In this document: one piece after another, positions 1-35,662 of the stretch
Layout: each line of letters begins with the position of its first letter
How positions within the stretch are numbered: position 1 is the first letter of the stretch
Source of the DNA: Acidobacteriota bacterium
GTDB lineage: Bacteria; Acidobacteriota; Terriglobia; Terriglobales; Acidobacteriaceae
Direction: 5' to 3'
Length of the DNA: 35,662 bases
NCBI GenBank assembly: GCA_021806005.1
Contig: JAJZDM010000032.1
Location: 1 to 35,662, forward strand
Notes under the pieces: model-generated
What the model was told of the DNA's origin: nothing
Databases searched by the model: none
What the model saw: only the letters and a program-made list of their open reading frames with translations
Position numbers and translations under genes: made by a program

Positions 1-1724
1 TTATCCCGAAGGCTAGCCGCGCCATGCCACACCAGTTGCAGCGATGAGAGGTCTTCCTCCAGCACGACCTTCATCTTGTACAGCCTCAGCGCGACCCCGC
101 CCTTGGCTGGGATCTGCCCTTGCACGCGCAGGGAAGAACCGCCTTCGAACGCCAGGTCTCTGTCATAGCTGATCGAGAGCGGCGCAGCGTACGCGGCCTT
201 GCGGTCAAACGAGCCGCTCTTCGGCTCCATCCACCACTGCCACGTCGGCAGGATGTCCTGGATGCCCATGTTGAACCAGGGAGTGTTGCTCACCCTCTCG
301 CCGGCCAGGAAGAAGGCGTTACCCGCTCCGGTATTGAAGTGCGAGACGAAGGGCGCAGCGCCGATGACGGAGCGCTCCGTAATGAAGTTCGCCACACCAT
401 AGGTGATCGGCAGTCGAATCTGGTCGCTGGAGCGGGTTGAGCCCGGCGTGTACTCCGAGTAGCGGCGCGTGCCCGCCGCTGTCGTCGCATAAATTTGGGC
501 CTGTGCCTCCGTAGGGGCGTTGTCGCGCGCAGGGTTTCCTGATTGCCCGCTGAAGAAGTGCCGTTCCAGCGAATAAAAGGCCTCCTCCGGCGATCCGGGC
601 CGGGCTGCACCCACCTCTGCCTGGAAGGCGGCCAGACCGTAGAGACCATCGTCCCAGCTATAGATCTGCAGCCCGCCATAGGCAAAGCCTCCGTTGGGTT
701 GAATCACAGAGGGTGCGGCCAGGCCCAGATAGCCGGGGCCGGGATAGAGCTGAAAGCCGAAAAAGGCCGAAGAGTCCGGCTTGAATCCGTGGGCAGTGCA
801 ATACTGAGCCACCGCCGCAGGTGACACTGGAACTCCGGAGCAGCAGCCGTGAGTCATCGTATAGCCGCTCCATCCCTGGTCCAGCATGGCGCTGTTGGCG
901 AACGAGCCTTCAGGCTGATTCGCTGGGCCTGAATCTCGCACCGGCAGCAGTTGTTCCATGTCCGAGGATCCATCGTAGAACTGGATGTAGAAGTCCATCT
1001 TGCCGAGACGTTTGGCCTCATCCCGCATGAGTCCGATCAGATCGAGCACCTGCTGGTGCTGAGCGGCCGTACCGTTCTCGAAGTTGACGAAGTAACCATC
1101 GAAGCCGAAGTAGAGGGCGAGGGATACAAGCTTGGCGGCGACAATCTGGCGCGGCGCCGTGCTCGCATCATAGAGGCGGTGGTCCGGCTGGAAGATGGTG
1201 CCCAGGCAAAGCGCGCCGTTGCGATGCGCGGCGTCGGTCATGGCGGGATTGGGAATCATGCCGGGTCCGCTCCAGTTGATCAGGATGTCGTGACACCCGA
1301 CCATGCGCGAGATGAAGACGCCATCCTGCGGAGACACTCCATAACGCTGTGTCTTGTAGGAGTCATCTGCCTTCGGGCCCAGGCTGCGGTAGCATCCGGT
1401 GAGGCTGGCAAGCTGTGGCTGAGCGCTCAGCCGCGGCTGAGCCTGGGTCGGCGCAAAAGGCAGGATGGTGGGCTGCCGAAGGACAAACGAACGGAAGTAG
1501 GCGCCATCGGGATCTTGCGCCGGCTCATAGGCGAGCAAGGCGGCAACGGGATCGGAGGTACGCGCCGTGAGGGGAAACCGCGGAAGCAGCGAATCAGAGC
1601 TGCTCCGCTCACCGGCATGGACGGCACGGGCAAAACGCAACCGCAGCAGCGCGGCCCCTGCAAGGAGCGAGAACTGTCGACGTGTCCAGAGGCCGGGAAG
1701 GATAGTTCGTTTGATTTCCTGCAA
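1..1724 (-). CDS. GH85 endo-beta-N-acetylglucosaminidase, Tat-exported, C-terminus cut by window edge
   Basis: Predicted to cleave the chitobiose core of N-glycans outside the cytoplasm. The 574 codons seen stay in one frame with no stop. The catalytic region contains FGFDGYFVNFENG (N214 and E216), matching the Asn-x-Glu pair of GH85, and further on PWFNMGIQDILPTWQWW, also typical of GH85. The N-terminus has a twin-arginine pattern (TRRQFSLLAGAALL), so Tat export is likely. The only workable start is TTG at 1724: an in-frame TGA lies just upstream, and AAAGGA at 1734-1739 sits 9 nt before the TTG. The frame was read by eye and checked at three places. The 3' end lies beyond base 1. No LacI-type operator like those of the 26-31 kb locus was seen upstream. 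The family call is fairly sure; the natural substrate is unknown. Confidence 0.85.
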   Translation of the reverse strand, partial: MQEIKRTILPGLWTRRQFSLLAGAALLRLRFARAVHAGERSSSDSLLPRFPLTARTSDPVAALLAYEPAQDPDGAYFRSFVLRQPTILPFAPTQAQPRLSAQPQLASLTGCYRSLGPKADDSYKTQRYGVSPQDGVFISRMVGCHDILINWSGPGMIPNPAMTDAAHRNGALCLGTIFQPDHRLYDASTAPRQIVAAKLVSLALYFGFDGYFVNFENGTAAQHQQVLDLIGLMRDEAKRLGKMDFYIQFYDGSSDMEQLLPVRDSGPANQPEGSFANSAMLDQGWSGYTMTHGCCSGVPVSPAAVAQYCTAHGFKPDSSAFFGFQLYPGPGYLGLAAPSVIQPNGGFAYGGLQIYSWDDGLYGLAAFQAEVGAARPGSPEEAFYSLERHFFSGQSGNPARDNAPTEAQAQIYATTAAGTRRYSEYTPGSTRSSDQIRLPITYGVANFITERSVIGAAPFVSHFNTGAGNAFFLAGERVSNTPWFNMGIQDILPTWQWWMEPKSGSFDRKAAYAAPLSISYDRDLAFEGGSSLRVQGQIPAKGGVALRLYKMKVVLEEDLSSLQLVWHGAASLRD

Positions 1725-2235
1725 TTGGGAGGATCCTTTCGATCAAAGTACCGTAGCTGCTTCAGGCTGCGGCGCGCTTTCGCTAGCGTGCCACAAATGA
1801 TTTGCGGGCTCAAGACAATGCCCTGACAGCGTGTCGCGAGCGCATGGTTTACCCGCACACATGGGCGGCGAGGATAGAGCCATGCGAAGCCTCACGGAGG
1901 TTCATCCACGGGCCGCCGCGGAGTGGGCGATGAAGGTACAGGAGGTGATTTTGCAGGCAATGGCGAACCAGATCACTTGGTTTCAGAAAGCCGACATAGC
2001 GGATCTGAGCTGTCGGCGGATGAGACGGCGGCTTTCTCCATTGCGCTGTCCACCTCGGGATCAGCGGGAGGCACTCGAACAGCTCCCTCGAGCACCGATG
2101 ACTCAGCCAACTCCTTGTGGCTGGGTGGATTGATGTGCTTCTTCCACAACATTGCGACGAGACAAAAATCGCGGCCCGAGTGAGCGGTGCGCCAGCCAAA
2201 ACCTGTCCGGAGTGTCTATTCGATTCGGAGGATGT
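1725..2235. other. 511-bp intergenic stretch, no supported gene
   Basis: This lies upstream of the GH85 gene and downstream of the methyltransferase gene. Several short open frames cross it on both strands, but none shows a recognisable domain or a convincing ribosome binding site. The part next to the GH85 gene should hold its promoter; I could not identify clear -35/-10 boxes. Confidence 0.5.
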
Positions 2236-2823
2236 TTAAACTCGTCTGCAAGAAAGACACAACCACGCCTTTGCGCCGTGCACATGGAACTCCGCTGAGC
2301 GCAGTTCCATGATCTCCAGCGCCGGCTCGATAGCCTGAACAACCTCCCGTGCCGAGCGCTGCGGGGGCCCAACCTCCCGAGGGCCGCCTTCGGTCGAGCC
2401 GATCAGGCTCAACCACAGCCCACCGGGAGCCAGAGCCTCCGCGACCCGTGCCGCAAATCGGGCGCGCTCCTCCGGTTCATCAAAGACATGGAAGCAGCCC
2501 CGGTCGAAGAGAAAATCGAAGGAGTCCTCCGTCAATCTTCCGACAAGAAAGTCCAGCGTTCTGAATCGGCACGGCAGATCGCGACCATCCAGCTTGGCCA
2601 TCGCTCTCTCCACGGCCAGTGGAGCCAGATCGACCCCCAGGACGTCAAAGCCACGCTCGGCCAGCCAAAGGGAGTTGGTGCCAGTACCCGCGCCAACCTC
2701 CAGCGTTCGCATGGGCCGGATGCGGCCTGAACGCACGTAGTCCACCAGCAGGGGCTCCGGCTCGCCGGTATCCCAGGGAAGATCTCCAGAGGCGTAACTC
2801 TCATTCCAGATCGGGTGCGCCAT
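2236..2823 (-). CDS. class I SAM-dependent methyltransferase
   Basis: A small-molecule methyltransferase of about 195 residues with a Rossmann fold. Motif I is visible as LEVGAGTGTNSLWLAERG, followed by the acidic strand-2 end VLGVDLAP and the motif IV region FDFLFDRGCFHVF. The N-terminus (WNESYASGDLPWDTGEPEPLL) resembles TehB and thiopurine-methyltransferase-like enzymes, which often open with a W-x-x-x-Y...PWD pattern. The substrate cannot be told. I chose the ATG at 2823 (MAHPIWNESY) because it matches the usual family start. A GTG at 2874 in the same frame would add 17 residues. Neither has a strong ribosome binding site. It stands alone, transcribed away from hemL by a 47-98 bp gap. Confidence 0.8.
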   Translation of the reverse strand: MAHPIWNESYASGDLPWDTGEPEPLLVDYVRSGRIRPMRTLEVGAGTGTNSLWLAERGFDVLGVDLAPLAVERAMAKLDGRDLPCRFRTLDFLVGRLTEDSFDFLFDRGCFHVFDEPEERARFAARVAEALAPGGLWLSLIGSTEGGPREVGPPQRSAREVVQAIEPALEIMELRSAEFHVHGAKAWLCLSCRRV

Positions 2824-2921
2824 GATTCGCCAAGTGTAACGTTCCACCGGCTCCAGCAGCCAGCGGCTGTACACGATGGCGCTGCTGCTTCTGGGTCATT
2901 AATTGCGCCGCTGCGGCTATG

Positions 2922-4235
2922 TTAGCTCACCACCGCCTTCAGCGCCGCGCGCGCTGCCTGCAGGATCAGCTCCACCTCGCGCTCCCCATGCGCCGCGCTG
3001 ACAAACGCCGCCTCATACTGGCTGGGCGGCAGCCAGACGCCGCGCTCCAGCATGGCCCGATGGAAGCGAGCAAAGGCTGCCGTATCCGAGGTGGAGGCAG
3101 ACGAGAAGTCCCGCACCGGTTGCGGCGTAAAGAACCAGGTGAACATGCTTCCCACGCGGTTGCTGGTGAGCGCAATGCCCTGCTCCGCCGCGAGCAGGGC
3201 TACACCCTGATCGATGGCCGCCGTGGTCTTCTCCAGCCGGCGGTACAACTCCTCCCCGCCGGAGATCAAAGCCGAGAGCATGGCGATGCCAGCGGACATG
3301 GCCAGCGGATTGCCACTGAGCGTGCCCGCCTGGTAGACCGGCCCCAGCGGGGCCAGGCAGTCCATCACCTCCGCGCGTCCGCCCAAAACGCCTACGGGCA
3401 GACCGCCGCCGACGATCTTGCCCAGAGTGGTCAGATCCGGCAGGCCGTCGAGCTCCGCGGCAAAGCGCTCCTGAGCGCCTCCTGCCGCCAGGCGAAAGCC
3501 GACCATCACCTCGTCAAAGATCAGCAGGGCTCCATGCTGCCGGGTGAGCCGCCGCAATCCGGCCAGGTAGCCGGGCTGGGGCAGGATGACGCCTGCATTG
3601 CCCACCACCGGCTCCAGAATCACCGCGGCGATCTGCTCCGGATGCAGCGCAAAGGCCGCTTCCACCGCAGAGAGATCGTTGTAGGGCAGCGCCAGGGTAT
3701 GCATCACGGTCTGCTCCGGCACGCCGGCCGAACCGGGAATACCAAACGTCGCCACGCCGCTGCCCGCCTTCACCAGCAGCGCATCCGCGTGGCCGTGATA
3801 GCACCCCTCAAACTTGATGACAAAAGGCCGCCCGGTGAACCCACGCGCCAGCCGAATCGCGGACATGCAGGCCTCCGTGCCGGAACTGACAAACCGCATC
3901 TTCTCCATCGACGGATAACAGCGCTGCACCAACTCCGCCAGGTTGGCCTCGGCTGCCGTACTGGCTCCGAAGGAGGGGCTGCGGCCGGCAGCCTCGCGAA
4001 TCGCCTCCACCACCGGAGGATAGGCGTGACCCAGCAGCATCGGCCCCCAGGAGCCGAAGAGATCAACGTAGCGATTCCCGTCGGCGTCCTGCAGATAAGC
4101 GCCTTCCGCCTGGTCCACAAACGGCGGATGCCCACCCACCGCGCGAAAGGCGCGCACCGGCGAATCCACGCCACCGGGCAGAAATCTCTCCGCGCGCGCC
4201 TGTAGCTGCGCCGAACGTTCCCATGAAATAGTCAT
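2922..4235 (-). CDS. hemL: glutamate-1-semialdehyde 2,1-aminomutase
   Basis: Converts glutamate-1-semialdehyde to 5-aminolevulinate in the C5 route to tetrapyrroles; a PLP enzyme of the cytoplasm. The 437-residue product fits the family length. Seen in the sequence are [13 protein letters not shown] near the N-terminus, [15 protein letters not shown] (phosphate-binding region), [20 protein letters not shown] (D241, E242) and [15 protein letters not shown] with the PLP lysine K273. The start is the ATG at 4235 (MTISWERS); the longer open frame upstream is low-quality sequence. No Shine-Dalgarno is evident, and a TATACT box lies 7 nt upstream of the ATG, so the transcript may be leaderless. It is divergent from purM across about 150 bp. 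The identification is secure. Confidence 0.95.
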
Positions 4236-4242
4236 AACGTCC

Positions 4243-4248
4243 AGTATA
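4243..4248 (-). promoter_or_regulatory. candidate -10 box of hemL (TATACT), implying a near-leaderless mRNA
   Basis: On the minus strand TATACT is followed by only 7 nt before the hemL ATG at 4235. A start of transcription about 7 nt after the -10 box would fall at or beside the ATG. No good -35 box is seen 17 nt upstream (GGCGAG), so the call rests on the -10 match and the lack of a ribosome binding site. Confidence 0.35.
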
Positions 4249-4390
4249 GAAGCCGACAGGCGAGCCTCGCCATGATCGACGGCCGACTGGCCCCGCTCCA
4301 CTGCCGCGCAGACCGATAAGAGCACAACCCACAAAACCGGCTGGTAAACTCGAACTCTGCATCGCATCCAGCCGAACGAAGGTGGCCTCT

Positions 4391-5563
4391 GTGGCAAAGT
4401 CAGAATGCGGCAACGCCGAGCCCGCTCTTCGGGAGCCCGACGCCGCCCATGAGCTTCGCGAACCAGGCGAACCAAGGGCCGCGGCCGCACGCGTTCCCGC
4501 TGCGGCCCGTCGGGAGCCGAGCCGGAGCCGAGCGGCGCTGCCCGAGGACCACGACCTGGCCCCCACCGACCGCCACATGCTCGCCCACGACCGCATCAAA
4601 GGCCTGGCCCGCCGCACCTTCAATAAACACGTCCTGAGCGAGATCGGCGGCTTCTCCGGCCTGTTCTCCCTGGACTGCGAACGCTTTCCAGACCCGGTGA
4701 TGGTGGCCTCCACCGATGGAGTGGGCAGCAAGCTGGAGTTGGCCATCCAACTTGGCCTCCACTCCAGCATCGGTGCTGACCTGGTGAATCACTGCGTCAA
4801 TGACATCGCCATCCAGGGCGCGACGCCTCTGTTCTTTCTGGATTACTTTGCCACAGGCCTGCTGGATCCGGATGTGGTTCAGCAGGTGATCAGCGGCCTG
4901 GTGGACGCCTGCAAGGCCAACGGCTGCGCCCTGCTGGGCGGAGAGACCGCCGAAGCGCCCTGGCTCTATCGCGACCAGACCTACGAACTGGCCGGGTTTC
5001 TTACCGGCGCCGTCAGCCGCTCCCGCCTGCTCACCGGCGACGCGATCCGCGAAGGCGACTGCCTGCTCGGCCTCACCTCCAACGGCCTGCACACCACCGG
5101 ATACTCTTACGCGCTTCGACTGTTGCTGGGGACCGCACGCTACCGCCCCGAGCAGTACATCAACGAGATCGGCGACAAGGTGGGCGCTGCCCTGATGCGT
5201 CCGCATCGCAGCTACCTGGCCCCCATCCGCAAGCTGATTGAGGCGGAGACGGCCAGCGGCTTCTCCCACATCACCGGCGGAGGACTGACTGAGAACCTTC
5301 CCCGCATCCTTCCCCGCGGACTCTCGGCACAGATCGACCTCTCCTCCTGGGAGCCTCCGCCACTGTTTGCACACCTGCAACAGCTCGGCGGCCTGCAAAT
5401 GGACGAGATGCTGCGCACCTACAACATGGGCATCGGCTTGGTCGCCGTGATCCCGCCCGACCGGCTGAAGAAGGCGCAGCAGACGCTGAAGCGCATGAAC
5501 GAGCGTTCAATCGTACTGGGTCGCGTGATCCGCAGAGCTTCACCGCGCGTTGTCTATAGTTGA
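4391..5563 (+). CDS. purM: phosphoribosylformylglycinamidine cyclo-ligase (AIR synthase), divergent N-terminus
   Basis: ATP-dependent ring closure of FGAM to AIR, the fifth step of purine synthesis. Core PurM sequence is clear: [86 protein letters not shown] and YNMGIG. The expected N-terminal Y-x-DAGVD motif is not present; the matching place reads [21 protein letters not shown], after about 50 residues rich in Ala, Arg, Glu and Pro. No other frame restores the motif, so a simple frameshift does not explain it. I prefer GTG at 4391 because GAAGGTGG (4378-4385) lies 5 nt upstream; GTG at 4382 is possible. Family confidence is high. Whether it is the only or a fully active purM copy is open. 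Confidence 0.88.
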
Positions 5564-5669
5564 CCCCCGGCCGCCGGACAGCAGCCTTGCGCTTCACCGC
5601 CGGCGGGAAGCACTGCAAAGCCGTCGGTTGTACCTCACCCATTGCTGCGGCGTGCCTTTCAACAACCCC

Positions 5670-6737
5670 CTAGCGCGCCGGAGTGGCCATGCCGGCGAAC
5701 TGCGTGCGGTAGACGATGACGCCCAGGATGAGCACCAGCGCCTGGAAGTACAGAAAGGTCTTTGTGCTGGGCTTCTCCGGTTCATCGTGCGTCAGGCAGC
5801 GCCAGCCCATGCCAAGACCCACAATCAGGAAGATCCAGATGGTCGAGGCGCCGAACACGTTCCCGTTGGAGACCGACAGAGCGAACAGCACCAGACAGGA
5901 GAGCGCGATCAGGCAGCGCTGCAGGCGGGAGAGGGCGAAGGCGGCCTGCGCCCCATCCAGCCCCAGCACCGGCAGCAGGTTCAGGAAGTTCACCCATGCG
6001 CCCACATACACCAGCACCATGAAGATCGGCAGGTGCGTGGCCACGAACAACCCGTAGCAGGCTCCAACCGCCAGCAGGCCGTAGAACGGCCCGGCCAGGG
6101 AGATTGACGCCAGATCTTCCAGGGACACGCCCTGCGCGTACCACCGCACATAGGCGCCCATCATGGGAACAAAGACCGGCAACTCCGCCCGAAGACCGCG
6201 CCGCCTGACGGCCACGAAGTGGCCCATCTCATGGATAAAGAGGCAGAGAAGAAATCCGGCGGCGAACTGCCAGCCGAAGAGCGCCCAGTAGATTCCAAAA
6301 AACGCGATGAAGCTGAGCAGGAACTTCAGCTTGAACAGCAGGAAGATCGCGGACTTGATCTTCATGAGGAAGAGCGCGATCGGAGCGAACGGCCCCAGCC
6401 GCCGGGTCCACTTGGCCTTGGTATCTTCCTCTGCCTTGATGCGCGCATCCAGTTGAGCGATGTGCTGGCGCAGGCCCTGCGCCTGCTGCGCATCCTCCGG
6501 AAGCCAGGCCAGCGCTGCAGTCCAGCGCTCCCGTGCCTGCGCCCACCTCTGTTCCTGCTCCAGTTGCTGGGCCTGGTTGGCGATCTGGCTCAGATGCACC
6601 CCGTAGGTGAGAGTGTGGCACTCCGGGCAGGCCAGCGAACCCTCCGGCAGCCAGTGGCTGCAGGAGGGACAGTTGTGGATGACCGCGGGGGGCGCGGGTT
6701 CGGGCGGCAAGACGGTGGTGTTCACGGAAGAAGGCAC
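5670..6737 (-). CDS. membrane zinc metalloprotease, M50 (site-2 protease-like), with N-terminal zinc ribbon
   Basis: An integral membrane protein of about 355 residues. Residues 23-40 form a zinc ribbon (CPSC...CPEC). Residues 50-110 look helical and Gln/Glu/Ala rich, perhaps a coiled coil or TPR-like hairpin. Several membrane segments follow. The HExxH zinc site is FIHEMGHF (residues 168-174) and the second M50 site is NLLPVLGLDGAQ with D261. Such proteases cut substrates within the membrane; the target is unknown. The open frame could extend to 6851, but that would overlap the divergent oxidoreductase start. I chose GTG at 6737, with AAGAG just upstream; GTG at 6725 is an alternative. It converges with purM across about 105 bp. 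Confidence 0.82.
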   Translation of the reverse strand: MPSSVNTTVLPPEPAPPAVIHNCPSCSHWLPEGSLACPECHTLTYGVHLSQIANQAQQLEQEQRWAQARERWTAALAWLPEDAQQAQGLRQHIAQLDARIKAEEDTKAKWTRRLGPFAPIALFLMKIKSAIFLLFKLKFLLSFIAFFGIYWALFGWQFAAGFLLCLFIHEMGHFVAVRRRGLRAELPVFVPMMGAYVRWYAQGVSLEDLASISLAGPFYGLLAVGACYGLFVATHLPIFMVLVYVGAWVNFLNLLPVLGLDGAQAAFALSRLQRCLIALSCLVLFALSVSNGNVFGASTIWIFLIVGLGMGWRCLTHDEPEKPSTKTFLYFQALVLILGVIVYRTQFAGMATPAR

Positions 6738-6842
6738 AGCACTCTTGATTGTATTGGACTCAGACAGCCGACATCGGACGCAAACCGCATTCCTCCGGCT
6801 TCCGAATAAGCCCCGAAGCCGCGTAGCCTCATCCAATCCCCT

Positions 6843-7994
6843 ATGAGCCATTCGTCAAACAGCCTGTTCACCCCGCTCCGCCAGCGCGGCATCACCCTGC
6901 CCAACCGTATTGTGGTCTCGCCCATGTGCCAGTTCAGCTCCATCGACGGACACGCCTCCGACTGGCACCTGGTCCACCTTGGCAGCCGCGCCATCGGCGG
7001 AGCCGGCACCGTGATGACCGAGGCGGCCGCCGTCAGCCCGGAGGGTCGCATCACCCCCGGCGATCTGGGTATCTACAGTGACGACCACATCCCCATGCTG
7101 GCCCGCATCACGGCCTTCCTGAAACAGAACGGGAGCGTTCCCGCCATTCAGCTTGCCCACGCCGGCCGCAAGGCCAGCATGATGCCACCCTGGGAGGGCG
7201 TGCGCGCCGCCGCACCCCAGCCTGCCAACTCGAAGACCGCCACGAACCCCCTCAGCGGCTGGACCCATGTCGTCGCCCCCTCCGCCATTCGCTTCCATGA
7301 CGAGTACCTGCTGCCCCAGGCCCTGGACCGCGAGGGAATGAACAAAGTTGTGGCCGACTTCGCCTCTGCCACCCGCCGCGCCGCCGCAGCCGGCTTTCTG
7401 ATCGCCGAGGTCCATGCCGCCCACGGCTATCTGGCCCATGAGTTCCTCAGCCCGCTCTCCAACCGCCGCAGCGATGCCTATGGCGGCAGCCTGGCTAACC
7501 GCGCCCGCCTTCCCCTGGAGATCGTCCGCGCGGTGCGCGATGCCTTTCCTGCCCATCTTCCGGTCTGGGTCCGCGTCTCCGCGGTCGACTGGGTCGAGGG
7601 CGGCCTCAGCATCGAGGACAGCGTCGAGTTTGCGCGCTTGGTCAAGGCCGAGGGCGTTGACCTGCTGGACGTCTCCTCGGGCGGGAACGACCCCAACCAG
7701 CAGATCCCCCTGGGACCCGGCTACCAGGTCGCCTTTGCCGAGCGCATCCGCCGCGAGACCGGGCTCGCCACCGGCGCCGTCGGCCTGATCACCAGCCCCG
7801 CCCAGGCTGATCAGATCCTCCGCACCGGCCAGGCCGACCTCATCCTGCTGGCCAGGGAACTGCTGCGCGACCCCTACTGGCCGCTGCGCGCCGCCCAGGA
7901 GCTGCACCAGCCCGGAAGCTGGCCCGTACAGTATGAGCGTGCTGCGCTCGGCCCGGTCCAGCGGCGGATGCCCCTGCCTCCGCCGGAGGTGTAG
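6843..7994 (+). CDS. NADH:flavin oxidoreductase, old yellow enzyme family (YqjM-like)
   Basis: An FMN-dependent ene-reductase of 383 residues and cytoplasmic TIM-barrel fold. It has the YqjM-class signature SPMCQFSS (C29, the redox-tuning cysteine of that class), IQLAHAGRKAS, the substrate-binding pair H191/H194 in EVHAAHGYLAHEFLSP, and SNRRSDAYGGSLANRARLPLEIV. The phosphate-binding end reads LILLARELLRDPYWPLRAA. The residue after C29-Q30 is Phe where YqjM itself has Tyr; both occur in the family. Start is the ATG at 6843. It is divergent from the M50 protease gene. Enzyme class is sure; the physiological enone or other substrate is not known. Confidence 0.93.
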   Translation: MSHSSNSLFTPLRQRGITLPNRIVVSPMCQFSSIDGHASDWHLVHLGSRAIGGAGTVMTEAAAVSPEGRITPGDLGIYSDDHIPMLARITAFLKQNGSVPAIQLAHAGRKASMMPPWEGVRAAAPQPANSKTATNPLSGWTHVVAPSAIRFHDEYLLPQALDREGMNKVVADFASATRRAAAAGFLIAEVHAAHGYLAHEFLSPLSNRRSDAYGGSLANRARLPLEIVRAVRDAFPAHLPVWVRVSAVDWVEGGLSIEDSVEFARLVKAEGVDLLDVSSGGNDPNQQIPLGPGYQVAFAERIRRETGLATGAVGLITSPAQADQILRTGQADLILLARELLRDPYWPLRAAQELHQPGSWPVQYERAALGPVQRRMPLPPPEV

Positions 7995-8084
7995 GCTGGA
8001 AGCCGGGCTGGGGAGATGCCCTCGCACGCTCAACCAACCCAGCCAGACTCTTCAAGTAATGCTCGAACTGGCTATTAACTACTA

Positions 8085-8096
8085 AGATACGTATCT
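8085..8096. promoter_or_regulatory. perfect 12-bp palindrome AGATACGTATCT upstream of the MerR gene
   Basis: AGATACGTATCT equals its own reverse complement and lies 86 bp before the GTG of the MerR-type regulator, in an AT-richer patch of an otherwise GC-rich region. MerR proteins bind dyads in promoter spacers, so this is a candidate operator. A clear -35/-10 pair around it was not found. Confidence 0.4.
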
Positions 8097-8181
8097 AACC
8101 CGAGGAGGAATCAGGGGCGGAACCGGATTTACCAATGGTTCAAACTCTCTGCGATCCTTTACTTTAGTACTGCGGAAGCAA

Positions 8182-8937
8182 GTGACCTCTCATCATCCAA
8201 TCCGGAAGGTCGTGCCCCCCAGTCCGCCGGTGATCCCGGACAAGCTTTACTTCCGGATCGGGGACGTCGCCAAGCTTTGTGCGGTTCCGGCCTATGTGCT
8301 GCGCTTCTGGGAGACGGAGTTTCCCCAGCTCAAACCCAATAAAGGCGGGACGGGGCAGCGCCTGTACCGCAGGCGCGATGTGGAGATCGCGCTGCGCATC
8401 AAGAGCCTGCTCTACGAGCAGGGCTATACGATCGCCGGAGCCCGGCAGGTCTTTGCCGCCGAGTCCAGGACCAACGACAGCAAGGCTAGAGAGACTGTAG
8501 AGGCTGCGACGCAGGCCCCCTCCACCCCGAGCCCCCTCCCGGCTGAGGAGTTCTCACGCGAGGAGAATCGGTCACCGGAGGAGATTGGCTCGGCGAGCCA
8601 TGAGACCGGGTTTGCCGGCGCTGGCAAACCCGCCTTCCCAGGCCCGAACGAATCTGGCCTGGCGAACTCCGACAACGCCGTCTCGGATCGCGACCAGAGA
8701 CGACGCCACGAAAAGCTGGTGGCTCTGCGCGAAGAACTGCGAGCCCTGGTCAGCCAGTTGGCGCAGCCCCTTGCGCCAGTGACCGCCGGTGATCCAGCCG
8801 GGACAGCCCTGGCCGAGGCCGGTGCAGTTGCAGCCAGGCCAAGGACCATGCGTCCCCACCTTGTCCTGGAGGCCAAGGCCGAGACAAAGTCCGGCATCCG
8901 CCACAGCGATCAGGGAGACCTCTTCTCCTCGGAATGA
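8182..8937 (+). CDS. MerR-family transcriptional regulator
   Basis: A 251-residue DNA-binding protein. Residues about 24-90 form a MerR winged helix: [30 protein letters not shown], then [29 protein letters not shown]. The middle (about 95-170) is Pro/Ser/Glu rich and probably disordered. Residues about 175-200 ([24 protein letters not shown]) look like a dimerisation helix. There is no cysteine pattern of metal-sensing MerR proteins in the C-terminal part, so the signal is unknown. The start GTG at 8182 has GGAAG close upstream (spacing about 3 nt); no better start exists in frame. A perfect palindrome lies at 8085-8096. murJ follows 76 bp downstream on the same strand and may be co-transcribed. 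Confidence 0.87.
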
Positions 8938-9013
8938 AATACTGGTGCTGGAGAACCTCTTCTTCTACATGCCAGGCCACGCCCGAGCCTGTTGAAGAGG
9001 GCTTGCCTCCAAG

Positions 9014-10654
9014 ATGCCCAACATCCCCTCCGCGATGACCCACCCACCAACCTCCACGCCTGCGCCAGGCACTCGCAAGACTCATACTGCAGGCTCGGCC
9101 GCCATTCTGCTGATGCTGAGCTCCTTCGGCTCCGGACTGTTGGCCCTGGTGCGTATCAAGTACGTGAACTACCTGTTTGGCGCGGGTGCGGCGCAGGACG
9201 CCTATCGCGCCGCCTTCAAGCTCCCTGACCTGATCAGCTACTTCCTGACCGGCGGGGCGGTGGCCATCTCACTGATCACGATCCTGAACCGTTACCGCGA
9301 GCGTGGTGATGAAGAGGGAGCCGACCGCGCCCTCTCCGTGGTGATGACCACGATGAGCGTGGTGCTGGCGGCCGGCGTGCTGCTCTCCGAACTGTTTGCG
9401 CCGTGGTACGTGTGGCTGGCCAATGCCGGCTTCCGCACTGACCCGCTGCGGGCTCACCTGTGCACCTCGTTGACCCGCATCATCCTTCCCGCACAGCTCT
9501 TCTTCTTCATCGGCTCCTGCATGAGCTCGCGGCTGCAGGTGCGCAAGATCTTCATCTACCAGGCGGGGACGCCGCTGATCTACAACGCCGGTATCATCCT
9601 GGGAGCCGTCCTGCTACATCGCCGGATGGGCGTCTACTCGCTGGCCGTGGGCGTACTGGCCGGCGTCGCCTGCGGCTCGCTGCTGCTCAACTCAGTGGGA
9701 GCCTTCCGCACCGGCCTGCGCCTCCGGCCGGTGGTCGGCTTCCGCGATCCCGCCTTCCTGGAGTGGTTCCGGTTGACCCTGCCGCTGATGATCGGGGTCT
9801 CGCTGGTAATGTTCGACGGCTTCTTCCTGAACTACTTCGCCTCCATCACCCGGGGTGGCATCACCCTGATCGGCAACGCTAAGGACCTGTTCAACGCGCC
9901 GTTCAATGTGATTGGCCCGGCCGCGGGAGCGGCCTCCCTGCCCTTCTTTGCCTCGCTCTTTCAGCAGAAGCGAGCTTACGACTTCTCCGCCGCGGTGGGC
10001 CGCTCGGTCTCGCGTCTGTTCGCTGCCGGAATGCTGGTCTCGGCGTGGATGATCGCGCTCGCGCCGTGGCTGCTGAACCTGTTCAAAGGCGGCAAGTTCA
10101 ACCGCGCGGACGTTCTCAGCGTCACCGAGCTATTCCAGATCTTCTCCATCACCCTGGCAATCTGGGCCGTGCAGGGCATCTATGCCCGCGCCTTCTATGC
10201 GGCCAGCGACACAACCACCCCGGCGGTCACCGGCACGCTGATCACCATCCTCTCCATCCCCATGTACTGGGCCCTGTTCCACGGCCTTGGCTTGACTGGC
10301 CTGGCGATCGCCTCGGACATCGGCATGCTGGTGCAGACGGCGGCGCTGGCCGTCCTGCTGCATCGCAAGCGGCTGGTGAGCCTGCTGCATCTGGAGTTCG
10401 CGGAGCTTGGCCGGGCGCTGGCCGCCTCCCTGGCCGCCTTTGCGGCTGTCTATGGCTGTGCCCACGCCCTGGTGGGCGTACTGGCGCAGCCGGGTATAGC
10501 GCTGCGGCTGCAGGGCCATCTGGCAGCGCTGCTGATCATCGCTGCCGGCAGCGTGGCCTGGGCGCTGGCCGCGTTGCTGGCACTGCTGGCGCTGCGCTCC
10601 AGACTGCCTGCGCAGTTGCTGCGCCTCAGGCCCGCAGGAGGGCGAGCCGCCTGA
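9014..10654 (+). CDS. murJ: lipid II flippase MurJ (MviN family)
   Basis: Moves lipid II across the inner membrane for peptidoglycan synthesis. The 546-residue product is strongly hydrophobic, with about 14 membrane segments, the usual number for MurJ. The family signature FGAGAAQDAYRAAFKLPDL follows the first segment; FNVIGPAAGAASLPFFASL and ARAFYAASDTTTPAVTG are the other conserved loops. The first 25 residues are Pro/Thr rich and cytoplasmic. Start is taken as the ATG at 9014; another in-frame ATG is at 9035, and neither has a strong ribosome binding site. It lies downstream of the MerR gene and upstream of metK on the same strand. The call is sure. Confidence 0.93.
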   Translation: MPNIPSAMTHPPTSTPAPGTRKTHTAGSAAILLMLSSFGSGLLALVRIKYVNYLFGAGAAQDAYRAAFKLPDLISYFLTGGAVAISLITILNRYRERGDEEGADRALSVVMTTMSVVLAAGVLLSELFAPWYVWLANAGFRTDPLRAHLCTSLTRIILPAQLFFFIGSCMSSRLQVRKIFIYQAGTPLIYNAGIILGAVLLHRRMGVYSLAVGVLAGVACGSLLLNSVGAFRTGLRLRPVVGFRDPAFLEWFRLTLPLMIGVSLVMFDGFFLNYFASITRGGITLIGNAKDLFNAPFNVIGPAAGAASLPFFASLFQQKRAYDFSAAVGRSVSRLFAAGMLVSAWMIALAPWLLNLFKGGKFNRADVLSVTELFQIFSITLAIWAVQGIYARAFYAASDTTTPAVTGTLITILSIPMYWALFHGLGLTGLAIASDIGMLVQTAALAVLLHRKRLVSLLHLEFAELGRALAASLAAFAAVYGCAHALVGVLAQPGIALRLQGHLAALLIIAAGSVAWALAALLALLALRSRLPAQLLRLRPAGGRAA

Positions 10655-10979
10655 GGCCTGAGAACCGAAGGCGCGCGAGTAACGGCAAAGGATTGCATCT
10701 CGTCCCGCCATCCACCCCCTTCAGACCGGATTTTCTGCCACTCGCTGCTTCACCTTCGGCCAGTCCGCGCGCTGTGCGGGTAAAATAGGAGGGTCCCTCC
10801 GATTCGACTTGCGTCGTCCCGGTGGTACGGACCGGAGACCACTGCTGCCGCTGCCCCCTGGTGTCTTCCAGGGTCCACCTCCACAGCGCGGCTGCCAGCA
10901 GCTATTGGGACCGGTCGTCGGGCGCTCTGCATCCATTGCCGGGCGTGTCCGGCTATCTGAAGCCAAGGAGCTATCCGCT
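10655..10979 (+). promoter_or_regulatory. 325-bp region with metK promoter and long leader
   Basis: A TAAAAT box (10781-10786) is followed at once by the dyad GGAGGGTCCCTCC (10788-10800). If transcription starts there the metK leader is about 180 nt. It contains at least one hairpin (CCTGG-N6-CCAGG near 10857-10872). I compared it by eye with the conserved cores of the known SAM riboswitches and saw no match. The ribosome binding site AAGGAG is at 10965-10970. No good -35 box is visible. Confidence 0.4.
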
Positions 10980-12149
10980 TTGCCTACCACCGACCGTTTC
11001 CTCTTCACCAGCGAGTCTGTAACTGAAGGTCATCCTGACAAAATCGCCGACCAGATCTCCGACGCCATCCTTGACGCCTGTCTGGCCGAGGATCCGTATA
11101 GCCGCGTCGCCTGCGAGACGCTCACCTGCACCGGCCTGATCGTTGTTGCCGGCGAGATTACCACCAAGACCTACGTCGACTTCCAGACCCTGGTTCGCGA
11201 GACGGTCCGTGAGATCGGCTACGATGACGCGCTGAAGGGCTTCGACTGCAATACCTGTGGCGTGATCTCGACGATCAACCGCCAGTCGCCGGATATCGCG
11301 CAGGGCGTGGACACCGGCGGCGCCGGCGACCAGGGCATGATGTTCGGCTACGCCACCAACGAGACTCCGGAACTGATGCCCACCCCTATCTCCCTGGCCC
11401 ATCGCCTGGCCGAGAAGCTCACCGAGGTGCGCAAGTCCGGCAAACTTGGCTATCTTCGCCCCGACGGCAAGAGCCAGGTAACCGTGGAATACGACGCCAA
11501 CAACAAACCGGTGCGGGTGGACGCGGTCGTGATCTCTACCCAGCACGCGGAAGATGTCAGCAACGATCAGCTCCGCGCCGACATCATGCAGCATGTGATT
11601 CAGGCCGTCATCCCGGCCCGGTTGCTGGACGCTGACACCAAGTACCACATCAACCCGACGGGCCGCTTCGTCATCGGTGGCCCCATGGGCGATACCGGAC
11701 TCACCGGACGCAAGATCATCGTGGACACCTACGGCGGCATGGGCCGGCACGGCGGAGGAGCCTTCTCCGGCAAGGATGCCACCAAGGTCGATCGCAGCGC
11801 GGCGTACATGGCCCGCTACATCGCCAAGAACATCGTCGCCGCCGGACTGGCCGAGCGTGTCGAAGTCCAGCTCGCCTACGCCATCGGCGTGGCTGATCCG
11901 GTCAGCATCCGCATCGATACCTTCGGCACCAGCACGCTCTCCGAGGCCCTCTTGATCGATCTGGTTCGGGAGAACTTCAGCCTGACCCCCAAGGGCATCA
12001 TCGAAAGCCTGAACCTGCGCCGTCCTATCTTCAAGCAGACTGCGGCCTACGGCCACTTTGGCCGCACCGGCGATGCCTTTACCTGGGAGGCCACCGACAA
12101 GGCGGCCGCTCTCAAGGCTGGCGCCAGCGCGGAGTTGGCTGCAAAGTAG
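10980..12149 (+). CDS. metK: S-adenosylmethionine synthetase
   Basis: Makes S-adenosylmethionine from methionine and ATP; cytoplasmic tetramer. The 389-residue protein matches the family length. Seen are [21 protein letters not shown] (ATP and Mg sites, including H and D of GHPDK), [40 protein letters not shown], and [22 protein letters not shown], the P-loop-like signature. The start is TTG at 10980: AAGGAG lies at 10965-10970 with 9-nt spacing, and the protein then starts at the usual place. The longer frame back to 10809 lacks homology. A very strong hairpin terminator follows at 12166-12206. The identification is certain. Confidence 0.96.
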
Positions 12150-12165
12150 CCGGCTGAATCACTGC

Positions 12166-12206
12166 ACGCAGCAAGGGCGAGCCGTCCCGGCTCGCCCTTG
12201 CTGCGT
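12166..12206 (+). terminator. metK terminator hairpin, 18-bp perfect stem
   Basis: Arms 12166-12183 and 12189-12206 are perfect reverse complements around the loop GTCCC. The core arm AAGGGCGAGCC recurs, with nearly the same loop, after thiC at 13296-13322. A T run is not immediate; a short TTTT comes about 10 nt later. Confidence 0.8.
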
Positions 12207-12345
12207 CTGGGCCTGCTTTTGAACCTGCGTCTGGATTGCGCATGGATCGTCTGGAGAGACGAGCCCGGCTGCTCCTGACAACAGCAAGGCCCACCGCCAA
12301 TTTTGACGGCAGGCCCTGGATGGAGCGCACTGGCTATCGAACAGC

Positions 12346-12735
12346 TCAGTGAGTCACAGTCACCACAAGGTTCATCGGCGCTGCGGTTGGCTGATTGTCG
12401 ACTCTGCCGGGAAGGAAGTGCATCTCGCTGACGCTCTCCACAACACGGTTGTCCACAAATGGGCTGTACGACTTTACGACCTTGATGTTCTTGGGCATGC
12501 CCTTTTCGCTGACGGTGAGGGAGAGCTCAACCTGAGCACCGTCGGGGAGCATCCCGATGATCGTTCTATCGGGCATGACAAGCACAGGGGATCCGAGCAC
12601 CACGGGGGCGACCGTTCCGGTGCTGACGCGAATCGGGGTTGGGGTGGTGGCGCCGTCGGCAGGGGTGCTGGCTTTTGCTGCCGCGGATAGGGTCAACGTG
12701 GAGAGCAGAAGACTAGCTGCAAAAATACGGCTCAC
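12346..12735 (-). CDS. small secreted protein with TonB C-terminal-like domain
   Basis: A 129-residue protein. Residues 1-23 are a signal peptide (MSRIFAASLLLSTLTLSAAAKA). From about residue 65 the pattern VELSLTVSEKGMPKNIKVVKS...VDNRVVESVSEMHFLPG...PMNLVVTVTH fits a TonB C-terminal fold (beta strand, G-x-x-x-x-I, helix with an Ala/Val-Val-x-x-V pattern, then F-x-P). There is no transmembrane anchor with a Pro-rich linker, so it is not a full TonB. It may be a periplasmic accessory or act in some other envelope role. Start is GTG at 12735, with AAGGAGG 6 nt upstream. Its promoter (12772-12800) carries a 13-nt core shared with an operator in the receptor/GH30 region, so co-regulation is likely. 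Domain call is moderate. Confidence 0.7.
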   Translation of the reverse strand: MSRIFAASLLLSTLTLSAAAKASTPADGATTPTPIRVSTGTVAPVVLGSPVLVMPDRTIIGMLPDGAQVELSLTVSEKGMPKNIKVVKSYSPFVDNRVVESVSEMHFLPGRVDNQPTAAPMNLVVTVTH

Positions 12736-12771
12736 TGGGAACCTCCTTGGCGACGATAGTCACCTTCATCA

Positions 12772-12800
12772 TTTTTATTCGCAATCAATACGATTGTCAA
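12772..12800 (-). promoter_or_regulatory. sigma70-like promoter of the TonB-C-like gene with embedded operator-like core
   Basis: On the minus strand TTGACA (plus 12795-12800) and TAAAAA (plus 12772-12777) are separated by exactly 17 nt. The spacer and -35 contain GACAATCGTATTG (plus 12786-12798), identical over 13 nt to the operator-like site at 26874-26890. A repressor bound there would block the promoter. Confidence 0.65.
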
Positions 12801-13295
12801 CATAAAAATGTAAATCATTGATTCTCCATCGCATTTATCCCTACAAGCACCCAATTTCGATTGAGCATCACGAATTCAAGATCCACAACAGCACCGGCCC
12901 GCACCCCCTTTGCGCAAGCGCGCCTCCGGTCTTTACGAGGTCTCGGCAACACTGTCCATCCTTGCTCCCCCACCCACCGAACAACAGAACCTGAACTGCA
13001 TTTGAAGCCTGTGGATGGCTGCCTGCAGAACAGACAGACCGACCGAGCGAGGACCAGCGGCTGGGGGAGTGCCGGCATCTCTCCTGTTGCAGCCAGAGCA
13101 GGCCCGCACCCTCGAACTCAAGGCTGCCACCCTGGGCAGTTGGACAGATCCAGCATCTGTGGCCCTTGTCCAGCCAAACATGCCGCGCCGGGGAGACGGG
13201 GAGCCGCAGACAATAAAAGCCCGGCGCCGGCCAGCCTTCCGGCCAGGGGATCACTGGGCAGAGAACGCTTGCAGTTCACTGCGGCTGCAATAGAA
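12801..13295. other. about 500 bp without a supported gene
   Basis: This lies between the promoter of the TonB-C-like gene and the thiC terminator. Open frames of 80-130 codons cross it on both strands but have no signal, domain or ribosome binding site that I can support. Confidence 0.5.
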
Positions 13296-13322
13296 AAGGG
13301 CGAGCCGGGATGGCTCGCCCTT
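13296..13322 (-). terminator. thiC rho-independent terminator
   Basis: Reading the minus strand, the stem AAGGGCGAGCC (plus 13312-13322) pairs with its reverse complement (plus 13296-13306) around loop ATCCC and runs into TTTTC. It lies 19 nt after the thiC stop codon. The hairpin nearly duplicates the metK terminator at 12166-12206. Confidence 0.85.
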
Positions 13323-13340
13323 GCCTGCATCCGGGGTTGT

Positions 13341-15243
<1,903 letters not shown>

Positions 15244-15280
15244 TATGCCTGAAAGCCCGGCCACAAGCAAGCAGCGCCTG

Positions 15281-15361
15281 AAACCTTCCCACGCCGGCAC
15301 GATCCGGATCGGGTTCAAAGGGTATCTCTCAGCCGTACACGCGGTAGGGCACCCCTGGTTC
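15281..15361 (-). ncRNA. TPP riboswitch aptamer (thi box) of thiC
   Basis: Reading the minus strand from 15361, the order is GAACC (P1 5' strand), AGGGGTGCC, a variable arm, GGCTGAGAGATACCCTTTGA, ACCCGATCCGGATCGTGCC, GGCGTGGGAAGGTT (P1 3' strand). These match the conserved core of the THI element: GGGGUGCC, CUGAGA, UACCCUUUGAACCUGAUC and the closing GGGA. It lies just upstream of thiC, the most common TPP riboswitch target. Thiamine pyrophosphate binding is expected to lower ThiC expression. Confidence 0.95.
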
Positions 15362-15370
15362 ACTACTGCG

Positions 15371-15399
15371 ATTACAGCAGAATTCGTCGCCCACAGCAA
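15371..15399 (-). promoter_or_regulatory. thiC promoter
   Basis: On the minus strand TTGCTG (plus 15394-15399) and TGTAAT (plus 15371-15376) are 17 nt apart. Transcription would start about 15364, directly before the riboswitch aptamer, which supports both calls. Confidence 0.6.
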
Positions 15400-15479
15400 G
15401 ATTGCGGAGACTCCGGCAGCGTCTCCGTCTCATAACCCTCGGGCATTCCGCGACTGCGTCCACAGTTTGCCGCCTTTAC

Positions 15480-15495
15480 GCTCCGCAAGCGGAGC
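15480..15495. repeat. short inverted repeat between GNAT gene and thiC promoter
   Basis: GCTCCGC and GCGGAGC flank AA. It lies 45 nt after the stop of the GNAT gene on the minus strand and could help end its transcript, but no T run follows. Confidence 0.35.
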
Positions 15496-15540
15496 TTCTG
15501 CGCTGCAGCCAGTTCGCCTCTCCGGAGGCCTTTCGCCGGC

Positions 15541-15990
15541 TCATGCCCCCAGCTGCGCTCGCTTTTCAAACACGGCCGATATCTTCACCTGCGTATAACC
15601 GTCGCGTTGGTAGAACCGATGTGCATCCGCACGCTTGACCTGAGATCTCACGCGAACAACACCGATCCCTATCTGCGCCGCCCACTCTTCGACGGCCTGA
15701 CACAACTGCTGTCCAATCCGCCTGCCGCGCATATCATCCTTCACCACCAATCCCCCGATCGTCACAACCGGCTCCGATTGCAGATGTCGCTCCACCGCCG
15801 CATCAATCCATCCAACCACCATGCCTTGCAGCGTCGCGGCAAGAACCATATGGTCCTCCACGCCTGCAAGAACTTCGATGCGTGACCGTATATCGCATGC
15901 GCTCACCGGGTACCCAAGCGAGGCGCTCAGCTCTGCAACAGCGGTGGCGTCATCCGCCTGTATCCGTCTTAGGGTCGCCTTTTCCATCAT
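15541..15990 (-). CDS. GNAT-family N-acetyltransferase
   Basis: A 149-residue single-domain acetyltransferase using acetyl-CoA; the acceptor is unknown. The N-terminus MMEKATLRRIQADDATAVAELSASLGYPV is typical of GNAT proteins. The acetyl-CoA site is IGGLVVKDDMRGRRIGQQLCQAVEEWA (V-x-x-x-x-R-x-x-x-I-G motif), and AHRFYQRDGYTQV is the usual alpha4-beta7 end. The open frame runs back to 16101, but I chose ATG at 15990, which has AGGA 5 nt upstream and gives the normal family length. It lies downstream of the C45 hydrolase gene on the same strand with a 200-bp gap. Confidence 0.87.
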   Translation of the reverse strand: MMEKATLRRIQADDATAVAELSASLGYPVSACDIRSRIEVLAGVEDHMVLAATLQGMVVGWIDAAVERHLQSEPVVTIGGLVVKDDMRGRRIGQQLCQAVEEWAAQIGIGVVRVRSQVKRADAHRFYQRDGYTQVKISAVFEKRAQLGA

Positions 15991-16192
15991 GCTGATCCTA
16001 CGCGCCAAATGGCATCCTGCGCTGGCTTCTGCCCCCACGGGGGGACGTGAAACGCGTTCGCATGGAGCGAATGCCCTGGACCTCGGCAGCTTGAAGGCCA
16101 AACCATCCGCCCAGTGCCCTGACCGGGCCGAACTCAGACCGAGACTCTACTGAAGCTCCCAGCCCTACGGCCGCCGCCGAGCTGCGGAAGAC

Positions 16193-17710
16193 CTACTCCG
16201 CCTGGGTGGCCGCTCGTGCGCCTGCGGCCCTGCCCGCAGCCTTGGCCGCCGTCACCACCGGGGCCCGCTCCCCGGCCGTCAGAGTCGTCCAGGGACCAGC
16301 CTTCATGTCGTGCAGAATCGGTTTCTCCCAGTCGAACTGCGGATGTGCCTTGAAGAAAGGGGCGGCCAGAAAGTCCTCGCCGCAGGGATGGCCCGCCCGC
16401 CCGATGAAGCTCATCCGGGCCGCCAGATCGGAGTCCATCACCTTGCCAGTGACGGCTCCGCCAGGATTGAAGGGAGGGTCGCCCCATACCGGCTCTCCGC
16501 GCGCGGAGGTCTCCTCATGCCCGCACATACTCCGGACGCCAGGGTCGATTCTGTCTTCAAACACATCCAGGTGATCGGAGAGATACGCCTCTGCCAGCTT
16601 GGTATCCAGCTTGCCGTAGTACTGTTTCATGAACTGCAGGGCCCGTGCATGGCGCGCGTTCATGGAGCTCTGTGGGTTGTTTGGATCGAAGCCAGGCGTA
16701 TCGTCGCGGATCACCAGTGGGTCCTGAGAGAAGTTGGCGCTGACAAAGTAGCCGTCCTTCTTGACGGTCAACGGAGTATGGCGCAGCCCCAGTTCCAGAT
16801 AACCGATCTCACCCGTCTTGCGATCCCCGACCAGCCACGAATTGGCATAGCCGCCATTATTGCCCTTGCGCATGATCGCAGCGTACTGCGCAATCGAACT
16901 TGCATACTGCATGGCCTTGCGCGAGCGGTCGAACTCGGCGATCCCGTGCACGTCAAAGCCCTTGGCCATGGGCAGGGTGGTCTCGGTAATCATCAGTCCG
17001 GAGGCGTTCACGCCGAAGTCATCCTGGCTGGTGATGATCCCGGGAGAGCCATCCATGAAGATCCGATAGCCGTGCTGGGGCACGATATCAAAGGCCACCG
17101 TCCAGCGCTCGCCCTCCGCATACGGCGACCAGTTGCTGTGCGCGATCACGATCTTGCCATCCCGCGTGGCGGAGCCGGTGGCGATGAACGCGCTGCACTT
17201 GCCGGGCGCTACCGCAGCCCGCGGCGCAGGCTTGCCCTGCTTGGCGTCGATCATGGGCAGGTAGTAGCCCGTCAGTTCCTGATCTCCATTCAGCGCCACC
17301 ACATCCCACAGGTCCAGCTTCGAGCCCTGCGCCTTCAACCCTGCGGCGATTCCCTTCAACTCCTGCTGGTACTCCGGATCAAGGTTCGGCCAGAGGACGT
17401 TCTTGCCGGCCTGGCGGAAGAACTCCCACGGCCGCTTGTCCAGGTGCACCGCCTCCACGGCATAGACGTGCACGTTGTCTTCAATCTCCCGCGCCAGCAG
17501 ATACCCGTGTTGGAAGCCGATCTGGCTGGGCGTTCCCTGCAGATGCACATAGGTCCACCCGTCCTGATGGAACTTGTAGGCTCCCTGCAGGCGTGCGTCT
17601 GGTGCGGAAGGCGACGCCGCCGAAGATAGGGCCACGGAGGATGCGGCGGATGTGGCCGCGGGAGCAGCAAACGGGGAGAGGGCGAGGAAGAGCAGGACGG
17701 CGAGACGCAT
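16193..17710 (-). CDS. secreted C45-type Ntn hydrolase (acyltransferase/phospholipase B-like)
   Basis: A 505-residue protein with an N-terminal signal peptide (residues 1 to about 20) and an Ala/Ser-rich linker. The conserved core includes GTPSQIGFQHGYLLAREI, LWDVVALNGDQEL, then GKCSAFIATGSATRDGKIVIAHSNW with C172 as the likely N-terminal nucleophile after self-cleavage, and DDFGVNASGLMITETTL. This pattern fits the C45 peptidase and phospholipase B-like groups of Ntn hydrolases, which act on amide or ester bonds; the substrate is unknown. The C-terminal end is an Ala/Gly/Arg-rich tail. Start is ATG at 17710 with AGGAG 8 nt upstream. It lies 74 bp after the two STAS genes on the same strand. 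Confidence 0.82.
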   Translation of the reverse strand: MRLAVLLFLALSPFAAPAATSAASSVALSSAASPSAPDARLQGAYKFHQDGWTYVHLQGTPSQIGFQHGYLLAREIEDNVHVYAVEAVHLDKRPWEFFRQAGKNVLWPNLDPEYQQELKGIAAGLKAQGSKLDLWDVVALNGDQELTGYYLPMIDAKQGKPAPRAAVAPGKCSAFIATGSATRDGKIVIAHSNWSPYAEGERWTVAFDIVPQHGYRIFMDGSPGIITSQDDFGVNASGLMITETTLPMAKGFDVHGIAEFDRSRKAMQYASSIAQYAAIMRKGNNGGYANSWLVGDRKTGEIGYLELGLRHTPLTVKKDGYFVSANFSQDPLVIRDDTPGFDPNNPQSSMNARHARALQFMKQYYGKLDTKLAEAYLSDHLDVFEDRIDPGVRSMCGHEETSARGEPVWGDPPFNPGGAVTGKVMDSDLAARMSFIGRAGHPCGEDFLAAPFFKAHPQFDWEKPILHDMKAGPWTTLTAGERAPVVTAAKAAGRAAGARAATQAE

Positions 17711-17784
17711 ATCGGTTGCTCCTGAGGATCGATTGCTGCCGGCAAGGGCAGGGGAAGCGGTGAAAAAGGCAGTTCAAACCAGAG

Positions 17785-18141
17785 TTACATCAGGTTAACG
17801 CCATTGCTGCCGATGACGGTAAAAACATCGAAGAGATTCGTAATCCCCAGCAGGTGGCGGATCTGCCCGCTCAGATGCATCAGTTCCACACTGCATCCCT
17901 CCGACCTGCCCGCTACATACAGCCGCACCAGCGTCCCCAGCCCCCGGCTGTCCGTATGCTCCAACTCGGCAAGATTCAGGATAATCCGCCTCTGAGCGGG
18001 TATCAGAGCTCGAACCGTCTCATAAAACACCTCTTCGGTGCCTGCTACCAGCCTCCCCTGGCAGACGACCATCACCGCCTGATTCTTGAAGAACCGGGTC
18101 TCTGTGGTCAGGGCGGGAGGGGCCTTTGCGGTCTCGGTCAT
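17785..18141 (-). CDS. STAS-domain protein, anti-sigma factor antagonist-like (copy 1)
   Basis: A 118-residue single STAS domain. The phosphorylatable-serine region reads LEHTDSRGLGTLVRLYVAGRSEGCSVEL, where the serine of D-S-x-G-L-G matches the SpoIIAA switch serine. This class binds anti-sigma kinases (RsbW/SpoIIAB-like) in partner switching; no such kinase is in the window. It is a close paralogue of the gene just upstream. I chose ATG at 18141, which gives the same length as the paralogue and has GGAG 8 nt upstream; a longer frame starts at 18171. Confidence 0.85.
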   Translation of the reverse strand: MTETAKAPPALTTETRFFKNQAVMVVCQGRLVAGTEEVFYETVRALIPAQRRIILNLAELEHTDSRGLGTLVRLYVAGRSEGCSVELMHLSGQIRHLLGITNLFDVFTVIGSNGVNLM

Positions 18142-18217
18142 CGCGAGAACTCCGGAAGACAGATGCTGCACACGGATATCGGTGTCACGGGCGTTGGATG
18201 CGGATCCTGCTGTGGCG

Positions 18218-18574
18218 CTACATGAAATCGATGTGTTCGGGGTCGATCACGGTAATCACCTGGAACAGCCTCGTAAGGTGCAGCAGGTGCTGAATCTGCC
18301 GGCTCAGATGCGCCAGTTCCACGCTGCATCCAGCCGACTTGCCGGCCACGTAGAGCCGCACCAGCGCCCCCAGCCCCCGGCTGTCGGTGTGTTGCAGTTC
18401 TGCCAGATGCAGGATAATACGCTTCTGCCCGGGCATCAGCGCCCGCACAGTGGCATAGAACGCATCCTCGGTACCTGCTACCAGTCTTCCCCGACAGATC
18501 ACCATCACAACCTGATCCTGGTAGGTGATGGTTTCCGTGGTCAGCAGGGGAGAAGCCATTGCCATCTCGGTCAT
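18218..18574 (-). CDS. STAS-domain protein, anti-sigma factor antagonist-like (copy 2)
   Basis: A 118-residue STAS domain aligned end to end with the neighbouring copy: both carry VCQ/RGRLVAGTE, LQ/EHTDSRGLG and VRLYVAG-x-S-x-GCSVEL. The switch serine is retained, so both may be phosphorylation targets. Start ATG at 18574 has AGGAGG 6 nt upstream, the stronger ribosome binding site of the pair. A 76-bp gap separates the two genes. This looks like a tandem duplication; divergence of the N-terminal and C-terminal ends suggests different partners. Confidence 0.87.
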   Translation of the reverse strand: MTEMAMASPLLTTETITYQDQVVMVICRGRLVAGTEDAFYATVRALMPGQKRIILHLAELQHTDSRGLGALVRLYVAGKSAGCSVELAHLSRQIQHLLHLTRLFQVITVIDPEHIDFM

Positions 18575-19103
18575 GGAAGACCTCCTGGAGAGAACATTAC
18601 CCGACGCTCCAACCGCAGCCAGGGCTGGGTTGGGATCCGCCAGATTATCGCAAGACAGACTCTGCGACCTTGATCCGAGCCAGTTCAGGAATCAAAGCAA
18701 AGGCAGGGTAGGACTCTCTGCGCCGCCCACCACGACTTGCTGTTTCAAAGCGACATCGCAGCTCCATCAAAGCCACTCTTCTCTTGAAGCAGATTGCCGA
18801 TGCGGCTCCCATTCGAGTTCAGAAGGTCAATTTCCAGGGTGCACATTGCACAGGAACAGGAGACGAGCAGCATCATAGCTCTGCAGCCCGCAAAATGCCA
18901 GAAGAATGAAGCGGGGCTCCAATCGTCCTCCGCCGGGAACTGCGGCGCTTCCGCAAAGGACACCGGGTAACGCCCCCCTGCCGCTCGGCGCTGCGCTACT
19001 GCCCGCGGGTCGAATCAGCCGCCGGTTCGGTCCGTGTATCGTTGCCACTTCCCCTGCAATCTCCGGAGTGCGTCCACCAGCGACCTCCGGAAAGATACGA
19101 GGT
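18575..19103. other. 529-bp divergent intergenic region, STAS genes and ada
   Basis: It must hold the promoters for the STAS genes (-) and ada (+). A 72-codon minus-strand frame at 18745-18963 crosses it but has no recognisable feature. I see no clear operator or Ada box. Confidence 0.4.
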
Positions 19104-20393
19104 ATGGACGATACTGGTAGGACGAGACTGAGACGTGCACCCATGGAAGTAATGCGAGACGGAAGAACAGACGACGAAACTGGCCAAGGAACCGGCAGCG
19201 AACCAACTCGCACTCTTGCACCTCCGGTCTTCGCCGGGCGGGCCTGGCAACAGGTGCTCCGCCGGGATGCCTCGGCCGACGGAGAGTTTGTCTACGCCGT
19301 GCGATCCACGGGCATCTACTGCCGACCCTCCTGCCCCAGTCGCCGCCCCCAGCGCCGGAACGTCCAGTTCTTCCCCACTCCGGCGATGGCGGAGGCAGCC
19401 GGCTTCCGTCCCTGCCTGCGCTGCGAACCGCTGCGGACCACGCCCAGACCCGACCCGCAGGCCGAGGCCATCGCCCGCGCCGCCGGCTTCCTGGCCGACC
19501 ATGCTGGCGAACGCACCACGCTGGAGGATATCTCCGCGGCTGCAGGCCTGGGCAAGTTCGCCCTGCAGCGCGGCTTCAAGCGAGTGCTGGGCGTAACCCC
19601 CGCCGAATTCGCCCGGCAGCAGCGCAAGGAGCGGTTTCGCAGCCGGGTGCGCAAGCCCTCCACTAGCGTGACTGAGGCGGTGTACGAGGCCGGTTTCGGC
19701 TCCTCCAGCCGTCTCTACGAAGGCGTCCATCAGACGCTGGGCATGTCCCCCACCGCGATGAAGTCCGGAGGCGCCGGCGAGACGATCCACTACACCACCA
19801 CGGAGAGCCCGCTGGGACGGCTGCTGATTGCGGCCACCGGGCGCGGGCTGTGTGCCGTACTGTTTGCAGGTGCTCCACTTGGCGGCGCGGCAAAGCCGCA
19901 CTCAGATACCGACGCTGACCTGGTCTTTGAACTGCGCCAGCGCTTTCCGCAGGCCATCCTGCGAGCTTCCCCCGCCAGGGCCGCTGCAACCACCGGAACC
20001 GCCGGGGCCCCTGACACACTGGCGTTGCTCGGCGAAGCCGAGCGGCTGGTGCTCTCCCACCTGACGGAGCACCCCTCCGCCAGCACGCTTCCCTTCCATA
20101 TTCGCGCCACCGCCTTCCAGCAACGCGTCTGGCAGGCTCTGCTGCGGATCCCGCGCGGAGAAACCCGGACCTACGCCGAGATCGCCCAGGCGATCGGTGC
20201 GCCGAAGTCCGTACGCGCGGTGGGCACTGCCTGCGGAGCCAACCCCCTCGCCGTGGTGATCCCCTGCCACAGGGTGGTGGGAGCCGACGGACGTCTCACC
20301 GGATATCGCTGGGGTGTGGAACGTAAGCAAAGGCTGCTGGAACTGGAGGCCGAAGACGGGATTGCTTCCGCTGTTCAGGCCGCTTCGTCCTGA
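19104..20393 (+). CDS. ada: bifunctional DNA alkylation repair protein/regulator Ada
   Basis: Removes methyl groups from DNA phosphotriesters and O6-methylguanine and activates the adaptive response. With ATG at 19104 (429 residues) the zinc and methyl-acceptor cysteines are C73, C77, C104 and C107, with the same spacing (4, 27, 3) as E. coli Ada C38, C42, C69 and C72. An AraC-type helix-turn-helix follows at about 118-205 (TTLEDISAAAGLGKFALQRGFKRVLGVTPAEF). The methyltransferase domain ends with IPCHRVVGADGRLTGYRWG, active cysteine C388. It is longer than E. coli Ada (354) because of an N-terminal extension and Ala/Thr-rich insertions near residues 250-310. GGAAAG lies 9 nt before this ATG; ATG at 19143 is the alternative. 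Confidence 0.93.
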   Translation: MDDTGRTRLRRAPMEVMRDGRTDDETGQGTGSEPTRTLAPPVFAGRAWQQVLRRDASADGEFVYAVRSTGIYCRPSCPSRRPQRRNVQFFPTPAMAEAAGFRPCLRCEPLRTTPRPDPQAEAIARAAGFLADHAGERTTLEDISAAAGLGKFALQRGFKRVLGVTPAEFARQQRKERFRSRVRKPSTSVTEAVYEAGFGSSSRLYEGVHQTLGMSPTAMKSGGAGETIHYTTTESPLGRLLIAATGRGLCAVLFAGAPLGGAAKPHSDTDADLVFELRQRFPQAILRASPARAAATTGTAGAPDTLALLGEAERLVLSHLTEHPSASTLPFHIRATAFQQRVWQALLRIPRGETRTYAEIAQAIGAPKSVRAVGTACGANPLAVVIPCHRVVGADGRLTGYRWGVERKQRLLELEAEDGIASAVQAASS

Positions 20394-20408
20394 ATCGCGA
20401 TCTTCGGA

Positions 20409-21479
20409 TCAGGCTCGAGAACGCTTCAGTGCCGGCCCGGTCGATTCACGGATCACCAGGGTCGGCTGCACCACCAGTTCCCCGCGAGGTGGCGTTGTGT
20501 CGTTGATCTTGTTCAACAGCGCCTGCGTTGCGATCCTGCCCATCTCCGCCAGGGGCTGCCTGATGGTGGTCAGGCGCGGTGAGCTGTAAGACGATGCATT
20601 CACGTCGTCGAAGCCGATGACCGAAACATCCTTCGGTACGCTCAGGTTCAGATCCTGAAACGCGCGTATCGATCCGAAAGCAGCAATATCGTTGAAGGCC
20701 ACCAGCGCCGAAAACGGACGCTTTGCGGCCATAAGCTGCTGCACAACCGGATAGCCCAGCTCAGGGGAAGACATGTCCCTGTCCAGCGTTACCACAAGCT
20801 CCGGCCTGATCTTCAGACCGAGCTTGCCGGCATATCGCTCCAGTTCCTTCCAGCGCACGTCGGAGTCAGAGCTGAACGGCTGCCCGCGCATGAAGGCGAT
20901 CTCCCGGTGCCCCAGTCCATACAGATGATCCAGCGTCAGCGCCGCCGCATGCGCATGGTCCAGCACAACATTCGTAATCCCTTCAAGCCGCCGATGGCCA
21001 GCCACCGTCACCGTTGGAATGGGCAACGGATGCTCGAGCAGCGTGTCGACGGCAATCAACCCCTGCGCTCCCCGGCCAACCAGCATTCGAATGTACTCTT
21101 CAATCATGTTCGGTTGATGGCGATGGTGCGCGGTCAGATAAAAATACCCGGCTCCAATCAACTGATCGCCGATTCCAGCCATGATCTGCGTGTGATAGCC
21201 CTCGCCAAGCTCCGGCACCAGGATGCCGACCGTGAGCGTGCGCTGGCTGCGCAGCGAGCGCGCCAGCAGATTTGGCTGGTAGTTCATCTCCCTCGCCGCG
21301 GCCTTGATCCGGTCGCGTGTGGCGGCCGAGATCGACCGGCCCGGCGCATTATTGAGCACGACCGAGACCGTGGACGGATCCAGATCCAGATGCGCAGCCA
21401 GTTGCTTCAGGCTGATCGGCTTGAAGCTCTTCATCTTTGAGCTCGACTTGCTTGCCTTGCTGTCCGGGCCGTCCATCAT
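20409..21479 (-). CDS. LacI-family transcriptional regulator of the glycan locus
   Basis: A repressor-type sugar-responsive regulator of about 356 residues. The DNA-binding part reads ISLKQLAAHLDLDPSTVSVVLNN...RSISAATRDRIKAAAREMNYQPNLLARSLRSQ, including the hinge helix whose leucine wedges into a central CG. The rest (from about residue 80) is a periplasmic-binding-protein fold with VGILVPELGEGYH, FSALVAFNDIAAFGSIRAFQ and VSVIGFDDVNASSYSSPRLTTIRQP. ATG at 21479 is chosen; ATG at 21434 would give a more usual LacI start. It is the only LacI gene here and sits at the edge of the receptor/GH30 cluster, whose promoters carry LacI-like CG-centred dyads. The ligand is unknown. It converges with ada with a 15-bp gap. 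Confidence 0.9.
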   Translation of the reverse strand: MMDGPDSKASKSSSKMKSFKPISLKQLAAHLDLDPSTVSVVLNNAPGRSISAATRDRIKAAAREMNYQPNLLARSLRSQRTLTVGILVPELGEGYHTQIMAGIGDQLIGAGYFYLTAHHRHQPNMIEEYIRMLVGRGAQGLIAVDTLLEHPLPIPTVTVAGHRRLEGITNVVLDHAHAAALTLDHLYGLGHREIAFMRGQPFSSDSDVRWKELERYAGKLGLKIRPELVVTLDRDMSSPELGYPVVQQLMAAKRPFSALVAFNDIAAFGSIRAFQDLNLSVPKDVSVIGFDDVNASSYSSPRLTTIRQPLAEMGRIATQALLNKINDTTPPRGELVVQPTLVIRESTGPALKRSRA

Positions 21480-21801
21480 CTCCGTATCCACCCTTGTGTG
21501 CCGTTGCACGATAGAGCACGTTGCCTGCAGCAGTAACGCGGGCCCTCAAGAGCTATGCGCGTTCTCCCCGCTGCCCGGACCCCCACGACGGTCCTGCCTG
21601 GCGCGGGGAGAAGACGACACCACCGCACTCCCCTCCTTGGCGCCCTGCAAACGGAAGCATGCTCCTGGCGAGATGCGATCGGTCTCTGTTGCGCCACCCC
21701 CCTCATGGCCGGCAACAGATGCAAAGCAACCCGCAGGATCTCAGATTTCATCTTCAGCATAACTCCGTGAAAGCCATGGATCCGCGGCCTGGGAGGCGGC
21801 A

Positions 21802-23016
21802 TCATTTACCTTTCTCCGGTTCATCATCACTGCGAATCTCCTGCGGCTTCACCAGCAGGTTCTGGAACACCACCCGGAGCTTGTCCTTCATCTCCTTGTA
21901 GTGCTTGAAGAGTTCCACCTGCTGCTTTGCCTGATCTTCATGGCCATTCCTGCGGTACAACATCGCCAGGCGGTAGTGCACTGTCGGGTTGGTCGGCTCC
22001 AGTTGCGCCGCCTCTTCCAGTAGCGGCAGAGCCTTTGCCTGCTCGCCTCGCTGGATCAGCACATTCGCCATCCCCAGACTGGCGTCCGGATCAGAAGGCT
22101 CCGCGGCCCTTGCCGCCCTGTAGTCGTCGAAGGCCTGCTGCAGATCACCCTTGCGCACGGCGACCTGCGCCAGACCACACAATGCCTTCGCGTCCTGAGG
22201 ATTGTCCGCCAGCGCCAGCTTGTACTCAGCGACCGATTCGGCCTTCATGGCCGGGTCAGCAGATGTCGCGAGCAGCTCAGCCAACTCCACATGAACGCTG
22301 GGCAGGTGGGGATCCAACGCAATGGCCTTCCGGTACTCCGCGATGGCGGCATTGGTATTGCCTTCCTTCAGTTCCTCATGCGCCAGCATCTGGTGTGTCT
22401 GCGCGGAGTTTGGCGCGGCCAGAGCCAGCGTCAGGCGCGCCTCTCCTGCGAGATCGGTGTACGTCTGGTAGGCCGCGTAAAGAACATGAGGATCTGCCGG
22501 CGCAATCTGCTTCAGCTTTGCGAGCACCGCAGCGGCGCGGTCCAGATCTCCGGTTGCCGTGTAGGAACTCACCATCTCCAGGCCTACCTGCACCTGGAAC
22601 TTCCGATCGTCCAGCACAGAGAACACCGTCTCCAGATCGGACCGTCCGTCGCTGATATCCCCGGTACGCAACTCTGCGATACCCAGAATGCCGCGTATCT
22701 TCGCCAGCGAAGGCTGCGCCTCCAGCGCGGTCCGCAAATGCGGAATGGCCTCTGCCGCCTTGCCTTGAAAAAAGAGCAGAACCCCCAGGTTGGCCTGCGT
22801 CTGGACATCTCCCGGCCGCAGCGCGGCGGCTGCTTCCAACTCCGGGATGGCCAGGTCTGGACGGCGCTCGTGAAGATACTCCTGCGCCAGGGCAACATGT
22901 GCGGCGTAGGTCGTCTGTTTGCCCCCAGCAACCTGGGCAAAACTTCGCGCCCACGGTGCAGGGGATAGCAGAAGAACGAGAACAGTCAGCCCGGCAAAGA
23001 CACGTCTGGACACCAT
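21802..23016 (-). CDS. secreted tetratricopeptide repeat protein
   Basis: A 404-residue protein with a signal peptide (MVSRRVFAGLTVLVLLLSPAPWARSFA) and then TPR units through most of its length. Clear repeats begin at about residues 40 (AQEYLHERRPDLAIPELEAAAALRPGD), 74, 215 (NTNAAIAEYRKAIALDPHLP), 255, 290 (GDLQQAFDDYRAARAAEPSDP), 322 and 356. The protein is likely periplasmic. It follows the TonB-dependent receptor gene on the same strand, separated by a terminator, so it may have its own promoter or receive read-through. Oar-like receptors of Acidobacteria are often near such TPR proteins; a role in handling or binding the imported glycan is inference. The ribosome binding site at ATG 23016 is weak. 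Confidence 0.85.
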   Translation of the reverse strand: MVSRRVFAGLTVLVLLLSPAPWARSFAQVAGGKQTTYAAHVALAQEYLHERRPDLAIPELEAAAALRPGDVQTQANLGVLLFFQGKAAEAIPHLRTALEAQPSLAKIRGILGIAELRTGDISDGRSDLETVFSVLDDRKFQVQVGLEMVSSYTATGDLDRAAAVLAKLKQIAPADPHVLYAAYQTYTDLAGEARLTLALAAPNSAQTHQMLAHEELKEGNTNAAIAEYRKAIALDPHLPSVHVELAELLATSADPAMKAESVAEYKLALADNPQDAKALCGLAQVAVRKGDLQQAFDDYRAARAAEPSDPDASLGMANVLIQRGEQAKALPLLEEAAQLEPTNPTVHYRLAMLYRRNGHEDQAKQQVELFKHYKEMKDKLRVVFQNLLVKPQEIRSDDEPEKGK

Positions 23017-23071
23017 ACGTCTTGAATCTACCGGAACCAGAGAGGAACCGTTGCTGGCATCTTGAAAAAAG

Positions 23072-23101
23072 GAGGAGACGGCGACGAATCGCCGTCTCCT
23101 C
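23072..23101 (-). terminator. rho-independent terminator of the TonB-dependent receptor gene
   Basis: Arms of 13 bp at 23072-23084 and 23089-23101 are perfect complements around a 4-nt loop. On the minus strand the stem is followed by CTTTTTTC. It lies 29 nt after the receptor stop and before the TPR gene. Confidence 0.88.
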
Positions 23102-23129
23102 GAAAGGCCATCGTGATTGCTGGCACCGC

Positions 23130-26100
23130 TCAGAAGGTGACCTTCGCTCCGAGTTGCACGGTGCGCCCTCCCACAGTAGTTCCTGTGATCTGTTGTGGCG
23201 TGGCCGCATAGGAGTAGGGCTGGCCCGGTCCGGAGGCGCCGGCCAGCGTACCCGTCGGTTGACCAAAGCTCGGGTGGTTGAACGCGTTGGTGGCATCGAT
23301 ACGAAGCTGTACGGTCACTGGATCTCCCGCAACCGACATGGCGAACGATTTCGCTCCGGACATATTCACCTCGTTGATGCCGGGACCGTAGAGTGAGTTC
23401 CTCCGCACATTGCCGAAGGTGCCGTTCTCCGGCATGGTGAAAGCTGCCGGGTTATACCACTCGTTGGCGCAAGGCGCATTGACATAGGTACAGGTCGCAT
23501 GACGGCTTGTCGGCTTGGTACTGACGCCGGGGTTTCGGTTGGGGAACGGTGATCCAGCCTGCTGGTAGGTATTCTGGGTGCCGAAGACCGTAAACGGCTG
23601 GCCGCTCATCTCCACCACCGTGGTGGAGATCTGCCATCCGCCCACGATCTCATTGAGCAGAGCGCCCTTGTTCAGGAACTCCTGTCCATGCCCGAACGGA
23701 AGCTGGTAGACCACGTATGCCTTGAAAGCGTTGCGGACATCAAAGTTCGAATTGCTGTAGTTGGCCTGCAGATTATTCGCAATCTGATAGTTTTGCGGGC
23801 CCTCACGGCTGCCCCATCCCGAGGAGTCCTGATTGTCCAGCATGTGTGAAAGCACATAGTTGGCCGAGAAGCTGACGCCGTGCGTCATACGCTTGGTGAT
23901 GGAAAGCTGCACTGAGTTGTAGTTGCTGATGCCGTTGTTGGTACTTCCCGGAAGTCCCTGGAAGAGCGGATACGGTCGATCGCCGGCGGCGACATCATTG
24001 GATCCCAGTTCATTCGCTGGAATCGCATTGAGGTCCGTGGTGAAGATCAGGTTTGAGCCGTGACTGGCCACATAGGCCACCTGCGCCACAAAGTTTGTCA
24101 GAAACGCGCGCTGCACCGAGAGGTTCCATTCCATCATCCTCGGAACCGGCGTGTGGTACAGGATGAATCCACCGCTCTGTCCGTTGTAAGCCGTCGGACT
24201 GTTCGAAGCCTTGGTGTATGGCAAGGGCGTGGATGTTCCGAAGATGGTTCCGGGGCCATCCAGCTTGGTAATTGGCGTAATACCGTTGGTCTGGTCGGAG
24301 TCACTTCCTGCAGAACTGATGGCGGCTCCCATACCGTACGAACTGTTATTGCCCCCGTAGTTATCCAGGCTCCAGTTGTACGCATAGATACCGAACCCGC
24401 CCCGGACCGTGGTATTCCTCATCGGCGACCAGGAGGCACCCACGCGCGGCAGCCAGATGTTATACACCGGCGCAATCAGCGCGGTGCGGCCATTGGTGTG
24501 CGTGGTTCCGAACCACCAGGCTCCAGGCGTATTCAGCGCGCCGGTGTAGGGATTGGCGGCCGGATTGGGCACCGTGGCGTCGAAGCTCGCCTCGTTGCCG
24601 TGGATCTCCTTCCATCCCAGGTTGAACTGATAGCGCAGACCAAAGTCGAGCGTCAGGTTCGGGCGTATCTTGTAGTTGTCCTGCGCGAAAAACTGCGGGC
24701 TCTTGAAGCGCGCACCATACTCTGGAGAGAGATTGGCGTTCCAGTTCGACGAGTATCCCAACAGAAAGTCCGCATATTCCAGACCTGTGGTCGCGTCCGG
24801 ACACATCTGTCCCGCATAGGCATTCGGTCCGCAGGCCGCGTGATCCCACTCCTCCGTATACGCTCCGTCGAACCCCAGCGTCCCGGCGTCTTCGTTGCCC
24901 CAGGCGGTGGAGTCGTCCCGGTAGATAAGCATCTCGCCGCCGAACTTCAGAATGTGTTTGCCGTGGATCAGCGTGAGCACTTCTGAAGGATCGAAGACGT
25001 CTTCCTTATAGACCGCATTGGTGCTCGGCTGGATCCATGCATACGGGTAGTTGCGATAGAACTGGATCGCAGGAAAATCGTTCACCTTGGCAAACTGCCA
25101 TCCCAGTGTCGATGGATAGCCGTGGTTCAGCGACAGATCGGCAAAGAAGTTCAACTGATCCGTGAAACCCAAGACAAACTGGTTGGTCACATTCGGGCTT
25201 ATGGTCCAGAAGTCCTGCACGGCCGCGTTGTTATTGTCCACGTCGCCGGACTGCCACCCGATGGGGTACGCCGTGACAGAGTTCGGATACACCACCGGAG
25301 TATCGCTCTGGGTGTCTGACAGCGTCAGACGATTGCTCGGCGTGATGTCAAAGTCCAGGCGCCCGAAGTACTTGCGGTACGGTGTGGACTGCGGCACCGT
25401 GGAATAGAAGTTGTTCTGGATCTCCCCGTCCGCGCCTACCGAGCCGGGAACAAACTTGCCGCCTGCAATGTGGCTGCTGGGCGTAGGGTAGAACTGCTGG
25501 AAGTTCGACGCCACCTTATCAAACATGCTGGATGGGATGGCGTTCGACCCATACTCGCTCTGGAAGGACTGCCGGACGGGATACGGATTGCCCTTGGGAT
25601 CCAGAGCAATCGTCTGTGTGGTCGGATCGTAGATGGGGAGCTCGCCAGAGAAGTCTCCGCTCATCACCGCGGCGGTTGGGATCGAGTTCGTGGAGTTGCT
25701 CGCCGATCCATGGTCGACGATCTGATCGTAGCCGAAGAAGAAAAACATCTTGTGCTTCAGGTTCCAGATGGGAAGATCCACAGGCCCCCCGATGTTGCCG
25801 CCGGGGTTGTTATAGCGGATATACGGCACCGTTGGCTGACTGGCAAAGCCGTACTGCGCCGCATTGAAGCTGTTGTCCTGGTAAAACTCATACCCTTCGC
25901 CGTGGAAGTGGTTGGTTCCACCCTTGGAAATCTGGTTGATGATGGCTCCGCCGACGCTGTACTGCGCGTCGAAGGTCGACGCCTGCACGTCCACCTCGGC
26001 AACATCCTCAAAGATCGCCGGGTTGGCGTTCTGGCTGTGCGAAAGCGTCGTCGATGCGCCGTCCGCGGTGATGTTGTTATACGGAAGACTGCCGTTGAAC

Positions 26101-26642
26101 GAGACAGCCTGCCCAGGGTTTGAGGCTCCCTGACTTCCCCCCGGAACGCCCGTCGCGCCCGGCAGCAGGATCATGAAGTTCTCCCAGTCCTCGCCCACCT
26201 GCGGTAGCTGCTCCATCGACTTTGAACCCAGGATCGTCTTCTCTTCGCCCGACTCCGTGTCCAGCAGCGGCACGTTATCGGTCACCACCACCGTCTGCGT
26301 GACCTTGCCCAGCGCCAACTGCGCATTGATGGTCGTATAGCCCACTTCGATGGTCACCGGCCCGCGAACGTATTGGCTGAAACCTTGCTTCGTGAAGGTC
26401 AGCCGGTAATCTCCAATGACAATTCCATTGGTGTCGTACAGCCCTGCGGAGTTCGTCGTCAGCGTCTTGATAACGCCCGTATCGACATCCTGCACCTCGA
26501 CGGTGACGCCCGGCACCAGGGCGCCGGTGGAATCCGTCACGCTGCCGCGGATATCTCCGGAGTTGACAACCTGCGCCGCTCCTGCGGCCGCCGCTGTTGT
26601 CAGCAAAACAAGCGAAAAAAATCGCCACATCATTGATCTCAT
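23130..26642 (-). CDS. Oar-like TonB-dependent receptor with carboxypeptidase-regulatory-like domain
   Basis: Outer-membrane receptor and transporter of 1170 residues. Residues 1-23 form a signal peptide. Residues about 28-110 are a carboxypeptidase-regulatory-like domain (GDIRGSVTDSTGALVPGVTVEVQD...SAGLYDTNGIVIGDYRLTFTKQGF). A plug domain follows (about 115-250; KSMEQLPQVGEDWENFMILLPG), then a beta barrel rich in Asn, Tyr and Gly that ends VQLGAKVTF with the terminal Phe needed for outer-membrane assembly. This architecture is the acidobacterial Oar type. No SusD gene is near. Start ATG at 26642 has GAGGAGG 8 nt upstream. A LacI-like dyad (26763-26778) overlaps a TATAAG box upstream. The divergent GH30 gene suggests import of GH30 products. 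Confidence 0.93.
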   Translation of the reverse strand: MRSMMWRFFSLVLLTTAAAAGAAQVVNSGDIRGSVTDSTGALVPGVTVEVQDVDTGVIKTLTTNSAGLYDTNGIVIGDYRLTFTKQGFSQYVRGPVTIEVGYTTINAQLALGKVTQTVVVTDNVPLLDTESGEEKTILGSKSMEQLPQVGEDWENFMILLPGATGVPGGSQGASNPGQAVSFNGSLPYNNITADGASTTLSHSQNANPAIFEDVAEVDVQASTFDAQYSVGGAIINQISKGGTNHFHGEGYEFYQDNSFNAAQYGFASQPTVPYIRYNNPGGNIGGPVDLPIWNLKHKMFFFFGYDQIVDHGSASNSTNSIPTAAVMSGDFSGELPIYDPTTQTIALDPKGNPYPVRQSFQSEYGSNAIPSSMFDKVASNFQQFYPTPSSHIAGGKFVPGSVGADGEIQNNFYSTVPQSTPYRKYFGRLDFDITPSNRLTLSDTQSDTPVVYPNSVTAYPIGWQSGDVDNNNAAVQDFWTISPNVTNQFVLGFTDQLNFFADLSLNHGYPSTLGWQFAKVNDFPAIQFYRNYPYAWIQPSTNAVYKEDVFDPSEVLTLIHGKHILKFGGEMLIYRDDSTAWGNEDAGTLGFDGAYTEEWDHAACGPNAYAGQMCPDATTGLEYADFLLGYSSNWNANLSPEYGARFKSPQFFAQDNYKIRPNLTLDFGLRYQFNLGWKEIHGNEASFDATVPNPAANPYTGALNTPGAWWFGTTHTNGRTALIAPVYNIWLPRVGASWSPMRNTTVRGGFGIYAYNWSLDNYGGNNSSYGMGAAISSAGSDSDQTNGITPITKLDGPGTIFGTSTPLPYTKASNSPTAYNGQSGGFILYHTPVPRMMEWNLSVQRAFLTNFVAQVAYVASHGSNLIFTTDLNAIPANELGSNDVAAGDRPYPLFQGLPGSTNNGISNYNSVQLSITKRMTHGVSFSANYVLSHMLDNQDSSGWGSREGPQNYQIANNLQANYSNSNFDVRNAFKAYVVYQLPFGHGQEFLNKGALLNEIVGGWQISTTVVEMSGQPFTVFGTQNTYQQAGSPFPNRNPGVSTKPTSRHATCTYVNAPCANEWYNPAAFTMPENGTFGNVRRNSLYGPGINEVNMSGAKSFAMSVAGDPVTVQLRIDATNAFNHPSFGQPTGTLAGASGPGQPYSYAATPQQITGTTVGGRTVQLGAKVTF

Positions 26643-26762
26643 CTGCTCAACCTCCTCAAAACTTCACATTTGCGGGCAAGTCGGCCTGCGTTCGCAGGTC
26701 AGGTAAACGCCTCCAAGGCATGGTCCCCTGAGTCCGCAGGATGCTGCACCCATCGCATTCTT

Positions 26763-26778
26763 AGACAACCGTTTGTCT
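26763..26778. promoter_or_regulatory. LacI-like operator O1 (receptor promoter)
   Basis: AGACAACCGTTTGTCT: 6-bp arms AGACAA/TTGTCT around a CG-containing centre. It overlaps by 2 nt a TATAAG -10-like box on the minus strand (plus 26777-26782), the usual place for a repressor site. Confidence 0.75.
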
Positions 26779-26873
26779 TATAGACTTTTTCGATGCGGAA
26801 GCGATTAGAGCATACCGCGAAAGCAACTGTCAAGGATTGTTTCTTCCTGCTTCCTGTTAGGACCAGAGCCTCT

Positions 26874-26890
26874 AGACAATCGTATTGTCT
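26874..26890. promoter_or_regulatory. LacI-like operator O2 (middle of the divergent region)
   Basis: AGACAATCGTATTGTCT: 7-bp perfect arms AGACAAT/ATTGTCT around CGT. Its core is repeated over 13 nt in the promoter at 12786-12798. It does not overlap an obvious -10 box, so it may be an auxiliary site. Confidence 0.75.
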
Positions 26891-26974
26891 TGGCGTAGGC
26901 TGGCATCCATTCGCTGTTCCAGCGAGAGCTGCGCCGGGCCGTCTCACATCTCTGCGGCGCTTTGGGAATTCTAT

Positions 26975-26990
26975 ATGCAACCGTTTGTTC
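26975..26990. promoter_or_regulatory. LacI-like operator O3 (GH30 promoter)
   Basis: ATGCAACCGTTTGTTC shares 11 consecutive nt (CAACCGTTTGT) with O1. It overlaps a TATATG -10-like box (26972-26977) and ends 20 nt before the GTG of the GH30 gene. Confidence 0.65.
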
Positions 26991-27009
26991 TGAACCGAAA
27001 GGGATCAAA

Positions 27010-28437
27010 GTGAAAGGGAGCAACCCCACCCGCCGCTCTTTTTTGCAGAAGGCGGCCGGAGCCTCCGCCTGGTGCATGGGCCTGAACCGCACGGTCGCCT
27101 GGGCTGCGCCGGAACCAGAAGCCTCCGTGCGCGCCTGGGCCACCAGCGATACCCAGAAGCTTGCGGAGTTCCCAGTGGGTCCGTGGCGCGAGGGCCCCGG
27201 GCAATCCGGCGCTGCGATCCACCTAGACAGGACGACGTCCTACCAGAGTGTCCTCGGCTTCGGTGGCGCATTCACCGATGCATCCTGCTGGCTGTTCAGC
27301 CGTATGCCTGCCCCGCAACGCCAGGAGTTGCTGGAGGATCTCTTCGGTCCGAACGGTCTTCGTCTTTCCATGGGGCGAATCCCCATGGGCGCCAGCGACT
27401 ACTCTCGCTCGATCTACAGCTATGATGACTCCACCAGTCCAGATCCGGAACTCAAGCACTTCAGCATCGACCATGACCGCGAGTACATCCTGCCCACCTT
27501 GCAAGCGGCTGCGTCCATCAACCCCGAGATGTTTTACTTCTCCACACCCTGGAGCCCGCCAGGATGGATGAAGACCGGACGCTCGATGCTCGGCGGCTGT
27601 ATCCACAAAGACCACTTCCCCGCTTACGCACAGTACTTCGTGAAGTTCATCCAGGCCTACGGAGCCGCGGGCGTCCACGTCCGCGCCGTGACCAGCCAGA
27701 ACGAGGTTGATACCGATCAGGACGGACGAATGCCTGCCGCCGTCTGGGGCCAGGAGTACGAGACCGGCTTCGTGAGCCAGTTCCTCGGCCCTGCGTTTGA
27801 AGCAGCCGGCATCGACACCAGAATATGGATCCTTGACCATAACTACGACCTTTGGGGCCGCGTACTGGACGAACTCAGCGATCCGGCCGTCTCCCGTTAT
27901 GTCGAAGGCGTTGCATGGCACGGGTATCTCGGCAAACCCGACGCCATGACCCGCGTGCACGATGCTTTCCCTTCCAAGAGCGCTTACTGGACTGAGGGAG
28001 GTCCGGATATCACCGCGCCGGATTACGCCACGGACTGGGCAAGATGGGGCGGCACCTTTTGCGGCGTCTTCCGCAACTGGGCGCGCTGCGCTGTATCCTG
28101 GAATTTTTTGCTGGACCAGAACGGAGAACCCAACACCGGCCCCTTTCACTGCGGTGGCATGGTCACGCTGGATGCTCGCAGCCAGGAGATCCGCCGCAGC
28201 GGACAGTACTGGGCGCTTGGCCATTTCTCCCGGTACGTGCGGCGTGGGGCCAAGGTCATTGCCTCCACCGGGTCTCTGCCCGGTCTTGACCATGTCGCTT
28301 TTCTGAACCCGGACGGCAGTCGCGTCCTGGTGATCGCCAACTCCGGCGCTGCCAGCGAAGCCACCTGCGTAGCGGACAATCGCCATCTGAGCCTGTCGCT
28401 TCCAGCAAACTCCGTAGTGACGCTCCAGTGGGACTGA
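27010..28437 (+). CDS. GH30-family glycoside hydrolase, Tat-exported
   Basis: A retaining glycosidase of 475 residues. GH30 landmarks are GFGGAFTDASCWLF, GIPMGASDYSRSIYSYDD (written RIPMGAS in this protein), STPWSPPGWMKTGRSMLGG, the acid/base in TSQNEVD (E232), GVAWHGY and the nucleophile in WTEGGPD (E329). The domain ends with the usual small beta sandwich. GH30 members include glucosylceramidase, beta-1,6-glucanase and xylanase; I cannot fix the subfamily. The acid/base motif has Val where most GH30 have Pro (QNEP). The N-terminus NPTRRSFLQKAAGASAW is a Tat signal. Start GTG at 27010 has a GGGA ribosome binding site about 6 nt upstream. It is divergent from the receptor and convergent with the second GH30. 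Confidence 0.9.
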   Translation: MKGSNPTRRSFLQKAAGASAWCMGLNRTVAWAAPEPEASVRAWATSDTQKLAEFPVGPWREGPGQSGAAIHLDRTTSYQSVLGFGGAFTDASCWLFSRMPAPQRQELLEDLFGPNGLRLSMGRIPMGASDYSRSIYSYDDSTSPDPELKHFSIDHDREYILPTLQAAASINPEMFYFSTPWSPPGWMKTGRSMLGGCIHKDHFPAYAQYFVKFIQAYGAAGVHVRAVTSQNEVDTDQDGRMPAAVWGQEYETGFVSQFLGPAFEAAGIDTRIWILDHNYDLWGRVLDELSDPAVSRYVEGVAWHGYLGKPDAMTRVHDAFPSKSAYWTEGGPDITAPDYATDWARWGGTFCGVFRNWARCAVSWNFLLDQNGEPNTGPFHCGGMVTLDARSQEIRRSGQYWALGHFSRYVRRGAKVIASTGSLPGLDHVAFLNPDGSRVLVIANSGAASEATCVADNRHLSLSLPANSVVTLQWD

Positions 28438-28473
28438 TCGCCAACTGCCGATGACCACCTGCCGGCCGCACCG

Positions 28474-30435
28474 CTACTGGAACTGAAACCAGTTGAGATT
28501 TGCAAGGTTCTGGGTAGTGTCGCCGCCGCTGAAGACCATGTAAACAGTGTGCACACCGGAGACGTGGCCGACCGAACTGCTCACCGTCTGCCACTTCTGC
28601 CAGCCTCCGGTCACCGGCAGCGGGACGGTGGCAATCGGCGCCCCGGTCATGCTGTCCAGGTAGAACCTCACCGTTCCTCCATCGCCTCCGCTGGCGGTGC
28701 GCACCCTCACCTTGCTGATCGCGCCGGCCGCACCAAAGTCCACGTTCGGATAGCGCACCCACGCCCCGCTGGAGATGTACCCCAGATCGTACTCTCCGGT
28801 GAGATCCGAGGTGTCTTCTGTCGCTAACCCACTCTGCGCGCTGTAGCTCGATCCCTGGATCTGCGCTGTTGCGGCGATTCTGGACTGACCCTCCTGCTTT
28901 CCCGTCCAGGTAAACGTCGCCGCGCCCAGCGCCGGCAGGGTATACGCGAAGGCCTGCATCCCGCCCCACTGCACGTTGAGCCTCTGACTGGATCCGCTGT
29001 CATTGAATGCGACCAGGGCGATCGACCCGTCGGGGTTGAGAAATGCCGAGGTCGCAACCGAGGGAGTATTGCTGGAGTAGATCCGCACGGCGCCTGGGAG
29101 CACAAATCGGCTGAACTGTCCCAGGGTGTAGTACTCGATGTCATAGCTGACCGCACCGGTACGGCTGTTCACCGTGACCAGCGGCGTGCAGGTGTTGCAT
29201 CCGCCCAACCCGGCGTTCTGCGTAAGATCCGGACCCAGATTCTGGTCGAGCGCCAGGCTCCACTTCACGTAGGACTTGCCCGCATTGCGCAGTACCTGGG
29301 TGATCCCCAGAAGGTCCGAGGTGAACTGATCCTTCACCCAGGTGCCTCCCGAGAGCTCCGTCATCCAGTTGCCACTGTCCGGAAACAGGTTCGCGGTCTC
29401 CTGCTGCACTCCGGCTGTTCCGCCGTAGCCGTGCCACGCCGTGCCCGCCACCTGCATCCGCTGCTGCGCGTCCAACCGCTTGAGAATAGACTCCGGATCG
29501 TCCGGCTTGTCCCAGTTGTGGTCATAAACCAGCACTTTGGTGGCGACGTTCGCTGCCTTGAGCGCCGGGAGTACATACCCCTGCAGCAAAGCAAGCTGCG
29601 CGTCCGGGCTCATGCCCATGCTCGGGTACGCCGTGGTGACATTCAGCGGTTCGTTCTGCAGGGTGAGGTAGTCGATGGGAATGCCTGCCGCCTGATACGC
29701 CTGCAGGTAGCGCAGAAGATAGTTCGCGAACGCAGCCTCATTCGCACGGGTCATCAGCAGCTTCCCGCCAAGCATGGACACCGGGCTCATGGAGCCCGGG
29801 TCCTTCATCCATCCCGGCGGGCTCCACGGCGAGGCGAGAAGCTTCATCTGTGGATTCAGCCTCCTTGCCTCCAGAATGATCGGAAGTACGTCCGCCCGGT
29901 CGTGAGCGATCGAGAAGCCGGCCAGGCTCATGTCCGTTGTTCCGACTGGCTGGTCGTCGTAGGAGTACACCGAGCGGGCGATATCGCTCGCTGCTATCGG
30001 CGTGCGCATAAAGCTGAGTCCGATTCCTGTGCCGTTGCGCGTAAACAGATCGCTCATCGCCGCTGCCAACTGGCGTTTGTCGGCCACACGGTTCAACAGA
30101 TAAGCTGCCGAGTCCGTGAAGGCCGCGCCAAAGCCATCCACGATCTGATAGGTCTGCGTCGCATCGACCACAACCGTACTGCTCCCCGCCTCCCGGCTGC
30201 GGGTACGGAAGTAGATCGCCGGCTGTGCCTCCAGCAGATGGCTCTGGTCATGCGTACTGAGTGTCACTGACACCATCGTTCCGGCCGCCCGGTTGGATGT
30301 TGGCGCAGCAGCCGTCTGCTCGGCCGTCCCGGAGGATGGTCCGCTCGATTGGATCGTATTGCGTCCCGCCCCCAGACACACCACCATCACCATCGGGCTG
30401 AATATCGCAGCCAGCCTTGCGCTGCTGGTTCTCAT
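28474..30435 (-). CDS. GH30-family glycoside hydrolase with C-terminal CBM6-like domain
   Basis: A 653-residue secreted glycosidase. After an N-terminal hydrophobic segment (residues about 6-25; VMVVC does not fit a proper lipobox) and a Ser/Thr/Ala linker, the GH30 domain spans about 60-515. It has DGFGAAFTDSAAYLL, MRTPIAASDIARSVYSYDD, ASPWSPPGWMKDPGSM, the acid/base in LQNEPLN (E262), AWHGYGG and the nucleophile in MTELSGG (E360). Residues about 525-653 form a CBM6-like beta sandwich (SYSAQSGLATE...DLGYISSGAWVRYPNVDFG...W-x-K-W), which binds glycan chains. Start ATG at 30435 has GGAGGG about 6 nt upstream. A LacI-like dyad (30457-30473) overlaps its promoter. It ends 36 bp from the first GH30. 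Confidence 0.92.
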   Translation of the reverse strand: MRTSSARLAAIFSPMVMVVCLGAGRNTIQSSGPSSGTAEQTAAAPTSNRAAGTMVSVTLSTHDQSHLLEAQPAIYFRTRSREAGSSTVVVDATQTYQIVDGFGAAFTDSAAYLLNRVADKRQLAAAMSDLFTRNGTGIGLSFMRTPIAASDIARSVYSYDDQPVGTTDMSLAGFSIAHDRADVLPIILEARRLNPQMKLLASPWSPPGWMKDPGSMSPVSMLGGKLLMTRANEAAFANYLLRYLQAYQAAGIPIDYLTLQNEPLNVTTAYPSMGMSPDAQLALLQGYVLPALKAANVATKVLVYDHNWDKPDDPESILKRLDAQQRMQVAGTAWHGYGGTAGVQQETANLFPDSGNWMTELSGGTWVKDQFTSDLLGITQVLRNAGKSYVKWSLALDQNLGPDLTQNAGLGGCNTCTPLVTVNSRTGAVSYDIEYYTLGQFSRFVLPGAVRIYSSNTPSVATSAFLNPDGSIALVAFNDSGSSQRLNVQWGGMQAFAYTLPALGAATFTWTGKQEGQSRIAATAQIQGSSYSAQSGLATEDTSDLTGEYDLGYISSGAWVRYPNVDFGAAGAISKVRVRTASGGDGGTVRFYLDSMTGAPIATVPLPVTGGWQKWQTVSSSVGHVSGVHTVYMVFSGGDTTQNLANLNWFQFQ

Positions 30436-30456
30436 GACAATCCCTCCTGTACGGCG

Positions 30457-30473
30457 GAACAAACGCTTTGTCT
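30457..30473. promoter_or_regulatory. LacI-like operator O4 (promoter of the GH30-CBM6 gene)
   Basis: GAACAAACGCTTTGTCT matches the ACAA-nCGnn-TTGTCT pattern of O2 in the same 17-nt spacing. On the minus strand it directly follows a TGATAG -10-like box (plus 30472-30477). Confidence 0.68.
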
Positions 30474-30643
30474 ATCACCTTGATTGTGCCCGGCCATTAC
30501 ACCCTGAACCGCAGGACCTCGTCAAGAAGGAACTTCGCGATGTTACATTTCTCCGGGTTTCAACCTCCACTCGGAGCTCCGCATCGATTTTCCAGCCGCC
30601 TGACGGCAGCATCTTCACGCCTGCGATGTTCGTACTCCATCAT

Positions 30644-30659
30644 AGACAATCGACTGTCT
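30644..30659. promoter_or_regulatory. LacI-like operator O5 (upstream of the beta-helix gene)
   Basis: AGACAATCGACTGTCT: 5-bp perfect arms AGACA/TGTCT around a CG centre, following CATCAT. It lies 91 bp before the ATG of the beta-helix gene. Confidence 0.65.
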
Positions 30660-30749
30660 TCAGCAGTCTGGCGCAATCATGTCCGGCGAAATCGCTTGAC
30701 AGAGACTGCTCCGGACGTGCTGAATAAATGCGCGGCTTCTTGGATACCC

Positions 30750-32507
30750 ATGCCAAATCTTCGTTGGTCCTGCATGATCTTCTCTGCGTTGTTCTGGCTC
30801 ACGCTGGGACACGCCTTCATTGCCGGGGGAGAGCAGCCGAAAAACCCCTTCGGCCCGAACGTCCTTCTGCTGACCCCGGAGCGCAACTCCGCTTGGATGC
30901 AGGCTGAGGTGAACCGCATCTATGCGCAGCAGGAGCACAGTGAGTTCGGTGCGGGCCGTTACGCCATCCTCCTGCTGCCGGGTTCCTATCACCTGAACAT
31001 CCCGGTGGGCTTTTATACTCAGGTCCTCGGGCTGGGTCTCAGCCCGGACGCTGTGCGTGTCTCCGGCGACGTTCACGCCGATGCCTCCCTGCCGCACGAC
31101 AACGCCACCTGCACCTTCTGGCGCTCTGCTGAGGGCTTCACCGTTCTACCAGCAACGGGAACCATGCAGTGGGCCGTCTCGCAGGGGGTTGCGTTGCGCC
31201 GTATGCACATCGTGGGCAACCTGGTGCTCGACCAGAACCACGGCTGGGCCTCCGGCGGCTGGCTCTCGGACAGCGTCGTCGACGGCACAGTCGACTCCGG
31301 AACCCAGCAGCAGTGGATCTCGCGCAACGTCGATTGGAAGAGTTGGACCGGTTCAAACTGGAACATGGTCTTTGTCGGCGTGAATCATCCACCAGGCGGC
31401 GAATGGCCGCATCCGCCGTACACGGTGGTGGACACAGCCCCGGTGACCCGCGGGAAGCCGTTCCTGGCTTACGCCGCCAACTCCTGGGAGGTCATCATCC
31501 CAAAGCTTCGCCACAACAGCTCCGGTGCTGCGTGGCGCAACGGACATACCTCCGGCCGCAGCGTTCCGCTATCCCGGTTCTATGTGGCCCACGCGGACGC
31601 TGACACCTCCGCCACACTGAACGCCGCACTGGAACAGGGCAAGAATCTGCTGTTCACGCCCGGCATCTACAACCTGGCAACCCCGCTTCAGGTGAGGCGC
31701 AAGGACACCGTCCTCTTCGGCCTCGGCTTCGCCACGCTCCATCCCACAGCAGGCGGGCCCATCATGCAGATTGCAGACGTGGACGGCGTCACGGTCTCCG
31801 GGCTGCTCTTTGAAGCTGGTTCGGAGCGTTCACCATCTCTGCTTGATGTCGGCGCCCCTGGCCATCACCGGCGCCACGCCGCCGACCCCATCTCCCTGCA
31901 CGATGTCTTCTTCCGCGTGGGAGGAGCGACGCCTGGCAGCGTACACGCCAACCTGATCGTCAATGCTGACGACACCCTGATCGACGACACCTGGATATGG
32001 CGCGCAGACCACGGCATCGGCGTCGGCTGGAACCTGAATCGCAGCGACAACGGCCTGATCGTCAACGGCAATCACGTCACTGCCTATGGGCTCTTCGTCG
32101 AGCACCACCAGCAGTTCCAGACGCTTTGGAACGGTGAGTATGGCCGGGTCTACTTCTACCAGTCTGAGATACCCTATCGTCCTCCCGCACAGGATGCCTG
32201 GAAGAGTGCGCCGGACACGGACGGCTGGGCCTCCTACAAGGTCGCAGCGAGCGTGCGGCATCACCAGGCATGGGGCCTCGGCATCTACAGTGTCTTCTTC
32301 ACCCCAAACGTGATCCTCACCCGGGCAATCGAAGCCCCTGATGCCCCGGACGTGCGTCTCCACCACATGCTAACCACCGCCCTGGAACATAACGGTGAGA
32401 TCAAACACGTCATCAACAACACGGGCGCCGCCGCTCATCCCGAACCCGGCCGCAACACGCCCACCGTCGCCGAGTATCCCGCTCCGCAGCAGCCCGACCG
32501 TCCCTGA
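30750..32507 (+). CDS. secreted tandem beta-helix protein, probable glycan-active enzyme of unknown activity
   Basis: A 585-residue protein with a signal peptide (MPNLRWSCMIFSALFWLTLGHAF). It belongs to a family opening with NPFGPNVLLL-x-P, which I recall being labelled adenylyl cyclase or coagulation factor 5/8 protein in databases, without good reason. Two similar blocks are visible: residues 69-100 (GRYAILLLPGSYHLN...TQVLGLG) and about 295-330 (GKNLLFTPGIYNLA...TVLFGLG). Each looks like the start of a right-handed pectate-lyase-like beta helix, as in the two-helix GH55 glucanases. Conserved acidic and aromatic patches include DDTWIWRADHGIGVGWN and FVEHHQQFQTLWNGEYGRVYFYQSE. Start ATG 30750 follows from the signal peptide; no strong ribosome binding site. 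The operator-like site upstream ties it to the GH30 genes. Confidence 0.75.
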   Translation: MPNLRWSCMIFSALFWLTLGHAFIAGGEQPKNPFGPNVLLLTPERNSAWMQAEVNRIYAQQEHSEFGAGRYAILLLPGSYHLNIPVGFYTQVLGLGLSPDAVRVSGDVHADASLPHDNATCTFWRSAEGFTVLPATGTMQWAVSQGVALRRMHIVGNLVLDQNHGWASGGWLSDSVVDGTVDSGTQQQWISRNVDWKSWTGSNWNMVFVGVNHPPGGEWPHPPYTVVDTAPVTRGKPFLAYAANSWEVIIPKLRHNSSGAAWRNGHTSGRSVPLSRFYVAHADADTSATLNAALEQGKNLLFTPGIYNLATPLQVRRKDTVLFGLGFATLHPTAGGPIMQIADVDGVTVSGLLFEAGSERSPSLLDVGAPGHHRRHAADPISLHDVFFRVGGATPGSVHANLIVNADDTLIDDTWIWRADHGIGVGWNLNRSDNGLIVNGNHVTAYGLFVEHHQQFQTLWNGEYGRVYFYQSEIPYRPPAQDAWKSAPDTDGWASYKVAASVRHHQAWGLGIYSVFFTPNVILTRAIEAPDAPDVRLHHMLTTALEHNGEIKHVINNTGAAAHPEPGRNTPTVAEYPAPQQPDRP

Positions 32508-32646
32508 GGCATCTTCAGTGTAGGTGTAGAGGGACACCTCGACCTCGATGGGCGTTTTCCCAATGATAACGCCACTGCAAGCCCTCTCCGGCGCACCCAT
32601 CAGCACTGAAAGTGCTATAGAGCAAAGCTGCCCGCTGCATCCAGGG

Positions 32647-34200
32647 CTACAAAGTTCCCTGCCACAGCCTGCGCTCTGCCCCGGCAGGATCGCTCTCGAC
32701 GCGGCTGCGCACATCCAGCAGCATGGTCTGGCGCGATGCAGTGTCGTACCGCGGCCACATCGGCAAACCGGCGGCCCCGGGAGCGCCCCCCTTGAGGAAC
32801 GCAGTCCAGGCCTGATGCACCACCTGTGCGAGCTGTTTCTCCTTCTCGGTTGCGGTCGGGGGTAGTCGGTCCCACACCAGCGCCAGATCCTCCGTGTGAT
32901 AGGCCTCGCCTGCGTAGCGCCCCGTCGCATCGGTATAGTCCAGCCGGTACATCCACGTCGGCCCAAAGGCGCATTGCGCCTCCGCAACCCGCAGCGACGG
33001 TATCCAATACTCTTCCGCCGTCACCGAGCGGATGCGGAGCTCTTCCACCGACATCTCCGGATAGAGCTTCGAATACTGCGCCTCCACCCGGTCAAACGCG
33101 CTCACGCTCGTATTCCCCAACTGGCGCGCATCCGGCTCGCGCTCCGGCTTCGGTCCCAGGAAAAACGCACTCTCCTCTCGGTTGGTTCCGATCAGCAGCC
33201 GCTTGCCGCGCGCGCACCCCTGACGAAGACTCTCGATCGGATAGGTTAGAAGCAGACGGCCGTCCACCTCCGGACGCAACGGAAAGTGCTGCGGCCAACC
33301 TCTCAAAAAGCGCTGCTGCGCCGCGAGCAGCAACTCACCCTTCGCCCCTGCGATAGCCTGAGAGTGCTGGCCGCTGACTGCGTGGAAGACGGCTCCGAAA
33401 CCCTCCGCCACGGCGTCGGCCGCCGCGCGCGAGGCCACCCGCTCCGCGCCTCCCGACTCAGAGATCGCCCCATGGAAGAGCGCCTGTGCGGATGGGGTTC
33501 CAAGCAGAATATCCGTCAGCTTGGCGCCTGCCGACTCTCCGGCGATCGTCACCTGCTCCGGATTACCGCCAAAATCGGCAATGTTTTCCTTCACCCAGGT
33601 GAGCGCAGCCAGCAGATCGCGCAGGCCGTTGTCCGCGCTCCCCTTATAGCTGTCTCCCAGCAGCGGCGCTACATCCAGAAACCCAAAGACTCCCAACCGG
33701 TACGTCACCGTGACGACGACAATCCCGTCCCGCGCAAACGCCTCTCCGTCGCTCATCGGGTCGGAGCTCGATCCCTGATCGAAGCCTCCACCGTGTATCC
33801 ATACCAGCACGGGATGAGGACCGGGCCGGGCAGGCGTCCATACGTTCAGATACAGACAATCTTCGGAATGACCTTGCGCCGAGGGCTCCAACTGCATCGG
33901 TGCAGGCGCGAACGCCAGCGCATCCCGCACCCCGCTCCAGGCCGCGGCAGGCTCCGCGGGTCGAAACCGGAGCGCGCCCACAGGAGGCAGGGCAAAGGGT
34001 ATGCCGCGAAATACGCGCACTCCATCCCCTTTACGCCCGCGCAGCCGACCCAGCGAAGTGGCAACGATCACCTCATCCTCTGGCGGCTGGCCAGATACCG
34101 TCGGAAGAGACGCGACCAGCCCGAACGCACACGCGGACGCAACAAAGCGACGCCGGCTGATGCCGCTCGTTCGATCCATGGAACTTGCCATCAACCCCAC
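32647..34200 (-). CDS. type B carboxylesterase, Tat-exported
   Basis: A 517-residue alpha/beta hydrolase. The Tat signal is ISRRRFVASACAFGLVASLP. The type B carboxylesterase signs are RFRPAEPAAAWSGV, EDCLYLNVW, the oxyanion loop WIHGGGF (136-139), the nucleophile elbow GESAG (S223), the acid in GTNREESAFF (E343) and the catalytic His in AYHTEDL (H435). It hydrolyses ester bonds outside the cytoplasm; in this setting removal of acyl groups from a glycan is possible but only inferred. GTG at 34200 is chosen because GGAGG lies about 5 nt upstream; ATG at 34191 and 34179 are alternatives. It converges with the beta-helix gene. No operator-like site was seen upstream, so it may not share the regulon. 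Confidence 0.9.
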   Translation of the reverse strand: MGLMASSMDRTSGISRRRFVASACAFGLVASLPTVSGQPPEDEVIVATSLGRLRGRKGDGVRVFRGIPFALPPVGALRFRPAEPAAAWSGVRDALAFAPAPMQLEPSAQGHSEDCLYLNVWTPARPGPHPVLVWIHGGGFDQGSSSDPMSDGEAFARDGIVVVTVTYRLGVFGFLDVAPLLGDSYKGSADNGLRDLLAALTWVKENIADFGGNPEQVTIAGESAGAKLTDILLGTPSAQALFHGAISESGGAERVASRAAADAVAEGFGAVFHAVSGQHSQAIAGAKGELLLAAQQRFLRGWPQHFPLRPEVDGRLLLTYPIESLRQGCARGKRLLIGTNREESAFFLGPKPEREPDARQLGNTSVSAFDRVEAQYSKLYPEMSVEELRIRSVTAEEYWIPSLRVAEAQCAFGPTWMYRLDYTDATGRYAGEAYHTEDLALVWDRLPPTATEKEKQLAQVVHQAWTAFLKGGAPGAAGLPMWPRYDTASRQTMLLDVRSRVESDPAGAERRLWQGTL

Positions 34201-34421
34201 GCTTCCCTCCTCTGTTGCTCAACCAGGATCTTGCCGGAGGGCCCGTTGCGGCTCTCCGCCAGCCTGTCCGATCCTTTGTACCAGAGACACGGGTCGCGCC
34301 GGGACGTGCGGAGTAGGCAAGGTCTGCGTCACCGGATCGGATGCCGGTGGACTCCTCGCCTGGTATTCAGCTCCGCAGGCATCGAACAGGGCGCTGCCGA
34401 CAGGAACTGCCCCACAGAGTG

Positions 34422-35642
34422 TCACACCGAAGCGGTGTGCGGGTAGGCGCTGATCACCCGGTCAAACACCCTATCCCACGTGCAGCGCAGCGCGTAGTCG
34501 CGGGCCGCAGAACGCATATGGCCAAGGAGCGCGGACTGGGTGACCACCCGCGCGATGGCCGGGGCGAACTCCTCGTCACGAGCGATGCAGCCCGGCAAGG
34601 TGGGACTCCACCCATCTGCCTCACTCTCTCCGCAGGCACAGTGCGTAGCGGAACGAAGGATATAAGCCGGTCCCCCGTCCGGAGTCACGATGGCAGGAAC
34701 GCCGCTGGCGAGCGCCTCCAGAACCACGTTGCCGAAGGTGTCGGTGTGTGAGGGAAAGACGAGCAGATCCATACGGGCGTAAGCGCCGGCCAGAGCCTCA
34801 CCGCGCAACACCCCGGGGAACTCCGCGTGAGCCAGGTTACGCCGCAGGTAGCTCTGTTCGGCCCCGTGGCCCACGATGAGCCAGCGTGGCCGAAGGCCGA
34901 GGTTGCGAAGCTGCAAATCCACTTTAGGCAACAGGGTCACGTTCTTCTCCACGGAGAGACGGCCAACGTAACCCAGAACAACCTCCTCATCCGGCTGGAC
35001 GCGCGGGCTCGGAGCGGGATGAAAGAGTTCCGTATCGACACCGCGCTGCATCAGGTGGCAGGGCCGTTGGGTAGCGTCTTCCAACAACCGGCAGAGCGCG
35101 GGGTTGGGAGCGTAGAGGACCTGAGCGCGACGATAAAAGGCTGCCACGGTACTTAGAGCGAGCCCTTCCACACCCTGTTCAAGGTGCCGGCCCGCGGAGC
35201 CCAGATGACGGGATAGCCAGCGCATGCGGCGGCCAGCGTACTCGTGGAGGTTGGTGTGCCAGCTTGCTACCAGGGGAATGCGGAGCTGGCGCGCAAAGTA
35301 AGCACCGAAGAGACCGAGTTCACTGGGACCGGTGATGTGAATGACATCTGGCCGGAAGGAGCGCACCATCGCGGAGATGCGATTGGTGTAGCGGAAGAAC
35401 AGAGGGTCAAAGCTGAGGTCCTTCTCCACACGTACGGCCAGCGGGCTGCGGCCCAGCTCCAGCGCGCGCAGCGAGCCCTGGCGGGGAAGACGGCCGGTGG
35501 CAGCGCCGGCGCGCACGCAGAGCATGGGAATGCCGTGGCGTTGCGCGTAGGCGGTAAAGTTCCGGCTGGTATGCGCAACGCCGTTGACCTCATGAAAGCT
35601 GTCGGGGAAGTAGGCGATGCGCGGAGCGCCGGAGGGTGGCAT
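34422..35642 (-). CDS. GT4-family glycosyltransferase
   Basis: A 406-residue cytoplasmic or membrane-associated GT-B transferase. The N-terminal domain begins IAYFPDSFHEVNGVAHTSRNF, with VIHITGPSELGLFGAYFAR and PLVASWHTNLHEYAGRR, typical of mannosyl- and diacylglycerol-glycosyltransferases of the MgtA/DGD-like group. The C-terminal domain has LGYVGRLSVEKNVTLLPKVD and the E-x7-E-like donor site FPSHTDTFGNVVLEALASGVPAIVTP, where the first acidic residue is Asp, as is common in this subgroup. Start ATG at 35642, 20 bp inside the window; ribosome binding sequence is partly off or unclear. Role in lipid or envelope glycan synthesis is inferred. It is separate from the carboxylesterase by 221 bp. 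Confidence 0.88.
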   Translation of the reverse strand: MPPSGAPRIAYFPDSFHEVNGVAHTSRNFTAYAQRHGIPMLCVRAGAATGRLPRQGSLRALELGRSPLAVRVEKDLSFDPLFFRYTNRISAMVRSFRPDVIHITGPSELGLFGAYFARQLRIPLVASWHTNLHEYAGRRMRWLSRHLGSAGRHLEQGVEGLALSTVAAFYRRAQVLYAPNPALCRLLEDATQRPCHLMQRGVDTELFHPAPSPRVQPDEEVVLGYVGRLSVEKNVTLLPKVDLQLRNLGLRPRWLIVGHGAEQSYLRRNLAHAEFPGVLRGEALAGAYARMDLLVFPSHTDTFGNVVLEALASGVPAIVTPDGGPAYILRSATHCACGESEADGWSPTLPGCIARDEEFAPAIARVVTQSALLGHMRSAARDYALRCTWDRVFDRVISAYPHTASV

Positions 35643-35662
35643 CGTGCTGCATGCTAGCAGAT

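Follow-up and report, generated by a model that had tools for sequence, protein, structure and literature searches.

Genes and dyads of the locus

The window analyzed here, 35,662 nucleotides of DNA, corresponds to contig C5 in an assembly of 4.16 Mb that comprises 212 contigs. It carries a gene for a TonB-dependent-receptor-like outer-membrane protein (23130–26642, minus strand; Pfam CarboxypepD_reg and OMP_b-brl_4) and one for an accompanying TPR protein (21802–23016, minus strand; Pfam TPR), whose homologue comes directly after that of the receptor at many loci of relatives. A LacI-family regulator is encoded at 20409–21509 (minus strand; probable start near 21479), giving the order receptor, TPR gene and LacI on one strand. 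The regulator was assigned to the LacI family based on its LacI helix-turn-helix (Pfam LacI, PF00356, 38.8 bits against a cut-off of 27) and its periplasmic-binding-protein-like sugar domain (Peripla_BP_3, PF13377, 119.2 bits), and it was aligned with the PurR, CcpA and LacI chains. A strong terminator-like hairpin (23101–23072, minus strand; 13 pairs, then a T run) was observed between the receptor and TPR genes, and no operator-like site with two or fewer mismatches was found within 700 bp 5' of the LacI gene. Given these two features, LacI may or may not be transcribed from the receptor promoter.

Three enzyme genes lie to the other side of the receptor: a GH30 enzyme with a Tat-type signal (27010–28437, plus strand), a GH30-CBM6 enzyme (28474–30435, minus strand), both recognized by Pfam, and a GH55-like beta-1,3-glucanase (30750–32507, plus strand). 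The best PDB relative of both GH30 proteins was BT3312 (5ngk; E 1e-57 and 4e-54, respectively, with 2wnw close for the former at 7e-56), and the catalytic Glu positions aligned; Asn244 of BT3312 was, by our own count, not kept. Both matched the NCBIfam model NF053856, endo-1,6-beta-glucanase (E 4e-72 and 4e-76), at 243.5 and 256.6 bits versus a cut-off of 700, and neither was therefore assigned as a GH30_3 endo-1,6-beta-glucanase. The CBM6 of the second enzyme was closest to 1w9s, which we take to be a beta-1,3-glucan binder. The third protein had no Pfam match and had been labeled a beta-helix protein in an earlier note on this DNA; that label had to be replaced, as residues 33–560 align with 4pew (E 1.8e-152), which is SacteLam55A of GH55, an enzyme for which the accessible part of the literature gives the roles of the catalytic-motif residues (PMC10637969). 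The similarity to SacteLam55A is full-length, and the VEH and FYQ-E--Y motifs, containing Glu-480/His-481 and Glu-502/Tyr-505, align between the two proteins, identifying a GH55 homologue. Based on this homologue, the GH30 proteins nearest BT3312 and the CBM6, a beta-1,3/1,6-glucan is the probable substrate, and we infer its exact linkage from these similarities.

Elsewhere in the window, a GH85-like enzyme is encoded at the edge (3–1724, minus strand), with no operator-like site of two or fewer mismatches nearby and one of three mismatches, devoid of a central CG, at 1813. A TPP riboswitch aptamer was also detected (15269–15366, minus strand; 67.7 bits).

The earlier note had described five dyads around these genes, sharing an ACAA-n-CG-n-TTGT pattern, and all five were found where it had placed them (S3 at 26976–26991); none is assigned a strand. 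S1, AGACAACCGTTTGTCT (26763–26778), is a candidate operator 120 bp before the receptor start, and S2, AGACAATCGTATTGTCT (26874–26890), is a 17-bp candidate operator in the middle of the divergent receptor/GH30 region. S3, ATGCAACCGTTTGTTC, is a weak operator-like site 18 nt 5' of the GH30 start; S4, GAACAAACGCTTTGTCT (30457–30473), is a 17-bp operator-like site 21 nt 5' of the GH30-CBM6 start; and S5, AGACAATCGACTGTCT (30644–30659), is a candidate operator 90 bp 5' of the GH55-like gene. All five are intergenic, as had been proposed, given the starts GTG 27010 (GH30), ATG 30435 (GH30-CBM6) and ATG 30750 (GH55-like gene), which were chosen from Shine-Dalgarno (SD), Tat and signal sequences.

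The dyads proved to be related, but to come in two lengths (16 and 17 bp) rather than to follow one strict pattern. Scanning of the 4.16-Mb genome showed S1 to be its sole exact AGACAAN4TTGTCT and S2 its sole exact AGACAAN5TTGTCT, each with perfect arms, and relative to these arms S5 had one mismatch and S4 two. The strict pattern ACAANCGNTTGT fitted S1 alone among the five, S2 and S4 shared the 13-mer ACAANCGNNTTGT, and S3 and S5 each had one arm base broken. Allowing at most one mismatch and a spacer of 4 or 5, the window contained three such sites (S1, S2 and S5) versus 0.055 expected under a first-order Markov model (Poisson P ~3e-5). Looping among S1, S2 and S3 was considered and set aside: measured between centres, the sites are 111.5 and 101.5 bp apart, or 10.62 and 9.67 turns, and we do not claim phasing. 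The proposal that the dyads follow or overlap -10 boxes was not borne out, as sigma70 scans returned no sigma70-type promoter in 26640–27010 or 30430–30760, and in a check of flank composition TATAGACAA flanked three of the 45 exact sites found in the family (see below).

Sites elsewhere in the genome

Genome-wide, the arms at two or fewer mismatches were not above their backward control, with 39 places versus 70 for spacer 4 and 77 versus 89 for spacer 5. The loose pattern alone therefore proves nothing, and the case for S3 and S4 rests on their position and, for S3, also on its conservation. A central CG was present in seven of the 39 spacer-4 places. Four of these seven (on contigs C19, C126, C176 and C206) lie inside ORFs of at least 222 aa, and the three that are intergenic precede the receptor gene (S1), the GH55-like gene (S5) and a third GH30 gene on contig C116, whose ORF starts 65 bp downstream of the site. 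The pattern RDACAANCGNTTGTHY, which was drawn after the S1 and C116 sites had been seen, matched these two sites only, with none in the control. The genome scan thus agrees with the proposal of a glycan regulon, in that the best 16-bp sites precede glycan genes, including one on another contig.

A Pfam search identified four GH30 matches in the genome, namely the two in the window and those on C116 and C172. The promoter is in view for three of them, each of which has a site, and the remaining one (C172) starts at the end of its contig. C172 opens inside a GH30 gene that closely resembles the one truncated where C116 ends, and the two could be opposite ends of a single gene or a pair of near-identical copies. 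The 13-mer ACAANCGNNTTGT occurred at eight places (backward control, none), comprising S2, S4, four places in ORFs and two others, C5:12440 and C82:30383, which are apparently between genes and beside which no glycan gene was recognized.

Conservation among Acidobacteriaceae

To place the dyads in a wider context, 300 Acidobacteriaceae genomes were surveyed. The pattern AGACAANCGNTTGTCT, an even palindrome with a central CG as is usual for LacI operators (from which S2 and S4, at 17 bp, depart in being odd), occurred 45 times in 33 of these genomes, and its backward pattern twice. A LacI match at E<=1e-70 was present in 208 genomes and lacking in 92, and such a match was found in 31 of the 33 genomes that carry a site (Fisher P 5e-4); the two that did not (G190 and G213) have sites that are not beside glycan genes. 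The exact site was absent from 177 of the 208 genomes with a match, a figure obtained with a cut-off that takes in paralogues.

Around the 44 exact sites outside the window's genome we took 39 stretches of 8 to 20 kb. Counting as neighbours those genes whose ORF starts within about 600 bp of the site, and with the classes assigned by hand, we found a receptor, GH30, GH3, GH5, GH55 or LacI gene next to 39 of the 44 sites (for instance, a GH3 gene beside the site at 7864 of L143) and a ThuA gene next to one. The remaining four have no such neighbour; those of L134 and L140 are located in unrelated ORFs, and two of the four are the sites of G190 and G213. The 44 sites are not all independent, since sister genomes are among them (for example, L142 and L143 have GH3 proteins with 97% identity). 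A LacI gene was present in the stretch for 20 of the 44 sites versus about 4% expected on the assumption of ten LacI genes per genome; the number of LacI-family genes was 2 to 15 in 20 of 21 genomes.

The sites were also enriched directly before relatives of the regulator. After duplicates L035 and L036 and stretches of fewer than 500 bases had been dropped, the best CG-centred site with at most two mismatches lay upstream of 11 of 42 LacI relatives and downstream of one of 42. Among relatives with at least 55% identity and at most one mismatch, spacer 4 gave 13 sites and each other spacer from 0 to 10 gave none or one. For the remaining 31 of the 42 no site with two or fewer mismatches was present within 700 bp upstream, which, together with the same result for the window's own LacI, indicates that autoregulation is not universal.

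The nearest named relatives by LacI identity were a Granulicella MAG and Acidobacteriaceae MAGs. The LacI of the Granulicella locus (L035) is 84% identical to that of the window, and its counterparts of S1, S2 and S3 are identical at 15/16, 16/17 and 14/16 positions (45/49 in total) and lie within conserved blocks, versus 177/312 for the rest of the intergenic region. A further operator-like site was seen at 4745–4760 of L035, in a receptor/GH30 intergenic stretch without a counterpart in the window. At the loci of more remote relatives, the 16-bp form is found between LacI and a divergent receptor gene (L009, L017, L022 and L027) or before GH30 genes, and homologues of the GH55-like gene have a site in G174 (L151) and G066 (L234). 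Motif conservation in relatives that keep this LacI, which the earlier note had put forward as a check, is thus present, in many cases in the region that separates LacI from the receptor.

A search of six relatives at one mismatch or fewer gave 19 sites versus two in the control (in G116 alone, two versus two). Of the 19, 16 were inspected, and 12 adjoin receptor, GH30, GH55-like or LacI genes, with two of the others in ORFs and two beside other genes. The GH55-like gene of G066 and a GH30 gene of G202 have their sites on contigs other than that of LacI. In L235, a one-mismatch site (1501–1516) is located inside an ORF for a sugar-transporter-family protein.

The 17-bp form was rejected as a family-wide motif because, at 14 sites versus 12 in the control, it was not enriched, and S2 and S4 may consequently be a local feature, confined to this species and those nearest to it. 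One alternative reading is that S3, S4 and the 17-bp forms in general are non-functional and that 16-bp sites, for example S1 and S5, are the sole ones to act. The control-level count of exact 17-bp sites, the several mismatches in S3 and S4, and the lack of any 17-bp site with at most one mismatch upstream of the LacI relatives all speak for this reading. Against it, S2 is perfect and conserved in L035, where the core of S3 is conserved as well, a 17-bp site with one mismatch precedes the receptor gene of L036, and S4 is at the start of a GH30 gene. On balance we regard such a restriction to the 16-bp sites as possible but less likely than not.

The regulator and its proposed regulon

In the window's LacI the recognition helix is LDPSTVSVVLN, which places Val at AA-20; NT-6 of the operator half AGACAAnC is A. 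In the LacI family, Arg at AA-20 has been tied to G at operator NT-6, and the corresponding TVSR helix was present in 1490 of 2639 LacI domains, according to the part of the report by Camas et al. (2010, PMC2978694) available to us. With Val and A at these positions, the protein and sites studied here fall outside the TVSR subgroup. LacI relatives beside the sites mostly have Val or Phe at AA-20, and all 20 of the site stretches with a LacI gene have at least one LacI with Val, Phe, Tyr or Leu there. The pairing of Val with A is, from these sequences, consistent with this LacI being the binder.

We compared AA-20 and NT-6 across 90 LacI helices (L051–L089 left out). Some upstream palindrome was found for 15/42 Val, 6/29 Arg, 5/7 Phe and 2/3 Ala helices and for none of nine with Leu, Lys, Pro, Tyr, Ile or His, in a noisy comparison with many chance-like palindromes. 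With the same noise and chance-like palindromes, the best palindrome had A at NT-6 in 6/15 Val, 2/6 Arg, 5/5 Phe and 2/2 Ala cases, and G in 4/6 of the Arg class. Three loci (L046, L048 and L049), whose LacI proteins are 46–48% identical to that of the window and have a TVSA helix with Ala at AA-20, share an upstream near-palindrome, AAAATAACG-WTWTTCT, which is possibly a second operator class.

The regulator had been described as the only LacI-family gene in view, which holds for the window, whereas the genome contains nine further LacI-family matches. One of these paralogues could in principle be the protein that binds the dyads, the more so as L169 has Phe at AA-20, like many LacI proteins beside the relatives' sites, and a TVSR-type LacI is also beside a site in L136 and L137. 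However, none of the nine has the recognition helix of the window's LacI or the P-[AS]-T-[VI]-S-[VF]-V-L helix seen repeatedly next to the sites of relatives, the best is 45% identical, and none is encoded inside the window, and we therefore consider binding by a paralogue improbable. Regulators of the TetR or GntR type have sites that can resemble these dyads, and AGAC/GTCT half-sites, as found here, occur in TetR-type operators. A regulator of either family is still less credible as the binder: the consulted part of Ravcheev et al. (PMC4052901) describes sites of more than one spacing as rare within a LacI group, but the same source gives a CG centre and even spacing as typical of LacI operators, and LacI relatives recur near the sites, often divergent from the receptor gene with the sites between them.

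We consider it highly probable that the window's LacI represses the receptor, GH30 and GH55 genes through the dyads, and that a beta-glucan oligosaccharide induces uptake and hydrolysis together. A dimer of LacI (20409–21509) would bind the AGACAAnCGnTTGTCT dyads (16 bp, with the 17-bp form at S2 and S4) at the promoters of the receptor, the two GH30 enzymes, the GH55-like enzyme and at least one further GH30 elsewhere in the genome, and would repress these genes when substrate is absent. A beta-1,3/1,6-glucan oligosaccharide, probably from fungal cell walls, would then bind the periplasmic-binding-protein-like domain, LacI would release the DNA, and the uptake and hydrolysis genes would be induced together. 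The sites, their conservation and their link to LacI and glycan genes are computed results; what we infer is that this LacI is the binder and that it represses and does not activate, as well as the identities of inducer and substrate. The suggestion of one repressor controlling uptake and hydrolysis, as made from the window, fits the conservation near LacI and receptor genes and the sites before glycan genes. A broader proposal has in our judgment about an even chance of being correct, namely that an Acidobacteriaceae LacI clade with a hydrophobic AA-20 and a G-to-A change at operator NT-6 (AGACAAnCGnTTGTCT) runs a scattered, trans-acting fungal beta-glucan regulon (receptor, GH30, GH55, GH3 and GH5), in the role that SusR/HTCS regulators have in Bacteroidota.

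Acidobacteria are abundant in soil, and the target genes would point to the use of fungal cell-wall glucan. A named operator is a handle for predicting the genes that answer to the same sugar in many genomes, and the operator/helix pair is a natural case on which to test the LacI recognition code beyond proteins of the Arg type. Among the matches listed in our literature searches, in which titles and abstracts were considered and most subscription papers were outside the scope, no description of this operator signal with this gene set was found, nor, in titles and abstracts of the matches listed, an operator-level account of the control of acidobacterial glycan uptake.

The kind of switch, a LacI-type sugar regulon, is well known, and the regulon is of an ordinary kind with a little-studied recognition helix. 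As far as the available text of Ravcheev et al. (2014, PMC4052901) goes, LacI regulons have palindromic operators of 16–22 nt, mostly even and with a central CG; like them, the sites described here are upstream of sugar-utilisation genes and include tandem sites, and those regulons are often autoregulated. The present locus differs from the ones in that text in having 16- and 17-bp sites together and in its targets, which include GH30 and GH55 enzymes and a TonB-dependent receptor, and the string "Acidobacter" does not appear in the main text of that paper. The DNA-binding fold is shared with the TVSR-type LacI proteins, and their NT-6-reading helix position has an alignable equivalent here; in place of their Arg at AA-20 and G at NT-6 (PMC2978694, in the part available), Val, or Phe in other relatives, is found with A. 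Another close system in the portion of the literature available to us is the 1,6-beta-glucan PUL of B. thetaiotaomicron (BT3309–BT3314), for which fungal 1,6-beta-glucan is the inducer (Temple et al. 2017, PMC5481569). That PUL has a SusR-type regulator and a SusCD pair, whereas here the regulator is LacI-type, a GH55-like enzyme is present and none of the window proteins scanned gave a SusD-like match. In both, to the extent covered by that source, an outer-membrane transporter is accompanied by a GH30 enzyme (a GH30_3 endo-1,6-beta-glucanase in the PUL), and the GH3 enzyme of the PUL has its counterpart in the GH3 genes beside the sites in relatives.
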